From contig PERI01000001.1 of NCBI GenBank assembly GCA_002928515.1, positions 186,001 through 250,000 on the forward strand: DNA of 64,000 bases. Reading direction: 5' to 3'. The position numbers and the translations under genes are program-made. This document shows, piece after piece, positions 1 to 64,000 of this stretch; the first letter of the stretch is position 1; each line of letters starts with the position of its first letter. The DNA comes from Hyphomicrobium sp. Lineage in GTDB: Bacteria > Pseudomonadota > Alphaproteobacteria > Rhizobiales > Hyphomicrobiaceae. The notes beneath the pieces are model-generated. The model saw only the letters and a program-made list of their open reading frames with translations, did not search any database and was not told the origin of the DNA.

Positions 1-94
1 GGCCCTCTATAGCTCGCGGCCTGGATGCTCATATTTTGATCGATGCCATTGGCTGCGTTCATCGCTAAGTCATTTCGATATTCTGGAGGCCACC

Positions 95-1226
95 ATGCGC
101 GCTGAAGCGCAGAATCTTTCAACCGACATCAAGGAAGCGTTCGCGCTTCTGAGGAGGTCTCTTTGACTGGGACACCGCCGAAGATCGGCTAGCGGCGCTC
201 AATGCGAAATCTGAAGATCCTAATCTCTGGAACGATCCCAAGGCTGCGCAAAAAGTTATGCGTCAGCGTCAATCCCTAGAACGCGCGATTGATGAATTTC
301 GTCGCTTGCAGCGCGATTTTGATGACGCTCTCACGCTAATCGAACTTGGTGAAGCCGAAGACGATGAAGCCAGCATTTCGGAAGGTGAGGCGTCTCTCAA
401 GCGCATCAATTCTGAAGCGCAGCGGCGCTCGGTCGAAGCCATGCTTTCGGGCGAAGCCGATTCCATGAATACATATATTGAAGTTCATGCGGGTGCTGGC
501 GGGACTGAAAGCCAAGATTGGGCGTCGATGCTCGCGCGCATGTATGCGCGCTGGGGCGAGCGGCGCGGCTTCAAGGTTAAACTGATTGATGAGAGCCAGG
601 GAGAAGAAGCTGGCATTAAATCGGCAACGTTTGAGATCGAAGGTGAGAACGCGTTCGGCTGGCTGAAAACCGAAGCCGGCGTGCATCGTCTTGTGCGCAT
701 TTCACCTTATGATTCCAATGCGCGACGTCATACGAGTTTTGCGTCTGTAACCGTTTATCCTGTGATCGACGATACGATCGATGTCGATATCAATCCTGCC
801 GATGTCGATATCTCTTTTGCGCGGTCATCTGGCGCTGGTGGCCAGCACGTCAATAGAACAGAGTCAGCGGTGAGGCTTGTCCATAAGCCTTCTGGCATCG
901 TCATATTTGCTCAAGAGCAGCGTTCGCAGCATCAGAATAAGGACATCGCATTTCGCCGATTGAAAGCGCGTCTTTACGAGATGGAACTCAAGAAGCGCGA
1001 GGCGAAAGCCAATGCCGATCAAGCTGCCAAGACAGATATCGGATGGGGGCACCAAATCCGATCTTACGTGTTGCAGCCTTATCAGTTGGTGAAAGATTTG
1101 CGCACGGGTGCCACTTCTACAAACCCAGACGAAGTTTTAGATGGTGATATCGACACGTTCGTCGAAGCGGCTTTATCGCAAAGAATAAAGGGCGGCGGCG
1201 ATGTCGTGATTGACGACATCGATTAG
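95..1226 (+). CDS. prfB: Peptide chain release factor 2, with programmed +1 frameshift
   Basis: Class I release factor that reads UGA and UAA and triggers peptidyl-tRNA hydrolysis. The reading frame is split. It starts at ATG 95 behind GGAGG (85-89), runs 23 codons to CTT (161-163) and meets an in-frame TGA at 164-166. Skipping T164 puts translation in the frame that continues to the stop at 1226, giving 376 residues, normal for RF2. The GGQ motif lies near residues 248-250 (nt 837-845). The stop-codon-reading tripeptide is SPY near residues 203-205, where E. coli has SPF. An annotation starting at ATG 258 would lose the first 54 residues. The gene is convergent with the SDR gene that follows. 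Confidence 0.97.
152..166 (+). promoter_or_regulatory. prfB programmed +1 frameshift site (internal SD plus CTT TGA C)
   Basis: AGGAGG at 152-157, a three-base spacer TCT, then CTT TGA C at 161-167. This is the arrangement of the known RF2 autoregulatory site, in which an internal Shine-Dalgarno sequence three bases before the slippery CUU promotes +1 slippage when RF2 is scarce. The downstream frame continues without a break into the conserved RF2 protein, so the in-frame TGA is not a sequencing error. Confidence 0.96.
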
Positions 1227-1240
1227 AACTATGCGGCGCT

Positions 1241-1264
1241 CTAAGGTCATGCAATTGACCTTAG
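1241..1264. terminator. Inverted repeat between convergent prfB and SDR genes
   Basis: Nine-base perfect arms CTAAGGTCA (1241-1249) and TGACCTTAG (1256-1264) around a six-base loop, between the ends of two convergent genes and overlapping the last codons of the SDR gene. No T run follows on either strand, so this is at best a weak bidirectional terminator. Confidence 0.45.
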
Positions 1265-2041
1265 GATGCCGCCTTCGACCCTGAGTGCTGCACCATTTGT
1301 TGCGGCAGCTTGTGGTGATGCTGCATAAACGACCATGTTGGCGACTTCTTCTACCGTTGCGAAGCGTTCCAAAAGTGATGTTGGTCTGTGTTCTTTGACG
1401 AAGTCCTTTGCCATATCCTCAACACTCTGTCCCGATTGTTGGGCCATCGCTTTTAAAAAATCTTCGACGCCTTCGGAGCGTGTCGGGCCGGGTAATACAG
1501 AGTTGACGGTGACACCCGTCCCGCTTGTCATTTCTGCAAGGCCGCGCGCTATTGAAAGCTGTGCTGTTTTTGTGAACCCGTAATGAATCATTTCGGGTGG
1601 GATTTGCAGTGCAGACTCTGATGAGATGAAGATGATCCGTCCCCAATTTTGATTGAGCATGCCTGGCATGTAGGCGCGAGATAGGCGTACGCCTGACATG
1701 ACATTGATTTCAAAAAATCGCGACCAATCGGCATCTGGGATGTCGAAGAATGGTTTGGGTTCGAAGATGCCAGCGTTGTTGACAAGGATATCGACAGTGG
1801 GAACGGCCTTGATGAGTTCAGCACAGCCCGCTGCCGTTGCAACATCTGCAACTACACCCCTCAACTGTAAGGCCGGTGCGCTGGCTTTGATTTCTTCGAC
1901 AGTTTGATCGACGGTTGCCTGCTTGCGACCATTAATCACGACGGCTGCGCCACTGAGAGCTAGACCTTTCGATATAGCTTTGCCGATGCCTGCGGATGAA
2001 CCCGTGACCAGTGCGGTTTTGCCCGACAGATCGATTTTCAT
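1247..2041 (-). CDS. Short-chain dehydrogenase/reductase, substrate unknown
   Basis: 264-residue classical SDR. The N-terminal Rossmann motif TGSSAGIG (residues about 14-21) binds NAD(P). NNAG follows near residue 89, then the catalytic Ser (in SSESA) and YGFTK as the YxxxK pair. Length and motif order are those of the family. Nothing in sequence or neighbourhood fixes the substrate. It is divergent from the methyltransferase operon at 2235 and convergent with prfB. Confidence 0.88.
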   Translation of the reverse strand: MKIDLSGKTALVTGSSAGIGKAISKGLALSGAAVVINGRKQATVDQTVEEIKASAPALQLRGVVADVATAAGCAELIKAVPTVDILVNNAGIFEPKPFFDIPDADWSRFFEINVMSGVRLSRAYMPGMLNQNWGRIIFISSESALQIPPEMIHYGFTKTAQLSIARGLAEMTSGTGVTVNSVLPGPTRSEGVEDFLKAMAQQSGQSVEDMAKDFVKEHRPTSLLERFATVEEVANMVVYAASPQAAATNGAALRVEGGILRSIA

Positions 2042-2234
2042 AGCTAAGGCTCCATTGTTGTATGATTGAAATAGGGTTCAGCGAGCGGCCGATCCAGGGG
2101 TGTAGCCTTCTCATATTATCGTTTATTTGAGAGTTTACTGTGAACAAGATTATAGGCCTGATGAACACTCGCGATTCATGACGCAAATCTGCTAAATCGC
2201 GACCAGACATTTTGTTCGGACCACACCTCGATCC

Positions 2235-3128
2235 ATGGCAACCCCCGACCATCTTACTTTGCTGACATCGTCAGGATTTCATGATTATGCCCTGCTCGAT
2301 TGCGGCGGCGGTCGTAAGCTCGAACGCTTTGGCGCGATTGTCGTTGATCGCCCGGAACCGCAAGCCTTGTGGAATCAGCGCCGACCCATGAGCGACTGGG
2401 CGAAAGCGCATGCTGTGTTTTCCGCATCGGGCGAAGACGACGAGAAAGGAAAGTGGCGCATAGATAAGCCGGTGCCTGAAAGTTGGCCGGTGAAATTTGA
2501 TGGCGTGACGATGCTGTGTAAATTGGCTGGCCTTTGGCACCTTGGTTTGTTTCCCGAGCAAGCTCCGCATTGGCGCTGGATGTTGGATCATATTGCACAT
2601 GTTAAAGGCGAGCCCGCACGCGTCCTCAATTTGTTTGGATATACCGGTGCAGCATCTCTGCTCGCGGCGAAGGCCGGAGCGGACGTCACTCACGTCGATG
2701 CCTCAAAAAAGGCCATTGCTTGGGGGCGAGAAAATCAAGCAGCTTCCAAACTCGAGCAGGCAAAAATCCGTTGGTTGTTAGACGATGCGGCAAAGTTTGT
2801 TGCGCGAGAGGTAAGGCGTGGAAAAACTTATCATATGATATTGATTGACCCGCCGAAGTTCGGTCGCGGACCGGAAGGCGAGGTATGGGATTTGTTCACG
2901 CACTTGCCTGCACTTTTGACCGATTGCGCCAAACTATTAGCGCCGCAACAAGCAGGTATGGTTTTGACCGTATATGCTATTCGTGCGTCCGCGCTCGCCT
3001 TCGATCAACTCATGCGTGACACACTAGCCGGTAAAAGTGGGGTCTATGATCGCGGCGAGTTGGCACTTCAGTCACAAAGCGGATCAATGGTGCCGACATC
3101 TCTGTTCGTGCGCTGGAGCGCGTCTTAA
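2235..3128 (+). CDS. Class I SAM-dependent methyltransferase, RlmI/RlmK-like (COG1092 type)
   Basis: 297 residues. The SAM-binding motif is VLNLFGYTGAAS (about residues 130-141) and the catalytic-loop motif is IDPPKFGRG (about 203-211). Both are typical of 23S rRNA m5C methyltransferases of the RlmI group, so an RNA substrate is likely but the target base is not known. The protein is shorter than RlmI and shows no clear N-terminal PUA domain. It is the first of three consecutive methyltransferase genes; its TAA is directly followed by the next ATG, which suggests translational coupling. Confidence 0.8.
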   Translation: MATPDHLTLLTSSGFHDYALLDCGGGRKLERFGAIVVDRPEPQALWNQRRPMSDWAKAHAVFSASGEDDEKGKWRIDKPVPESWPVKFDGVTMLCKLAGLWHLGLFPEQAPHWRWMLDHIAHVKGEPARVLNLFGYTGAASLLAAKAGADVTHVDASKKAIAWGRENQAASKLEQAKIRWLLDDAAKFVAREVRRGKTYHMILIDPPKFGRGPEGEVWDLFTHLPALLTDCAKLLAPQQAGMVLTVYAIRASALAFDQLMRDTLAGKSGVYDRGELALQSQSGSMVPTSLFVRWSAS

Positions 3129-3941
3129 ATGAGCGGGCGTGTGGTCATTACAAGTCTTACGAATGACCGCGTGAAAGCAATCCGCGCGTTAGAGATGCGT
3201 AAAGTTCGCAAGGAAACAGGCTTGTTTCTAGCTGAGGGCTTATCTCTGCTCATCACGGCGCGCGATCACGGCTTTGTTCCCAAAACTCTGGTTTACCAAA
3301 CTGGTACCGTCGAAAGCGGAATTGGTCGTGGCTTGGTGAAATTTGCCGAGCAAGAAGGTGCTGAAGTTCTTGAAGTGTCTGAAGCGGTGTTGGGTAAACT
3401 CGCATCGAAAGACAATCCGCAAACGATGCTTGGCGTCTTCCGGCAGAGATTTGGCGATTTGCCAAATGTTGATGAAATTGCTCCGACATCGACGTGGCTT
3501 GCGCTTGAGGAAGTTCGCGATCCTGGCAATCTCGGGACGATCTTGAGAACAGCGGACGCTGCAGGATGTGCAGGGGTCATATTGGTCGGACAATGTTGCG
3601 ATCCATATTCAATGGAAGCCATCCGCGCCAGTATGGGTTCCATCTTCGTGGTGCCAGTCGTCAAATCAGACCATGACATGTTTTATGCATTGGTGCAGCG
3701 CTGGCCTGGAGATGTGGTGGCGACGCTGCTCGATGCGACATTGGATTTTCGTCAGGCACATTATCGCGGTCCGGAACTTTTGGTCATGGGAAGTGAAGGG
3801 CCGGGACTTAGTGATGAAGTTTCGGCCATGTGTACGCAGCGCGTGAAAATTCCGATGTCGGGGCAATTGGATTCTCTCAATCTTGCAACTGCTACAGCGT
3901 TGATGCTCTACCAAATCCGCGCTCCGCATCTCAAACTCTGA
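3129..3941 (+). CDS. TrmH/SpoU-family RNA 2'-O-methyltransferase
   Basis: 270 residues with the SPOUT motifs in order: RDPGNLGTILRTADAAG (motif 1, about residues 131-147), LVMGSEGPGL (motif 2, about 218-227) and IPMSGQLDSLNLATATAL (motif 3, near the C-terminus). The N-terminal part looks like the substrate-binding domain of the RlmB/TrmH group. The likely role is ribose methylation of rRNA or tRNA; the exact nucleotide is unknown. The ATG follows the upstream stop codon without a gap, so the two are surely co-translated. Confidence 0.88.
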   Translation: MSGRVVITSLTNDRVKAIRALEMRKVRKETGLFLAEGLSLLITARDHGFVPKTLVYQTGTVESGIGRGLVKFAEQEGAEVLEVSEAVLGKLASKDNPQTMLGVFRQRFGDLPNVDEIAPTSTWLALEEVRDPGNLGTILRTADAAGCAGVILVGQCCDPYSMEAIRASMGSIFVVPVVKSDHDMFYALVQRWPGDVVATLLDATLDFRQAHYRGPELLVMGSEGPGLSDEVSAMCTQRVKIPMSGQLDSLNLATATALMLYQIRAPHLKL

Positions 3942-3948
3942 GCCAGCC

Positions 3949-4887
3949 ATGCGCATTGAATATCACCGTACGCTCATTGCTGACACAGTGCGCAACGATG
4001 CCCTTTATCGAGCATTGAAAGCGGTGATCGTGCCTGCTCAATCGGTCGTGGCTGATATTGGGGCTGGGACGGGATTGCTTGGAATCATGGCTTCCAAGCT
4101 TGGTGCCAAAACAGTTTACCTGTTCGAGACGGCTGAGGTAGCTGGCGTTGCTGCTAAACTCATAAAGGCAAACCGCGTTAAAAATTGCCACCTTATTCCA
4201 TGTCATTCAACTGAGTTCCAGGACCGGCTTGCGGTCGACGTGATCGTATCTGAAACCTTGGGCAACTATGCCTTAGAAGAAAACATTGTTGCTACGCTTG
4301 TCGATGCCAAGCGCCGTTATTTGAAGCCTAAGGGCATTATGATCCCGCATCAGATTTCGCAATTTGTTGCACCGGTGATAGCGCCGCGGATACATCATGA
4401 CCTGACCGTTTGGGATCGCATGGGATACGATGTCGATTTTTCGATTGCCCAGGCTATGACGCTCAACAATGCCTATGTTCGCACAATCCCTTGTACGGAG
4501 CTGTTGGATCAGGGCGCGAGTGCTGCTTTATGGGATGAGATCGACCTGTTAAGTGACGTTGCATCCAGCCGCAAAGGTGAAGCGCGTTGGAAAATGCGAC
4601 GCGCGGAGACGGTTTATGGCTTTGCGACTTGGTGGAGAGCAAGATTACATGGCGATATTGTCTTATCGACTGCGCCGGATGCACCGCAAACGCATTGGGA
4701 GCAATTGTATTTTCCTCTCATCTCACCAATGTCATTGAAGACAGGTGAAAGCGTTGTTTTAATCTTGAAATCTCGGTCCTCGGAAGCTGCAGGCACGCAT
4801 ATGGCTTGGACGGCAATACATTTTGATGCCAAAGGCCAACGCGTCGCGCGCCAATCTCTTGATCTCGATAAGGGCTATTTGCCATAA
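3949..4887 (+). CDS. PRMT-like class I methyltransferase
   Basis: 312 residues with the layout of protein arginine methyltransferases. The SAM-binding motif is DIGAGTG (36-42) and the acidic end of the second strand is E60. A double-E loop SETLGNYALEE (101-111) is followed by a C-terminal beta-barrel-like part with a THW motif at 248-250 and FPL shortly after. Known PRMTs use the two loop glutamates and the THW loop to hold the substrate arginine. Such proteins are uncommon in bacteria and often unnamed, so the substrate is unknown. Seven bases separate it from the SPOUT methyltransferase gene, the third gene of the operon. Confidence 0.75.
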   Translation: MRIEYHRTLIADTVRNDALYRALKAVIVPAQSVVADIGAGTGLLGIMASKLGAKTVYLFETAEVAGVAAKLIKANRVKNCHLIPCHSTEFQDRLAVDVIVSETLGNYALEENIVATLVDAKRRYLKPKGIMIPHQISQFVAPVIAPRIHHDLTVWDRMGYDVDFSIAQAMTLNNAYVRTIPCTELLDQGASAALWDEIDLLSDVASSRKGEARWKMRRAETVYGFATWWRARLHGDIVLSTAPDAPQTHWEQLYFPLISPMSLKTGESVVLILKSRSSEAAGTHMAWTAIHFDAKGQRVARQSLDLDKGYLP

Positions 4888-4975
4888 GTCCGAGTTATCA
4901 TAGCGTTTTAGATTTTGGTTTTCAGCTCAGCGAGCTATTCGTTTGTAGCGAACTTTTCGGGTGGAGGGCTGTTGT

Positions 4976-5569
4976 ATGATGATGTTGGTCGTAGGGTTGA
5001 TCATATTTTTAGGCATCCACGTGTTGCCAACATCTCCAGACATCCGAGATGCTTTGAAAGGACGCATGGGCGAGACGGCTTATAAAGCTTTGTTCTCGCT
5101 CGTTTCACTCATCGGTCTGGTGATCATCGTGTTCGGTTATCACAAGATGCAACTGAACCCTGGTAAAAATCCGCTTCTTTGGGACCCGCCAACGTGGACA
5201 CGGCATATTGCCGTTCTTTTGATGCTGCCTGCGATGATCTTTCTCGTCGCCGCTTATATTCCTTCGCGCATTCGCACGGCATTGAAGCATCCGATGCTGG
5301 TGGCCATTAAAATTTGGGCACTGGCACACTTGATTGCCAATGGGGATGTTGCGTCGCTTTTGCTTTTTGGCTCATTCCTAGCTTACGCCGTATATGATCG
5401 CATATCCGTGAAGAAGCGTGGTGCGACAGGTCCGCTTGGGCCTATTATCGCAACCCCCGCGATGAATGACTTTTACGCTGTCGTACTTGGTGCCGTGCTC
5501 TACGCTGCTTTGCTATTGGGTGGGCATGGATGGCTGTTTGGCGTCTCACCAATTCCTGCGTTAGGATAA
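4976..5569 (+). CDS. NnrU-family integral membrane protein
   Basis: 197 residues with about five to six hydrophobic segments. The family signature HPMLVAIKIWALAHLIANGD lies mid-protein. NnrU was first linked to nitric oxide reduction in denitrifiers, but the family is wider and no denitrification gene is nearby, so no role is inferred. The start is set at ATG 4976, seven bases after GGAGGG (4963-4968); a GTG at 4961 would overlap that ribosome-binding site. The 3' end overlaps the next, convergent gene by nine bases. Confidence 0.85.
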   Translation: MMMLVVGLIIFLGIHVLPTSPDIRDALKGRMGETAYKALFSLVSLIGLVIIVFGYHKMQLNPGKNPLLWDPPTWTRHIAVLLMLPAMIFLVAAYIPSRIRTALKHPMLVAIKIWALAHLIANGDVASLLLFGSFLAYAVYDRISVKKRGATGPLGPIIATPAMNDFYAVVLGAVLYAALLLGGHGWLFGVSPIPALG

Positions 5570-6211
5570 TTGCTTTTGCGATATTTTAATGTTCCGGATG
5601 CGCCCGAACGGATTTGGTACGACCCAATATATTAGAATTGCGATGCACGAAGCAATTGCAAAAACCCATGCTATGGGATCAATCATATAATCCCAGAAGT
5701 TGAGGCTCGGACCCATTTCCAAAACATACATGCAAAGTCCGAGGTTGATCGCGGCTGTGGAAATCCAATAGCCCTTGTAGATGCTATAGCCAAGTAGAAC
5801 AGCGATCGTAGAAGGGAGCAGGTAGCCTGAATAGCCATAAACGTATGGATCAAATGACAGAAATCCGACGGCTCCTGGGTAAAGAATTAGTCCTGCGGCG
5901 CTGAAGGTGTAAGCAGCAAATCGAAATTCTGAATTTGGTTTGAAATCGTGACTGGTGGCTGCATTGATGACAAATATAATCAGAAAGATAAATCCAGTCG
6001 GCGATGGTCTTTGAACGGCGGAAGTCAGCCATTCAAACACTGCTTCATCTGAAATTTCGTAAAATGTAGAAAATAATATTCCTAATAGTCCTATAGCAAT
6101 TCGTAATTTCGTGCTCGCTGTAAACCAAGCAGCTAAGCCTGCGAAAGCTATGAAGATGAGGGCGGTTGAGCCGGTGCGGTTCAATAGAAAATCTAGGTAT
6201 TGGCTTATCAA
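5561..6211 (-). CDS. Polytopic membrane protein of unknown function
   Basis: 216 residues, mostly hydrophobic, with about six to seven predicted membrane segments and no motif I recognise. The best start is TTG at 6211, two bases after the stop of the sialidase-like gene, so translation is probably coupled; no ATG occurs in the first half. The DNA is visibly richer in A and T than the flanks. The tight pairing with 6213-7433 suggests that the two products act together at the membrane. Confidence 0.7.
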   Translation of the reverse strand: MISQYLDFLLNRTGSTALIFIAFAGLAAWFTASTKLRIAIGLLGILFSTFYEISDEAVFEWLTSAVQRPSPTGFIFLIIFVINAATSHDFKPNSEFRFAAYTFSAAGLILYPGAVGFLSFDPYVYGYSGYLLPSTIAVLLGYSIYKGYWISTAAINLGLCMYVLEMGPSLNFWDYMIDPIAWVFAIASCIAILIYWVVPNPFGRIRNIKISQKQLS

Positions 6212-6212
6212 T

Positions 6213-7433
6213 CTATTGTACCTTGTTGAGCTGGCTATTTATCCACTCATTGCTTATTCGCACATGACGAATGGCACGTTCAACTTGATCCTTAAACTTT
6301 GGACTGTTGAAGCGACGTTTGGGAGACTTGGTGAACACTAAATCGAAAAGACCAGGCTGAGTTTCCAATAGAAAAGGATACGTCAGTTTATATTTTTCTG
6401 ATTTTTCACTTGCTTCGTCCGCTACTATGCCAACCCTTCGCCATGACAGGCCTTCGAAGTCGGAGACTGCAAGCGTAATATTGTTTTCAAATTCAGGGTC
6501 ATCATTAAAAGCTAAAAGTATTTGGTCATTTTCGAAGCGTACTGCACTTACGGCCCCACCTGGGTTGGGTAAGTTTGTTGGCACGGCAGATGACCACGTT
6601 TGTCCAGCATCTTCCGTTTTTGTCATCATGACTGACGCTGTGTTATCGCGAAGTCTGCGAAAAAAAGCCACTGCGGATTTTTCGTTTTTTGTGACGATGG
6701 TTGGCTGAAAGCCAACGTAGCCGCCTTCGCCCATGCGCCGTTTATCCACCACGCGTCCTGATGAATCAATGATCAGAAATACGGGATATTTTGCAAGGAA
6801 CTCATGATAGACGGGCAAGCCAATAAGGCCTGCGTTCATCTGAACAGGTGGTGACTTTGTGAGATGCGAGATGTTGGCAAACGCTGATGCGTATAGCCTA
6901 GTGGCAGGTGACCACGTTTTGCCATCATCTCGACTTCGCTTGAGTAAGATTTCGCATGTGGCCCATCCACTCAATCTAGACACTGCGAATACAAGCCAGA
7001 GTTCACCATTCTCATGACGAAACACGACTGGGTTGGCTACAGATTTAACGTGCAGTCCAATTTCGTCTTCAAGGCTGTCGCTGTTGGCAATAGGGCTCAT
7101 GCCATGCCAATTTTTTCCATCAAATCGGGATGAGGCAATTTCTGCATCACGTGAACCTTCGTATGTGCCGCTGTACCAGACGGCTATAATGCCTTCGGGA
7201 ATTTTCACGACCGATGCGGCATGCATGAACCGCTTTTCACCTTTCGGGTTTACATCAAGCGTCTCAAAAATCGTTCTGGTTGAATCGTCTTGAGCTTGGA
7301 CATGTTGTGCAAAGGACCAAGTCTGTGACGTCGGGGCCATTTTGATCAGAATTAAAATGATCATTGTGATTGATAGGGCGACAAGTATTGTCGCTATCCA
7401 CGTATTATTTTCGCGCCAATTGATCACGTGCAC
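6213..7433 (-). CDS. Sialidase/BNR-repeat family protein, membrane anchored
   Basis: 406 residues. An N-terminal membrane segment (about 13-32) is followed by a six-bladed propeller-like domain with Asp-box motifs SRDDGKTWS and TEDAGQTWS. The family includes exo-alpha-sialidases, but many members have other or unknown sugar substrates and I cannot place all catalytic residues, so the activity is open. GTG 7433 or GTG 7427 may be the start; the latter lies five bases after GGGG. It is the first gene of a pair with 5561-6211. Confidence 0.75.
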   Translation of the reverse strand: MHVINWRENNTWIATILVALSITMIILILIKMAPTSQTWSFAQHVQAQDDSTRTIFETLDVNPKGEKRFMHAASVVKIPEGIIAVWYSGTYEGSRDAEIASSRFDGKNWHGMSPIANSDSLEDEIGLHVKSVANPVVFRHENGELWLVFAVSRLSGWATCEILLKRSRDDGKTWSPATRLYASAFANISHLTKSPPVQMNAGLIGLPVYHEFLAKYPVFLIIDSSGRVVDKRRMGEGGYVGFQPTIVTKNEKSAVAFFRRLRDNTASVMMTKTEDAGQTWSSAVPTNLPNPGGAVSAVRFENDQILLAFNDDPEFENNITLAVSDFEGLSWRRVGIVADEASEKSEKYKLTYPFLLETQPGLFDLVFTKSPKRRFNSPKFKDQVERAIRHVRISNEWINSQLNKVQ

Positions 7434-7572
7434 CCCTTTTTGAACTTGGCGCTAGAGTTTTGCTCATAATTTGTCAATTGCAGCTGGCCAGTTATCTGCT
7501 GCTTTATTGCTTTTTGTTCAAATATTTGGGGGTAGAAAACTTGTTTTGAGGTCAGATTGTTGTGAGTCTATC

Positions 7573-9264
7573 TCAGCGTGTGAGCAGTACAAACTCAGTG
7601 CCCAGACCATTCTCGTTCTTATTCAATTCGCGATCTGAAATGATCAGTGACGAACCTGGTTTCATAAGTTCTGTAATTTTGTCTTGAACGTTTTGGGGAA
7701 TTTTTATCGCTTCTAGTGCAGAAGACGCTGCATTCGTCGCGCCAATGATTGATTGGGGTGGCCTGCTTGTTTCGCGAGCGGACAATTTTTTAGAGAGCTT
7801 GTCACGACCATCTACGACGGGTGCTCGTGCAGTCACGAGTTGCCAATCGAATGAGTTTGGATCTTCTTCGGAGTATCTCATGGCAGTGAGAACATGAGTT
7901 CCGATTTCTCGTATTTTGCCGTCAAACGTTATCGCCGCTTCGAGAACCGGGTCTACACCCTGACGTAAGTGGATTCGTTCGGTTTTCAAGCTTATGAAAA
8001 TTGATAATGGTTTTGACCATCTTGCTGCTTCGCGTTTGGCTTCAGCTAATGCATCCGTAGTAGATTTGATGTCGATTTCGGATTGTCGCACTGCGGAGAT
8101 GGCGGCTTCGCGGGCGGCTTGAGCAGCAGAGGCTAGGGCCTGAGCTTCCGCCATCGCCATCTCGTGCTTTGCTGCTTCTACACGGCTCGTATCGGCAAGG
8201 TGTGTTGCGTCAAGCAGTGCGTCTTCCAATTCAGCTTCTTTGTCGTCAGATAAGTCATCACGATTGCCGTCTATTGCTGCGACTATGGCAGTCATGAAGG
8301 CTATGTATGAACTTGACGCGGTTTGTTGGGTTTTTTCTGCATCTTGCAGATTAGTCGGTTGGCTGACCAAGGATCTGCGCAAGTTTGCAAGTTTTGCTGC
8401 TGCTAAGTCCGCTTTTTGATTTGCGCTCTTGGCGGATTCAACAATTCCGGCGCGTGACGCGCTCAGTGTTCTCAATCTGGCGGATATCGTCGCGATTTTC
8501 TGCTGCACAAAACTTTCAGCTTCACTGCGTGTGATGGGACGCGCAGGTTGATCATCGTGATAGTCCGCAACGGCTTCTGCGAGAGCTGGCGTGATTCCGA
8601 ATATGCGCGGGAGCTCTGAAACACCGTCTGATGTCAAGGTTGCAAAGTTTGCATCGTTGGAAGCAACTTTAGTACCTTTATTCGATAATGATATAATTTG
8701 TTCTGGAGCGCGCAGAGGAAGCGGCTTGAAAAGTTTATCATGCTCGAATGGTACCGGTCGAGTTTCATCTTGGGTCACGATAACCCGAGCCCCGTGCTTG
8801 GTGAGCCCGAACAAAGATTTTGAAAATGAATACGGCAACCGGATGCAGCCGTGAGATGCGCGATAACCTGGGACTTGCCCAGCATGCATCGCGATGCCAG
8901 ACCAAGTTAAGCGCTGCATGAATGGCATTGCCGCGCCTGCGTAAATATTGCTGACGTGATGTTGTTTCTTTTCCAGAATTGAGAAGACGCCGGTTGGTGT
9001 GTCGAAACCAGGCTTTCCACTCGATATGCGCGACGACGTTATTTCGCCGCTAGCATTGTAAACTTTGAGACGTTGCTTGCGCAGCGAAATTAAAACGAGA
9101 TGCGGACCAGAATTGTCGGCCTGTGCTTTGAGAGGTTGATCGTGCGTGGCGTCTTTGGCATCGACGCGCGCTCCAAATGTCAAAATGCCGCCGAGCAGCA
9201 TCGCAAGGGCTGCATATCTCGGTACGCGTTCGAAGATCCACCGATATGTTTGCCGTGTTGGCAT
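7573..9264 (-). CDS. L,D-transpeptidase (YkuD domain) with coiled coil
   Basis: About 563 residues. After a signal or anchor segment comes a YkuD catalytic domain with HAG followed by ASHGCIRLP, the active-site His and Cys that crosslink peptidoglycan stem peptides 3-3 or attach proteins. A long alanine-rich coiled coil (about residues 255-415) and a C-terminal domain follow, an unusual extension for this family. The start is set at ATG 9264; a TTG six codons earlier is possible. The role inferred is periplasmic cell wall remodelling. Confidence 0.88.
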   Translation of the reverse strand: MPTRQTYRWIFERVPRYAALAMLLGGILTFGARVDAKDATHDQPLKAQADNSGPHLVLISLRKQRLKVYNASGEITSSRISSGKPGFDTPTGVFSILEKKQHHVSNIYAGAAMPFMQRLTWSGIAMHAGQVPGYRASHGCIRLPYSFSKSLFGLTKHGARVIVTQDETRPVPFEHDKLFKPLPLRAPEQIISLSNKGTKVASNDANFATLTSDGVSELPRIFGITPALAEAVADYHDDQPARPITRSEAESFVQQKIATISARLRTLSASRAGIVESAKSANQKADLAAAKLANLRRSLVSQPTNLQDAEKTQQTASSSYIAFMTAIVAAIDGNRDDLSDDKEAELEDALLDATHLADTSRVEAAKHEMAMAEAQALASAAQAAREAAISAVRQSEIDIKSTTDALAEAKREAARWSKPLSIFISLKTERIHLRQGVDPVLEAAITFDGKIREIGTHVLTAMRYSEEDPNSFDWQLVTARAPVVDGRDKLSKKLSARETSRPPQSIIGATNAASSALEAIKIPQNVQDKITELMKPGSSLIISDRELNKNENGLGTEFVLLTR

Positions 9265-9686
9265 TCCCGAACGCACCCTCAACGAGCCAAATATTCATCC
9301 AGATGTTTGCAAGCTTGGCTGACCATAATGTCAACTTGGGCTTTGCTGGATCGAGCGCTTAATACGTCGCCCTTCCAGCAAGCGAACACTGAATAACTCC
9401 TATGATGAGGCTACCAGACAATGTTTAACTGCGGCAATGGTGCGGCTAACCCCAAGCTGATACAACGCTGTGGATGTTGCACCAATTCAACGCTTTTTTG
9501 ATATTTGGCGTGGTCGAGTTGTGTGTATTCCCTTTAAAGGGTGCATTTACCAGACCTCGAGCGTCAGGCCCATAGTTCACACAAAATCGGCTATCATCTT
9601 TGGATACGGCATAGTCATTGAAATCTTGCCGTTTGGCCATCACTCTCAAAGTGATGCCGGTAATTCATGATGTGCAAAGGAAGTCG
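9265..9686. other. Intergenic region between L,D-transpeptidase and panB
   Basis: About 420 bases without a supported gene. It serves as the shared upstream region of two divergent genes. The only clear structure is a perfect 12-base palindrome, CCCTTTAAAGGG, at 9530-9541, which could be a regulator site or nothing. No tRNA and no strong promoter were seen. Confidence 0.5.
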
Positions 9687-10574
9687 ATGTCAGTCCAGGT
9701 TCCGCGTCGGCGATTGATGGCGCCAGACATTAGTGCTCGCAAGGGAGGTGTGCCCATAGTGGCGCTGACGTCCTATCATGCGCACACTGCTGCCATTGCC
9801 GATGCTCATTGCGATTTTTTGCTTGTTGGCGATAGCCTCGGCATGGTGATGCACGGCTATGAAACAACTGTTCCTGTCCCGCTCGACTTGATGATCATGC
9901 ACGCACGCGCGGTTGTTCGCGGATCAAAAAAAGCATTGGTCGTGGTCGATATGCCCTTTGGTACGTATGAAGAGAGCCCGCCGGTCGCGTTTAGAAATGC
10001 GGCTCGCGTCATGAAGGAAACCGATTGCGGTGCCGTGAAGCTTGAAGGTGGTCAACGTATGGCGGAGACCATCCGTTATCTCGTCGATCGAGGTATTCCG
10101 GTGATGGCGCATATCGGACTTACGCCGCAATCGATTCATGTCTTGGGCGGGTTCAAGACGCAAGGTCGCAACGTCGATCAATGGGCTAATATCGAAAATG
10201 ATGCGCGCGTCGTGAGCGACTCTGGTGCATTCGCGGTTGTGCTCGAAGCGATGGCCGCGCCACTTGCCGAGCGTATTACCAAGGCCATACCAGTTCCGAC
10301 GATTGGCATTGGGGCATCACCAGGTTGCGACGGCCAAGTTCTGGTCATGGAAGATATGCTGGGTCTGTCGCCGCGTGTGCCGAAATTCGTCAAAGAGTTC
10401 GGTGCCATTGGCAAAGCCATTGACCGGGCGATCGGACTTTATGCCGATGAAGTGCGCGCGCGGACATTTCCAGCCTCTGAGCACACCTATTCCGTCAAAG
10501 GCAGTGAGCCTGAGCCTGTGGAGACTGTAAGCCCTGCCCGAGCCACGAAAAAGCCTCGGAGTCCGAGCACTTGA
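9687..10574 (+). CDS. panB: 3-methyl-2-oxobutanoate hydroxymethyltransferase
   Basis: First committed step of pantothenate synthesis: transfers a hydroxymethyl group from methylene-tetrahydrofolate to alpha-ketoisovalerate, giving ketopantoate. Family motifs are [33 protein letters not shown] and [25 protein letters not shown] lies toward the C-terminus. It has 295 residues, slightly longer than usual because of a Pro/Thr-rich tail. The start is set at ATG 9687 behind AAAGGAAG (9676-9683) rather than 23 codons upstream. panC is not adjacent. Confidence 0.95.
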
Positions 10575-10743
10575 TGAGTTTGCGGCGGCAAGAAGCGAGG
10601 TCTGTCAACGGCTGGCCGCGCTTAAGAACAATCAGGCCCTTGCCCTGGCTCGCTGCTTGGTTATGTATGCCGGTCTTTACCGCCTAAATTCATTAAGATT
10701 GGTTCAAACCACGGCGGGCGAAACTGGGAGATTTGGGACACTT

Positions 10744-11517
10744 ATGGCCGACGACAACGATAGCCTGCTGCGGGAAGTTCAAGAAGAGCTACGCCGCGAA
10801 CAGATGCAGAGAATCTGGGAGCGCTATAACGGCATCATTATCGGTGCCGGCGCGCTGATCGTTTTTGCTGTTGGCGGTTACACTTACATGAAAAACAGCC
10901 GCATCGCGGAGGCTGAAGCGCGTGGTGCCGAGTACGCCTCTGCGTTGCAATTGTCAGAAGCGAAGAATGCGGATGCCGCACTTGCTTCATTTGAAAAGAT
11001 AGCAGCAAGCAGCTCATCTGGTTACAGCGCCCTTGCAAAGCTCCACCTAGCTGGGGCCCAGGTCAAAGCCGATAAATCTGCTGATGCACTCAAGACTTAC
11101 GAGGCATTGGCCGCCGATACTTCTGCGGATCCACTGCTCAGGGATTTTGCAAAACTTCAGGCTGCTTCGCTCAGGTTGTCGGATGCTGACTTTACCGAGA
11201 TACAGAATCGTCTGACAACATTGGCATCAGACGGCAGTGCATACCGCACGAGTGCCAATGAATTGTTGGGATTGTCGGCCTTTAAAGAGCAGAAATATTC
11301 TGAGGCGCGTAAGTATCTCGAACCGCTCCTGATCGATCCGAAAGCATCGGCGGCGATACAGGATCGCATCAAGATTATCCTGGCTCAAATTGCTTCAGCA
11401 GAAGTCGCACAGGCGCAACCTGCTTCCGCAGAGCCTTCCAAATCTGAGCCTGCAACATCTGGTGCGCTGCCGACGAAAGAAGAGCCAGACAAGACAACGG
11501 ACCAAGACAAGAAATAG
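10744..11517 (+). CDS. YfgM-like tetratricopeptide membrane protein
   Basis: 257 residues: a short cytoplasmic N-terminus, one membrane helix (about 29-47) and a periplasmic TPR-like domain, then a Pro/Glu/Lys-rich tail. This is the layout of YfgM, which in E. coli works with PpiD at the SecYEG translocon. The gene order yfgM-bamB-der is conserved from gammaproteobacteria and supports the call. The start is ATG 10744; the open frame extends 29 codons further upstream without support. Confidence 0.8.
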   Translation: MADDNDSLLREVQEELRREQMQRIWERYNGIIIGAGALIVFAVGGYTYMKNSRIAEAEARGAEYASALQLSEAKNADAALASFEKIAASSSSGYSALAKLHLAGAQVKADKSADALKTYEALAADTSADPLLRDFAKLQAASLRLSDADFTEIQNRLTTLASDGSAYRTSANELLGLSAFKEQKYSEARKYLEPLLIDPKASAAIQDRIKIILAQIASAEVAQAQPASAEPSKSEPATSGALPTKEEPDKTTDQDKK

Positions 11518-11555
11518 GCAATCCGGCCCAAAATCTGAACTCTGGGGAGACGGCA

Positions 11556-12905
11556 TTGAAAACGAGCGGCGATATTGGGATCAGGTCCCTCGTGCGATGG
11601 GCGGTCAGCGCTTTCGCCGCCGTTTGTCTGTCAGGGTGCGCGGGAGATGGTCCCACGTTGCCCAAAATCTCTGATCTCAATCCGTTTGCAGAAAAACAAC
11701 AGCCTCTGCCGGGTCGGCGCGTCGCACTCGTGCAAACGACCGAGAGTATCTCCAACAATTTAGCCGAGGCCACCGGCCCAATCGTTCTACCGCCGCAGGT
11801 CGCCAACGAGTCATGGGCGCAGCCAGGTGGTGAAGCCTCTAATGCACCGGGTCACCTCGCGCTCAATGGAGCACCGCGTCAGGTTTGGAGTGGGAGCGCG
11901 GGGGAAGGGTCGTCTAAATCCGCGCGCATCATGGCAAGTCCGATCGTCTATGATGGCCGCGTTTATACGTTAGATGCTGGTGGGCAGGTGACGGGGTTCT
12001 CCCTATCGGGCGGCAAGACTTTTCAAATTCAGACGATCCCTGAAAATGAAGCCGGATCTGGCGGTCATGGCGGAGGATTGGCCGCCGACGGCGGTCGTCT
12101 TTATGTTGCCAACGGTTTTGGTGTCGTCGCAGCGCTTGACCCACAATCTGGCAAAGTGATTTGGCAAAAGAATCTTGGTGTTCCAGTTCGTGCAGCGCCT
12201 ACGGCTTCTGGTGACCGTCTGTTTGTCATAACTGTACAGGGTCGGTTTTATTGCCTGAGTGGCGCCGATGGTGCTGAACTTTGGTCGGCGCGTGGTCTGC
12301 CGCAGCCCGCCAGTCTCATGAACAGCACAAGTCCTGCTGTGTCTGGCGATATCGTCGTCGTCCCATATCCCTCAGGCGACGTCATGGCATTGAAGATTTC
12401 CGATGGGACACCTGTCTGGTCTGAGAACTTGGCGCGCACGCGGCAAACGTCGCAGTTGGCATCTATGAGCGATGCGGCGCGTCCAGCGATCGATGGAGGA
12501 ACAGTATTCGCTGTCGGTCATGCTGGTCGCATGGTGGCCACGCAGATCTCTACGGGCGAACGACTCTGGTCGATCAACGTTCCTGGTACGCAGACGCCGT
12601 GGGTGGCTGGTGACACGGTTTATGTCGTCGATACTCAGGGCAAGCTCATGGCTTTGTCGCGCGGTGATGGCAAAACGCGATGGACCGCGCAATTGCCAGA
12701 TTCCAAAACTTGGTCTGGCCCAGTGTTAGCTGGCGGAACGCTGTGGCTGGCTTCCAATAAAGGTAAAGTCATCGGTGTCGATCCGGCATCTGGGACCATC
12801 GGTAGCCAAGTTGACGTCGGTGATCCGGTCTATATTGCGCCTATCGTGGCGCAAGGCCGCATGTTCGTGCTGACGGATACGGCAAAACTGGTCGCTCTGA
12901 ACTAA
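11556..12905 (+). CDS. bamB: Outer membrane assembly lipoprotein BamB
   Basis: 449 residues. The signal peptide ends in a lipobox LSGC with Cys28 as the lipidated residue. The rest is an eight-bladed PQQ-type beta-propeller with repeated motifs such as LDPQSGKVIWQ and ISTGERLWS. BamB is the accessory lipoprotein of the BAM complex that folds outer membrane proteins. The start is TTG 11556, six bases after GGGGAG (11544-11549). It sits between a yfgM-like gene and der as in other proteobacteria and ends in an intrinsic terminator. Confidence 0.92.
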   Translation: MKTSGDIGIRSLVRWAVSAFAAVCLSGCAGDGPTLPKISDLNPFAEKQQPLPGRRVALVQTTESISNNLAEATGPIVLPPQVANESWAQPGGEASNAPGHLALNGAPRQVWSGSAGEGSSKSARIMASPIVYDGRVYTLDAGGQVTGFSLSGGKTFQIQTIPENEAGSGGHGGGLAADGGRLYVANGFGVVAALDPQSGKVIWQKNLGVPVRAAPTASGDRLFVITVQGRFYCLSGADGAELWSARGLPQPASLMNSTSPAVSGDIVVVPYPSGDVMALKISDGTPVWSENLARTRQTSQLASMSDAARPAIDGGTVFAVGHAGRMVATQISTGERLWSINVPGTQTPWVAGDTVYVVDTQGKLMALSRGDGKTRWTAQLPDSKTWSGPVLAGGTLWLASNKGKVIGVDPASGTIGSQVDVGDPVYIAPIVAQGRMFVLTDTAKLVALN

Positions 12906-12931
12906 TAAATGGGCTACAAACACGCCTGTGA

Positions 12932-12960
12932 ACGGCCCCTTCAAGGGGCCGTCATTGTTT
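12932..12960 (+). terminator. Intrinsic terminator after bamB
   Basis: Eight-base GC-rich stem ACGGCCCC (12932-12939) and GGGGCCGT (12945-12952) with loop TTCAA, followed by CATTGTTT. It lies 27 bases after the bamB stop and separates it from der. Confidence 0.88.
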
Positions 12961-13030
12961 TCGATCCTGACGATTTATTTGTGTGCAGCGGGCATCATGC
13001 CCGAGTGCACCTGCCGGTTATCAATCCACT

Positions 13031-14428
13031 ATGAGCCAAAATCCACTGGTCGCAATTGTTGGGCGTCCGAACGTCGGCAAATCGACGTTGTTCAATCGTT
13101 TGACCGGCAGTCGTGATGCGCTGGTGTCGGACATACCTGGTCTGACGCGCGACCGGCGCGAAGGCGTCGTCGATCTCGGCGGGCCTCACGTGCGTTTGTG
13201 CGATACTGCAGGTCTTGAGGATGCGCGCGCTGGTTCCATCGCGGACCGCATGCGAAAGCAGACGGAAAAAGCTATCGCCGATGCCAACCTTATCTTGTTT
13301 GTGGTCGATGCGCGCGCTGGCGTGACACCTAGCGATACCGCGTTTGCGCGCGTGGCACGCGAAAGCGGCAAGCCAGTGATCTTGGTGGCTAACAAAGCTG
13401 AAGGGCGTCAAGGCGAAGAAGGGTTTTACGACGCGTTCGCTCTTGGATTTGGTGCGCCGCTGGCCATATCTGCTGAGCACGGTGAAGGGATTGGCGACCT
13501 TATTGCGGATATCGCTGCCGCCCTCGGCTTGACGTTGCCCGTTCGCACGCGAAAGGGTCGTCGGGACATGAAGTCTGGCGAGCAGGCTGACGTTGACGAA
13601 GCTTCAGCCGAGGCGTCTTTGAAGCCGATCCGGGTTGCTATCGTTGGGCGACCGAATGCCGGGAAATCGACGCTGGTCAACGCTCTGCTTGGTGAAGATC
13701 GTATGATCACTGGGCCAGAGCCGGGTTTGACGCGCGATAGCGTGGCGAGCGATATCGATTACCAAGGCCGTCCTATTCGCTTGGTCGATACCGCGGGATT
13801 GCGGCGTAAGGTTCGGATTACGGATCTGGCTGAGAAGCTATCGGCAAGCGACGCCGTGCGGACCATACGTTTCGCTGAAGTTGTTGTGCTGTTGATCGAC
13901 GCTGAGCGTCCATTCGAGAAACAAGATCTCACAATCGGGTCGATGGTGACTGAGGAAGGCCGTTCGTTAGTTATTGCCGTCAACAAATGGGATCTTGTCA
14001 TCGATAAGCAGAAAATGTTGCGCGAGTTGAAAGAGACACTGGCCGAAAGTTTGGCTCAGGTTCCTGGCGTAGCGCTCGTGACGATTTCAGCGCGCGCAGA
14101 AAAGGGTCTTGATGCCTTGATGGCGGCGATCGTCAAAAGTTATGAATTATGGAACCGTCGCGTGCCGACGTCGCAACTCAATCGCTGGCTCGATGAGGCG
14201 CTGTCGCGGCATGCGCCGCCTGCGGTTTCGGGTAAACGCATAAAGATACGTTATATGACGCAGGCATCGACACGCCCGCCGACGTTCGTGGCGTTTTGTC
14301 AGCGGGCTGAGGCTATGCCGAAATCATACTTGAAATATCTGACGAACTCGCTGCGCGATGCATTTGATTTGCCAGGCGTGCCTATTCGTCTCAACTTGCG
14401 TAAGGGTGACAATCCTTTCGCGAAATAG
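13031..14428 (+). CDS. der: Ribosome assembly GTPase Der (EngA)
   Basis: 465 residues with two tandem GTPase domains and a C-terminal KH-like domain. The first domain has GRPNVGKST, DTAG and NKAE (in place of the usual NKxD). The second has GRPNAGKST, DTAG and NKWD. Der is needed for 50S subunit maturation. The start is set at ATG 13031, which gives the conserved N-terminus just before the first P-loop; the frame is open 16 codons further upstream. Confidence 0.96.
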   Translation: MSQNPLVAIVGRPNVGKSTLFNRLTGSRDALVSDIPGLTRDRREGVVDLGGPHVRLCDTAGLEDARAGSIADRMRKQTEKAIADANLILFVVDARAGVTPSDTAFARVARESGKPVILVANKAEGRQGEEGFYDAFALGFGAPLAISAEHGEGIGDLIADIAAALGLTLPVRTRKGRRDMKSGEQADVDEASAEASLKPIRVAIVGRPNAGKSTLVNALLGEDRMITGPEPGLTRDSVASDIDYQGRPIRLVDTAGLRRKVRITDLAEKLSASDAVRTIRFAEVVVLLIDAERPFEKQDLTIGSMVTEEGRSLVIAVNKWDLVIDKQKMLRELKETLAESLAQVPGVALVTISARAEKGLDALMAAIVKSYELWNRRVPTSQLNRWLDEALSRHAPPAVSGKRIKIRYMTQASTRPPTFVAFCQRAEAMPKSYLKYLTNSLRDAFDLPGVPIRLNLRKGDNPFAK

Positions 14429-14612
14429 TTGCAGTGGCGGAGATTGTCGCAGCGCGGCATTGTGGTCTGGATGCGCCGCATGAGCGCCATTTTTCATCAC
14501 CATGTGCACGACGAGCTTTGGCGCGATAACGCTGTTGTTAAAACGAACGAAGCAGTATTTCCTGCAGTGGCTGCTTGAAGCTTGTTGCAGTAGAGCATGA
14601 GGATAATAACGC

Positions 14613-14885
14613 ATGACTATCGCGACAACGAAGAGCACGCTTGGAGTTCTTGCATTGAGTTTAGCAGCGCTGACTACACTTGGCGCACACTCAGAAGCGC
14701 TCGCTTATTCTAAGAAAGTACGCGCTGCGTGCGCGGGCGATCATCAAAACTTTTGCGCACAGTACGTGCCAGAAAGCGCTCAAGCGCGCCGTTGCTTCGA
14801 AAGCAACCGTAAGGGGCTCACTAAGCAATGCGTATCAGCTCTGATCGATGCTGGGGAAGTTCCGGCCAAATATCTAAAGAAGTAA
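14613..14885 (+). CDS. Small secreted cysteine-rich repeat protein
   Basis: 90 residues: a signal peptide (about 1-31) and a short mature part with four cysteines (CAGDHQNFC, RRCFES, KQCVSAL). The spacing resembles one unit of the GLG1-type cysteine-rich repeat found in small periplasmic proteins of alphaproteobacteria. Function is unknown. A GAGGAT element precedes the ATG. Confidence 0.7.
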   Translation: MTIATTKSTLGVLALSLAALTTLGAHSEALAYSKKVRAACAGDHQNFCAQYVPESAQARRCFESNRKGLTKQCVSALIDAGEVPAKYLKK

Positions 14886-14900
14886 AGATTTGAGATCGCA

Positions 14901-14952
14901 GCGGGTGGGAGACAACAGCAAACTGAAGAAAGCTGTCGCACTCACCACCCGC
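14901..14952 (+). other. Long-range stem-loop downstream of the cysteine-rich gene
   Basis: Arms GCGGGTGG (14901-14908) and CCACCCGC (14945-14952) enclose a smaller ACAGC/GCTGT pairing. It may stabilise or end the upstream mRNA. There is no T run, so it is not a standard terminator. Confidence 0.35.
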
Positions 14953-15070
14953 ACGGGGCGTCAGCCGCATCCACTGGCGCCGCTCCGGATAACCTAAATG
15001 GTATCGTTCAAGCCTGATTCAAGACCCAACGGATTTGTACTTTTGCGGTCGGGTCAGCTAAAACTCAGGC

Positions 15071-15532
15071 ATGACGACAGCCGCCGCAGACGTGCTCTTC
15101 TATCACCTCGAACACCAGCCGCTTGAACGCGTGTTGCCGAGCCTTGTCGAGAAAACGCTGGCACGCGGTTGGAGGGCGGTGATCCAAGCCGGTAGTGAAG
15201 AGCGCTTGGCAGCGCTCGATGTTATGCTTTGGACTTATGCTGAAGATAGCTTTCTTCCTCATGGAACAGCAAAAGCGGGACATTCGAACGAGCAGCCCGT
15301 GTATCTCACGATTGGTTCTGAAACTCCAAACGGTGCAGGCGTTCGTTTTCTTGTCGATGGTGCAACGGCTGAATCCTTCAGCGGCATCGAAAGGCTGGTT
15401 TATCTGTTTGACGGTCGCGATGAAGAGGCTGTTTCGTCGGCTCGGTCTGAGTGGAAAGCTGCTAAGGCAGCAGGCTGCGCTGTGAGTTATTGGCAGCAAA
15501 ACGAGAGCGGACGTTGGGAGAACAAGGCTTAA
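15071..15532 (+). CDS. holC: DNA polymerase III chi subunit
   Basis: 153 residues, usual size for HolC, which links the polymerase III clamp loader to single-strand binding protein. Recognised from the N-terminal VLFYHLEHQPLERVLPSLVE, the central RAVIQAGSEERLAALD and the C-terminal ERLVYLFDGRDEEAV segments. holD is often absent in alphaproteobacteria. It stands alone, 50 bases before rlmJ on the same strand. Confidence 0.88.
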   Translation: MTTAAADVLFYHLEHQPLERVLPSLVEKTLARGWRAVIQAGSEERLAALDVMLWTYAEDSFLPHGTAKAGHSNEQPVYLTIGSETPNGAGVRFLVDGATAESFSGIERLVYLFDGRDEEAVSSARSEWKAAKAAGCAVSYWQQNESGRWENKA

Positions 15533-15582
15533 TATCGAACTGAGCTTGACAGCGATACGATGAGCCGTTTCTTGCCCTGATC

Positions 15583-16434
15583 ATGAACTATAGACATGCT
15601 TATCATGCAGGCAATTTTGCCGATGTTTTTAAACATGCGGTGCTGGCGCGCATACTTACATATATGAAATTGAAGCCGCAGCCGTTTCGCGTAATCGATA
15701 CGCATGCGGGTGCTGGGCGTTATGATCTGACAGGTGTCGAAGCCGGTAAGACCGGCGAATGGCGCGATGGGATTGCCCGAGTGTTGGCGGTGAACCACGA
15801 TAACCAAGTTGCAAGTTTGCTCGCGCCATATCTGGATGCCGTAGCGGCTGTTAACGCAGACCGTCAATCAGGAGAACTCACCTTCTACCCAGGCAGTCCT
15901 GTCATTGCGCGGCATCTAATGCGCTATGACGATTATCTGGTCGCCAATGAATGTCATCCTGAAGATGCGGAGTTGCTCTCGGCAGAATTTCGCAATGTGC
16001 ACGCTACAAAAATTCTCAAGCTCGATGGTTGGCAAGCGATCAAGTCGTTGTTGCCTCCCAAGGAGCGGCGTGGATTGGTTCTGATCGATCCGCCCTTTGA
16101 GAAGGCCAACGAATTTCAGATTTTGGCGGACGGGCTGATGGAAGGGTTGCGTCGGTTTGAGACCGGCACGTTTTTGATTTGGTATCCGATCAAAGATATG
16201 GCTGCTGCCAATCGGCTCGTGGCCATGGTTCATGATCGTCCGCGCACCAAGTATCTGGATACGCGTTTGGCCATATCTGACCCATTTCCTGGTCTTGGCC
16301 TTACTCATACGGGCCTATTGGTCATCAACCCGCCATTTACGCTAAGGGCCGAGTTGGAAGTCATAGGGCCTGCACTGGCTGAAATTTTGGCAGAAGGCAC
16401 AGGGGCGGGTTTTCATCTTGAAACGCATGATTAG
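15583..16434 (+). CDS. rlmJ: 23S rRNA (adenine2030-N6)-methyltransferase
   Basis: 283 residues. The signature N-terminus NYRHAYHAGNFADVFKH, the SAM-binding DTHAGAGRY (about residues 40-48) and the catalytic loop IDPPFE (about 168-173) mark RlmJ, which methylates A2030 of 23S rRNA. Length is normal. Confidence 0.93.
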   Translation: MNYRHAYHAGNFADVFKHAVLARILTYMKLKPQPFRVIDTHAGAGRYDLTGVEAGKTGEWRDGIARVLAVNHDNQVASLLAPYLDAVAAVNADRQSGELTFYPGSPVIARHLMRYDDYLVANECHPEDAELLSAEFRNVHATKILKLDGWQAIKSLLPPKERRGLVLIDPPFEKANEFQILADGLMEGLRRFETGTFLIWYPIKDMAAANRLVAMVHDRPRTKYLDTRLAISDPFPGLGLTHTGLLVINPPFTLRAELEVIGPALAEILAEGTGAGFHLETHD

Positions 16435-16689
16435 GCGTTAGAAGTTTGCGTAGATGCGGTATTTCAACTTGCGCGCGTGCGGCGTTCCTGGATAAATTGT
16501 CGCAGTTTGGGTGGGCGGCAGCCGGGCATCGACCGGTCGCGCTTATCGTCTGGGCGCGTCTGCGTCCCACAACGGTGGAGTGCGAGCGGTCGCAGCGCGG
16601 TGTTTGCGGTCTGCCACGATGCGCGCACCGTTCGAGACATTGCATTGACGTCTCCGGATCCGCATTGGGACTGCGCAAGGAGATGCGGC
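16435..16689 (+). promoter_or_regulatory. Leader region of the cold-shock gene
   Basis: 255 bases between rlmJ and the cold-shock gene with no supported gene. Long 5' leaders are common for cold-shock genes and can fold differently with temperature, but I did not identify a promoter or a specific structure, so its role is inferred from position only. Confidence 0.35.
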
Positions 16690-16905
16690 ATGCGCCAAAC
16701 AGGTACCGTCAAGTTCTACAATTCGCAAAAAGGGTATGGCTTTATTAAGCCAGATGATGGCGGCAACGATGTGTTCGTGCACGTCACCGCTGTCGAGAGA
16801 TCAGGCATCGGCGATTTAAATGAGGGCATGCGCATCTCGTTTGAAACTGAACCCGATAAGCGGGGTAAAGGTCCCAAGGCTGTTGATCTTCAGCAGGCTA
16901 GCTGA
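16690..16905 (+). CDS. Cold-shock domain protein (CspA family)
   Basis: 71 residues, one OB-fold cold-shock domain with RNP1 KGYGFI (residues 14-19) and RNP2 VFVHV (28-32), an RNA chaperone fold. The start ATG 16690 lies seven bases after AAGGAG (16677-16682). An apparent 142-residue frame beginning at 16477 is only upstream read-through. Confidence 0.95.
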   Translation: MRQTGTVKFYNSQKGYGFIKPDDGGNDVFVHVTAVERSGIGDLNEGMRISFETEPDKRGKGPKAVDLQQAS

Positions 16906-17069
16906 GATTTAAGTCTGCAAGGGCTCGGACTGAGCGTGACCGCCGCGCCACGTTTGCTGTGCAAAACGATGAGTCATGCCGTCAACCTATGACTTGATTG
17001 ATGCAAGCGTCGTATTGGCCTGCAATGACTTGCATTCGTGATTAGTCCTCACAACAAGGAGTTTGAAAC

Positions 17070-17378
17070 ATGCTTCGCAAAACATCGTTGGCAGTGATGG
17101 CGGCTGTCGCAGGTGCAATGATGGCTGGCGGTCTGGCAACCGAGGCGTCGGCTAAAAACTGCGTTCCTAAGGCCGCAGAAGGCACCGGAGGAACTGAGGA
17201 AAATGCTAAGTTCCAAGTTTATGAAGCTTTGTTGCAAGCGACCGATTGGGGTGCATGGGCGGCTTGGATGGCCAACGGCACGACGCCTGGGTACAAAGTC
17301 AACACTGTCAAATACAGCTGCAAGAAGGGTGGCCTTGGCGTGACCTGTCGCGGACAGACCACGATCTGTAAGCTATAA
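17070..17378 (+). CDS. Small secreted protein of unknown function, paralog of the next gene
   Basis: 102 residues: a signal peptide ending near ASA (residue 28), then a mature domain with four cysteines. AAGGAG lies upstream of the ATG. The mature part resembles that of the next gene (initial Cys, a central helical segment, then an ANG-T, VKxxC and C-terminal Cys pattern). No function recognised. Confidence 0.7.
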   Translation: MLRKTSLAVMAAVAGAMMAGGLATEASAKNCVPKAAEGTGGTEENAKFQVYEALLQATDWGAWAAWMANGTTPGYKVNTVKYSCKKGGLGVTCRGQTTICKL

Positions 17379-17478
17379 GTTGCGGTTGGTTTTATCGTAC
17401 GCGTGTTGCAGCTATCATCGCAATGACAGCGAGCGGCTGATGCAAGCGTTGTTAGTTCTTTTGTCGGAGGATGGCACA

Positions 17479-17733
17479 ATGAAACGGATATGTATGACGC
17501 TGGTTGCAGGTTTCGCTTTCGTTGGCATGACTGGAACTTCCAATGCTGGCTGCGTGCAGGCTGGTGGCGAAGCAACGATGGTGACGCAAGATTTGGCAAA
17601 GTTCATGGCCAATGCTGCTTTGAACAATTCCATCAAAGCGAATGGGTGGACAGCGCAAGGTAGCGTGAAGATGACGTGCGACACGAACATGGGCTTGCCG
17701 CACTGCGTTGCTAAGCAAAAAGCCTGTTCGTAA
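17479..17733 (+). CDS. Small secreted protein of unknown function, paralog of the previous gene
   Basis: 84 residues with a signal peptide ending about SNA (residue 23) and four cysteines in the mature part. The start ATG 17479 is eight bases after GGAGG (17466-17470); the frame is open upstream but unsupported. It shares pattern and size with 17070-17378, so the two look like a tandem duplication that has diverged. A strong terminator follows. Confidence 0.7.
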   Translation: MKRICMTLVAGFAFVGMTGTSNAGCVQAGGEATMVTQDLAKFMANAALNNSIKANGWTAQGSVKMTCDTNMGLPHCVAKQKACS

Positions 17734-17760
17734 TTTCTATAATTGAGATTTTAGAAATCA

Positions 17761-17793
17761 GCTCGTCGGCGATGTGCCGGCGGGCTTTTTATT
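17761..17793 (+). terminator. Intrinsic terminator after the small secreted protein pair
   Basis: Ten-base stem GCTCGTCGGC (17761-17770) and GCCGGCGGGC (17776-17785) with two G-U pairs and loop GATGT, followed by TTTTTATTT. Confidence 0.9.
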
Positions 17794-17830
17794 TGGGTTC
17801 ATCGACAGTCTCATCACTCCTGATGAGATG

Positions 17831-18130
17831 TCATGGTGTTGTGTGTGATCGGAGCAGGCCGATAAGCCATAGAACCGATGCTCCGCCTAACCCTGCGCTT
17901 GCAATGTGCGCTAACATCGTAAGTGCGTCGGCTTTGCCAGTGCCGATCATCGGCAGATTGAATGCGGTGCTGAGAATTTGGCCACCCATGCCACCGCCGA
18001 CAATGCCAGCCAGCACTTTGCTGAAGACTGCCATATTCAAGCGTGAGTTCAGGCGCGAGCACATTGCTGCTGCGGTCATACTGCCGAAACAGCCGCCCAA
18101 AAGGTGCGCAATAAGCGTTGCAAAATCCAT
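17831..18130 (-). CDS. Small glycine-rich membrane protein of unknown function
   Basis: 99 residues with about three hydrophobic segments and a glycine-rich AGIVGGGMGGQ stretch. The start is set at ATG 18130; an ATG 13 codons upstream is possible and neither has a clear ribosome-binding site. The plus-strand frame over the same DNA (17772-18227) has no protein-like features. Convergent with the secreted protein pair. No function inferred. Confidence 0.55.
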   Translation of the reverse strand: MDFATLIAHLLGGCFGSMTAAAMCSRLNSRLNMAVFSKVLAGIVGGGMGGQILSTAFNLPMIGTGKADALTMLAHIASAGLGGASVLWLIGLLRSHTTP

Positions 18131-18406
18131 CAGGATAAAACCGATATGCGTGATGCTAGTACATCTCAATCTATGCAGAGACGCTGAACCGATGTCTTGT
18201 CGGCGATTTTGCTTATCGCGCCTATAGCCCGCAAAAGCGATTTATGTCGGCTTATGAACCAGCAAAATCTCGTGTCCGTTCATTTTTGCACACTGCTTTT
18301 TGCAACACATCCGACGTAATCTGGCCAAGTGCCCTGTTCAGGACATAGGGTTGCTGACTATAAAGTCAGGTTTAATGTTGGTTATTGCTCAAGCGGAGAC
18401 GTTCTG

Positions 18407-19021
18407 ATGAGTTCTTTGTATCATTCGGCTTTGGCAGCCGTTGCGCTTGCTGCAACCGTCGTTGCTACGGCTTCACCTGTGTCGGCTGCGTGCACGCGAC
18501 TTGGATTCTCTGTGAACGACTACGGCAAAGAAGGCCCGACTAAAGACGCGAAAGATTTGCTCGATAAATACATTGCCAAAACGATGGCCGAAAAAGGCGT
18601 CAAGACGTATCGCACCGGTAAGAAGGACGTGAAGTGCGAACTCTATATCGATCTCATCGTGTTCGATGAGTACACCTGCCGTGCCGAGGCTACTGTGTGT
18701 TGGGGTGGTTCTATTCCAAGCGATCAGAGTGCAGGCGACGCAGATGCTCAAGTTAAGCCGGCCGTACAAAAGACGACGACAGGTTCGATAGAAAAGCCTG
18801 CTGAGGTCAAGAGTGAGCCAGTTGTGGAACCTGCTGCGGCTGCCGTTTCGCCGCCGCCAAGCGACCCGGTGGCGCAAGATGCAGTCAAAACGGAAGAAGC
18901 TGCCGCGCCAGCACAAGCCGTAGCGCCTACACTGGCTGATGACGTTCCTTCTGCACCGTCAACGGAGCCTGCCTCGGAAACCGAAGTTGCGCCTGTTGCA
19001 CCGGATGCTTCTGCGCCTTGA
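18407..19021 (+). CDS. Secreted protein with Ala/Pro/Glu-rich tail, unknown
   Basis: 204 residues: a signal peptide to about residue 28 (SAA/CTR), a compact domain of about 80 residues with several cysteines (GFSVNDYGKEGPTKDAK is typical of it), then a low-complexity tail rich in Ala, Pro and Glu that likely spans the periplasm. The start ATG 18407 follows GCGGAG (18393-18398). Function is unknown. Confidence 0.72.
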   Translation: MSSLYHSALAAVALAATVVATASPVSAACTRLGFSVNDYGKEGPTKDAKDLLDKYIAKTMAEKGVKTYRTGKKDVKCELYIDLIVFDEYTCRAEATVCWGGSIPSDQSAGDADAQVKPAVQKTTTGSIEKPAEVKSEPVVEPAAAAVSPPPSDPVAQDAVKTEEAAAPAQAVAPTLADDVPSAPSTEPASETEVAPVAPDASAP

Positions 19022-19069
19022 TCGCATCACGTACTACGTTGCGCGTGACTTTGATAAAAATATTTTTCG

Positions 19070-19101
19070 AAAGCCCGCGCAGGTCCTGACGCGGGCTTTT
19101 T
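19070..19101 (+). terminator. Intrinsic terminator
   Basis: Ten-base stem AAAGCCCGCG (19070-19079) and CGCGGGCTTT (19090-19099) with loop CAGGTCCTGA and a run of five T. It ends the 18407-19021 gene and probably also serves the convergent response regulator. Confidence 0.92.
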
Positions 19102-19130
19102 GATTTTTGGATTGCAATAATCGACGAACG

Positions 19131-19499
19131 TTATGCTGCGAGCCGAATATCCTGCAGCTTCATTTCGATGATGCCCCGATTAAAAGGCTTCAATAGAAAA
19201 TCGTCCGCGCCAGATTTGAGCGCTCTGTGGACGTCGCCATAGTCGCCTTCGCTCGTGACGTAGATGATGTACGGCCGCTTGTCGAAAAACAGGGTACGGA
19301 GATTGGTGATAAACACCTGCATGTCATGGCCTGGCACACGCCAATCTATGAGCATAATATCCGGTGTTTCGGTTGCTAGCCGCGGCAGCGCAGCCTCTGG
19401 CGATTCAGATTCGCTGACGCGATACCCGAGCCCCTCAAAAATGAGGCGCGCATATTTTCTGATAATCTCTGAATCATCAATTATGAAGCAATGCTGCAT
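19131..19499 (-). CDS. Single-domain response regulator next to chpT
   Basis: 122-residue receiver domain without an output domain. The acidic pair is in IIDDSE, the phosphoacceptor Asp in LIDWRVP, the switch residue in VTSEG and the invariant Lys in LKPF. The start is set at ATG 19499 in preference to GTG 19541. It lies 160 bases downstream of chpT on the same strand, so it may exchange phosphate with ChpT, as CpdR does in Caulobacter; this is inference from position. Confidence 0.85.
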   Translation of the reverse strand: MQHCFIIDDSEIIRKYARLIFEGLGYRVSESESPEAALPRLATETPDIMLIDWRVPGHDMQVFITNLRTLFFDKRPYIIYVTSEGDYGDVHRALKSGADDFLLKPFNRGIIEMKLQDIRLAA

Positions 19500-19661
19500 G
19501 GTCTTGATCTCTGACGGCGACTGCTCAGCCGCGTTGCGCACGATTTAAGCGCGCAATATCGAAGCGATCAGCCCGGAATATGAACACTGTGCAGCGCAAT
19601 TCCTAATCAGATGTTAAATTTTATGAATATCGCAGCCTTATCATCAAATTCTTTGAAAATT

Positions 19662-20309
19662 TTACTGAGCAGGTTTTGCAACGAGCAAAATATCGGCCCC
19701 GTCTTTGAGAATTTCGAGCTGCATCATCGCGGTTTCTGCGATGCGCCATGTGTAATAGGCTTGAATGCTCATGGCATCGAGGCTGAGCGCGCTGCCTGCA
19801 ATAAACTCTGTTAAATATTGTGGTGGTCGTGCGCCAGTGCCTTTGCAACGGATCAGGAAGCTTGGCGTTTCGAACGAACCGCCGATGGCCACGTCGATTT
19901 CTCCGCCGCGAGGGAGTGCCGTCACGGAACACGCGACGAGGTTCAAAAGTAGCTTCACTTTGTCTTTGGCAACATACCCGGCGGCGCCACGCCAAATCAG
20001 TTTGTGTTTGCCTTGGGTAATTGCGATGAAGCCGCGCGAAATTTGCTCCGCAGTGCCAAGGTCAATCATTGAGCCTGCTGATCCGGCGGCGCCGAACGCA
20101 AAGCGGGCAAACTGGAGCCGCGCGGAAGCTTGCTCTGTGACGTTGCGAATAACGTTCAAAGCGTAAGATTTGGCCTGGACGTCGTCGTCTTCATCGAGGA
20201 TTTCAAGGCCATTGTAGATGGCACCGACAGGATTGATGACGTCATGGCAGATTTTGCTGGAGATCAGTGCGGCCAATTCAAGGTCGGTCGGATGCACGCG
20301 CGGATTCAT
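19662..20309 (-). CDS. chpT: Histidine phosphotransferase ChpT
   Basis: 215 residues with the ChpT signature SSKICHDVINPVGAI; His22 is the likely phosphorylated residue. A degenerate Bergerat-like C-terminal half follows. In Caulobacter and Brucella, ChpT passes phosphate from the kinase CckA to CtrA and CpdR and so controls the cell cycle. Divergent from cysQ; a single-domain receiver gene follows. Confidence 0.9.
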   Translation of the reverse strand: MNPRVHPTDLELAALISSKICHDVINPVGAIYNGLEILDEDDDVQAKSYALNVIRNVTEQASARLQFARFAFGAAGSAGSMIDLGTAEQISRGFIAITQGKHKLIWRGAAGYVAKDKVKLLLNLVACSVTALPRGGEIDVAIGGSFETPSFLIRCKGTGARPPQYLTEFIAGSALSLDAMSIQAYYTWRIAETAMMQLEILKDGADILLVAKPAQ

Positions 20310-20574
20310 AAATTAGCCCCTAGATTATAAGCCTGACACAGCAGGTGCGGCGGCTCTGGCGTCAATGCGCCACGCGAGCATACAGGGGCCGCTTGCGAAC
20401 ACGTCTCATGCTCTGATACACGCGCCGGAGTGAATCTGCCAAGGGCTGAGCCGCTTTCCTTTGTATTGTGTTCGGTTTCCATTCAGACGTGAGCCTTACG
20501 TGCCACGGTCAAGTCCTAGTCGCGGTTGGCGTTTTTTGAGCCGATCGTTTTTGTCGTAACGAGAACGGAGCCTG

Positions 20575-21420
20575 TTGTTGTCATCTGCCATACCGAATGC
20601 CGATGCGATGCTGAAAGGCTTGATGCCTGCCGTGCTTGATGCCGCGCGGCTGGAAATGATGCATTTCACAGCGGGTGTCATCATCGAGCGCAAAGCCGAT
20701 AAATCACCAGTGACAATTGCCGACCGCGAGGCTGAAGCCATCATTTTGGCAGCCCTCGGCGAGGTTGCGCCGCACATCGCGATTGTTGCCGAAGAAGCAG
20801 CTGCGAATGGACTTTTGCCTGCCCCATCTGAGCGATTTTTTTTGGTCGATGCGCTGGATGGAACGCATTTGTTTATCAAAGGTCGTCCCGAATTTTCGAT
20901 CAACATTGCGCTGGTGGAGAACAAGAAAGCGACGTTCGGTTTGATATTCAGTCCGGCGACCGGGCGTCTTTATGTAACCAGGGCTGACGGCCGTGCTTAC
21001 ACAACTTTGGTGCCTCTCAATGCGACAGACCCGCAATTGGAAGAACTGGCGTATGAGCAACTTTCAGCTCGCCAAGCTGATCTAAATAATCTCGTGGCTT
21101 TCAATAGTCGGGCATCAGGTGGAGTGAGTGCAGACTTGCTTCGCAGTTTGGGTGTCACAGAAGCCCGTCCGATGGGGTCGTCGCTGAAATTCTGTTTGCT
21201 GGCTGCTGGTGAAGGCGACCTCTACGCCCGTCTTGGGGATACATACGAATGGGATACGGCGGCTGGACAGGCCATTCTTGAAGCCGCCGGTGGGAGCGTG
21301 ACACTGCTTGATGGCCAGCCACTGTCGTATGGTCATGCCGGGCGCCAATACCTCAACCCGCATTTTATCGCCTGGGGTCGGACCCCCATGCTCGATCGGT
21401 TGGTTCCGGCTAAACCGTAA
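20575..21420 (+). CDS. cysQ: 3'(2'),5'-bisphosphate nucleotidase, inositol monophosphatase family
   Basis: 281 residues. The Li-sensitive phosphatase motifs are present: a conserved Glu pair in VAEEAA, DALDGTHLFI (normally DPLDGTKEF) and WDTAAGQAILEAAGG near the end. CysQ removes the 3'-phosphate from PAP made in sulfate assimilation. Substrate choice within the family is uncertain. The start is TTG 20575 or TTG 20578; ACGGAG (20565-20570) suits the second slightly better. Confidence 0.82.
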   Translation: MLSSAIPNADAMLKGLMPAVLDAARLEMMHFTAGVIIERKADKSPVTIADREAEAIILAALGEVAPHIAIVAEEAAANGLLPAPSERFFLVDALDGTHLFIKGRPEFSINIALVENKKATFGLIFSPATGRLYVTRADGRAYTTLVPLNATDPQLEELAYEQLSARQADLNNLVAFNSRASGGVSADLLRSLGVTEARPMGSSLKFCLLAAGEGDLYARLGDTYEWDTAAGQAILEAAGGSVTLLDGQPLSYGHAGRQYLNPHFIAWGRTPMLDRLVPAKP

Positions 21421-21592
21421 AAACGGCTCGAATCGGCTTATAAGCAACGTGGTTCGGCCACACTTTGGCAAAAGTGGTCAGCGACACCTTTATGAGAGAT
21501 TTCGAGTCTTGAGTTGAGGGATTTTGCCTTCAGCTGCGATGGCTCGCGATGAGACACGCCATTTGGCGGCACGGGCAAACGAGGGTGATTTT

Positions 21593-22444
21593 ATGTCGGC
21601 CACAAAAATGACAGTCACGCAAGCAGCTACCGATTGGGCTAGGCTGGCGGTCGCATGTGCACTCTTTGTTATCATCTTGCCGTCTCTGTCTATTGCTGCC
21701 GATGATGCTTATCGCCCACCCAGCGATCAAGGCGATGTATTCACGGGTGGTCAGGGCGGGAATAGTGCTGACCTTCCACCAGCTGGTGGCGAACGATACG
21801 AGCCTTACGGGCAGCAGGACAATGGCCGTCGCAGCGGTGGATCTTCTGGCGGGGGCGGTGGGTATGGCGAACCCTATCCGCAGCCTTCACAGCAGGGTGC
21901 ACGCGAAGAGCGCTATGAGCAGTTGCCACCTGACAACGGGCCATACGACAACAATTCACGCGGATATTACACGCAAAGCGAGATCGTACGCGCCGGACAT
22001 GGATTTTTTGGAACGGTGAGTGGAGGACTGGCATCGGCTGTCGAGTGGGCGTTTCAAAAAGCCGGGCGGCCTAACGGTTACATTCTCGGGCAAGATGCTG
22101 GTGGCGCTATCGTCGCTGGATTGCGCTATGGAGAGGGCACGCTACACACCAAAGACGCCGGAACCCATAAAGTGTTTTGGCAAGGGCCAAGCGTCGGCTA
22201 CGATTTTGGTGCCGAAGGCTCAAAAGTCATGACGCTCGTTTACAATATGTCTGACCCAGCAGATATTTATGCACGCTTCGGCGGTGTTGAGGGCTCTGCA
22301 TATCTAGTGGGAGGTGTTAGCGTGCAGTTGCAAAAAGCTGGACAAGTCACGCTTGCCCCCATCCGCTCCGGCGTCGGTTTGCGATTGGGTGCCAACGTGG
22401 GTTATTTGAAATACACTCGCAATCCATCTTGGAACCCATTCTAA
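21593..22444 (+). CDS. eipA: DUF1134 envelope protein, EipA-like
   Basis: 283 residues: an N-terminal signal segment (about 14-36), a Gly/Pro/Gln-rich linker, and a C-terminal DUF1134 domain from about residue 118 with GFFGTVSGGLASAVEW and GVGLRLGANVGYLKYT. In Brucella EipA is periplasmic, supports envelope integrity and is controlled by CtrA, which fits its place close to chpT. The start ATG 21593 is seven bases after GAGGG. Confidence 0.85.
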   Translation: MSATKMTVTQAATDWARLAVACALFVIILPSLSIAADDAYRPPSDQGDVFTGGQGGNSADLPPAGGERYEPYGQQDNGRRSGGSSGGGGGYGEPYPQPSQQGAREERYEQLPPDNGPYDNNSRGYYTQSEIVRAGHGFFGTVSGGLASAVEWAFQKAGRPNGYILGQDAGGAIVAGLRYGEGTLHTKDAGTHKVFWQGPSVGYDFGAEGSKVMTLVYNMSDPADIYARFGGVEGSAYLVGGVSVQLQKAGQVTLAPIRSGVGLRLGANVGYLKYTRNPSWNPF

Positions 22445-22547
22445 GAGGACATATACGGTCCTAGGCCGCTCTCAAGCGAGTGGGATCATATGATATTCGT
22501 CGCGTTTCGCACTTGCATGTGCGTAACGGAAAACTGGGACATGCCAC

Positions 22548-23984
22548 TTGATCAGCCTTTCATCCGCAATGTTGATTGTGCTGGGCTTTTTGCTGGCTGC
22601 TCTGTTGATGGTGATAATCCTGCCGGCCTATCGGCGGCGCATCGAACGTTTTGCAACTGACGCCGTTAAGCGGGCCTTGCCACTCACGATCGATGAAATC
22701 CGCGCTGACAAGGATCGGATGCGGGCAGAGTACGCGATCAATATTCACAAACTTGAAATGAAGATCGAGGATGCGCAACTTTCGGCTGCGCGTCAAAATG
22801 TTGAAATCAATCGTCGCGACGCGCGCGTTCATGACCTTGAATTAGCGCTTGATGCTCAAAAGAGGACGGTCGAAGAGCATGAAAATGCGCGCCGTGTTTT
22901 AGAACAAGCCATTCTTGATCGCCTGCCTAAGGTCGAGCAGCGGCTAGCGGATTCACGTCGGTTGTTGGCGCAGCGTGATGCCGATATCGCATTGTTGTCG
23001 GATACCAGCGCCAAGCAAACCTCGGCACTTGAAGAAGCGACACAAATCAATATGCAGCAGGCTGAAGACCTGCATCGACTTCGCGCTGCGCTGGATACCC
23101 GTGCGGCGCGCAATCGCGAAACGGTTGGCGATCCCCGTTTTGATGGTGAAGTGGCGCTCAGAACTGAAATTGAGATGCTGCGGGCTAAGACCCGCGATCA
23201 GACTGCACTTTTGGCTCGACTACAGGCGTCCAAAACGGCGAATGATCCCGATGGAACTCTCATTCCTTCTGAACTGGAGCGGTTGCGTGCTGATCTGGCC
23301 AAAGCTGAAGCGCAACTTTTAAGTTTAAAAAGTAGCGAGGGTGAAGCAGAAGCCAGCCGCATAAGTTTGGAAAAGCGCGTACGTGAGTTGGACAACACCG
23401 CTCGTGATCAAGCGGCAGAAGTCAGCAAGCTGAAGGCTGCGTTAGCCGAATATCAAAAAGGCGATGCAAGCGACGGCGAACCACCCGCACCTTCGTACTT
23501 CTCTGCCAAAGCTGACATTAGCGCACTACAGGCCGAAGTTGACGAGCAGCATCGCACCATCCAGAGCCTGAGGGCAGAGGTTGCAAGCAGCAACGAGCGC
23601 CTCGCGCGTCAGGCTCAACATTTTAGAGATGAGTTACGACGACTTGGCAGTGGCGGCTCGGTGGAAAATACTTCGTCACGCAGGTCAGAGAAAGCTGCGC
23701 CGCGTCTATCATTAGCAGAACGGATCATCTCACCGCGCAGCTCTGTGCCAAGAGCGGTCACCGTCGAGGCGAATGAGAATTCTAAAGACTTACAAAAGGC
23801 TGATAGCAGCGCAGTGTCTCGGCTTAAATCAATCTCTGCGTCTTCCAATGATGTTACGGCAAACGAAACGAGCCAAGCTGATAGTCTCGAAGAACAAGAA
23901 GCCGAACGTGATTTCGAAAACCTCGAGGTATCGCCTCGGCCGTCTCGGTTACTCGAAAGGATCAGCGGGATCGATAAGACCTAA
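22548..23984 (+). CDS. Single-pass membrane protein with long coiled coil, unknown
   Basis: 478 residues: one N-terminal membrane helix (about 7-26) and then a very long charged coiled coil (about 50-375), ending in a Ser-rich, probably disordered tail. The layout suggests a cytoplasmic scaffold anchored to the inner membrane; no enzyme motif is seen. The start is TTG 22548, or ATG seven codons later. It follows eipA by about 100 bases on the same strand. Confidence 0.72.
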   Translation: MISLSSAMLIVLGFLLAALLMVIILPAYRRRIERFATDAVKRALPLTIDEIRADKDRMRAEYAINIHKLEMKIEDAQLSAARQNVEINRRDARVHDLELALDAQKRTVEEHENARRVLEQAILDRLPKVEQRLADSRRLLAQRDADIALLSDTSAKQTSALEEATQINMQQAEDLHRLRAALDTRAARNRETVGDPRFDGEVALRTEIEMLRAKTRDQTALLARLQASKTANDPDGTLIPSELERLRADLAKAEAQLLSLKSSEGEAEASRISLEKRVRELDNTARDQAAEVSKLKAALAEYQKGDASDGEPPAPSYFSAKADISALQAEVDEQHRTIQSLRAEVASSNERLARQAQHFRDELRRLGSGGSVENTSSRRSEKAAPRLSLAERIISPRSSVPRAVTVEANENSKDLQKADSSAVSRLKSISASSNDVTANETSQADSLEEQEAERDFENLEVSPRPSRLLERISGIDKT

Positions 23985-24019
23985 CCCCGCTTCTCCAATT
24001 TAGAGCCATTCCCAATTCA

Positions 24020-24553
24020 TTATGTGCCGGTTACTTTTGATGCTGCGGTTTGCGCCGCATCTTTGGCTTGACCCAACCAACCCATAACCCGATCCATGAC
24101 AGGACCAACAGTCGCTTTAGCATCTGTGGATGACAGCGCTGACGCAACGCGGTCCAAACGGTCAATAATCGAGTTATCGCGAACCGTATGCATCATATTG
24201 GATTTAAGCTGACCTGCGTAGTTTGCCAGATCGGCGCGCATCTGGTCGGCATGCTCGAATGTACCGAAGCGGGCTGGGGTAGATTTGCGGGGTGATATCA
24301 AAACCAAACCAAGAGCTGCACCAACTGCAAACGCCGTAGCCACGGAAGCCAAGGGATATTCAGTCACAGTATCTCTTGCTGAGCTCACACCCGCTTGTGC
24401 CGCCCGCTGGGCTTGTTTGGCTCGGTATTCGACGACTTTGGATACCTCGTCTCGCAACATCGCTAATTCAACCTTCAAGGCGTCCAGATCGCCCATGGAC
24501 TGATCGTTGGCCGCGACTGATCCAGTTACGCCGGTATTGATATTGGCGAGCAT
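24020..24553 (-). CDS. DUF883/ElaB-YqjD-like membrane protein, EcfG-controlled
   Basis: 177 residues: an amphipathic N-terminal helix with a coiled coil (about 20-60), one glycine-rich membrane segment (about 65-86) and a helical C-terminal part. It resembles the stress-induced ElaB/YqjD/DUF883 proteins, which in E. coli are inner membrane proteins reported to bind ribosomes. An exact EcfG promoter lies about 50 bases upstream. It is divergent from a second DUF883-like operon that has its own EcfG promoter. Confidence 0.72.
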   Translation of the reverse strand: MLANINTGVTGSVAANDQSMGDLDALKVELAMLRDEVSKVVEYRAKQAQRAAQAGVSSARDTVTEYPLASVATAFAVGAALGLVLISPRKSTPARFGTFEHADQMRADLANYAGQLKSNMMHTVRDNSIIDRLDRVASALSSTDAKATVGPVMDRVMGWLGQAKDAAQTAASKVTGT

Positions 24554-24599
24554 TGAAGGGTCTCCCTAAATTCAAAAATGTATGCAGGTCTCGATCAAC

Positions 24600-24624
24600 A
24601 ACGAACATTTGAAACTTTAGTTCC
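24600..24624 (-). promoter_or_regulatory. EcfG promoter, left half of divergent pair
   Basis: On the minus strand GGAAC (24620-24624), 16 bases, CGTT (24600-24603). Exact match to the alphaproteobacterial EcfG consensus. The predicted transcript begins near 24593, about 40 bases before the 24020-24553 gene. Confidence 0.85.
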
Positions 24625-24643
24625 CAGATTTTTCGTAGTGCGT

Positions 24644-24668
24644 GGAACCTATGTCCGGCACGGACGTT
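24644..24668 (+). promoter_or_regulatory. EcfG promoter, right half of divergent pair
   Basis: GGAAC (24644-24648), 16 bases, CGTT (24665-24668). Exact match. The predicted transcript begins near 24675, just ahead of the DUF883 gene at 24708, and rules out the earlier in-frame ATG at 24642 as the start. Confidence 0.87.
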
Positions 24669-24707
24669 ATGCCGAGACATCACTATGCCAATACGAGGAG
24701 ACTACCC

Positions 24708-24971
24708 ATGGCTCAGCCCCACCGGCTCGGTTCAGAACGGTCTGCACAAGACCCAGTTACAGTTGACGACCTGAAGAGTGAACTGTCGCAGCTGGCCTCC
24801 ACCGTCCAGAAATTAGCAGCCGATCAATTTGGCGAAGCAGCCGAAGCCGCACAGCAGCAAGCTGCAAATAAAGTCAGCGATCTAGAAGTTGCCATTCGCA
24901 AAAATCCTACTCAAGCGGCAGCGGTCGCCGCTGGTATCGGTTTTCTCATCGGTCTCGTGCTGACCCGTTAA
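24708..24971 (+). CDS. DUF883-family membrane protein
   Basis: 87 residues: a helical N-terminal part with many Gln/Ala and heptad repeats, and a C-terminal membrane segment AAAVAAGIGFLIGLVL followed by TR, the hallmark of DUF883/ElaB. The start ATG 24708 lies seven bases after GAGGAG (24695-24700). First gene of a four-gene run (24708-27534) behind an exact EcfG promoter, so probably made under general stress at the inner membrane. Confidence 0.85.
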   Translation: MAQPHRLGSERSAQDPVTVDDLKSELSQLASTVQKLAADQFGEAAEAAQQQAANKVSDLEVAIRKNPTQAAAVAAGIGFLIGLVLTR

Positions 24972-25000
24972 TCTCATTTCTAAAAATAGGAGTAAGTTCG

Positions 25001-25222
25001 ATGGCATCATCCTTCGAGACAACCGCACATGCAGCTGCCAACAAAATCAGCGATACGGCATCGGCTGCGGCCGATGATATTTCCGATGTAGCCCATCGCT
25101 TGCAAGGCCAAGCGAATGAGCAAATCGATAGGTTGTCGCACACGATCCGCACCAAGCCATTGCAATCAGCGGCAATAGCTGCGGGCGTCGGGTTTCTGTT
25201 TGCCGTTATCGCGCGTCGATAA
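25001..25222 (+). CDS. DUF883-family membrane protein, paralog
   Basis: 73 residues with the same plan as the gene before it: a helical N-terminus and a C-terminal segment AAIAAGVGFLFAVIA ending in RR. The GxGFL core is shared, so the two are tandem paralogs. AGGAG precedes the ATG. Part of the EcfG-controlled run. Confidence 0.82.
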   Translation: MASSFETTAHAAANKISDTASAAADDISDVAHRLQGQANEQIDRLSHTIRTKPLQSAAIAAGVGFLFAVIARR

Positions 25223-25242
25223 ATTTAATCTGTGAGGGGACC

Positions 25243-25662
25243 ATGCTCGGAAGTTTATTTTCATTCGCGGCGACGCGATTTGCTGGCGATACGGTCGATG
25301 TTCTCGCCCGCCGAGCTGTATGGGGCGGGCTTGCCGCCATTCTTCTCCTCACAGGTTTTGTTTTTGGTTTGATGATTCTATTTTGGGTCTATGAGCCACA
25401 ATATGGCGCCGTCACTGTAGCTGCTGCAATAGCCGGGGCATGTTTTCTTGCTGCTTTAATTGCGTTGGCAGTCCCAGCAGTCACGGAATGGGCTAAACGG
25501 CGACGCGCTAAAAATGCTTCGTCAGCTAATCCTGTGGCGCAAACTGTAGCTGCTGTATCAGAAGAAACCGAAGCGGCTGTCGATTATTTTGGCGCCGTTC
25601 AGGTTGTTGCGTCAGCGTTTATGTTCGGACTTGGGGCTGCACGGCAAATCCGCCGTCGATAG
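25243..25662 (+). CDS. Phage-holin-superfamily-like membrane protein
   Basis: 139 residues with two clear membrane segments (about 27-47 and 56-78) and a basic linker, plus a weaker hydrophobic stretch near the C-terminus. It resembles the holin-superfamily (DUF1469-type) proteins that commonly sit beside DUF883 genes. It is not evidence for a phage. Its stop overlaps the ribosome-binding site of the transporter gene, so the two are coupled. Confidence 0.65.
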   Translation: MLGSLFSFAATRFAGDTVDVLARRAVWGGLAAILLLTGFVFGLMILFWVYEPQYGAVTVAAAIAGACFLAALIALAVPAVTEWAKRRRAKNASSANPVAQTVAAVSEETEAAVDYFGAVQVVASAFMFGLGAARQIRRR

Positions 25663-25671
25663 GAGCGCGTT

Positions 25672-27534
25672 GTGGCGGGATTAGATATGAGTTCACGGTC
25701 GCAATTGGATCGTGGTCATGAGCCTGTGCGGCAATCTACGGCTGAAGTTCTCGTCATTATTGCGATTTGCGTTTCGGCTCTTTATGCCGGTAGCGCATTG
25801 TTTATACCATTGGCGTTGGCCATATTGCTCGCGTTCGCGTTGACGCCGGCAGTGAAATACTTGCGCCGTTTGAGCGTTCCTAAAGTTCCAGCCACCATGT
25901 TGGTGGTGTTGCTATTTTTGGCGAGCGTGATTGCCATTGGTACGGTGATAACTTCGCAAGTCACGACTTTGGTGAGCGATCTGCCGAAATACGAGCAGAC
26001 CTTGCGAGATAAGATAAGCAGTTTGAAGAGTATCGGGTTTGCGCCAGGCACGATGGACCGCGCGACCGAGACCATCAAGCAATTGCAGAACGAGATCGAG
26101 CAAGAAGCGCCATCAACAGTTCCAGTTGCGCCGCCTGTGCTTGATTCCAGCAATGCGCGCCAGCCCGTACCGGTCGAAATCAAAGAAGGTCCGATGACGC
26201 CACTACAGCAGGTGACTGCTGTGTTGGGGGCGTTGCTGTCACCCTTTGCGACGATCGGCGTGGTCCTGCTATTCTTAGTTTTTATCTTGTTGGAGCGAGA
26301 AGATTTTCGAGATCGTTTCATTCGCGTGCTCGGCACAGAGGATCTCGAACGCTCGACCACAACTCTCAACGAGACTGGCGGCCGACTGAGCAAGTATCTT
26401 TTCACATTGACGATGTTGAACGCAGGTTTCGGCGTCGTCATTGGGATTGGATTATGGATTATTGGCGTTCCTAGTCCTGCACTTTGGGGACTTGTGGCCG
26501 GCTTAATGCGGTTTGTGCCATTCGTCGGCAGTTTTATTGCCGCTGCATTTCCACTGATACTTGCCGCTTCGGTGGATCCTGGCTGGACAATGTTTGCGCT
26601 CACGCTCGGACTATTTCTTATCACTGAGCCGTTGATGGGACATGTGATCGAGCCTGTCATTCAAGGTCGTGTTACGGGGCTTTCGACGCTGGCTATTCTC
26701 GTATCAACTGCGTTTTGGACTTTGCTTTGGGGTCCAATTGGTTTGTTGTTAGCTCTGCCTCTGACATTGGTTTTGGTTTCGATTGGCCGCCATCTAGAGC
26801 CGTTCGCGTTCTTCAATTTATTACTCGGGGATCAACCTGCGCTCAGTCAGCAGGAAGCTTTTTATCAACGCATCCTGACCGGTGCGACGGATGATGCGGT
26901 CGAGCAAGCTCTAGATCAAATGGAAGAGGGCGAAACTGCGAAGTATTACGATACGGTCGTGCGTGGTGCTTTGACGATGGCTGCGCGAGATGCTGATCGC
27001 AATCGTTTTACAGATGAAAGAATGACCGAGATTGGCGAAACGACAAAAGAGATCATAGATCTTCTTGACGATGAGTTGCCTGAATCTGGTGCGGAAGGCG
27101 TGAAGCCGAATGTCGTCTGCATTGGTGCTCGAACGGCCATTGATGATGCAGGTGCACACGCGGTTGCAAGTTTACTCATTTCGCGCGGTGTGTCGGCTGA
27201 AGTGGTTGCTTTGCGAAATTGGCGCAGCGTTGCTGAACTTGCGCCTGAGGTTATATGCGTCGGGTCGTTCTCTAGCCGTTATCGCCTTCAGTACGCGATC
27301 CGAAATGCAACTCGTGCTTGGCCAAAGGCGCGCATCATCGGTGGATGGTGGGGCGCTGTGGACGGTCAATCGCCGAATGAACCAGGCGTTCCGCTGTCCA
27401 AAATCGCCGAAGTCGTAGGAAGCTTTGAGGCAACAGTTGATGCGTGCTTGAAGTATGTAGAGCCCGTGGAAAAAGCTGACGATGGCAAAACAGATGATGC
27501 AAAGCCAGATGAGAAGGCAGTCGTTGCGGCGTAA
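25672..27534 (+). CDS. AI-2E/PerM-family transporter with extra C-terminal domain
   Basis: 620 residues. The first 400 or so have about eight membrane helices and the family's hallmark region around LVAGLMRFVPFVGSFIAA. The family exports small molecules or ions; the substrate is unknown here. From about residue 470 to 595 there is an added soluble alpha/beta domain with PNVVCIGARTAIDD and KARIIGGWW segments, reminiscent of a Rossmann or cobalamin-binding-like fold but without the cobalamin DxHxxG motif. GTG 25672 is six bases after AGGAG, which overlaps the upstream stop. Confidence 0.82.
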   Translation: MAGLDMSSRSQLDRGHEPVRQSTAEVLVIIAICVSALYAGSALFIPLALAILLAFALTPAVKYLRRLSVPKVPATMLVVLLFLASVIAIGTVITSQVTTLVSDLPKYEQTLRDKISSLKSIGFAPGTMDRATETIKQLQNEIEQEAPSTVPVAPPVLDSSNARQPVPVEIKEGPMTPLQQVTAVLGALLSPFATIGVVLLFLVFILLEREDFRDRFIRVLGTEDLERSTTTLNETGGRLSKYLFTLTMLNAGFGVVIGIGLWIIGVPSPALWGLVAGLMRFVPFVGSFIAAAFPLILAASVDPGWTMFALTLGLFLITEPLMGHVIEPVIQGRVTGLSTLAILVSTAFWTLLWGPIGLLLALPLTLVLVSIGRHLEPFAFFNLLLGDQPALSQQEAFYQRILTGATDDAVEQALDQMEEGETAKYYDTVVRGALTMAARDADRNRFTDERMTEIGETTKEIIDLLDDELPESGAEGVKPNVVCIGARTAIDDAGAHAVASLLISRGVSAEVVALRNWRSVAELAPEVICVGSFSSRYRLQYAIRNATRAWPKARIIGGWWGAVDGQSPNEPGVPLSKIAEVVGSFEATVDACLKYVEPVEKADDGKTDDAKPDEKAVVAA

Positions 27535-27535
27535 G

Positions 27536-28438
27536 TTATTTGCGTCTCAAAATTGATTTTGCAGCCATCTTACCGACGCTTCCTGCTTGGCGTCCTAATC
27601 GTTTCCAAGAGAAGCCAGACAGTTGTGGTGTTGTTTCACCAGACGCCGGTGTTGCCGGCATCGGCGGCGCGGCGTTGGTATGATAGCCACCACCTAGTCG
27701 TCCGCTGTATAGGTCGATTGCAGCTCGCGCGACTTCACGCACGTAACCCTGTGCCAATCTCACTGTGAATTCGTCGCGTAAGTTAGAATACAAATTTTTG
27801 GTCATGCGCTCGCGTGCTTCATGGGCAAGAGCACTTGCAGGATTGAGTAATCTCACGATGCGCCAAATATCGTAGGCGCGCTCGGCCCAATCTACGGCGC
27901 CGCGCCATTCATAAAGACGCAAGACTTGACGAACTGTCAGTTGGTCGCCAAGCGGAATATTTTCGACGACTACGGGGCGCAAACGTGCAGAGACACGCTC
28001 CGCCAAAAGCAGCGCGTCTGGCACGGTGAAATTCCAAAGTGGATTAGGATCATTCGGATGCATTTTAGAGGCGACAAGGCGGATGGTCGCGAGGGCGACT
28101 TCCTTTAGACCATCTTCGCCTACAACAGATGCCGGCTTCAATGCGGAGGCATAAGCTTCGACGCTGGCCCAGGCTTCACGTTCTCGTTCGTTCCAACTTT
28201 CTATCGGGATGGTGGATGGACTGTCTTGGGCTTCGGCTGGAGCGGCATTGCGCAACACGAGCCACTGCAAAAATATTCCGCAGGCTACGAGAGCGAAGGC
28301 GGCGACGGCCCAATGCAAAAGATACCCATGCTCCCAAAGCCATAATGAACCAAGCGGTATGAGCGTTAAGGCGGGCAGGACCAAGCTGGTGGTCGATAGG
28401 ACAACTCGCAAGACGCGATTGGCGCGGCGCTGTTTCAT
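27536..28438 (-). CDS. N-terminal half of a DUF697-type GTPase, without the GTPase domain
   Basis: 300 residues: two membrane segments (about 15-34 and 43-63), then a helical domain with ESWNEREREAWASVEAYA, NFTVPDALLLAERVSAR and AAIDLYSGRL. These match, from memory, the region that precedes the P-loop in bacterial DUF697/YcjX-like membrane GTPases. Here the protein stops after a Pro-rich stretch with no GxxxxGKS motif. It may be a stand-alone partner or a remnant. Tail to tail with the transporter gene, one base apart. Confidence 0.55.
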   Translation of the reverse strand: MKQRRANRVLRVVLSTTSLVLPALTLIPLGSLWLWEHGYLLHWAVAAFALVACGIFLQWLVLRNAAPAEAQDSPSTIPIESWNEREREAWASVEAYASALKPASVVGEDGLKEVALATIRLVASKMHPNDPNPLWNFTVPDALLLAERVSARLRPVVVENIPLGDQLTVRQVLRLYEWRGAVDWAERAYDIWRIVRLLNPASALAHEARERMTKNLYSNLRDEFTVRLAQGYVREVARAAIDLYSGRLGGGYHTNAAPPMPATPASGETTPQLSGFSWKRLGRQAGSVGKMAAKSILRRK

Positions 28439-28478
28439 GGGTGCTCTTAGGGCTTACCGATATCTTGTTGGAAATGCG

Positions 28479-28504
28479 AAAGGCCCGAGTGGTATCGAGC
28501 CTTT
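28479..28504 (-). terminator. Probable terminator of the yciE-DUF2383 unit
   Basis: On the minus strand a ten-base stem AAAGGCTCGA / TCGGGCCTTT (one G-U pair) with loop TACCAC, about 75 bases after the DUF2383 stop. The T run is short, so efficiency is uncertain. Confidence 0.45.
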
Positions 28505-28577
28505 GCGTATAGCGATTGCGAAATGAATTTACTACTGCGACCCGCATGGAGAAGCTCGCAGTTTGTACTATTGAAGT

Positions 28578-29015
28578 TTAGGCAGCGGCATCGAGTGCAG
28601 ACTGCATTTGCGTAATTTTAGCTACCAGCGTGCCCCGTTGGCGTTGGAGCGCGGCATATTCTGGATAGTCGGTGGATGACACTTTCAGAGCATCATCGTA
28701 GTAGCCGAGGATTCTTTCTTCGCCGCTAATTAGGGAGGGCAAAATCTTCTCATCGAGTTCTGTCAGCATCGCGCGGATGCTTATGACTGTCCTATGGACG
28801 GTTGACATAAATGATCCATCTTCGTTGACCTTACCACCTGCTGCGACAACAAATGGTTCGAGTTCAACAATTGCCTCAGTTCGCAGGGCGACCATTTCTT
28901 TAAATAGCGTTGTGAGTCCGCGGCCTTCTGCGTCTTCCAGAGCTTCGAAATAACCATTTCGGCTATCGATGAGCGCAGTTGCTAGGGCTGCGAGTTTATC
29001 AGCGCGATCTGACAC
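28578..29015 (-). CDS. PA2169/DUF2383 four-helix-bundle protein
   Basis: 145 residues, all helical, with DSRNGYFEALEDAEGRGLTTLF near the N-terminus and ISGEERILGYYDDALK in the middle, typical of the ferritin-like DUF2383 family. Such genes are widely stress-induced; the biochemical role is unknown. It lies 71 bases downstream of the yciE-like gene on the same strand and has no EcfG promoter of its own, so it is probably expressed from the one upstream of yciE. Confidence 0.82.
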   Translation of the reverse strand: MSDRADKLAALATALIDSRNGYFEALEDAEGRGLTTLFKEMVALRTEAIVELEPFVVAAGGKVNEDGSFMSTVHRTVISIRAMLTELDEKILPSLISGEERILGYYDDALKVSSTDYPEYAALQRQRGTLVAKITQMQSALDAAA

Positions 29016-29056
29016 GGGTGATCTCCATCACTATTTGATTGAATTTGCAGTAGAGG

Positions 29057-29082
29057 ACGTCGCCCCAAATTTGGGGCGACGT
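29057..29082. repeat. 26-base perfect palindrome between yciE and DUF2383 genes
   Basis: Arms ACGTCGCCCCAAA (29057-29069) and TTTGGGGCGACGT (29070-29082). As RNA it would fold into a strong hairpin right after the yciE stop. There is no T run, so it may stabilise the upstream message or partly end transcription. Confidence 0.6.
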
Positions 29083-29086
29083 AAAT

Positions 29087-29578
29087 TCATTCAGCTGCTT
29101 CTTGGTTCAGCTTGCTCTCAGCGAGCTTGGTGAGCTTTTCATCAGCCGCATATTCTTCTTTCAAAGTCTGAGACAATAACTTAGCCGCTGGGCCTAAGTC
29201 GAGTTGGCCAGCCCAGGACACCAATGTGCCGTAACGGGTGATTTCATAGTGCTCGACGGCCTGCGCAGCAGCGATCATCGCTGCGTCGCGCGTATCTGGA
29301 TCTTTGATCTCAGACATCAACTCTTCGGCTTCTTTCAAAATGCCGTCGATAGCGGGGCATTTTGTTGCTTTTGGTTTTTCTTCGAGAAGCTTGAATGTTT
29401 CGTCGAGACGTTTCACATGCTCTTTAGTTTCTTCGAGATGCGCTTCAAAAGCTTTGGCGAGCGCTTTTGAGTCTGCAGTCTTAATCATTTTGGGGAGAGC
29501 TTTGATAATGTGTTGTTCAGCGTAATAGATATCTTGCAACGTATGCAAAAACAGATCGTGCAGGTTTTCAATTTTCAT
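29087..29578 (-). CDS. YciE/YciF-family (DUF892) ferritin-like protein
   Basis: 163 residues, helical, with DLFLHTLQDIYYAEQHIIKALP at the N-terminus and AAAQAVEHYEITRYGTLVSWA later; the acidic and His residues are those of a ferritin-like di-metal bundle. YciE/YciF are stress-induced in enterobacteria. The start is set at ATG 29578, six bases after GGAG; an ATG four codons upstream overlaps that element. An exact EcfG promoter lies about 57 bases upstream. Confidence 0.88.
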   Translation of the reverse strand: MKIENLHDLFLHTLQDIYYAEQHIIKALPKMIKTADSKALAKAFEAHLEETKEHVKRLDETFKLLEEKPKATKCPAIDGILKEAEELMSEIKDPDTRDAAMIAAAQAVEHYEITRYGTLVSWAGQLDLGPAAKLLSQTLKEEYAADEKLTKLAESKLNQEAAE

Positions 29579-29634
29579 GACGGGCTCCATGGGTGTTTGG
29601 ACTGGTGGCTGCTGTGTGGCACCTGTTCCATTCG

Positions 29635-29659
29635 AACGCGGGGTGGCGCGATACGTTCC
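29635..29659 (-). promoter_or_regulatory. EcfG promoter of the yciE-like gene
   Basis: On the minus strand GGAAC (29655-29659), 16 bases, CGTT (29635-29638): exact match. Predicted 5' leader about 50 bases. Confidence 0.87.
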
Positions 29660-29882
29660 CTAGATGTCGTCAAGCGCTTGCCCTTGTGATGGGGGAGCTT
29701 TTGGCTTTACCGAGCTTTTCAAGCCCAGATTAATTTAGCCAAGGTGATGACTGGTAATTCCACGACTAGTGCTAGTCTGGGAGTTGCGTGGCTTTGGTCG
29801 GGCGCACAAATTAAATACCTTAGGTAAAATAGATATTACATAACCCATTGATATTATATCATAAATTATTTCACATCACTTT

Positions 29883-29907
29883 GGAACCCAATACAATTTC
29901 ATGCGTT
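29883..29907 (+). promoter_or_regulatory. EcfG promoter of nepR-ecfG (autoregulation)
   Basis: GGAAC (29883-29887), 16 bases, CGTT (29904-29907): exact match, 70 bases before nepR. Autoregulation of nepR-ecfG is known in other alphaproteobacteria. The region before it (about 29660-29882) is AT-rich and holds no gene. Confidence 0.88.
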
Positions 29908-29977
29908 TAATGATGTGGTCCCTCAGCATACGCATCGGTGGGGATGTAGATGTTGAGGTTCTGGGGAGGCTCATTAT

Positions 29978-30187
29978 ATGACGACAAACGATGGCCAGAA
30001 GGATCTGGCGGCAGGAGGAAATTTGAATACTCAGTTGCCGCGCGAATTGCAGGGCCAAATTGGTAAGAAGTTACGCGAACATTATTCTGAATTGATTCAT
30101 GAACCCGTTCCAGACCGGTTCGTTGAGCTATTGCAGAAGTTGAAGAATAAAGAAGCTAATAAGGAAGGAGGCGAGCGTGACCGTTAG
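29978..30187 (+). CDS. nepR: Anti-sigma factor NepR
   Basis: 69 residues. The family core IGKKLREHYSELIHEPVPDRF (residues about 28-48) then LLQKL is present, with flexible ends. NepR holds EcfG inactive until phosphorylated PhyR binds it. The 3' end overlaps ecfG by 11 bases, giving coupled synthesis of the anti-sigma and sigma factors. Confidence 0.94.
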   Translation: MTTNDGQKDLAAGGNLNTQLPRELQGQIGKKLREHYSELIHEPVPDRFVELLQKLKNKEANKEGGERDR

Positions 30188-30740
30188 TGGCGACGCCGAC
30201 CTTCAAACTTTGCTCATTCAATCTGTGCCGAATTTGCGCGCGTTCGCAAACTCGTTGTGCGGAGATCCTACGCGCGCAGACGATCTTGTGCAGGATACGC
30301 TCGTGAAAGCTTGGTCAAATTTGCCAAGTTTCGAGCAGGGCACGAACTTACGCGCTTGGCTGTTTACAATCCTGCGCAATACTTATTTCTCCAATTTGCG
30401 CAAACTCAAACGAGAAGTCGAAGATGCCGATGGTGTCTTTTCTGAGCGGCTGTCGGTCTTGCCGTCTCAGCAGAGCCATATGGATATGCTGGACTTCAAA
30501 GAGGCTTTCAAAGGTTTGACCGACGATCAGAAGGAAGTTCTTCTTTTGGTTGGTGCTGAAGGATTTTCCTACGAGGAGGCAGCCGAGATCACCGGTTGTG
30601 CTATCGGCACGGTGAAGAGCCGGGTCAATCGTGCGCGTGGTGCTTTAGCGAAGAGCTTGGCTCTGGATGAAGGCGAAGATCATGCATCCGCTGGAGAATT
30701 TGCTGCTGTTTTGCAAGTGGCGAGCGTTGCGAGGTCATGA
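30177..30740 (+). CDS. ecfG: General stress ECF sigma factor EcfG
   Basis: 187 residues with region 2 (GDPTRADDLVQDTLVKAW, about 28-45) and region 4 (LVGAEGFSYEEAAEITGCAIGTVKSRV-like, about 124-150) of an ECF15-type sigma factor. GTG 30177 is five bases after GGAGG and overlaps nepR. It should recognise GGAAC-16/17-CGTT promoters, of which this window carries at least nine exact examples. Confidence 0.95.
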   Translation: MTVSGDADLQTLLIQSVPNLRAFANSLCGDPTRADDLVQDTLVKAWSNLPSFEQGTNLRAWLFTILRNTYFSNLRKLKREVEDADGVFSERLSVLPSQQSHMDMLDFKEAFKGLTDDQKEVLLLVGAEGFSYEEAAEITGCAIGTVKSRVNRARGALAKSLALDEGEDHASAGEFAAVLQVASVARS

Positions 30741-30857
30741 TGCCTATATGGCATTAAGAACCTTACCCGTTGCGTTCTCAAAACCCAGGAATTGAGGTTT
30801 TGATTTTAGTTTGATGTGAAATTCTAGAAGTTAGCTGTTCCATCACGAGGTAACTGA

Positions 30858-31667
30858 ATGTCGATCGCTGAAACTATTGGACCGCATCTCCCCTACTTGC
30901 GTCGCTATGCGCGAGCCCTGACGGGTAGTCAGAATTCTGGCGATAATTACGTTGTCGCTGCTCTTGAAGCCCTTATTGAAGATGCGAGTTCGTTTGATAA
31001 GAGCTTGCCACCGCGCGTTGCGGTCTATCGGGTTTTTACGAAAGTTTGGAATTCTCTACCCATCAATCGCGTGGCTGACGATGGTGAAACACCAGACGCC
31101 AAGTCATCTTCCGAACGCAGACTAGAAGCGATTACCCCGGCTCCGAGACAGGCGTTTCTTCTCGTGTCGGTCGAAGGATTTACAACGGCAGAAGCCGCGC
31201 AAATTCTTGATATGCCGCCAGCATCCGTTACTGGCTTGTTGCAGCAGGCCGGTTCTGAAATTGCGCTTCAGTTGTCAGCTGACATTCTGATTATTGAAGA
31301 TGAGCCGTTGATTGCGATGGATCTCGAAGCTCTGGTGGTCGATATCGGTCATCGTGTGCAGGGCGTCGCGCGGACGCATAAGGAAGCTGTTGCGGCCGTT
31401 GCTAAGAAAGCGCCTTCTCTTGTGCTTGCTGATATTCATCTTGCAGACGGCAGCTCTGGATTGGAAGCCGTCAATGAAATACTACAATCCATTACCGTGC
31501 CAGTGATTTTCATCACGGCATTTCCAGAACGGTTGCTCACTGGGATGAAGCCGGAACCCGTGTTCTTGGTCTCTAAACCTTTCGAGCCGGCTATGGTAAA
31601 AGCCCTGATCAGCCAAGCGCTATTTTTCGATATGAAAGCGCAGCAAGCTCAACAATCTGCTGCGTAA
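30858..31667 (+). CDS. phyR: Anti-anti-sigma response regulator PhyR
   Basis: 269 residues: an EcfG-like sigma domain (1-135) and a C-terminal receiver (142-260). The receiver has EDE (147-149), phosphoacceptor Asp192 in LADIHL, Thr220 and Lys240. Upon phosphorylation PhyR mimics the sigma factor and sequesters NepR. It follows ecfG by 117 bases on the same strand. No exact EcfG promoter was found in this gap, so it may be read from upstream or from a housekeeping promoter. Confidence 0.95.
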   Translation: MSIAETIGPHLPYLRRYARALTGSQNSGDNYVVAALEALIEDASSFDKSLPPRVAVYRVFTKVWNSLPINRVADDGETPDAKSSSERRLEAITPAPRQAFLLVSVEGFTTAEAAQILDMPPASVTGLLQQAGSEIALQLSADILIIEDEPLIAMDLEALVVDIGHRVQGVARTHKEAVAAVAKKAPSLVLADIHLADGSSGLEAVNEILQSITVPVIFITAFPERLLTGMKPEPVFLVSKPFEPAMVKALISQALFFDMKAQQAQQSAA

Positions 31668-31689
31668 CTAGATAGCTTACAAATTGAAT

Positions 31690-31722
31690 GCGGCCGTCGA
31701 GAATATCGACGGCCGCGTTTCG
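31690..31722. terminator. Terminator hairpin between phyR and the PRC-barrel gene
   Basis: Eleven-base perfect stem GCGGCCGTCGA (31690-31700) and TCGACGGCCGC (31706-31716) with loop GAATA, between convergent genes. On the plus strand GTTTCGTTT follows, a moderate T run. Confidence 0.75.
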
Positions 31723-31723
31723 T

Positions 31724-32233
31724 TTATTGCTTAGTAGCCGGTTCATTGACCATTTCTTTGGCCTTTTCGGTTGCATCAGTTGCAGCCTTTTTCGCGCGAT
31801 CAGCCAGGTCGCTGGCACCTTCCTTGATGGTATCCATGGTGGATTTTTCTGTCCACACATACGCAGGAGCTGCCGTCAAATTTTCTTTAGTTGCAGAAAG
31901 AACGGCGACGCGCTTGCCGTCTTTATTCGTCGTGATTGAAATATCCGCGTAAGGTACGCCGACATTTTTCTCAGCGACGCCGAGGAACCCACCAACACCA
32001 ATGACCACTGTGCTCACTGCACCACTATCGTTGATGACGAGGTAGTTGATGTCGCCAAGATTTTCACCTGTGCTGTTTTCTACCTTCAAACCAATCAAGC
32101 TCGACGTGCTTTGCTCGCCAGTTGCTTGAGTCGATACGAAAGAAACAGCCGCTGCAGGTGTTGTTTGCATCGCGATGCCACCGGCGATCGCTGCCGCAGC
32201 TACGGTGGAAAGTAAAAAGCGAGACTTCATCAT
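31724..32233 (-). CDS. Exported PRC-barrel domain protein
   Basis: 169 residues: a signal peptide to about residue 28, then a PRC-barrel-like domain with SLIGLKVENSTGENLGDINYLVI and GVPYADI, and a helical Lys/Ala-rich tail. Exported PRC-barrel proteins are common stress-related proteins of rhizobia; their role is unclear. The start is ATG 32233, seven bases after AGGAG. A weaker EcfG-like element lies about 30-55 bases upstream. Confidence 0.8.
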   Translation of the reverse strand: MMKSRFLLSTVAAAAIAGGIAMQTTPAAAVSFVSTQATGEQSTSSLIGLKVENSTGENLGDINYLVINDSGAVSTVVIGVGGFLGVAEKNVGVPYADISITTNKDGKRVAVLSATKENLTAAPAYVWTEKSTMDTIKEGASDLADRAKKAATDATEKAKEMVNEPATKQ

Positions 32234-32263
32234 GTGTTTTCTCCTAAGTCGTTGTGCATGATT

Positions 32264-32288
32264 AATTCTTGAAATGCTGAGTTGTTCC
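32264..32288 (-). promoter_or_regulatory. Possible EcfG-type promoter of the PRC-barrel gene (weak)
   Basis: On the minus strand GGAAC (32284-32288), 16 bases, AATT (32264-32267). The -35 part is exact, the -10 part matches only the final TT. Position relative to the gene (leader near 24 bases) is good. Confidence 0.45.
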
Positions 32289-32328
32289 GTCGTCACTTTT
32301 GATCGTAATCTAGAATTTAATTGAAAAT

Positions 32329-32358
32329 AAAAGCGGCTAGGTTTCCCTAGCCGCTTTT
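32329..32358 (-). terminator. Intrinsic terminator of the DUF1328 gene
   Basis: Twelve-base perfect stem AAAAGCGGCTAG (32329-32340) and CTAGCCGCTTTT (32347-32358) with a six-base loop; on the minus strand the stem ends in TTTT and continues ATTTTC. Confidence 0.9.
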
Positions 32359-32385
32359 GTCATTCAGTATTTTTATTCGCCGTGG

Positions 32386-32559
32386 CTACGCTTTGCGTAT
32401 GAGGCCAGCAACCAAAGAGACCACAAAGAAAATAATTGCGACCCAGAATAAGATGCGTGCGCCTTCCATTGCGGTTCCAGCAACGCCGCCAAAACCTAAG
32501 AATGCTGCGGCGAGCGCAACCACAAGAAACACAATGGCGTAGTGGAGCAAATTGCCCAT
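32386..32559 (-). CDS. DUF1328-family small membrane protein
   Basis: 57 residues, two membrane helices, reading from ATG 32559: MGNLLHYAIVFLVVALAA, then FLGFGGVAGTA, and ending LVAGLIRKA. This is the DUF1328/YtjA pattern of stress-associated inner membrane proteins. GGAG precedes the ATG. A near-consensus EcfG element lies 36-61 bases upstream and an intrinsic terminator follows, so it is probably a one-gene unit. Confidence 0.9.
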   Translation of the reverse strand: MGNLLHYAIVFLVVALAAAFLGFGGVAGTAMEGARILFWVAIIFFVVSLVAGLIRKA

Positions 32560-32594
32560 GGTTTTTTCTCCAGTTCAAATGTCTGTAATTTTCA

Positions 32595-32620
32595 AACTAG
32601 AAAGTACCCACATTTGTTCC
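32595..32620 (-). promoter_or_regulatory. Probable EcfG-type promoter of the DUF1328 gene
   Basis: On the minus strand GGAAC (32616-32620), 17 bases, AGTT (32595-32598). One -10 mismatch and the longer of the two usual spacings; the leader would be near 30 bases. Confidence 0.6.
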
Positions 32621-32660
32621 AACGTCACCGCGCATTTGCACTCAGCATCAGCCAACAAAA

Positions 32661-32683
32661 AGCGGAGCCAAATTGGCTCCGCT
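32661..32683 (-). terminator. Intrinsic terminator of the 25-residue peptide gene
   Basis: Stem AGCGGAGCC (32661-32669) and GGCTCCGCT (32675-32683) with an AT loop; on the minus strand it is followed by TTTTTGTT. Confidence 0.88.
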
Positions 32684-32714
32684 GTTGTGATCGCTTCATA
32701 AGTGTGAAAGCTGA

Positions 32715-32792
32715 CTAGATGACGTTGAACACGTTCAACAGGATCAGCACTGGGATTGGAATACCGATCATCCAAAGCAAGATATTTCTCAT
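32715..32792 (-). CDS. 25-residue hydrophobic membrane peptide
   Basis: ATG 32792 to TAG 32715, with GAGGA seven bases before the ATG. It encodes a single hydrophobic helix with MIGIPIPVLILLNVF in its core. Small membrane peptides with an IGIPIP motif occur in other Hyphomicrobiales as far as I recall. A strong terminator directly downstream supports a real transcript. No exact EcfG promoter is adjacent; the sRNA terminator at 32884-32924 separates it from the promoter at 32990-33014. Confidence 0.65.
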   Translation of the reverse strand: MRNILLWMIGIPIPVLILLNVFNVI

Positions 32793-32883
32793 GGCGATGT
32801 CCTCGAATTTGGCTTCGGTGAGATAACGCGCATTGCGAATTTTAGTTTCGAATTCCTACAAAAAATTTTAGAGGGTCGAGCTT

Positions 32884-32924
32884 AAAAAAATGAGCCCGCG
32901 ACCGAGGGGGGCGGTCACGGGCTC
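32884..32924 (-). terminator. Intrinsic terminator of the small RNA
   Basis: GAGCCCGCGACCG (32892-32904) pairs with CGGTCACGGGCTC (32912-32924) with one mismatch. On the minus strand the stem is followed by ATTTTTTT. Confidence 0.9.
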
Positions 32925-32982
32925 TGATGAAACGAAGCGCGTCCACAAGGGAGGGCGGGGGGACGGTGGAGGCGCATTCGTG
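32884..32982 (-). ncRNA. Candidate GsrN-like general stress small RNA
   Basis: About 99 bases on the minus strand, with no open frame of note. An exact EcfG promoter (32990-33014) predicts a 5' end near 32982. The first stem pairs GCGCCTCCAC (32966-32975) with GTGGACGCGC (32937-32946), one mismatch, and exposes a 19-base C-rich loop (32947-32965) made of CCCCCC and CCCTCCC blocks. The second is a 13-base terminator stem (32892-32924) with loop CCCCCCT and a run of seven T (32884-32890). An EcfG-driven sRNA of about 100 bases with a C-rich 5' loop and its place in the stress locus match GsrN of Caulobacter, which pairs with G-rich sites in mRNA leaders. Ends are inferred. Confidence 0.75.
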
Positions 32983-32989
32983 AATAAGT

Positions 32990-33014
32990 AACGCTCAGCC
33001 GCGCTCATGGTTCC
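32990..33014 (-). promoter_or_regulatory. EcfG promoter of the small RNA
   Basis: On the minus strand GGAAC (33010-33014), 16 bases, CGTT (32990-32993): exact match. No protein gene begins within the next 190 bases, but a terminator lies 66-106 bases downstream. Confidence 0.87.
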
Positions 33015-33069
33015 ACGAAGAATTACCCATTTTTGTTGCCAACCCCAACAATTGAGTATTTTGTCGAGT

Positions 33070-33909
33070 TCAGATCAGGGGGCGCAATTGGCTGGCGTCG
33101 CTCTCATAACAGGCGAGTTCTTTTAATGCGGCTTCGTCAACCAGCTCGAAGACGCTATCTTTCCATTTGATCCATTTGCGAGCGTATAGCGCTTTCAGCG
33201 TCTTGTTTGTGTGTACGAGGGAAAGCCCCAAGGCATCGGCTAAGTGCTGTTGCGTAAATGGGAACAAGACTTTGTTGCCGTTTACCAAGCCAACGCTCGC
33301 TGCCTTATAGTAAAGATGCAATAGCACGAACGCCATGCGCTCCTGAGATGAGCGGCGCCCGACGGCTAAAAGCTGCTCATCCAGCATGCGCTCAGAACGC
33401 GAGGCAATCCATGTGAGGTCGTAGGCAAGACCGGGGAATTTTTCGTAGAGAGACCAAATTTTGTCGCGCGGAAAAACGCACAAGATTGTCTTGGTCAAAG
33501 TTTCAACCGAATGCTGCATTTCATTGAACATCGACGTCTGAAGGCCAAGGAAATCACCTGGCAGTGCGAAATTCATAATTTGGCGACGGCCATCCGGCAG
33601 CATTTTATATCTGAAGGCCCACCCTGATAGTACCGTATAGAGATGCGGACTGGAGTGCCCCTCCATGAGAAGGGTTGCACCCTCATCCGACACGAACTCA
33701 CCGGTTTTGAACCACTCGACGAATTCGACTTCATTGGGTTGGAAATCGCGAAAAACGTTGAGTGCTCGAAGTGGGCACTTCAAGCATTGCGTTTGCTTAG
33801 GCTGACGCCCATGGGCGCTTGGCGATGTTTTTTGCGACGTCTTAGACGCCTTGGCTCGTGGAGGCATACGGTGATCTAGCCATTTTGCAGGCTGACGTCG
33901 ATACGTCAT
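33070..33909 (-). CDS. Crp/Fnr-family regulator with partial iron-sulfur ligand set
   Basis: 279 residues: a cyclic-nucleotide-binding-like domain (about 60-180) and a C-terminal winged helix with QQHLADALGLSLVHTNKTLKAL as the HTH. The N-terminus has CLKC (Cys42, Cys45) and a later Cys144 in the place of the fourth Fnr cluster ligand; Asn51 stands where the third would be. So three of four Fnr cysteine positions are kept, and the recognition helix differs from Fnr. Probably a redox or oxygen-linked regulator, but not a standard Fnr. An exact EcfG promoter lies about 140 bases upstream. ATG 33867 is an alternative start. Confidence 0.82.
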   Translation of the reverse strand: MTYRRQPAKWLDHRMPPRAKASKTSQKTSPSAHGRQPKQTQCLKCPLRALNVFRDFQPNEVEFVEWFKTGEFVSDEGATLLMEGHSSPHLYTVLSGWAFRYKMLPDGRRQIMNFALPGDFLGLQTSMFNEMQHSVETLTKTILCVFPRDKIWSLYEKFPGLAYDLTWIASRSERMLDEQLLAVGRRSSQERMAFVLLHLYYKAASVGLVNGNKVLFPFTQQHLADALGLSLVHTNKTLKALYARKWIKWKDSVFELVDEAALKELACYESDASQLRPLI

Positions 33910-34050
33910 TATGTGGTATTCGCCTCTTATGCGATGCAGTTTATATGGCTAGTGCGCGCGTTCGTTTCCCATGCCATATCTGTCAGTGCTTCGAGCTGAC
34001 TGGCGGATATAACTCATTAAGGGTGTTTGTTATTTACCCAGTTGACGAGC

Positions 34051-34075
34051 AACGCGTCGCGGTGTGGTCTGTTCC
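34051..34075 (-). promoter_or_regulatory. EcfG promoter upstream of the Crp/Fnr regulator
   Basis: On the minus strand GGAAC (34071-34075), 16 bases, CGTT (34051-34054): exact match. It points to the regulator at 33909 with a leader of about 135 bases. The divergent CHASE3 kinase has no such site on the plus strand. Confidence 0.83.
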
Positions 34076-34181
34076 CAACAGGGGTTCGCGCAAAACCTAG
34101 GGGCATGGAGGTTGCGATTAATCGCACTTTCATGTGTCAAATGACATCGCGCGTGCTTCGGTCTAGCGATATCACCCTTGT

Positions 34182-35639
34182 ATGAGCCAATTTGGAACGA
34201 CCCTTTCGATGACTTTAGGCACTGTCATTCCTCGTACGTTATTGACGTGGATCGGCATCGCCGTGCTGTCAGGCATGGGCGCGGTGTTCGCATGGAATTG
34301 GACTGCTGCGAGTGCCAATTGGGTCGAACACACACTCGTGGCGCAACGACAATTTTCGATGTTGTTAAGTTCGGCACAGGATTTGGAGCTCGGTCAGCGC
34401 GGCTATCTATTGACGAACGATACCGTCTATCTGGAGCCTTATGAGCGCGCAAAATCATCGATTGATAAAATTTACTCTGACTTAGCTGTACTGGTCGAAG
34501 ACAACGACGAACAAGTTGCAACGCTCAAGCGCATTCGTCCGCTGATCGATCAAAGAATTACGATTATCGAAGATAGTCTTGCGCATATGCGCGCTGGGCG
34601 CACGGATGAAGCGCTGGCTGTTCCCAAGAGCGGTGCTGGCAAGGCCGTTATGGATCAATTGCGCTCTGAGATTGAAACGGCTCAGAATAAAGAAATTTCG
34701 CTTTATAATGTGCGCCAAGATGCTTTTGATCGGCAGAAGTTTTGGCTGCTTGCAGCTCTGCTTTCGACGTTGATTGCATCGGCGGGGTTGGCGCTTCTAT
34801 CGCTTATTCGCGAAAAGGAACGCATTGCTTCGCTGGAGCAATCGTCCAAAACGCTCGCGCTGGTCAATCGATCATTAGAGCGTCGCGTTACGGAACGGAC
34901 TGAAGAATTGGCTATCGAGCGCGACCGCGCCGAAGCTGAAAAGGAACGTGCTGAAGGGCTGTTGCGCGATGTTACGCATCGCATCGGTAACACGTTGGCG
35001 CTCGTCGTCGGCTTTCTTAATCTACATATTCGTCACGCAAGCGATCCGATGTCGATCAAAACGCTTACGGGTGCTCGCTCACGTGTGCACGCGATTGCAA
35101 GCGCTCAACGGCGTATCAACGTGACCAACGACCTCGACTTGGTGCGGATAGATTCGCTCGTGGAGTCTGTGATCGGTGATTTAGCCGCTACTATGAACGA
35201 CGATAATATCGAGATTAAAGTCGATATTCCGCCATTGTTGGCCGCAGCTCAGGTTGCGACGTCGTTATGTGTATTGACGCAAGAATTCGTGATGAATTCG
35301 ACGAAGCATGCGTATCGTGAAGGTGACAAAGGTCTCATCACCGTTCAGCTCGCGAAGGCCGATAAGGGTAGCGTTCTGAAGATCACCGACGATGGTCGAG
35401 GGATGGCAGACGACGATGATGATGGTGACGGCGAAGAAGCTGATGAGAAAGACGGCCGTGAAGGCCTAGGCGCGCAAATTGCCAAGTTACTTTCGCGTCA
35501 GTTCAATGGTGAAATAAGCTATCAATCGGTAACATCTGATGCCGAGCGGCCGGGCACGCAAGTTATAGTGACGCTGCCTGATTTGAAATTAACAGTTGCT
35601 GCTGACGAGCCGCACGTCGATTTAGAAAAGGCCAGCTAA
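34182..35639 (+). CDS. CHASE3-domain sensor histidine kinase (HisKA_2/HWE-like)
   Basis: 485 residues: a membrane helix (about 20-40), an extracytoplasmic CHASE3 domain (41-185), a second helix (187-208), a coiled coil, and a kinase core with His266 in RDVTHRIGNTLALV. The N-box has NSTKHAYREG and the G-box DDGRGMADD; an acidic insert (DDDDDGDGEEADEKD) separates it from the next G-box. Kinases of this group feed the PhyR pathway (PhyK, PakF), and the gene lies in the stress locus, so it is a good candidate for PhyR input. The signal is unknown. Confidence 0.86.
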   Translation: MSQFGTTLSMTLGTVIPRTLLTWIGIAVLSGMGAVFAWNWTAASANWVEHTLVAQRQFSMLLSSAQDLELGQRGYLLTNDTVYLEPYERAKSSIDKIYSDLAVLVEDNDEQVATLKRIRPLIDQRITIIEDSLAHMRAGRTDEALAVPKSGAGKAVMDQLRSEIETAQNKEISLYNVRQDAFDRQKFWLLAALLSTLIASAGLALLSLIREKERIASLEQSSKTLALVNRSLERRVTERTEELAIERDRAEAEKERAEGLLRDVTHRIGNTLALVVGFLNLHIRHASDPMSIKTLTGARSRVHAIASAQRRINVTNDLDLVRIDSLVESVIGDLAATMNDDNIEIKVDIPPLLAAAQVATSLCVLTQEFVMNSTKHAYREGDKGLITVQLAKADKGSVLKITDDGRGMADDDDDGDGEEADEKDGREGLGAQIAKLLSRQFNGEISYQSVTSDAERPGTQVIVTLPDLKLTVAADEPHVDLEKAS

Positions 35640-35655
35640 AGCTGACCTTTTCATT
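35626..35655. terminator. Hairpin between convergent kinase and response regulator genes
   Basis: AAAAGGCCAGCT (35626-35637) and AGCTGACCTTTT (35640-35651), one mismatch, overlapping the kinase stop codon and followed by CATTT. Likely bidirectional. Confidence 0.65.
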
Positions 35656-36104
35656 TAAGCGTAATTATCTTGCGAGCTCCAACGTTGCGTGAAGTGCGGT
35701 GCCAATACTAGCCCGTGAGGCTTGTTTCGTTTTGGTTTGCCTTCTACCAAACACTCGCTAAGAAACGTGATGGCTGCTTTCAAGCCGTGCTCAGAGTATG
35801 GCTTTGTCACAAGCCCGCAGGCTTTCGCAAAGTCACTTGGAATACGATCTGGGTTTGAGGTCGTGAAAAGTACCGCAACCTGACCTTCTTCCGCCAATTT
35901 TCGAGCTGCATCAGGACCTGTTGGCCCATCTTTCAAATTCACGTCAACGAGGGCTAAATCAGGCTGCTTGCGACTAGCCAATGCAATCGCGTCGCTTGAT
36001 GATGCAGCTATGCCCACGACATTATGGCCGAGTTCACGGATGATGCATTCCAGCTCAACCGCTAGGATGGCCTCATCCTCTACGATTAAAATGTTTAACG
36101 TCAC
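35655..36104 (-). CDS. Single-domain response regulator of the stress locus
   Basis: 149-residue receiver with a short Lys/Arg-rich tail. Acidic residues lie in VEDE (8-11), phosphoacceptor Asp54 in LVDVNLKDG, Thr82 in LFTTSN, Lys101 followed by PY (KPY instead of KPF). The VDVNLKDG and KPY features resemble the FAT GUY response regulators (such as SdrG) that take part in general stress signalling. An EcfG promoter with 17-base spacing lies upstream. Confidence 0.85.
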   Translation of the reverse strand: MTLNILIVEDEAILAVELECIIRELGHNVVGIAASSSDAIALASRKQPDLALVDVNLKDGPTGPDAARKLAEEGQVAVLFTTSNPDRIPSDFAKACGLVTKPYSEHGLKAAITFLSECLVEGKPKRNKPHGLVLAPHFTQRWSSQDNYA

Positions 36105-36184
36105 CGTAATATTCCTTTGTTTTCGGTTTTGCCGGTCGCTTCAGAGCGCCTACTCCGGGCGCCGACTTCGCCTACAAATGTGCT

Positions 36185-36210
36185 AACGTCATATTCGGCG
36201 TGATGGTTCC
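36185..36210 (-). promoter_or_regulatory. EcfG promoter of the single-domain response regulator
   Basis: On the minus strand GGAAC (36206-36210), 17 bases, CGTT (36185-36188). Both hexamer parts are exact. Leader about 74 bases. Confidence 0.8.
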
Positions 36211-36249
36211 CTCAGCGTCAATCTGGCTTGGCGGGATCAGGACTGATCG

Positions 36250-38358
36250 TCAATTCTTATTGACAGACAGTTGTCCTATATTTGCCATCGGTGCGGTTAA
36301 ATTCCAACGAACGCCGTCTGCGGCAAAATTTATTGTGGATGAAGCTTTGAGACCTTGAGCGACAAAACGCTCGATCACGGCCATGCCATACCCGCGAGGC
36401 GCGGTTTCTTGGCACGATGGACCGCCGACTTCTGTCCAAGACATCGAGAAATCGTCGTTCGGCTCCACTTTCCAAGTGAGTAGAATTTCGCCCGATGCCG
36501 TGGAAAGAGCACCGTGTGCGAGTGCATTCAATGTCAGCTCGGCAAACGCCATTCCTAGTGTTTGGGCAACTTGGGGATCAACAGCAATGTCAGGCCCTTC
36601 TATTTTGACGCGCTTGATGCCGTCGTGGGCGATGGCTTTGATTTCGGCCTTGGCCAGATCGCACAAATCGATATCGCGCCAGTCAGCAGCAACGATTAAA
36701 TCTTGAGAGGCCGCGAGGCCGGCGACACGCAAAGAAAAATTATGGACGTGGCTTTGCACATCGGTTGCGTCGCGGGCTGTCAAACGCGACATGGCAAGAA
36801 TGAGAGCCAGCATGTTTTTCGAGCGGTGCGAAATTTCACGCAATAATGCGCCGGTATGTTCGGCGTTTTCTTTTTGTGCTGTGATGTCGAAGTTGACGCC
36901 GACAACACGGCGTGGACGACCTTCCTCGTCCGGCACCATGGACCCTTTGCCAGCAAGCCAGCGCGTCGATCCGTCAGGACGATTGTAGCGAAATTCCAAG
37001 GAAAAAGCAGGATTTTCGGCTGATAGTTTCGATAGGGCATCGGTAATGAGCTGGCGATTTTCTTCGTGAACATGGGAGATGAATTCTTGTACGGATGGGG
37101 CGCGTTCACCGCGTGGCAATCCGGTCAAATCGAATTGAACGGGGTCCCATGTCATCGTGTCGGTTGCGCGATCCCATTCCCAAACGCCCATGCCGCCGGC
37201 ATCGAGCGCCATGCGTAGGCGGTAATCGCTTTCGGCGAGCTCAGATTTGCGACGCGCTAATTCCGCTGTCGTTTCGACCAGAACGTTATTCAGGTCGCGA
37301 ATTTCACTGATGCTTGTAGATAGGGGTAGATTGACTACGCCGGTTGCGAGCGCGCGCGCGTTGGCAGATAATTGTGAAACTGATTTTGAAAGTTGATTGG
37401 CCAATAACGATGTGACGCCGATGGCCAGCGTGCCGAGCGTCAGCGCAATGCCGATGAAGCGGTTCCAATCCCGGTTCATCTCTTGTTCGACAATTTCGAC
37501 AGGTGCATGCGTTGAGACACGCCAACCGGTACTTTTATTGTGCGTGTAAGCTTGCAGCAAAGGCGTACCGCGTAAGCCTTTGGCGCGAATAACGCCAGAA
37601 TTCCCAGTGTTTCTCGCAGATGCTGCGAGTACATCAGCACTTAGGGTTTGACCGAAGTAAAGTGCAAAATCCTTCGAGTGGGCAATGATGCGGTTGTTGC
37701 GATCGGCGATGGTTGAAATCCAAATATTTTCGCCGTCGTCGGTATCGACCGCTTGGCTCAGAAATGACGGTGGAATGCGGGCTTGCAATACCAGTGGCGT
37801 AGATTTTGAAACGTCTATTCGGATCCATGCGCTGATGCCTGCGACTTCACCCGTTTTCGGGAGATCGGTGAATTTTGCAGTATTGGACGCCAAGGCTGCA
37901 AAGGCAATTTGGTCGTCACCCCGCGTTGCTAGGTCAGCGGGTAAAGCTGCATTGGCTTTGCCGAGCGGAGAGAGCGTTTTATCCCTTATGACGACATCGA
38001 CACCGGTGCCTTCTAAACTCATGCGCGTTTGTTCGTAGAACGTCGCGTAGTCTTTGCGCGCAAGGGCAGGGGACGTTGCGAGGGCTTTCAGGGTTGCCAA
38101 TAAGCCTGTGACCACGTTGTCGGTAGCCAAAGCTAAAACATCTGCGCGTGCTTGGGCGTTGCGTTCGATTTTCTCTCGAGCGTTATCGATTTGGCGGGCG
38201 ACTAGCCAACCGCTTATCGTGACGGCAGGTACGAGAACAGCAAGCACCATGGCAATGAGGTGCCAGGAAATGGGGCATGGTTTTGGTGCCCACAAGTTGG
38301 GCGCTTCTGATGGTGCTTCACCGCCGCCAAATTTTCGATCGCCCTCCAAGCTGTTCAT
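36250..38358 (-). CDS. HWE sensor histidine kinase with dCache-like sensor, HAMP and PAS
   Basis: 702 residues: a membrane helix (about 32-54), a large periplasmic dCache-type sensor (55-300), a second helix (about 302-322), a HAMP-like linker, a PAS domain (about 378-500) with the PAC motif RRVVGVNFDIT, and an HWE kinase core. The phosphoacceptor His511 is in ISHRSKNML, the N-box has Asn611, and the family's W-x-E is SWTEVGGP (641-643). HWE kinases are known inputs of the PhyR pathway. It has its own exact EcfG promoter and a leader hairpin that covers its ribosome-binding site. Confidence 0.9.
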   Translation of the reverse strand: MNSLEGDRKFGGGEAPSEAPNLWAPKPCPISWHLIAMVLAVLVPAVTISGWLVARQIDNAREKIERNAQARADVLALATDNVVTGLLATLKALATSPALARKDYATFYEQTRMSLEGTGVDVVIRDKTLSPLGKANAALPADLATRGDDQIAFAALASNTAKFTDLPKTGEVAGISAWIRIDVSKSTPLVLQARIPPSFLSQAVDTDDGENIWISTIADRNNRIIAHSKDFALYFGQTLSADVLAASARNTGNSGVIRAKGLRGTPLLQAYTHNKSTGWRVSTHAPVEIVEQEMNRDWNRFIGIALTLGTLAIGVTSLLANQLSKSVSQLSANARALATGVVNLPLSTSISEIRDLNNVLVETTAELARRKSELAESDYRLRMALDAGGMGVWEWDRATDTMTWDPVQFDLTGLPRGERAPSVQEFISHVHEENRQLITDALSKLSAENPAFSLEFRYNRPDGSTRWLAGKGSMVPDEEGRPRRVVGVNFDITAQKENAEHTGALLREISHRSKNMLALILAMSRLTARDATDVQSHVHNFSLRVAGLAASQDLIVAADWRDIDLCDLAKAEIKAIAHDGIKRVKIEGPDIAVDPQVAQTLGMAFAELTLNALAHGALSTASGEILLTWKVEPNDDFSMSWTEVGGPSCQETAPRGYGMAVIERFVAQGLKASSTINFAADGVRWNLTAPMANIGQLSVNKN

Positions 38359-38362
38359 AGAA

Positions 38363-38380
38363 ATCTCCGCCGCCGGAGAT
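38363..38380 (-). promoter_or_regulatory. Leader hairpin covering the ribosome-binding site of the HWE kinase
   Basis: On the minus strand ATCTCCG (38374-38380) pairs with CGGAGAT (38363-38369) around a four-base loop. The GGAG at 38365-38368, six bases before the ATG, is inside the stem, so it is sequestered when the hairpin forms. Confidence 0.6.
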
Positions 38381-38491
38381 CCGTGAAAGCTGGCGCTACC
38401 GCGCTTGAAAACAACATTCTTATTGCAGACACATCTTTAATTTAGACTTCTGTGAATGGCTTCGCAGAAGAACCCCTTACGCCATTAGTCA

Positions 38492-38516
38492 AACGTTGGG
38501 CGCGATGTTTTGTTCC
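38492..38516 (-). promoter_or_regulatory. EcfG promoter of the HWE kinase
   Basis: On the minus strand GGAAC (38512-38516), 16 bases, CGTT (38492-38495): exact match. Leader about 127 bases, which includes the hairpin at 38363-38380. Confidence 0.86.
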
Positions 38517-38621
38517 ACTCTCGTTGAAAAATTATCTCGTGCGGAGTGTTAAGCCAGGATGGCGCCTAAGCTATTGAATAATATATTTTTTTCGTATTAT
38601 TTTGCTAAACATCGATCATTT

Positions 38622-38768
38622 TTAAGTTCTATGAGTGTTGATGGTCTTTTGTTTGGAAGGCGTTGCCATGCGTTCGCCTTTGCCTTCGAGAATGAGGAAG
38701 GCTCCAATGATCATGGCATTCGCTAGCGTTAATGACGTGAGCACCAGCAAGACTAAAGTCGGGGTCAT
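38622..38768 (-). CDS. 48-residue single-pass membrane protein, unknown
   Basis: ATG 38768 after AAGGAATTCGCA; one hydrophobic helix (about 5-27) and a basic C-terminal tail. The frame is open further upstream without support. The surrounding DNA is AT-rich. No family recognised. Confidence 0.5.
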   Translation of the reverse strand: MTPTLVLLVLTSLTLANAMIIGAFLILEGKGERMATPSKQKTINTHRT

Positions 38769-39078
38769 TGCGAATTCCTTATACTGGTCTAGCTCATGCG
38801 ATGAGCTGAATAATCCATCAGATATGCCCACAACGCTGGCGGGAGATGAAAGTTTCCGATCTCAATTTTCCGCATGTGTCTCAGTCTTCACTTTAAGCCA
38901 TGACGCAATGACGATTTTTGAAATTTTTCGAGTCACTTCGCACAAGTTGCTAAATCGTTAGCGACTATGGATTAGCGACTATGGAACTGATCCTAAGTCC
39001 GCGGCGTTCTCACATCGGATTGCACGTTCAATAGATTGCAATTTTGTGCGCATCTGATGTGGTTTAGGGAGCACCGTC
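38769..39078. other. Intergenic region between two small divergent genes
   Basis: 310 bases. It contains an EcfG promoter for the plus-strand gene (38983-39008) and otherwise no recognisable gene. No promoter was identified for the minus-strand membrane peptide. Confidence 0.5.
38983..39008 (+). promoter_or_regulatory. EcfG promoter of the anti-sigma-like small protein
   Basis: GGAAC (38983-38987), 17 bases, CGTT (39005-39008). Leader about 64 bases to ATG 39079. Confidence 0.78.
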
Positions 39079-39333
39079 ATGCACGTCACACAGGCCGATA
39101 TCAGCGATTATGTTGCAGGGAGACTAGACGAAACGCAACGCGAACGTATGACTCGCCTGATTGCTCACAATGACGATGTGCGACACGCCGTGTCTCGTGC
39201 TCGGCGCGCAGTTCAATCCGTCGAGCGCCGCTTATCGTTACGATCTAACGATCCTGCTATTGTTGCGTGCGATCAGCGTCGTGAAAAGCTCTTTGCGACC
39301 TGGCAATCGAACGTACAGCGCATGCAAGCTTGA
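39079..39333 (+). CDS. Small anti-sigma-factor-like helical protein
   Basis: 84 residues. The N-terminus ISDYVAGRLDETQRERMTRLIAHND resembles the first helices of anti-sigma factors of the zinc-binding type, but the HxxxCxxC zinc motif and a membrane segment are absent. GGGAG lies eight bases before ATG 39079. Having an EcfG promoter, it may be a further regulator of the stress response; this is inference. Confidence 0.6.
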   Translation: MHVTQADISDYVAGRLDETQRERMTRLIAHNDDVRHAVSRARRAVQSVERRLSLRSNDPAIVACDQRREKLFATWQSNVQRMQA

Positions 39334-39366
39334 ATTCTATCGTAAATGTTGCCGACCGAAATCGAT

Positions 39367-39738
39367 CTATATTTTGGGTATGGATACGGTCGGCTTAACA
39401 TCGAGCACGCGCTGCCCGGTTTCCACATCGAGGATCGCTATTCCTGTGCCTTCCTGGCCTTCGTAATGAACAGCCAATCTATTTCCTGATAGCGATATTG
39501 AAACGATCTTTGCCCCGTTCGGTAATTCGAATGCGATAGATCCGCCCGAGCTTAAAGGTATTGTCGCCGTAGGCTGACCGATTTGGGCATTCTTGCTGGA
39601 TTGTGTGACGATGCCGACAACAACGGCTGCCAACGCAACCAAAATGAGTATTCCAAGACCCACAACTAAGATCTTCAGGTTGCGCTGAAGACGTTGTTCG
39701 CGCAAGTGTTTGTCGTCGTGGCGCTCGGCATCCGTCAT
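39367..39738 (-). CDS. Conserved single-pass membrane protein (possibly DUF6476)
   Basis: 123 residues: a charged N-terminus, one membrane helix (about 23-45) and a periplasmic beta-rich domain with LPNGAKIVSISLSGNRLAVHY. Small proteins of this form next to rluD are common in Hyphomicrobiales; my recollection of the family name is uncertain. Divergent from rluD with 55 bases between. Function is unknown. Confidence 0.65.
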   Translation of the reverse strand: MTDAERHDDKHLREQRLQRNLKILVVGLGILILVALAAVVVGIVTQSSKNAQIGQPTATIPLSSGGSIAFELPNGAKIVSISLSGNRLAVHYEGQEGTGIAILDVETGQRVLDVKPTVSIPKI

Positions 39739-39793
39739 AGGTATTCCTCGATTTCGATGTGCCGTGCGGCCTGTAAATTTGAATGGATAAACT

Positions 39794-40858
39794 GTGTCGC
39801 CTCAGCCCGATACAAAAGTTCGCTACCGTTTCGAGGCCGGTCCTGGAGATGCGGGAATTCGGCTGGACCGTTGGCTTGCGACACACATACCTGACGTCAG
39901 CCGTGCTCGCATCCAGGCGTTGATTAAGCAGGGTTCTGTTGAAAGCGACGTCACCATAAAAGACGCAAAGACGGCGGTCAAATCCGGTGCCACATATTTC
40001 GTGACTTTACCGGAAGCTGAGCCCTCGCATATTGCCGCTCAACCGATCGATCTTACTATTGTTTACGAAGACAAAGATTTGATCGTGATCGATAAACCTC
40101 CTGGTCTTGTTGTGCATCCTGCTGCTGGGCACGCCGATGGCACGCTCGTCAATGCGCTCGTTGCCCACTGCGGTGATAGTTTATCTGGCATCGGTGGCAT
40201 TAAACGACCTGGGATCGTTCATCGTTTAGACAAAGATACGTCCGGGATACTTGTGGTCGCCAAAAACGATGCCGCGCATCAAAGTCTGGCCGAGCAATTC
40301 AAAAGTCATGGTCAAGATGGACGACTACATCGCGCATATCTTGCGCTGGCATGGGGCGTGCCGGTGCGTCCAAAGGGAGTGATCGATGTGCCGTTGTCGC
40401 GCAGCACATCCAACCGCACGAAAATTTCTGTTGAGCGAGGAGATAGCGGTCGTCATGCCGTGACCCATTATGAGGTGTTGGAAGCTTTCGAAGATGGCAA
40501 AGGTGTGCCATGTGCTTCGCTCATTCGGCTGGTCCTTGAGACCGGAAGAACCCATCAAATTCGTGTGCATTTAGCGCATATCCGCCATCCGATTTTGGGG
40601 GATAGCGTTTATGGCACCGGATTCAAGACGGCTTCTGCTCGCTTGACCCCTGCCGCAGAAGCTGCGGTGAATGGTTTGAGGCGTCAGGCACTGCATGCCA
40701 AGGATTTGTCATTCGAACATCCGCGAACTGGCAAAATCATGAATTTTTCTAGTGACTTACCAGACGATATTGCGTCCGTGCTCGCCGCACTTCGTAAGTC
40801 TGCTCCGGTCAAAAAACCGACGGAAAAAGTACGTGCGCCGCGTTCACCTAAGCGTTGA
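39794..40858 (+). CDS. rluD: 23S rRNA pseudouridine synthase RluD-type
   Basis: 354 residues: an N-terminal S4 RNA-binding domain (about 18-78) and a pseudouridine synthase domain with the active-site motif HRLDKDTSG (about 141-149) and GRTHQIRVHL later. RluD makes the pseudouridines of helix 69. The start is GTG 39794. A basic tail (KKPTEKVRAPRSPKR) extends the C-terminus. Followed by rpoH on the same strand, a common order in alphaproteobacteria. Confidence 0.92.
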   Translation: MSPQPDTKVRYRFEAGPGDAGIRLDRWLATHIPDVSRARIQALIKQGSVESDVTIKDAKTAVKSGATYFVTLPEAEPSHIAAQPIDLTIVYEDKDLIVIDKPPGLVVHPAAGHADGTLVNALVAHCGDSLSGIGGIKRPGIVHRLDKDTSGILVVAKNDAAHQSLAEQFKSHGQDGRLHRAYLALAWGVPVRPKGVIDVPLSRSTSNRTKISVERGDSGRHAVTHYEVLEAFEDGKGVPCASLIRLVLETGRTHQIRVHLAHIRHPILGDSVYGTGFKTASARLTPAAEAAVNGLRRQALHAKDLSFEHPRTGKIMNFSSDLPDDIASVLAALRKSAPVKKPTEKVRAPRSPKR

Positions 40859-41058
40859 ATTGATCGGCATTGCGCACTGTCTGTCACAGATCAGTGATCG
40901 AATTGACCGGGAGCGGATCTCGACGTTGCGCGTTTTACACCTATGTAACGTGCCATCGTGGGGACCCGAAGTTACACTCTCGACAGCGCGTAGTGAGGCG
41001 TAACTCTGAGGAATGCCGTGCCGAACCGGAAACGGGCTAAGGGCGGCAATAAGGGGTA

Positions 41059-41961
41059 ATGGCAACTAAAGCACTTCCGACACTGAATGGTGGTTCGCTT
41101 GGCCTTTCGCGGTATCTCGAAGAGATCCGTAAATTTCCTATGCTCGAGCCAAACGAAGAATACATGCTGGCCAAGCGTTGGCAGGAACATGAAGATTCGG
41201 ATGCCGCTGAGAAGCTGGTCACATCGCATTTGCGATTGGTGGCGCGCATCGCCATGGGTTATCGCGGCTATGGATTGCCGATTGGCGAAGTCATCTCCGA
41301 AGGTAACGTCGGCTTGATGCAAGCTGTGAAGCGTTTCGAGCCCGACAAAGGTTTCCGCTTGGCAACCTACGCGATGTGGTGGATCCGCGCTTCGATCCAG
41401 GAGTACATTTTGCGCTCGTGGAGCTTGGTGAAAATGGGCACCACGGCTGCGCAGAAGAAGTTGTTCTTCAATCTGCGGCGCGCCAAGAGCCAGCTTCAGG
41501 CGCTTGAAGACGGCGACATGAAGCCTGAAACTGTGAAGAAGATTGCAACCAAACTCGGCGTCTCCGAGGGTGATGTGATCAGCATGAATCGACGCCTTGG
41601 CGGCGATGCATCTTTGAATGCACCTTTGAGGGCTGATTCCGAATCTGGCGAGTGGCAAGACTGGCTGGTTGACGATACGCCGACGCAAGAAGATCGCTTG
41701 GTCGAGAGCGAAGAGATAAAGCAGCGTCGGTCTTACCTTACGTCGGCGATGGCTGTCCTTAACGACCGCGAACGTCGTGTGTTCGAGGCTCGCCGTTTGT
41801 CGGAGGATCCTGCCACACTAGAGGATCTGTCCACCGAGTTCGGCGTTAGCCGCGAACGCATTCGCCAAATTGAGGTGCGTGCCTTCGAAAAGGTCCAAAA
41901 AGCGGTGACGGCATCGGCCAAGCGAGAAGAGCTCCCGACTGGGCGCCTCGCTTCCGCTTGA
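41059..41961 (+). CDS. rpoH: Heat-shock sigma factor sigma-32
   Basis: 300 residues with sigma regions 1.2, 2 and 4. The RpoH box QKKLFFNLRR (about 134-143) is diagnostic. Region 2.4 (YAMWWIRASIQEYILRSWSLVK) and the region 4 HTH (LSTEFGVSRERIRQIEVRAF) are complete. It directs chaperone and protease genes. A 200-base leader separates it from rluD; I could not name a promoter in it. A strong hairpin follows. Confidence 0.96.
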   Translation: MATKALPTLNGGSLGLSRYLEEIRKFPMLEPNEEYMLAKRWQEHEDSDAAEKLVTSHLRLVARIAMGYRGYGLPIGEVISEGNVGLMQAVKRFEPDKGFRLATYAMWWIRASIQEYILRSWSLVKMGTTAAQKKLFFNLRRAKSQLQALEDGDMKPETVKKIATKLGVSEGDVISMNRRLGGDASLNAPLRADSESGEWQDWLVDDTPTQEDRLVESEEIKQRRSYLTSAMAVLNDRERRVFEARRLSEDPATLEDLSTEFGVSRERIRQIEVRAFEKVQKAVTASAKREELPTGRLASA

Positions 41962-42003
41962 CGGGCGCGCAAGCGAAGCGTAGGGCTGATCGGCTTTAAT
42001 GAC

Positions 42004-42040
42004 ATGGCGGCACTCTTACAGTGCCGCCATTGTTATGTTT
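42004..42040 (+). terminator. Intrinsic terminator after rpoH
   Basis: Eleven-base perfect stem ATGGCGGCACT (42004-42014) and AGTGCCGCCAT (42020-42030), loop CTTAC, then TGTTATGTTT. It excludes the upstream ATG 41999 as the start of the next gene. Confidence 0.85.
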
Positions 42041-42061
42041 GCCTCAGCTATTGAGACCGAT

Positions 42062-42994
42062 ATGCGCCGCAGCTTTGCTTTGGTTTACAATGCTCGTGCT
42101 GGAATTGCGCTGCCGCGCCGATTAGATGGCGTGGTCGGTCATTTGCGCGAATATGGCTGTGATGTTTTTCAGCTTGCAGCACGGACAGCGGCTGAGGCGA
42201 CCGATCGCGTCGCAGAGGCGGCGGCTCGCGGGATTTGCGATGCGGTGATTGCCGCTGGTGGTGATGGCACATTTCGCGCCGTCGCGGCCGGTGCTGCCGG
42301 GACGCACCTTCCTGTCGGCCTGATCCCATTAGGTACCGGCAATGTGCTGGCGCACGAAGTTGCGATGAGCAAAAACGTGCGCACCATCGCCAACGTGTTG
42401 GTGCGCGGCCCGGTTATTGGCGCTCAAGCCGGGCTTGTTAACGGCGCACCGTTTTTTCTTATGGTTGGCGCTGGGTTCGATGCGCGCGTTGTCGCCGGAC
42501 TGGATTACGCTTCGAAACGTGCTTTCGGGCGCGCTGCTTATATGATGCCGGTGTTGCGGACGCTGCGCCGAGGGCCAGAGCGATTTGACGTGTCCGTCGA
42601 TGGTGAGGCTTATCAAGCCAGTTGGGTCATCGTCACGCGGGCCAGTCATTTCGGCGGATCGTTCAAGCTTACGCGCGACACGTGCGTTGGTGTCGATCAT
42701 CTCATCGCCGTTGTCATTGACGCTCGAACACGGCTTGAATTGATTGTTGCGGCACTGGCGTTGCCACTCGGTCGCTTACTCGATTCTGCCACGCGCCCTT
42801 CCTTTGTGCGAACGATGACCGCGCGCAAAGTGGAGATTGGTCGTCTTTCTGGGGCGGCTGTCGAAGTGGACGGCGACGTTGCGGGCTCGACGCCAGTCGT
42901 CATTACCAGCGAAGGTCCGGTTGTTCGGCTCATTGTGCCTGAGCGTTATGTTGCTGATGTTTCGAATCGTCATGCGAATCACGTACACTCTTAG
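42062..42994 (+). CDS. Diacylglycerol/lipid kinase family protein
   Basis: 310 residues with the DAGK catalytic motifs AAGGDGTFRAV (about 65-75) and IPLGTGNVLAHE (about 92-103), and MVGAGFDARVV. The family includes bacterial lipid and sphingosine-like kinases; the lipid substrate is not determined. The start is set at ATG 42062, giving the conserved FALVYNARAG N-terminus and lying after the rpoH terminator. ATG 42035 is possible. A small hairpin (42985-43005) overlaps its stop. Confidence 0.85.
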   Translation: MRRSFALVYNARAGIALPRRLDGVVGHLREYGCDVFQLAARTAAEATDRVAEAAARGICDAVIAAGGDGTFRAVAAGAAGTHLPVGLIPLGTGNVLAHEVAMSKNVRTIANVLVRGPVIGAQAGLVNGAPFFLMVGAGFDARVVAGLDYASKRAFGRAAYMMPVLRTLRRGPERFDVSVDGEAYQASWVIVTRASHFGGSFKLTRDTCVGVDHLIAVVIDARTRLELIVAALALPLGRLLDSATRPSFVRTMTARKVEIGRLSGAAVEVDGDVAGSTPVVITSEGPVVRLIVPERYVADVSNRHANHVHS

Positions 42995-43549
42995 TTGTAG
43001 AGTGTTGCAGGCAATTCCCGGCTGAATGGGGGCCATCTGCAACTTGTGCGAGCGTCAGAGCGAGACCCAAGGGTCAATGCCCTTTTCTTCTCTGGACCGG
43101 CCCCTTATGGACCGGCAGCAGACTTTGAACGGCGCGTGGCAGCAATGGATAGGGCTGCCCGAGGGAGCGTCATTCTGGTCCCGGCTTAACAGCTCTATGG
43201 ACCTGTCCAAACCTTCCCGCACATTTTTTACAGCGAACGTTTCGTCCGTGCCGACGTCAGCGAGCCCGTGTGCTGGCGACCTGTGCGGTTTGACGCTGTG
43301 GAATAATCCTTGCCTGACATCGCAAGGCGAATGCGGACAATTGGAAGATGGAGTGCTTCATGCAGATGCGCTGTCACCGGCCAACCTTCAATCAACGACC
43401 AGGAGGCATGAACGGGGCGCAAGCGCCCAAGCGCAATTCACGCTGGTTATACCTTCTCTGGCGACAACGCCACAAACATCCCCCAAGTAGAACTTGACTG
43501 GGCCCCGTGCTGGGGCCGGTGTGACGTGCCCTAGCTACGCTGGAATATC

Positions 43550-43580
43550 AAAGGCCGACTGTTTCAGTCGGCCTTTTTTT
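43550..43580 (+). terminator. Strong intrinsic terminator with no recognised gene upstream
   Basis: Twelve-base perfect stem AAAGGCCGACTG (43550-43561) and CAGTCGGCCTTT (43565-43576), loop TTT, and seven T in a row to 43580. It faces the convergent amidase gene. Confidence 0.93.
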
Positions 43581-43581
43581 G

Positions 43582-43613
43582 TTCAGTATTTTGCTGCTTC
43601 AGTATTTTGCTGC
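43582..43613. repeat. Tandem 16-base direct repeat, two copies
   Basis: TTCAGTATTTTGCTGC at 43582-43597 and again at 43598-43613, head to tail, between the terminator and the end of the amidase gene. Confidence 0.85.
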
Positions 43614-43627
43614 TCAGGAGGGCAACT

Positions 43628-44941
43628 TTACATTGGCAAATGAGCAACCTGATTACCGAAATAATTGTCGATGGCGCTGACAATGGATTCGCCGACTTTT
43701 TTACGCCACGCATCGGAATTCAGGTTGTCTGCGTCCTGCCGGTTGGTGACATAGGCAAGCTCGATCAAAACTGAAGGAAACTGCGCGGTTTTTAAGACGC
43801 GGAATGCGGCTTGCTGATCGGGGTTATGGCGCATCGGCGTGCTCTCGCCCATCGTGTCGATGATAGATTTTGCAAATACGCTGGTGCGCTCTTGAGTGCG
43901 CTCAAGGTCGCGTTCGGCTAAATCGGTCAGCATATCTCGAACTGTGTCGATATCGCCGTTTGATTGTTTCACGGTGTCGATTTCATTGGCAGACAGAACG
44001 TTGCTGCCGGCTGCGCCCTTGGCCGATCGTTGTAGGTCTTTGGCAACGCGGTCTTTCAATGTGAAAATCGTAGCGCCGCGCGCTGACGATTTCGCATAGT
44101 CGGCATGGATGGCAATGAACAAGTTCGCGTTATTTCTCTCGCCGAATTCGAGACGATCGTCCAACTCGACGAAAACATCTTTCTCGCGCGTCATGAGAAC
44201 TTTGTAGCGTCCAGTTTTTTCAAGTAAATCGCGCAAAACATGTCCGAATGAGAGCACAACCTGTTTCTCAATCGTGCCGTATTTCATTGCGCCGGTATCG
44301 GTTCCACCATGACCTGGGTCGAGAACGATGACCGGCTTGAAGGCTTTTGCAGCGCGTGCCTTCGGGCTTTGAGCGCGACGCGGCGTTGGCGGCTGTATGC
44401 TCGATGTATCCAGCGACAGTGGTATCGAAGACAATGACGCTTTGCTCGTAGATTTAACGGCTGCAGAAACGGGAATGATATCGAGCGCTAATCGGAATTG
44501 TCCGTTCGCTTCTTTTTCAATCTTTGCACCTTCAACGATAACGGGTTGCGTTACGTCGATGACGATGCGTGTCTTTCCAGGTGCTGCCAAACCACCGCGA
44601 AACGATTTGACAATACCAACGACATTTTTTTCCGTCTGCTCGGGTAGCCGTAATTTTACATCGGGAAGTTCGACGACAACACGGTTTGGGTTGGAGAGCG
44701 AAAAAACCTGATACTCAACCTTGCGGTCCAGCCCCACGACAAAACGTGTGCGAAGTGTTGGCGCTTCAGGTTTGGAATCGAGAGCCGCGACAGCAAGTCT
44801 ATTTTGGTGAGCTGTCGTGGGGTGCGTTGATGGCTTCGAGGATGTTTGACGCACAGCATCTGCTGCGCTCGCTGACCCACTGAGCGCCAGAAAAATAATA
44901 ACAAACACGCGATACAGCGTGTTCAAATTCCCAAAACCCAT
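43628..44941 (-). CDS. amiC: N-acetylmuramoyl-L-alanine amidase (AMIN plus Amidase_3)
   Basis: 437 residues: a signal peptide (to about 26), an AMIN domain (about 55-165) that binds septal peptidoglycan, and a zinc amidase domain (about 205-430). The zinc ligands are in DPGHGG, the Glu of TIEKQ and AIHAD; the catalytic Glu is in VLIELAYVTN. It cleaves the bond between muramic acid and the stem peptide during cell separation. An insert between the ligands (VAKDLQRSAKGAAGSN region) probably forms the autoinhibitory helix known in AmiC-type enzymes. Confidence 0.93.
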   Translation of the reverse strand: MGFGNLNTLYRVFVIIFLALSGSASAADAVRQTSSKPSTHPTTAHQNRLAVAALDSKPEAPTLRTRFVVGLDRKVEYQVFSLSNPNRVVVELPDVKLRLPEQTEKNVVGIVKSFRGGLAAPGKTRIVIDVTQPVIVEGAKIEKEANGQFRLALDIIPVSAAVKSTSKASLSSIPLSLDTSSIQPPTPRRAQSPKARAAKAFKPVIVLDPGHGGTDTGAMKYGTIEKQVVLSFGHVLRDLLEKTGRYKVLMTREKDVFVELDDRLEFGERNNANLFIAIHADYAKSSARGATIFTLKDRVAKDLQRSAKGAAGSNVLSANEIDTVKQSNGDIDTVRDMLTDLAERDLERTQERTSVFAKSIIDTMGESTPMRHNPDQQAAFRVLKTAQFPSVLIELAYVTNRQDADNLNSDAWRKKVGESIVSAIDNYFGNQVAHLPM

Positions 44942-45118
44942 GCTTCAAACCCCCGTCGACGCAGTGTTAACAACTGTGCCGGACCAATACAATTTGCCTG
45001 GGGATGATGGCGAATTGACGGTCCGGGCCGGGCAACCTTAGGGTTATCGGCGACTTAGGGTTAATCCGAGGTAAACGCCTCTAGAATTTGGGAAATCGGG
45101 GCGCACAGACGGCGGCAG

Positions 45119-45589
45119 TTAGCGTTGTTGAGGTTCGTCCCAGCGATCGCGTGCTACGTCATCGGACTGACGGGCATCGACCCACTGACCTTTGCCGTCC
45201 TTCGTCACTTCCTTTTTCCAGAAAGGCGCTCGGGTTTTGAGGTAGTCCATGAGAAATGCGCATCCGTCAAAAGCGTCTTGTCGGTGCGGCGCTGTCGCAA
45301 TGACAAGTACAATATTGTTGCCTGGGGTTAGTTCACCGACACGGTGGACGATCCGCACGGTGGAGAGCTGAAATCTTTCATACGCTGCTTTGGCAATGGT
45401 AGTGAGTTCAGTTTCGGTCATGCCAGGGTAGTGTTCAAGCGTCATGGACTGAAGCGGACGACCGTCAACTTCGCCTCGCACTTTGCCGATGAATGTTGCG
45501 ACTGCGCCAATGCCGAGATTGTCTTTGGTCGCGCTGTCAATTTCGGCGGAGGTATCGAAATCGGCGGTTTGGATGGTTACTGAAATCAC
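45119..45589 (-). CDS. moaE: Molybdopterin synthase catalytic subunit
   Basis: 156 residues with GAVATFIGKVRGEVDGR near the N-terminus, MTLEHYPGMTE, the conserved VGELTPGNNIVLV and the active-site Lys region APFWKKEV. MoaE with MoaD converts precursor Z to molybdopterin. The start is GTG 45589, five bases after GGAGG, one base after the moaD stop; this gives the normal family length, while the frame is open much further upstream. Confidence 0.94.
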   Translation of the reverse strand: MISVTIQTADFDTSAEIDSATKDNLGIGAVATFIGKVRGEVDGRPLQSMTLEHYPGMTETELTTIAKAAYERFQLSTVRIVHRVGELTPGNNIVLVIATAPHRQDAFDGCAFLMDYLKTRAPFWKKEVTKDGKGQWVDARQSDDVARDRWDEPQQR

Positions 45590-45590
45590 T

Positions 45591-45872
45591 TCAACCTCCG
45601 GTGACGGGAGGAAAAAAACCGATTTCGCGAGCTGTGCCGATCTGTGAACTTGATTGGGCATGTATGTGATCGATCGCGATACGGATGACATCGGGTTTCG
45701 CAAAGGCCAATTCGTATTCCGGTCCGCGCGTGCGCAACCAAGCGATGAGGTCATCGACGGTTACGATCTGCGTGGGTAACGTCAGAACTTCTTCGCTGCG
45801 TCCAATGCGTTCGCGAATCCAAGCGAAATAACGCAATGTCATCTGGCGATTTTGCGAAGTAGTTGCTGGCAT
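45591..45872 (-). CDS. moaD: Molybdopterin synthase sulfur-carrier subunit
   Basis: 93 residues, ubiquitin-like, ending in the double Gly (PPVTGG) that is thiocarboxylated to carry sulfur. RYFAWIRERIGRSEE near the start is typical. ATG 45872 lies five bases after the pgsA stop, and GAGGAG of the pgsA end serves as ribosome-binding site. The pgsA-moaD-moaE order is common in Hyphomicrobiales. Confidence 0.94.
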   Translation of the reverse strand: MPATTSQNRQMTLRYFAWIRERIGRSEEVLTLPTQIVTVDDLIAWLRTRGPEYELAFAKPDVIRIAIDHIHAQSSSQIGTAREIGFFPPVTGG

Positions 45873-45876
45873 GCCC

Positions 45877-46464
45877 TCACTCCTCAATGGCGTGATGAAT
45901 AGCTGCCTTGAGATAATCATAGCCCGTGACAAGTGTCAGAAGGGCAGCGAGCCAAAGCATGACCATACCCAGTTCGCTCGCCCCTGGAATAAAGCGATCC
46001 GCGGCTGGGCCCACGATCAACAGTGCAAGCGCGATGAACTGCAATGCGGTTTTCCATTTGGCCAATTGCGTGACGTGAACCTTGACATTCAGTTCGGCTA
46101 AAAATTCGCGCAAACCCGATACCAGGATTTCTCGCGACAGGATGATGAGGGCTGCCCAAATCGACCAGCCTGCAATCGTGCCCGCATACACAAGCAAAAG
46201 TAACGTGGCGCCGACCAATAGTTTATCCGCGATCGGATCGAGCATGCGTCCGAGATTGGATTGCTGCTGCCAAATGCGCGCCAAATAGCCATCGAGCCAG
46301 TCGGTGATGCACGCCACGACAAAAATCGCGAAAGCCATCCAGCGCGCAGCATCGCCGACGCCAAAAAAAAGCACCGCCGCCAAAATGAACACGGCCACGA
46401 TGCGGCCATACGTCAAAATGTTCGGTAAGTTCGTCGAAATACTGCGTCGTGCCACTTGATCCAT
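45877..46464 (-). CDS. pgsA: CDP-diacylglycerol-glycerol-3-phosphate 3-phosphatidyltransferase
   Basis: 195 residues, about five membrane helices, with the complete CDP-alcohol phosphotransferase motif DGYLAR, eight residues, GRMLDPIAD (near residues 62-84). It makes phosphatidylglycerophosphate, the precursor of phosphatidylglycerol and cardiolipin. It leads the operon with moaD and moaE. Confidence 0.95.
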   Translation of the reverse strand: MDQVARRSISTNLPNILTYGRIVAVFILAAVLFFGVGDAARWMAFAIFVVACITDWLDGYLARIWQQQSNLGRMLDPIADKLLVGATLLLLVYAGTIAGWSIWAALIILSREILVSGLREFLAELNVKVHVTQLAKWKTALQFIALALLIVGPAADRFIPGASELGMVMLWLAALLTLVTGYDYLKAAIHHAIEE

Positions 46465-46489
46465 GATCCTGGCTAACCGCTGGCTTGGG

Positions 46490-46515
46490 GCCGCGTCAAT
46501 GGGGCGTGACGCGGC
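46490..46515. terminator. Hairpin between the MscS-type channel gene and pgsA
   Basis: Nine-base perfect arms GCCGCGTCA (46490-46498) and TGACGCGGC (46507-46515). A T-rich stretch follows only on the plus strand, so its strength for the minus-strand genes is uncertain. Confidence 0.4.
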
Positions 46516-46533
46516 GCTTTTCTTCGGTGAACG

Positions 46534-49002
46534 TTAAGCGTCCATGGGGACCGGTGCGGCTTGTGGTTGGGGCGCGGTTGGAACTTCAATTTGCGCGTTG
46601 CGTAAGGCCTCGAAAACTGCGATCCGCAACTCGGATTGGACCCTCAAACCGCGCGTGATATCGGGAAGTAATACGCGCAGAGAATAGTCTGTTGCGGTGG
46701 CCGAGTAGCCCTCAAAAACAGCCAGAGGGGCTGGTTCGCGCAAAATATCGGGGTTCTTTTTTGCACATTCGTTAAGGACTGCCAGCACCTTTCGCGGGTC
46801 AGCATTGGGACCGGCATTGAATTTCAAGACCACGCGGCCAAGGGCATTGCGGTGGGTCCAATTCAAAACGCGACCGGTCACGAGTTCAGAGTTGGGTACG
46901 ATGAGGCTCGCGCGGTCGAACGTCTCAATTTCCGTCGAGCGAACCGAGATGCGCTTTACATTGCCTTGTTCGTTTCCGACGACGACCCAGTCGCCGACTT
47001 TGATCGGGCGCTCGATGAGCAAGATCAAACCTGAAACGAAGTTATTGACGATCGACTGCAAGCCAAAGCCGATACCGACGGACAGAGCGCCAGCCACGAT
47101 GGCAAGACTGGTGATATCAAAACCAGCATAAGAGATCGCAACGATGGCCGCTAAACCGGTTCCTGCATAGCCGACAGTTGTGTCGATCGAATTGGCAATG
47201 CCAGGGTCCATGCGCGGTTGGATGAGGATATTTTCGCGTAAGCGACGTTGAACGAGGCGTGTTGCGAGCAGCAAAGCCACGAACAAAATGATGCCGAGCA
47301 AAATTCTAAAAAGCGAAATCTTGAACTGGCCGATTTCGAAACCGAAAAACAGCGATTTGAACCAGTCTCGAATATCGGCGCCGGAAAATCCCCATTGCAG
47401 CAAAAGTACCGGCAGTGTGATCATCAACACGCCGATGGAAAGAATACTTTCTGTGACCCATGCGAGCTGGCGACGACGGACATCGTCGAAACCCGCTTGT
47501 TTTTCCAGGAATATGCTGACGCCTGTGCGCTGCTTATCGTTCTCGCGTGTGAAGGCACGGATGGCTAAGAACAACAATGTGCCTACGAGCGCCACGACGC
47601 CGGTCATGACAATTTGCTGCGCCAGGAAGCGGCCGAGAGCGACGTAGCCCAATAGGCACGCAACGATGATGGCGGCTGCTGCTATCCATAGTGGGAATTT
47701 TAGCCAGCGCGGCTCATTGCGTCGCACGGCAATGACTTCGCCAGTGTCGTTGATGGACTCGAACGGTGTCAGCAAAAGTGCCATCAGCACGCCTGCAAAG
47801 GCGACCGAAGCGATCAACGACTGCACGACGCTCATGGACAGCGGGAAGTAGAGAATTTGGCTGAAGGCCGAGAAGAATAAGTCGGCTGCGTATATGGCTG
47901 CGAGAATTTGCAGCAAACGGCAAATCCTTCGTGCGCTTCGATTGGATAGCGCAACGAGACGACGTTCGGGTTGGGATGGTGCGAATACGGCCGACAACAG
48001 AGATGCGACGAGGATGAAAACCAAAGCGGCTCTGAAGAGCGCCACGCCTGTCGGTGCGGCTGTTGGGTAGTAGAGAAGCCCTAAATAATCGAGCCCTGCA
48101 TAAAGTAGAAAAGCTGTTGCTACGCCTGGAATAGCGCGGGCCGGTGCTATCCAAGATGCGGATGCAGCGCGCTGAAAGAAAGTGGGAACCGGTGCATTTG
48201 GCTCTGGGCGATAGCGCGTCATGCGCGCGACGAGGGCCTTGAGTAACAGATAAAGGGCTGCGGCCGCGGCAAGCAAAACCGTGAAGTTGGCTTTCTGACG
48301 ATCGATTGCCGATAGCCAGTCATTGGTATTGTATTTAACGCGCCACGACACACCCGGGGCATCACGCACCAAGCTTTTCCACAAATCGGGGAAAAGCGGG
48401 CTGGTCATGCGCTCGGTCAAGCTGCGCACAAACAATTGCAGTCTGAGGTCGGTTATTTTGTCGATGGCTTGCCGGGCGCGCCACCATGTGACTTCGAGTG
48501 TCTTGATCGCGCCGCCCAACTCGGAGGCTTCAGCGGCAAGTCGCGCGCGCTCAGCGGCAGCAGTTGGCGCTTCAGGGGCTGCGTCTTTTTCTGGTGCCGG
48601 TCCGAGTTGATCGATTTGATTTTGAATGTCGCCGAGACGAGGACGCAGGCTATCGGCCGTGCGGGTAGTTTTTGATATCACTTCGTCGATTTGGTCACGT
48701 AAACGGCCAAGATCGGTATCAACGCTCGTAATTGCCGTGAGCGATTTTTCTGCGCCTTCCATCGTGCCGACGACAGTGTTGATTGTGTCATTCACTTCTG
48801 GAGGCAGAACTTTAACAGCGGGCGCTGTAACCGGTGGTGTCGGTGCTGGTGTATCCGTCGTGGGTGCCGCTGCGGGCGCAGCAGGCTCAACAGGCGCAGT
48901 TTCGACAGGTGCTGGTGCAGCAGGTTGTTGTGCCTGTGCGGCAAAGCTCGATATGCAAGCTATGAGAGCAAGACTAGCGACTGCGGATCTCAGTTTGAGC
49001 AA
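46534..49002 (-). CDS. Large MscS-family mechanosensitive channel (DUF3772 type)
   Basis: 822 residues: a signal peptide (1-24), a Pro/Ala-rich stretch, a periplasmic helical domain of DUF3772 type (about 70-235), about ten membrane helices, and a C-terminal MscS core with the pore helix GALSVGIGFGLQSIVNNFVSG and IERPIKVGDWVVVGNEQGNV. It should open on hypo-osmotic shock. It sits between uvrC and pgsA, which are often adjacent in related genomes. Confidence 0.9.
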   Translation of the reverse strand: MLKLRSAVASLALIACISSFAAQAQQPAAPAPVETAPVEPAAPAAAPTTDTPAPTPPVTAPAVKVLPPEVNDTINTVVGTMEGAEKSLTAITSVDTDLGRLRDQIDEVISKTTRTADSLRPRLGDIQNQIDQLGPAPEKDAAPEAPTAAAERARLAAEASELGGAIKTLEVTWWRARQAIDKITDLRLQLFVRSLTERMTSPLFPDLWKSLVRDAPGVSWRVKYNTNDWLSAIDRQKANFTVLLAAAAALYLLLKALVARMTRYRPEPNAPVPTFFQRAASASWIAPARAIPGVATAFLLYAGLDYLGLLYYPTAAPTGVALFRAALVFILVASLLSAVFAPSQPERRLVALSNRSARRICRLLQILAAIYAADLFFSAFSQILYFPLSMSVVQSLIASVAFAGVLMALLLTPFESINDTGEVIAVRRNEPRWLKFPLWIAAAAIIVACLLGYVALGRFLAQQIVMTGVVALVGTLLFLAIRAFTRENDKQRTGVSIFLEKQAGFDDVRRRQLAWVTESILSIGVLMITLPVLLLQWGFSGADIRDWFKSLFFGFEIGQFKISLFRILLGIILFVALLLATRLVQRRLRENILIQPRMDPGIANSIDTTVGYAGTGLAAIVAISYAGFDITSLAIVAGALSVGIGFGLQSIVNNFVSGLILLIERPIKVGDWVVVGNEQGNVKRISVRSTEIETFDRASLIVPNSELVTGRVLNWTHRNALGRVVLKFNAGPNADPRKVLAVLNECAKKNPDILREPAPLAVFEGYSATATDYSLRVLLPDITRGLRVQSELRIAVFEALRNAQIEVPTAPQPQAAPVPMDA

Positions 49003-49141
49003 GGGCTTACAACCTGGTTTTGGGATAAGACGTGCGGACTAGGTGCTGACGGAGGATGATTTTTCAATGACGGTTTCATAGCGCAGAAATGAGGCAATCA
49101 ATATAGCTGCGTGGCCATGAAATGCGTGGATTTTTCCTGCG

Positions 49142-51094
49142 TCATCCTGCGCGTTCGTGGAAATAATCGTAGATTTTTTGTGCCATTTCTTCGGAAACGC
49201 CGTTGACGGCCTTGAGATCTTCGATGCCAGCGCGCGATACCGCTTTTGCAGAACCAAAGTGATTTAAGAGCGCGCGTTTTCGCGTTGGACCGATGCCATC
49301 GATATCATCCAGTGGATTAGCGCTCAGTGCTTTTGAGCGTTTGGCGCGATGTGTGCCAATTGCAAATCGGTGGGCTTCGTCGCGCAAGCGTTGAATAAAA
49401 TACAAAACCGGGTCGCGCGCTTCGAGCATCGTAGAGCGCGGTTGGCCCGGGATATGAAAATGTTCGCGACCTGCGTCGCGATCCGGGCCTTTCGCGACAC
49501 CGATCAATTGCACGCCAGTGACGCCGAGGTCAGCAAAGACCTGTTCGGCAACGGCAAGCTGGCCTGCGCCGCCATCGATTAAGACGACATCTGGAGTGGA
49601 TGGAAATTCGCGGTCGTCAATAATTGCGGGATCGTCACCGGTGCTCGTTTCTGGTTCAGCCGAAACTGTTGTCGGCAATTCCATCATGCGCTTGAAACGG
49701 CGCGTCAGGACTTCGCGCATCATCGCATAATCATCACCCGGGGCGATGTCGGGCGATTTGATATTGAATTTCCGATATTGGCCTTTGACGAAGCCTTCCG
49801 GTCCAGCCACGATCATAGCGCCGACGGCGTTGGTGCCTGAGATATGGCTGTTATCGAACACTTCAATACGCCTTGGCACGACCGGCAATTGGAAGCGTTC
49901 CGCTATGCCTTCAAGCAAACGCGATTGCGATGAGGTTTCAGCAAGTTTTCGGCCTAGTGCTTCGCGCGCATTGGCAAGTGCATGATCGACGAGGCCGGAT
50001 TTGGTGCCGCGTGATGGCACACGGATATCGACTTTGCGTTCGGCTTTGGTCGAGAGCGCTTCAATCAAAAGCGCCCGATTTGGGATCTCGTGTGATAGCA
50101 AAATCAAACGCGGGATGGGTTTATCGTCGTAGAACTGTGCGATGAAACTATCGAGCACCTCGTCAACAGGGAGCGATCTGTCAGCCTTTGGATAGTAGGC
50201 GCGGTTACCCCAGTTCTGCCCCGTGCGAAAGAAGAAAACTTGAATGCACGTTTGTCCGCCATCTTGATGCGCGGCAAACACGTCAGCTTCTTCCACGCCT
50301 TCTGGATTGATCGCTTGGTCGGCTGTTACATGCGCCAGTGCCCACAGCCGATTGCGGAATTTGGCGGCGGCTTCGAAATCGAGATCGTCAGATGCTTGCG
50401 TCATCAGCCGCTGATACATTTCGCGCACGTTTTGACTTTCCCCGCGCAGAAAGCGAACTGATTCATCAACGAGTTTATCGTATTCTTCGCGTGTGATTTC
50501 GCCGGTGCACGGAGCCGAGCAGCGCTTGATTTGATAGAGCAGACAAGGTCTCGTGCGCGTGTCATAGACACTGTTGGAGCAGGTTCGCAAAAGAAACGCG
50601 CGCTGCAGCATCGTGATCGTTCTATTGACGGCGCCGGCCGATGCGAACGGCCCGAAGTAATCACCTTTGCGGCTGCGCGCACCACGATGCTTCGTGACTT
50701 GTGCGGCCTCGTGATCGCGTGCAATCAAAATGTAAGGAAACGACTTGTCGTCGCGCATCAAAACGTTGAAGCGCGGTCGAAAGCGTTTGATGAGATTGGC
50801 TTCGAGAAGCAGCGCTTCGGCTTCTGTTTTGACGGATACAAATTCCATCGCAGCGGTTGCAGTGATCATGCGCGAGATGCGATTGGTGTGGCCTGAAATG
50901 CGAGCATAATTTGAGACGCGCGCTTTGAGCGACCGCGCTTTTCCGACATAGATCACGTCGCCTGCGGTATCGAGCATGCGATAGACACCAGGCGAATTCG
51001 GCAGCAATTTTAGATAGCCTGCGATCACGCTTGCACCGACCTGGGGTCGCGCATCTGGCTCTTGAGCATTTGTATCTGGCGACTTGTCGTTCAT
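49142..51094 (-). CDS. uvrC: Excinuclease ABC subunit C
   Basis: 650 residues: an N-terminal GIY-YIG nuclease ([20 protein letters not shown], about 34-53), a Cys-rich linker ([16 protein letters not shown]), a UvrB-interacting UVR motif, the RNase H-like second nuclease with [10 protein letters not shown] and [10 protein letters not shown], and two helix-hairpin-helix motifs at the C-terminus. It makes both incisions in nucleotide excision repair. The start is set at ATG 51094; ATG 51136 is possible and neither has a clear ribosome-binding site. Confidence 0.95.
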
Positions 51095-51228
51095 GGCGGC
51101 AACTATTGGCGTCGGACGGGGCCGGTCAAGGCGCATGACAGGTTGTCTGCCACAAAATCACCATCTCGCGGGCGCGTTTTAACTTCTTGTAATGGCGATA
51201 TAAGATGTTTGGGGCCGAGGGGGATTGT

Positions 51229-52248
51229 ATGCGTAACTTGGTGGCTCGCGCCGCACTTATCGCAGGCACCGTGATGCTGGCGCTTTCTGGGTCGATGCTA
51301 TCGGTTCAACATACCGCATCTGCCGCGGGCAAACAGAAAAAAGAGCGCGCTGGTCAGCGTGCAGAAAAGCCGTTTTCCAAAAGCGAAGAGTTGCTCGCAT
51401 GGATCAACGGCTATCGTCTCAAGCCTGAGCCTCGACGATTGCCACTTGCCGTGCAAGCGATGTCGGCATTCGCTGTGACGCGCGATATGGATCAGGCGGG
51501 CGTTTATATCGGATTCACTGCGGGCGTGCTTGGAGCCAACCCTGAAACGGCCGAAACTTTGGTCGAAAAAATGTTTCCTTTGCCGTCCGAAGATCAGGTC
51601 TTGCTGATTAAAGCGATCGCTTATTCTGGATTGGAAGATTGGAAATCGCTGCTGACTAAGTTTGTCGAGCGTATGCCAGCGCGAAAAGTTTTGATCGACA
51701 AGTTTTTATTTGGAAATAAGCCCGTGTTGGCTGATTTGCCGTTGGCCGAAGATCAATCCGTTATTGATCTCAACTGGGGCTATTATTTTGCAACGGGCTC
51801 CGAAGCGCCCGTGCGTCGCATCGTTCAAGTTTTGGCCTATTCTTCTGACAAGAACGAAGTCGAGAAACTGACAATCGGGGCGATGGCGAAATGGACATTA
51901 GCGCAGAATGCCTCGCGCGATAGCGACCTACTCATGATGCTGAAAGGTTTTGCTTCTGAGGAAGTCGCGAGTGTGCGCGTGCCATTGAACGAGGTCATTG
52001 AAGGTGCAGAAACGCTTGAGCTTGGCAAGATCAGGCGACAAGCGTTGGCCTCGATTGAGGAACTCAAAGTCAAAGGCCCTGAGAAAGTGCGCAATTATAA
52101 TTGGTGGGGGCAGACGGGTCAGACCGTGTTAGCCTTAGGGTGCGTTGCTGCGAGCGCCACGGGTCAAGTCGGTTTCGGTATTCCGTGTGTCGTCGGTGGG
52201 GCGCTATCGACAGCGGCGCTGAAATACTTTTCACCGGCAGCGCAATAA
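51229..52248 (+). CDS. Exported helical protein of unknown function
   Basis: 339 residues: a signal peptide to about residue 32, then a mostly helical domain (about 55-300) and a hydrophobic, glycine-rich C-terminal stretch (VLALGCVAASATGQVGFGIP) that could insert in a membrane. ATG 51229 follows GAGGGGG (51217-51223). No motif recognised. Tail to tail with the glucosaminidase-domain gene. Confidence 0.7.
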   Translation: MRNLVARAALIAGTVMLALSGSMLSVQHTASAAGKQKKERAGQRAEKPFSKSEELLAWINGYRLKPEPRRLPLAVQAMSAFAVTRDMDQAGVYIGFTAGVLGANPETAETLVEKMFPLPSEDQVLLIKAIAYSGLEDWKSLLTKFVERMPARKVLIDKFLFGNKPVLADLPLAEDQSVIDLNWGYYFATGSEAPVRRIVQVLAYSSDKNEVEKLTIGAMAKWTLAQNASRDSDLLMMLKGFASEEVASVRVPLNEVIEGAETLELGKIRRQALASIEELKVKGPEKVRNYNWWGQTGQTVLALGCVAASATGQVGFGIPCVVGGALSTAALKYFSPAAQ

Positions 52249-52271
52249 AAAATTCGCTTATGTCGGTCGAT

Positions 52272-53687
52272 TTACGGATTGCAGTTGGTACGCGCATCTG
52301 TGAGAGCTGCGTCTTGCGTTTCGTATTCGCCGATAATCTGAGCATCGGGTGCCGCCGCCCGGGCATATGTTTCAAACATCGATTTTTCAAAGCCATCGAG
52401 AACGGTGAGTGCGGTTAATCGCAGTTCTCCGTCTCGTGTCGTCTTGAGCAATAGCGTTTTGCGGCCACCATAGCTCGCGGTCACGACATGGCATAGGGCA
52501 GGTGCCGCTGAAACAAGAGGTGCTGTTTCGAACGGCCTCGGGACAGGGCCACCTAAGCGTGATGGCTCTGGCAACGTTGCGCCGGGAGTAATGCGAAATG
52601 TTGGAAGCGGTCCGGCTTCCTCGTTATTCGCTGAAATCGGAATATTAGACGCAGGTAATTTTTGCGATTGTAACTTTTCATCTGGGGCATCGACCGAGCC
52701 GGTTGGCGACGCTGTATCAGGTGCGGTAGCCGCATTACTAGGCGGCGCGGGGCTGTTGTCTGGTTGCGGTTTTTCTTGTTCGCGCGACCAGATCGTACGC
52801 ACGGGATTAGATGGTTCCCTAGTTTGCGCTGCGCGTTGGCGCTTTGCGGGTTTGGTTGCGGCACGCGGCTGAACAATAGGCTTTTTGAGCCAAGGCAGTT
52901 CTTCTTGTTCCTCAACTTTTGGTCCCGCAAGCCGTTGTGGTTGTGGTCCACCTAAACCCGATGGCGGTGGAAAGGACTCGCGGTTGCGAGGCCGAGCTGG
53001 TTGCGGAACGGGCACATTGGGATGTGCTGCGGTGTTGGGGTTGGCGCAGTAAATCTCCGCAAACTGCGTGGCGACGGCATCGATCGAACGTGCGTAATGA
53101 CGATCGACCGCCCATCGTTTGGCTAGGTCGCCGAAGGTGACGGGTCGTTGAAGGCGCTGCGACTGCGTAATGATGTGGTCTTGCGCAATTTCTGTTCGCT
53201 GAGCGATGGGTTGTGCAATGCGCTGGCCCGAATATGCGACCAAGTGCTGAATTTGAGCGTGAACCCCTGTCGGCATGTCGGAAAAACGATTTCCGGGCAC
53301 GCCGTTTCCTGTCGCGCCAATTCCAGCAAAGTTGTGTTGATTTTCACGCACATCGCCCGAACGGCCATCTGGGCGGCGGTAGGTGAGGTAGTTCGTTTCT
53401 AACAGCATTTGGAAAAATGCGTAGTCCCATCGTACCGCCCAGGCATCGCCCCAGTAGCGATACCATCGGGCGATATCTCGAAAGCGCGGATTGAGATTGG
53501 GGTTTCGAATCGTCAGAAACGCCATCAAGTTTTCGGGCGTGGCGCACGAAGGAATTTTATTGGCGGCACTCGTGCGAATGGGCGGTGCGGCTTGCGCACC
53601 TGACGATGTGGCAATCATCGCCCAAACTGAGATTGCTGCCGCGCCAACATATGGTACGTAACGTTGCCGGTTGGCAGGGCGTGTCAT
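52272..53687 (-). CDS. Glucosaminidase-domain exported protein, copy 2
   Basis: 471 residues: a signal peptide (to about 33), a glucosaminidase-like domain (about 50-215) with FFQMLLETNYLTYRR and NQHNFAGIGATGNGVPG, a long Pro-rich linker (about 220-385) and a C-terminal domain of about 75 residues starting CHVVTASYGGRKTLL. The first and last domains match those of the adjacent gene 53811-55133, so these are tandem paralogs with different linkers. Probable periplasmic peptidoglycan hydrolase; the activity is not proven. Confidence 0.82.
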   Translation of the reverse strand: MTRPANRQRYVPYVGAAAISVWAMIATSSGAQAAPPIRTSAANKIPSCATPENLMAFLTIRNPNLNPRFRDIARWYRYWGDAWAVRWDYAFFQMLLETNYLTYRRPDGRSGDVRENQHNFAGIGATGNGVPGNRFSDMPTGVHAQIQHLVAYSGQRIAQPIAQRTEIAQDHIITQSQRLQRPVTFGDLAKRWAVDRHYARSIDAVATQFAEIYCANPNTAAHPNVPVPQPARPRNRESFPPPSGLGGPQPQRLAGPKVEEQEELPWLKKPIVQPRAATKPAKRQRAAQTREPSNPVRTIWSREQEKPQPDNSPAPPSNAATAPDTASPTGSVDAPDEKLQSQKLPASNIPISANNEEAGPLPTFRITPGATLPEPSRLGGPVPRPFETAPLVSAAPALCHVVTASYGGRKTLLLKTTRDGELRLTALTVLDGFEKSMFETYARAAAPDAQIIGEYETQDAALTDARTNCNP

Positions 53688-53810
53688 TTGGCGATATCCG
53701 CAACGCTTACCGCTTTGATTGCCATGTCAGGTGTCGCACTTGTGGTCGCCTGATTGGTGCGAGAGGTGGCTCGCATTCCATTCCATCACGCTCTTTCAAG
53801 CACGTCCGCA

Positions 53811-55133
53811 TCAGCCTTCCGGACAAAGTTCGAAGGCTTTGTCGAGCGCTTGCGTCGGGTTGGGATATTCGCCGACGGTCTCGCCGCCTTTGGCATAGGC
53901 CGCGATGTAAGCTTCCGCCTCGCGCTTCTCGGCGCCTTCGTTGACGTCGAGCACTGTGTAGTTGTCGAGTTGATCGGCTTTTGCCCGAATGATGATGGCC
54001 CGCGAGCCGCCGTAGCTTGCAGTCCAGACGCGGCACTTAGGTCCAACTTCAACTTTTGGTGCGGCGGTTGGCTTCGATGGAATTTTGACTTCAGCGATCG
54101 GCTTCAAGCTCGCGCCTGTGCCGAGTGCTGCGACTTGAATGTTTGATGTTGCCGTTGCCGATGTGTCTGGAGTGCTTGCAGCCGTTGATGTTGCGTCAAC
54201 AGTAACTTCGGGCTTGGCGGCGTTTAAAATTGTGACCGAGGGTTGAACGCTCGGCGTCGGATCGGTGGGTGGGATCAGCGATCCGGCGCCAAGGTTGGAT
54301 TTGACGAACGATCCAGAAGCACGTGCTTCTTCGACGGCACGCTTGGCGAGATCAGCGCCAGATACTTTCGCGTTACCGGCAATCGAGGCTGTTTCGTAGG
54401 TCGCACCTTTTGTAGCGGCAACAGACGTTGTGGCTTTTGGAAGCGACTTTTCTGGACGAACCAACGCCATCATTTCTGGTTTTGGGTCGGCCGATTTGCA
54501 GAGGCCGTCGTAGAATGACTCTGCCACGTTTTCGATATCACGGGCGTAGGCACGCGATGTCGGCGCCCATTTTTTGGCAAGCTTCGAGTAGGTCATTGGA
54601 CCGGACATAGTTTTTTGCCATTCGGTCAAAACGCCCCATTCTTGAACTTTGCGCGTGCGCTCAGCGACCGGGTTGTCAAGCTTCTCACCTGCGTAAAGCA
54701 GGACGTGCTGCAAGTGGGCTTTCACACCTGTTGCGACATCTGGAAAACTTTCGCCGGGTGCTTTCTTTCCAGTGGCACCAAGGCCCGCGAAATTGTTTTG
54801 CGTGGACGAGACATCGCCCTTGAATGTGAGGTTGCCGGTTTCGAGCAGCATCTGGAAGAAGGCTATATCCCAGCGAATATTGAGCTCTTCGCCGATCCGC
54901 ATGTAGTCAGCGGCAATCGTTGCAAAGCGTGGGTCGAGCGAAGAATTTCGCTGTTCCAAGAAAGCCGACAGACGGCCTGGCGTGACGCACGCCGGCACAA
55001 CGTTCTGGGCACTCAATTTGATTTCTGGAAGTTCCGCGACCAATGCGGAATTAGCTGCTGCGGCTAATGAAATAGCGGCTGCAGAGGCGAGCGCAAAACG
55101 CGCCCGAACGCAATACATCATCAATCCACCCAT
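53811..55133 (-). CDS. Glucosaminidase-domain exported protein, copy 1
   Basis: 440 residues: a signal peptide (to about 33), a glucosaminidase-like domain (about 45-215) with FFQMLLETGNLTFKG and TQNNFAGLGATGKKAPG, a Thr/Ala/Pro-rich linker and a C-terminal domain starting CRVWTASYGGSRAII. Same plan as the next gene downstream on this strand, 123 bases away. ATG 55133 or ATG 55121 may be the start. It is likely an envelope enzyme acting on glycan strands. Confidence 0.82.
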   Translation of the reverse strand: MGGLMMYCVRARFALASAAAISLAAAANSALVAELPEIKLSAQNVVPACVTPGRLSAFLEQRNSSLDPRFATIAADYMRIGEELNIRWDIAFFQMLLETGNLTFKGDVSSTQNNFAGLGATGKKAPGESFPDVATGVKAHLQHVLLYAGEKLDNPVAERTRKVQEWGVLTEWQKTMSGPMTYSKLAKKWAPTSRAYARDIENVAESFYDGLCKSADPKPEMMALVRPEKSLPKATTSVAATKGATYETASIAGNAKVSGADLAKRAVEEARASGSFVKSNLGAGSLIPPTDPTPSVQPSVTILNAAKPEVTVDATSTAASTPDTSATATSNIQVAALGTGASLKPIAEVKIPSKPTAAPKVEVGPKCRVWTASYGGSRAIIIRAKADQLDNYTVLDVNEGAEKREAEAYIAAYAKGGETVGEYPNPTQALDKAFELCPEG

Positions 55134-55344
55134 GCGACGCGGCGCCCCTCAAAAAGCGCCATACAAAACCATTAAGGTTCGTAAGCGCTTAAGGTTAATT
55201 CAGTCTTAATGGGAACCCCCGTGGTTCGATTTCGATGCTGATCCAGCATTGGGGCAGGATTGCGAAGCGGACGGGGTTGTATTGAGGCAAGCAGTTCTCA
55301 AAGCTCGAAAATCACTTGAAGGGCGTGGGCGCATCTGCAACGCG

Positions 55345-56088
55345 TCAGGTCAGATGCTGCCCGTCATCGAGAGCGATCATTTGTCCGGTCATGGACGGCG
55401 TTGCCAGTATGAAGCGAACGGCGGCGGCGATGTCTTGCGGCGATGGCCCGGTTTTCAAAAGTGTCGAGCGGGTTTCGGCTTCAAAGTCAGCGTCGGTTTG
55501 ATGGACGCTGCGCAAGGTCGGTCCGGGGCCGATGGCATTGACGCGGACGCGTGGCGCTAAGCCTTGGGCCAATGTTCGCGTAGCCGTCCAAAGGCCAGCC
55601 TTCGAGATCGTGTAGGAGAAAAAGTCCGGTGTCAGCTTCCAGACGCGCTGATCGATGATGTTGATGATGTTGCCAGGTTCGTCGTCGGGAAGGTGGTTCA
55701 CGACGGCTTGAGCCAAGAACACGGGAGCTTTGAGATTGATATCGAGGTGGGCGTCCCATGTGGCCTCGTTCAATGTTTCAGCGCTGTCGAGCATGAACTC
55801 TGAGGCGTTGTTGATGAGACAGGTGGGGGCGCCCAATTCATCGGCTACTTTAGTGACGAGCGTTGGCAAGGCGGGAATATCGGCCAAATCGGCTTGAAAG
55901 GACGCAGCTCGGCCGCCTGCGTTGGAAATTTCCTGCACGACAGCGGCTGCATCTTGTTCGGAGTGGCGGTAGTGGACGGCCACTGCCCAGCCGTGGGCTG
56001 CCAAATCCATCGCCAGAGCCCGCCCGATCCGCCGTGCTGCACCAGTGATCAAGACGGTTTTGGCGCGCACGGGTCTGCGTTGGGGCAT
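55345..56088 (-). CDS. Pteridine-reductase-like SDR (FolM type)
   Basis: 247 residues. The nucleotide-binding motif is TGAARRIGRA with the double Arg typical of pteridine reductases, then INNAS in place of NNAG, and YTISKAG as the YxxxK pair. FolM-type enzymes reduce dihydromonapterin or dihydrofolate with NADPH. The preceding Ser is replaced (IIDQRVW region), as in PTR1-like enzymes. It stands alone; no folate genes are adjacent. Confidence 0.8.
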   Translation of the reverse strand: MPQRRPVRAKTVLITGAARRIGRALAMDLAAHGWAVAVHYRHSEQDAAAVVQEISNAGGRAASFQADLADIPALPTLVTKVADELGAPTCLINNASEFMLDSAETLNEATWDAHLDINLKAPVFLAQAVVNHLPDDEPGNIINIIDQRVWKLTPDFFSYTISKAGLWTATRTLAQGLAPRVRVNAIGPGPTLRSVHQTDADFEAETRSTLLKTGPSPQDIAAAVRFILATPSMTGQMIALDDGQHLT

Positions 56089-56491
56089 GGATCACAATCC
56101 TGATAATTCGAGAGCTTGCAGCGGCGGTTTCAGATTTTGCACCGATATTGGTGTTGCATATTATCTACGACACGCGCCATCGCATGGTTCCGCGACTCAC
56201 TTGCCGGTAATTTCGATGATTTTCGATGCCTATTGGTTAGTCACGGTGGAGTCGGGTTGCGGAGACGCATCGCCCATCTGCCTAAAGACAAGGCATATTT
56301 TGCGTTTTTTAGGCCCTTTTTACCAGCATCGTTGCCGACATGTGACAGCGCGGTTGGGACTAAGCGAGATGACGATGGAAGTGCTTGAGTTCAACCGGTG
56401 AAACACGTTGTATAGTTCTAGGTGCGAACGAAATCGCAGCCGATTGGGGGCTCAGCGTGCATTGCGCGAGTCTGGCACGGGGAAAGGTTTT
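56089..56491. other. Divergent intergenic region between the FolM-like and porin genes
   Basis: About 400 bases without a supported gene. Short plus-strand frames here have no ribosome-binding site and no recognisable product. A near-EcfG element on the minus strand (56166-56191) has an imperfect -10 and is not accepted. Confidence 0.45.
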
Positions 56492-57229
56492 ATGACCATG
56501 ATTAAGAGCGGTCTAGGTTTGGCAGGGTTGGTTGCGGTGGCCGCCCTTACGGCTGGTAGCCCAGCGAAAGCAGAAGAAGCGCGCGAGTTGACATACAGCG
56601 CCAACCTTGGTGCTACGTCTGACTATATTTTCCGCGGCATTTCGCTGAGCGGTGAAGATCCAGTTGTGTTCGGTGGTTTAGATGTTGGTTACGGCATTTT
56701 ATATGCTGGTCTCTGGGCCACGGACCTCGGTGATAACCTTCCAGGTGGTGAGGTTGACTTCTACGTTGGTGTGAAGCCCGTGCTTGGTCCTGTGACATTT
56801 GATTTCGGTGTTATTTATTACTCCTACACCGAAAATAATAGCGATCTTGACTATTTCGAACTCAAAGCTGGTGCCTCTGCAGAAATCGCTCCCAAGCTGA
56901 CTGCGACGGGCATTTTCTATTATCAGATTGAGAACGATACAATACCTGAAGTACTCACGTATGAAGCCACCCTGGCTTATGCGTTGCCGCAGGTTTTCAT
57001 GTTCTCGCCGACACTTAGTGGTACGGTCGGCTATGCTGATGACACCGATGAATTCGGCGCCTTCACTGCGGACGGCGACTCTTATACTTACTGGAATGCT
57101 GGTATTTCGTTGGCCGTCGAGAAGCTGACTTTTGACTTGCGCTACTGGGATACGGATCTGGATGAGTCAGAAGCGATTTATTCTGGAGAATCGCGCTTCC
57201 TCTTCACAGCTAAGGTCACGTTGCCTTAA
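56492..57229 (+). CDS. TorF-family putative porin
   Basis: 245 residues: a signal peptide to about AKA (residue 24), then an outer membrane beta-barrel whose first strands carry YSANLGATSDYIFRGIS, the mark of the TorF (Gcw_chp) family, and strands alternating aromatic and polar residues to the end, which finishes FLFTAKVTLP. Transport specificity is unknown. The start ATG 56492 follows GGAAAGG; the frame is open upstream without support. An intrinsic terminator follows. Confidence 0.88.
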   Translation: MTMIKSGLGLAGLVAVAALTAGSPAKAEEARELTYSANLGATSDYIFRGISLSGEDPVVFGGLDVGYGILYAGLWATDLGDNLPGGEVDFYVGVKPVLGPVTFDFGVIYYSYTENNSDLDYFELKAGASAEIAPKLTATGIFYYQIENDTIPEVLTYEATLAYALPQVFMFSPTLSGTVGYADDTDEFGAFTADGDSYTYWNAGISLAVEKLTFDLRYWDTDLDESEAIYSGESRFLFTAKVTLP

Positions 57230-57256
57230 TATCGATTTACCCGTCACTTAGACCTC

Positions 57257-57289
57257 AACCGGGGCCCTTTGGGTCCCGGTTTTGTTTTG
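57257..57289 (+). terminator. Intrinsic terminator of the porin gene
   Basis: Eleven-base stem AACCGGGGCCC (57257-57267) and GGGTCCCGGTT (57271-57281), one G-U pair, loop TTT, followed by TTGTTTTG. Confidence 0.9.
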
Positions 57290-57434
57290 CCGGTTATTTG
57301 TCGTGCGCTTGCATGAGGCAGTGAGAGTGCATTTAGCGCGCTTGCGACGTGGCTAGCGAGTTGATTGAGAGCAAACGTTTGAGGCTGTAGCTGGAACTGA
57401 ACAACTTGGCGTTCCTAGCTATCTCGCTCCCAAA

Positions 57435-58277
57435 CTAAATCCCGCCGCGATTTTCGAGGGGGCGGAAGCCGGGTAGCGGGCGGCGAGCGCTGTTGCTGTC
57501 GGGCTGTGCGTCGGATGGTGGCTTCGTGCTGCCGTAGCCACCGTCGCGAACCGTTGAGCGAACAGGCGGTATGTAAACCTGTTCAGCCGAGCACAATTTG
57601 CGTTGGTTTTCATTGTCGCCACATGCGCGCGACGCTCCGTCTTTGGTAAAGCAGATGCGGATTTCTTTCAGGCGATTTCCTGAGCCGCCACACGCAATCG
57701 CAATACTGCCGGGTTTGAGCTGCGGATTGGCGCGTGCGAATTGAGACGCGAGATCGCGCGGTGAGGCGTTCAATGTTTCAAACGGGTTGCGATAGGGTTC
57801 AGGTATGCGAACCGAGTTGAACAGGCGCCGGGCGGCGGCATAATAATTTTGCGGATCGAGGCCCGAGCACGTGCCGTGCTTGCGGTACTCGTGGATGACG
57901 AGGCCGCGACTCGGCATGATGTCCAGCATGCTGCTGATCAGCGGTTCCGGTACGAATGGGCGGCGGGGCAGGCGGCAGTCGCCTGGATAGCCGCGTTCGT
58001 ACTGGGGCCATAAGCCATGCAACACGAAGCCGTAGCGTCGTCCATCGGAACGGCTGCATTGCATGGCATCGCGCTCGGTCGCATTGGAACAGTACGTCGG
58101 GCTCCACGACATGACGAGGGCGTAGTAATCGAACTCGCCCGCCACGTTGCGCTCTTGTGATTTTTGATTGTACCGCTCATCGGACCATGGCGCGCGTTGC
58201 TGAGCTGAAGCGAAGCTGAGCGTTGCGACAGTTGCCAAGAGCGTCCAGCTTAAGCGGTATAGTGTTTTTGAGTGCAT
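57435..58277 (-). CDS. Exported ribonuclease T2 family protein
   Basis: 280 residues: a signal peptide (to about 25), then an RNase T2 domain with both conserved active-site segments, FVLHGLWP (His87) and HEYRKHGTCSG (His129, Glu130, Lys133, His134). Several cysteines are available for disulfides. The C-terminus is a Pro/Arg-rich tail. It should degrade RNA in the periplasm or outside the cell, perhaps for phosphate or nucleoside supply. Confidence 0.93.
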   Translation of the reverse strand: MHSKTLYRLSWTLLATVATLSFASAQQRAPWSDERYNQKSQERNVAGEFDYYALVMSWSPTYCSNATERDAMQCSRSDGRRYGFVLHGLWPQYERGYPGDCRLPRRPFVPEPLISSMLDIMPSRGLVIHEYRKHGTCSGLDPQNYYAAARRLFNSVRIPEPYRNPFETLNASPRDLASQFARANPQLKPGSIAIACGGSGNRLKEIRICFTKDGASRACGDNENQRKLCSAEQVYIPPVRSTVRDGGYGSTKPPSDAQPDSNSARRPLPGFRPLENRGGI

Positions 58278-58381
58278 GAGCGTTCTTTGCCACCTTATTC
58301 CGAAGACGCGTGTAATGCGAATTGTATCCGATCCGATTGCGGTTTCACCGCGTCTTGCGGGATTGAGTTATGTGTCGCGTT

Positions 58382-59794
58382 TCAAGATTTCAATTTCGGT
58401 TGCTCGGCAAACGCGGCCAAAATACGTGCCCAACTGCGCGCACCTTTGACGAAACTCGTCATGTTATATTTTTCATTTGGTGAGTGAATTCGGTCGTCTT
58501 CGAGCCCGAAGCCGATCAGAAGGCTATCCATGCCTAGGGCATCGCGGAACGATGACACGATCGGAATAGAAGCGCCGCAGCCCATCAGGACAGTTGGCTT
58601 GCCCCATTCGATTTCCAGCGCTTGAGCCGCAGCTTTCATCGCCGCATCGTTGGTGTCGAACATAATGGCGCCAGAGCCGCGATTGCCGAGCCAAGTCGCG
58701 GTGCAGTCTGGTGGGAGCAATGACGCAACATAGCGGCGGATGCAGGCCATGACATGATCGGGGTCTTGGCCTGGAACCAATCGGCAGGTGATTTTCACGG
58801 AGGCTTTGGCCGGGATCACAGTTTTAGAGCCGACGCCTTGATAGCCGCCGGTCACGCCGTTGAATTCCAACGTCGGTCGCGACCACAGTTGCTCGATGAT
58901 GGAACGTCCGTGTTCGCCGGACGCAGTTTTCAGACCGACATCGCCAAGAAAGGTATCGGCGCGAAGCCCGAGCGATTGCCATTGTGCGACTTGTTCCGGC
59001 GCTGGGTCTTTCACGCCATCATAAAAGCCTGGCACGGCAACGCGGCCTTGGTCGTCGTGGAGTGAGGCCATGATTTTGGCTAGCGCGCGGATCGGGTTGA
59101 TGACCGGCCCGCCATAGATGCCGGAATGTAGATCGCGGTCGGGGCCGGTAATGATCAGTTCATCGCCCGCAAGCCCGCGCAGCATAGTGGTGATCGCAGG
59201 CGTATCCTTATCCCATTGGCCGGTGTCGCAGACGAGTACAACGTCGGCTTTCAGGTCTGCGCCATGTTCGGCCAAGAATGCAGGCAATGATGGCGAGCCA
59301 CATTCCTCTTCGCCTTCGATCAAAACCGACACGGCAATGGGAAGCTCACCGGCCGCCGACTTCCAGGCGCGCGCGGCTTCGAAAAAGGTCATCAACTGAC
59401 CTTTGTTATCCTCGGCTCCGCGCGCGATGATGACATCGCCGTTGCCGGGTTCGTGCGCGATGCGCGGCTCGAACGGTGGCGTCGTCCATAACTCCAGCGG
59501 GTCGGCAGGTTGAACGTCGTAATGGCCATAAAACAAAACATGCGGCATGTTTGGTGGTCGCTCAGTTCTGTCATGGGCCACGACCATGGGATGACCTGTG
59601 GTCTTAACAACCTTAGCCTCGGCAAAGCCAATATCTTTCAGCGTCGCTGCGCACCACTCCGCCGCCTTTTGGCAGTGAGGTTTGTATGCCGGATCGGTCG
59701 AGATACTTTCGATGCGAAGAAGATCGAACAAGCGTTCGATGCCTGCATCTTTCGATTGGGCAAGGACATCGAGAACTTTATTGAGGTCGCTCAT
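58382..59794 (-). CDS. M20-family dipeptidase/carboxypeptidase
   Basis: 470 residues with the M20 metal-site motifs in order: [17 protein letters not shown], the catalytic EGEEECGS, and CDTG further on. A dimerisation domain is inserted between the halves (about 200-370). The family removes residues from di- and tripeptides using two zinc ions; the natural substrate is unknown. Divergent from ppdK. Confidence 0.9.
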
Positions 59795-59949
59795 GTTGGG
59801 CTTTTTATCCGAGTGGTTCGTGTTCTCAGGGCGGTCTTGGATGTTGCGAGGCGGTCAGTAGCACGAGTGACTAGGAATACGGCGGTTAGGCTGCTATGGC
59901 ACGAGGCCTCTGGTTGGATCATCTCGTGACCAGACATGCCGGAGGTGTG

Positions 59950-62658
59950 ATGACACAGCCAAGCTCTGACGGCAAAAAAAAATGGGTTTACGCGTTCGCG
60001 CCAGGGGCGACGGACGGTGATGCAACCATGTTCGATTTGCTGGGCGGTAAGGGAGCGAACCTTGCCGAAATGGCAAGCCTCGGGCTGCCAGTTCCACCAG
60101 GGTTTACGATTACCACGGAAGTTTGCCGGGCATTCTTTGCCGATGGCGACAGATTGCCGGAAGAGCTGCGTGCCGAAATTATGACGGCGCTGGCTGTCAT
60201 CGGTCAGACCGTCGGTGCTGGCTTTGGAGATGACGAGAGGCCCTTGCTGGTCTCGGTTCGTTCGGGATCGCGGGCGTCGATGCCGGGGATGATGGATACC
60301 ATTCTCAATCTTGGCCTCAATGACAAAACCGTCGAAGCGCTGGCTGCGCTCACGGGCGATGCGCGGTTCGCTTTCGACAGTTATCGGCGCTTTATCCAGA
60401 TGTACGGCGATGTCGTGCTTGGGGTCGATCATGGGGCGTTTGAAGACATCTTAGAGAATTTCAAAAACCTCAACGGATTTGCGGCCGATACCGATCTGGA
60501 TGAAGAGGCGTGGCGTGAAATCATTGCCGATTACAAAGCGGCGGTGCTTCGAGAGCATGGGGCGCCGTTTCCTCAAGATACAGGTGAGCAGATTTGGGGT
60601 GCGATCGCTGCGGTGTTCAGTTCGTGGCGTAATCCACGTGCCATCACGTATCGGCGATTACATGATATCCCGGACGATTGGGGTACGGCTGTGACCGTGC
60701 AGGCCATGGTGTTTGGCAATCTTGGCGATCACTCGGCGACCGGCGTTGCATTCACGCGCAATCCATCGACTGGAGAGAAGACAATATTCGGTGAGTATCT
60801 TGCCAATGCGCAAGGTGAGGATGTGGTTGCCGGTATTCGCACGCCACAGCCTTTGACCCGACAATCTGCAGACGTGGCTGACGATGCCTCGCTCGAAGCC
60901 TTCATGCCCTCAGCATTTGCGGAGCTCGAACAGATTTTTGCACGCCTTGAAGCGCACTACCGCGACATGCAGGACGTTGAATTTACGATCCAGAACGGGC
61001 GGTTGTGGATTTTGCAAACAAGGTCCGGCAAGCGCACGACGGAAGCTGCACTGCGCATTGCTGCTGAAATGGCAGGCGAAGGCGTGATCACACAGGACGA
61101 AGCTGTTCTTCGCGTGGATCCGATGGCGCTGGATCAGTTGTTGCATCCGGCTATCGATCCGACTGCCGACAACGATGTCATTGCGAAAGGGTTGCCAGCG
61201 TCACCTGGTGCAGCGTCTGGCGAAATCGTTTTTCATGCCGAAATGGCCGTGGCACTGAAAGCCAAAGGCAAAGACGTGATCTTGGTGCGTGCGGAAACAA
61301 GCCCGGAAGATGTGCATGGTATGCACGCTGCTGTCGGTGTTTTGACGGCGCGCGGAGGTATGACCTCGCACGCGGCTGTGGTTGCGCGCGGGATGGGTCG
61401 TCCGTGTGTTTCTGGCGCGGGGACGATCAAAGTTGATGCTAACGCTGGCATTATGCGCGTTGGGACACGCACTTTTCGATCGGGCGATATGATTACGATT
61501 GATGGCGCGAGTGGTCGTGTGTTTGCCGGCAAGGCCAAGATGCGCCCGCCCCAACTCTCAGGCACGTTCGCGACCATCATGACGTGGGCGGATAGTGCCC
61601 GTCGCATGCGGGTGCGAACCAATGCCGATACGCCTCGCGATGCGCGCCAAGCTCGGGAATTTGGCGCGGAAGGCATTGGTCTATGTCGCACCGAGCACAT
61701 GTTTTTTGAGGAGACGCGCATTCTGGCTGTGCGGCAAATGATTTGTGCCGATAGCGAAGATGGGCGTGCGCAAGCGCTCGAAAAACTTTTGCCGATGCAG
61801 CGGGCCGATTTTGAAGAGCTGTTTGAAATCATGGCTGGGCTTCCCGTCACCATTCGTTTGCTCGATCCGCCGTTGCATGAATTTCTCCCGCATGAGGATC
61901 GCGAGGCGGCCCAAGTTGCGGCTGCTTTAGGGATGGATCTGACACGGCTGAAAGCGCGCGTTGCGGAACTCGAAGAAGTCAATCCAATGCTAGGCTTTCG
62001 CGGTTGCCGACTTGGTATCAAGTTTCCTGAAGTGACAGCGATGCAGGCTCGGGCGATTTTCGAGGCGGCTATCAATGCCGGTCGTAAAACTGGCAGTCCT
62101 GCAATCCCGGAAATCATGATTCCGTTCGTCGCATATCGCCAAGAGTTCAATATTTTGCGTGCTGTGATTTCAGATGTCGCAAAAGCAGTTGAAGCGGAAA
62201 TGGGCGTGAGCCTTGAATACGATATTGGAACAATGATCGAGCTTCCACGTGCAGCGTTGCGAGCAGGCGATATTGCTATGGGCGATGACGGTGCTGATTT
62301 CTTTTCATTCGGCACCAACGATTTGACGCAAACGGCGCTGGGTTTATCGCGCGACGATGCGGCGCCGATCCTATCGAACTATCTCGAACATGATGTCATC
62401 GTGATCGACCCGTTTGTTTCGATCGATCAGGCCGGTGTCGGCGAGCTGGTAAAAATTGGTGTCGATCGTGGACGCGCAGCGAAGCCAGGATTAAAGACTG
62501 GTATTTGCGGTGAACACGGTGGGGATCCGAAATCCATCACGTTCTTTGAAAGCGTTGGCCTCGATTATATTTCGTGTTCACCCTATCGCGTGCCGATTGC
62601 GCGGCTTTCGGCAGCGCAAGCTACCATTCGCAAGCAGATGGCATCGGTAAAAAGTTAA
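59950..62658 (+). CDS. ppdK: Pyruvate, phosphate dikinase
   Basis: 902 residues: an ATP-grasp nucleotide-binding domain (GGKGANLAEMASLGLPVPPGF near the start, then SVRSGSRASMPGMMDT), a swivelling phosphohistidine domain with His474 in GGMTSHAAVVARG, and a C-terminal PEP/pyruvate barrel with Cys853 in GICGEHGGDP. The Thr two residues before His474 is the site known to be regulated in plant and some bacterial enzymes. It interconverts pyruvate, ATP and phosphate with PEP, AMP and pyrophosphate. The start is ATG 59950 behind GGAGG; GTG 59947 is possible. Confidence 0.96.
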   Translation: MTQPSSDGKKKWVYAFAPGATDGDATMFDLLGGKGANLAEMASLGLPVPPGFTITTEVCRAFFADGDRLPEELRAEIMTALAVIGQTVGAGFGDDERPLLVSVRSGSRASMPGMMDTILNLGLNDKTVEALAALTGDARFAFDSYRRFIQMYGDVVLGVDHGAFEDILENFKNLNGFAADTDLDEEAWREIIADYKAAVLREHGAPFPQDTGEQIWGAIAAVFSSWRNPRAITYRRLHDIPDDWGTAVTVQAMVFGNLGDHSATGVAFTRNPSTGEKTIFGEYLANAQGEDVVAGIRTPQPLTRQSADVADDASLEAFMPSAFAELEQIFARLEAHYRDMQDVEFTIQNGRLWILQTRSGKRTTEAALRIAAEMAGEGVITQDEAVLRVDPMALDQLLHPAIDPTADNDVIAKGLPASPGAASGEIVFHAEMAVALKAKGKDVILVRAETSPEDVHGMHAAVGVLTARGGMTSHAAVVARGMGRPCVSGAGTIKVDANAGIMRVGTRTFRSGDMITIDGASGRVFAGKAKMRPPQLSGTFATIMTWADSARRMRVRTNADTPRDARQAREFGAEGIGLCRTEHMFFEETRILAVRQMICADSEDGRAQALEKLLPMQRADFEELFEIMAGLPVTIRLLDPPLHEFLPHEDREAAQVAAALGMDLTRLKARVAELEEVNPMLGFRGCRLGIKFPEVTAMQARAIFEAAINAGRKTGSPAIPEIMIPFVAYRQEFNILRAVISDVAKAVEAEMGVSLEYDIGTMIELPRAALRAGDIAMGDDGADFFSFGTNDLTQTALGLSRDDAAPILSNYLEHDVIVIDPFVSIDQAGVGELVKIGVDRGRAAKPGLKTGICGEHGGDPKSITFFESVGLDYISCSPYRVPIARLSAAQATIRKQMASVKS

Positions 62659-62885
62659 AACGGATTACCGTTATCGCGATCAAGTTCATCAAGACGCGGA
62701 GGGCGTGGACGCGGCCCGTTGTTCTTTGGCATCAAAAGCAGCACGAGAATGAGTGGCGGGAATAGAAAGCACCACGCCATCCAGGATGAATACTCACGGT
62801 TTTTCAATCCGGCGATGAGGGCAGCCAATGCTGAGGCCGCTATTGCGGTTCCTCCCCAGATGACAATCCACTGCATCGTTTCCAC
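62655..62885 (-). CDS. Small two-helix membrane protein, unknown
   Basis: 76 residues: two hydrophobic helices (about 5-26 and 33-53) and a basic Pro/Arg-rich tail. GTG 62885 has GGAG eight bases upstream; ATG 62876 is the alternative. Its stop overlaps the stop of ppdK on the other strand. No family recognised. Confidence 0.62.
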   Translation of the reverse strand: METMQWIVIWGGTAIAASALAALIAGLKNREYSSWMAWCFLFPPLILVLLLMPKNNGPRPRPPRLDELDRDNGNPF

Positions 62886-62999
62886 GTGGCTTACTCCAAG
62901 TTGAATGGCACATGCCGAGCGCCATTAACATCGCATGATATGTGCGGCAAGTGTGGCTGATTCAAGCTCGCAGTGGATGTTAGGGTGATTAACTTGAAA

Positions 63000-63881
63000 T
63001 TACTGAGCTGATAAATCAGTTGTGAAGTCCAGCCCGAGGTCGAGAACGGGTGCGGAATGCGTCAGCGCGCCGATTGAAATCATGTCCACACCGCTTTCAG
63101 CAATGGCTCGGACAGTTGACAAGGATACACCACCGGACGCTTCGGCTATGGCTCGACCTGCAATCATTTTTACAGCCTGCTTGAGTTGTGCGGGTGTCAT
63201 ATTGTCGAGCAGGATGGCATCGACTTTGTGTTTGAGAACATCATCGAGTTGTTCGAGGGTATCGACTTCAACTTCGATTTTGACCATGTGACCGGCTGCG
63301 GCTTGAGCTGCGCTTATTGCATTCGATAAGCCGCGTGCCGCCACGATGTGATTGTCCTTAATCAGGATAGCGTCGAATAAGCCAGTGCGGTGGTTTTGAC
63401 CGCCTCCGCAGCGCACGGCATACTTTTCAAATGCGCGCAGTCCTGGCGTGGTTTTGCGCGTGTCGACGATTTTGACATGCGTTCCAGCAACAGTGTCAAC
63501 GTAGCGGCGCGTGAGTGTTGCGATGCCTGATAGTCGGCCCATGTAGTTCAATGCGACGCGCTCTGCGGTGAGAATTGCGCGTGCTTGGCCGTTTACTCTG
63601 GCAATGACACTTCCTGCTGTCGCTTTCGTTGCGTCTTGCGTTACGATCTCAAATTGGACGTTCGGATCGAGCGCGCGAAAGGCTGCCTCGGCGAGTTGCA
63701 AGCCAGCGATGACGCCATCGGTGCGTGCTGCAATCACGGCTTCGGCGCGCGCGGTTGCAGAAACGGTGGCATTGGTCGTGATGTCGCCTTGAAGGCCTAA
63801 GTCTTCGGCAAGTGCGGCGCGAACGGCTGCTTCGACCAACGGTTCTGGTAACCCGGCGATGATTTCAGTCACGTGCCGCAT
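63000..63881 (-). CDS. nadC: Nicotinate-nucleotide diphosphorylase (carboxylating)
   Basis: 293 residues, quinolinate phosphoribosyltransferase. Diagnostic segments are DTRKTTPGLRAFEKYAVRCGGG and HRTGLFDAILIKDNHI; EVDTLEQLDDVL and LDNM follow in the barrel. It turns quinolinate and PRPP into nicotinate mononucleotide, the third step of de novo NAD synthesis. The start overlaps the 3' end of nadB by 13 bases, so the two are translated together. Confidence 0.96.
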   Translation of the reverse strand: MRHVTEIIAGLPEPLVEAAVRAALAEDLGLQGDITTNATVSATARAEAVIAARTDGVIAGLQLAEAAFRALDPNVQFEIVTQDATKATAGSVIARVNGQARAILTAERVALNYMGRLSGIATLTRRYVDTVAGTHVKIVDTRKTTPGLRAFEKYAVRCGGGQNHRTGLFDAILIKDNHIVAARGLSNAISAAQAAAGHMVKIEVEVDTLEQLDDVLKHKVDAILLDNMTPAQLKQAVKMIAGRAIAEASGGVSLSTVRAIAESGVDMISIGALTHSAPVLDLGLDFTTDLSAQ

Positions 63882-64000
63882 CCGGCCGCTAAGATTGTTG
63901 GCGGGGTGAGCAACGTTCGGGGTGCTTTGTTATTCAGATCATCGATGGTCATAAATGTGCGGGACGCGAGTTTTGCGTTTGGATAGGGATAGTCGGACCG
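63869..64000 (-). CDS. nadB: L-aspartate oxidase, 3' end only (cut by the window edge)
   Basis: The last 43 codons and a TGA at 63869-63871. The fragment begins RSDYPYPNAKLASRTFMTID; the RSDYP element followed by a short RTF segment is typical of the end of NadB, and the overlap with nadC fits the nadB-nadC order. The rest of the gene lies outside the window. Confidence 0.75.
   Translation of the reverse strand, partial: RSDYPYPNAKLASRTFMTIDDLNNKAPRTLLTPPTILAAGCGT

Follow-up and report, generated by a model that had tools for sequence, protein, structure and literature searches.

The minus strand of positions 32884-33014 most probably carries a stand-alone small RNA (sRNA) gene, which EcfG would transcribe under stress and whose product would pair in trans through C-rich loops. 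We regard it as a conserved EcfG-type sRNA gene because of its promoter footprint, its synteny, its covariation and its covariance-model score; the first three strongly support the first-pass annotation, which had placed here a hidden sRNA gene belonging to the general stress (EcfG) regulon. The window, i.e., the whole stretch of 64,000 nucleotides analysed here, belongs to a 2.92 Mb Hyphomicrobium genome (G000), which was studied together with 21 other genomes of the genus. Among named records, the nearest relatives of its EcfG come largely from Hyphomicrobium. The genes nepR, ecfG and phyR are followed by a PRC-barrel gene on the opposite strand, a frame that we take to be of the DUF1328 type and a 25-codon frame, after which come the sRNA candidate, a Crp-type regulator, and two histidine kinases with a response regulator (Table 1). 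The 25-codon frame (MRNILLWMIGIPIPVLILLNVFNVI, 32715-32792, minus strand) is hydrophobic and lies downstream of the sRNA; it is kept in two of the 20 other genus loci (L138 and L139), both with a GGAAC element upstream. The 5' end of the sRNA was placed by promoter spacing and its 3' end by the T run.

Table 1. Features of the sRNA locus in the window, and candidate RNAs in named Hyphomicrobium records
Feature	Position	Strand	Basis or remark
nepR, anti-sigma factor	29978..30187	+	Context; PF18557
ecfG, general stress sigma factor	30177..30740	+	Context
phyR, anti-anti-sigma response regulator	30858..31667	+	Context; PF22029, PF22233, PF00072
crp-like regulator, upstream of the sRNA on the same strand	33070..33909	-	Present in 4 of 17 syntenic loci
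EcfG promoter	32990..33014	-	-35 GGAAC 33010-33014, 16-bp spacer, -10 CGTT 32990-32993
Candidate small RNA gene, about 100 nt	32884..32984	-	Fold, synteny, covariation, covariance model
5' hairpin exposing the C-rich loop	32932..32981	-	Predicted fold; 9 of 11 helix pairs changed on both sides
19-nt C-rich loop CGUCCCCCCGCCCUCCCUU, proposed mRNA-pairing site	32947..32965	-	Predicted fold; C-run of 5 or more in all 17 loci
Intrinsic terminator stem-loop, 13 bp	32892..32924	-	12 of 15 helix pairs changed on both sides
Second C-rich loop CCCCCCT, in the terminator	32905..32911	-	C-run of at least 4 there in 17 of 17 loci
Terminator U tract (seven T), possible Hfq 3'-end site	32884..32890	-	Sequence; Hfq gene in genome
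RNA candidates in named Hyphomicrobium records	L097:9261-9370, L095:9182-9291, L100:620-728	-	EcfG site upstream
RNA candidates in named Hyphomicrobium records	L074:9215-9322, L081:9123-9232	-	EcfG site upstream

The promoter motif is exact, and no open reading frame of at least 60 amino acids in the ORF list of the window overlaps 32884-33014, as expected from the earlier claim of an exact EcfG promoter with no protein gene behind it. Exact GGAAC-N16/17-CGTT motifs occur at 10 sites in the window against 0.96 expected. Behind each of the other nine, an open frame of 45 codons or more begins no more than 260 bases on, a weak criterion, given that the sRNA promoter also has a 66-codon TTG frame about 215 bases on, beyond the terminator. 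GGAAC was found in all 17 syntenic loci, with CGTT in 15 and AGTT in two. Column identity across these loci reached 100% in the -35 and 97% in the -10 element; for the transcript it was 73%, for the spacer 47% and for the upstream flank 44%. By this alignment the promoter is a conserved footprint, with an unconserved spacer and upstream flank.

The window RNA has a predicted folding energy of -45.0 kcal/mol, against -22.4 (sd 2.9) in 200 shuffles (z -7.9). The terminator stem (32924-32892) starts 66 bases past the promoter and consists of 13 pairs, 10 of them G-C, closed by a 7-nt loop and followed by ATTTTTTT; the first-pass annotation had placed a 13-base stem with seven T about 70 bases on, and had described a 19-base C-rich loop and a terminator loop CCCCCCT, both of which appear in the predicted fold. 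Across the copies the C-runs are kept in both places, with drift in loop length and letters; in G015 and G017 the C-run is partly paired with G's in the predicted fold.

BLASTn of the gene against the 22 genus genomes gave the window as the only significant match (others E 0.08 or worse); the gene had been described as invisible to coding-based annotation, and it is indeed missed both by coding-gene annotation and by BLASTn within the genus. A close phyR is present in 17 of these genomes (100% identity for the window, 78-81% for the others), with only a distant one (56-58%) in the remaining five. When the same gap was compared in close relatives, as had been suggested for the loop and promoter, the arrangement was preserved: this gap, antisense to phyR, contains in each of the 16 close-phyR relatives the motif GGAAC-N16-(C/A)GTT along with a C-rich stretch and a C-run hairpin. 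Counting the window, all 17 close-phyR genomes carry the RNA. A combined scan for the promoter, an unpaired C5 run and a strong fold covered 445 kb in 21 genus loci including the window; 17 of these loci have a close phyR. It was positive in 15 loci with the exact motif and in 17 with NGTT, whereas 319 permuted decoy motifs gave at most one locus each (mean 0.003). The scan-negative loci L154-L157 are from genomes with a distant phyR only. This fold-based scan took the place of early terminator-based scans, which missed most relatives because, we believe, the terminator stem of the relatives contains a bulge. Separately, another C-rich candidate, distinct from this RNA, lies in L154 downstream of an EcfG site with a 17-bp spacer, and other C-rich hairpin RNA candidates stand behind EcfG-like sites near the general stress response (GSR) locus at L228:6564 (minus strand), L230:7486 (plus strand) and L229:4073-4272 (plus strand), in three genus genomes with a distant phyR only.

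In an 18-row alignment (17 distinct), 21 of 26 pairs showed two-sided changes and 96.9% of cells were paired, figures that are somewhat flattering in that the structure guided the fitting of the alignment (A4) and shuffles ignore the relatedness of the sequences. On none of the five measures did any of 500 shuffles reach these values; pairing in slid structures was 34-51%. We also built a covariance model (R1) from 14 relatives, leaving out the window and the promoter. With filters off, R1 scored the window copy at 43.9 bits, the next-best site in the window reaching 14.1. It scored G015 low (29.4 bits) and missed the syntenic copy in G017, which was recovered at 42 bits by a further model (R3) trained without that copy. 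At E 0.1, R1 gave no match in any of the five genus genomes without a close phyR; R3 gave weak matches (E 0.024 and 0.096) elsewhere in two of them. Run with strict filters at E 0.001 on 297 genomes sampled from the order, R1 matched G000 and G004 and, weakly, G162. Matches of R1 were also found in another genus (G101 and G102; loci L178 and L180), directly downstream of GGAAC-N16-CGTT, the promoter being absent from the model.

Applied to 103 genomes of the family, R3 matched 47 at E <=0.1, where some chance matches are expected, and 32 at E <=0.001, of which 17 belong to the genus and 15 to six other genera. An exact EcfG site no more than 170 bases upstream accompanied nine of 20 R3 matches (two more were skipped; L178 and L180 belonged to the R3 training set), with decoys averaging 0.08 and reaching 2 at most. 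Among these nine, L234 is G017's own copy, the site at L173 is doubtful at 167 bases off, and five (L074, L081, L095, L097 and L100) lie in named Hyphomicrobium records, H. zavarzinii included. These five have the EcfG site 75-117 bases upstream and a C-rich, near-identical first loop, ACCCC(C)TCCCCGACCCTAGAGCAC; three carry a second hairpin with CTCCCTCCC. Outside the genus, 12 of the 28 family genomes with an R3 match were checked, and an EcfG site was found in two (L178 and L180); the other 10 (L235-L242, L179 and L181) show the plan with two C-loops but no exact EcfG site within range. L173 is a second copy in G017, a two-C-loop candidate without an EcfG promoter close upstream.

Such loops recall the anti-Shine-Dalgarno CCUCCUCCC sRNAs (type of ar14, RF02344, and SmelA075) found in Rhizobiales and Rhodobacter, whose proposed role is to block ribosome binding sites (PMC3927594). 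Kinship with these RNAs is possible but doubtful. The two groups share C-rich anti-Shine-Dalgarno hairpin loops, a link to stress and drifting stems, and the pattern of constant loops and diverged stems is the one described for that family (PMC3927594). The sequence CTCCCTCC is present in 12 of our 17 copies and the exact CCTCCTCCC in one, G015; moreover, L179, a relative without an EcfG promoter, matched ar14, though below threshold (30.3 bits against 58.8). However, the exact motif CCUCCUCCC occurs in only one of 17 copies, and ar14 gave no match in the window gap up to E 5, nor in the genus copies L158, L169 and L171. C-rich loops are likewise common to sX13 (RF02232) of Xanthomonas, a gammaproteobacterial RNA with G-rich targets that is not known to be under EcfG control; among the relatives only L173 gave a match to the sX13 model, weak and sub-threshold.

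The first-pass annotation had further assigned the RNA the architecture of GsrN (ccna_R0081 in Caulobacter), the SigT-driven sRNA of about 100 nt whose six-C 5' loop pairs with the katG leader and which is stabilised by Hfq (PMC5869019). This was only partly right: the promoter type (EcfG/SigT), the size, the exposed C-rich 5' loop and the intrinsic terminator are shared. GsrN is also processed to a 5' isoform. To obtain gsrN sequences, the GsrN loop was inferred from the target sites in Table 1 of PMC5869019 and searched in 385 genomes of the class, giving one match, which adjoins phyR. The DNA of this match found relatives in 70 of 119 genomes of the same family, taken to be Caulobacteraceae, and 27 of 30 gsrN-relative loci had an EcfG-type site upstream (relaxed pattern). 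All three gsrN relatives tested against Rfam RF01529 (CC3552) exceeded the gathering score, and a shared length of 106 nt suggests that RF01529 is GsrN. The recovered gsrN loci are L196/L197 with their relatives L198-L226. The EcfG protein was uninformative as a Caulobacteraceae marker across the class, and the Caulobacterales loci L054 and L060 showed no gsrN by promoter scan or by the GsrN model described below.

In gsrN relatives the 5' domain that carries the C-run encloses a second, nested hairpin, and a C-run of four in the terminator loop is found in only two of 21, whereas the Hyphomicrobium RNA has two separate C-rich loops. The conserved GsrN loop CCCCCCGACUUG and the sequence CCCCCCGACTTG are each present in 20 of 21 gsrN relatives and in none of the 17 Hyphomicrobium copies. 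The search with a GsrN alignment that had been suggested as a check, and its converse, found no homology. A model built from 21 gsrN relatives (R2) recovered all nine held-out gsrN copies, each scoring at least 100.6 bits. Searched against the sRNA sites of 19 Hyphomicrobiaceae sources, it listed a single match (E <=10), L180, at 10.8 bits (E 4), and unfiltered on the window gap it reached 9.4 bits at best, over the terminator. Conversely, R1 on 30 gsrN loci reached 13.2 bits at best, at the 3' end of gsrN in L222. Rfam gave no match in the whole window at gathering scores, and none in the window gap up to E 5, RF01529 included. That the gene is a sequence-diverged GsrN orthologue is therefore improbable and at present unsupported, even though promoter type, size, C-rich 5' loop and locus type are all shared: gsrN typically lies near GSR genes in Caulobacteraceae, C. 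crescentus itself being an exception (PMC5869019), and the gsrN relative L196 also adjoins phyR. With no detectable homology in sequence or structure, the Hyphomicrobium RNA is not a recognisable member of the GsrN family, although it may work like GsrN. GsrN-like RNAs proposed near the GSR loci of Rhizobium, Sinorhizobium, Brucella, Rhodopseudomonas and Bradyrhizobium share the EcfG site, the proximity to GSR genes and, for Rhizobiaceae, a C-rich loop; these proposals rest on proximity, promoter and partly transcriptome data, and were compared with our RNA by description alone (PMC5869019).

Two further readings are rejected in view of the RNA's own promoter, its distribution across loci and the lack of conserved frames. 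It is very improbable that the segment merely belongs to the crp-like gene, as its 3' end or terminator, or serves as leader to the 25-codon frame: the strand is the same, the crp stop precedes the promoter by 55 bases and some 100 bases separate the terminator from the 25-codon frame, but the RNA has its own conserved promoter, and it is kept both where a crp homologue is undetected (13 of 17 syntenic loci) and where the 25-codon frame is missing (this is found in only three of 21 genus loci). Least credible of all is a micro-protein, since the 20-codon ATG frame of the window RNA is not kept in relatives, the frame behind a GTG found at the same place near the 5' end of 12 of 17 copies closes after 18-20 codons in four and stays open past the RNA end in eight, loop lengths vary by 1-2 nt and the helices covary.

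For the sRNA gene that we favour, C-runs conserved in two places without conservation of the exact letters fit pairing with G-rich or Shine-Dalgarno sequences, and the C-rich loops probably pair with such mRNAs. Using each genome's own loop, pairing with the leaders of 11 neighbouring genes, three of them tested in the window only, was no better than with shuffled leaders (group mean z -0.75 to +1.23). The DUF1328 leader, a twelfth, gave an average z of about -0.6 over 13 loci, with single values to -2.9. Nor were individual candidates supported. The histidine kinase gene at 36250-38358 tops the 61 window ORFs (-29.1) but has a mean z of 0.02 over 17 loci; nepR has a mean z of -0.75 across loci; and the leader of katG, the target of GsrN, pairs at -10.8 kcal/mol compared with a mean of -13.3 for the 61 window ORFs. 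No G-run longer than two lies within 200 bases upstream of katG in G000. This katG (L184, G000:C2) has, by eye, a signal-peptide-like N-terminus, and its leader holds AAAGGAGGAAAC and no G-tract.

The promoter, structure, conservation, covariation and synteny described above are read directly from genome sequences. For dependence on EcfG, Hfq binding, pairing in trans and the identity of the targets, we infer from the biology of PhyR-NepR-EcfG and of GsrN-type RNAs. Under stress, PhyR would sequester NepR and so free EcfG, which would transcribe the sRNA from the promoter at 32990-33014 until the 13-bp terminator ends transcription. The RNA would then expose two C-rich single-stranded loops, one in the 5' hairpin and one in the terminator, most likely pairing in trans with G-rich mRNA leaders or Shine-Dalgarno regions. 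Hfq, whose gene is present in the genome, would probably sit at the U tail. The outcome would be a post-transcriptional arm for the general stress response.

Searches on GsrN, EcfG sRNAs and Hyphomicrobium sRNA, PhyR or GSR in an open-access library, which covers few subscription papers, turned up no paper on this RNA. A conserved sRNA family without an Rfam match joins the alphaproteobacterial general stress response, together with models with which to search for it, and falls outside the Caulobacteraceae and Rhizobiaceae cases described in PMC5869019. It becomes testable whether the PhyR-NepR-EcfG response includes a C-loop sRNA as a standard component, which may be convergent. We tentatively raise the possibility that alphaproteobacterial GSR loci have repeatedly recruited unrelated C-loop sRNAs, with a radiation in Hyphomicrobiaceae that has both EcfG-driven members and members with other promoters. 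If so, the C-loop would be a convergent output module of the GSR, its plan being an EcfG promoter plus exposed C-tracts. Hyphomicrobiaceae would then hold one two-C-loop radiation, whose EcfG-driven members would be the window gene, those of the g25 genomes and the H. zavarzinii-type loci, and whose members with other promoters would wire the same target code to different stress inputs.
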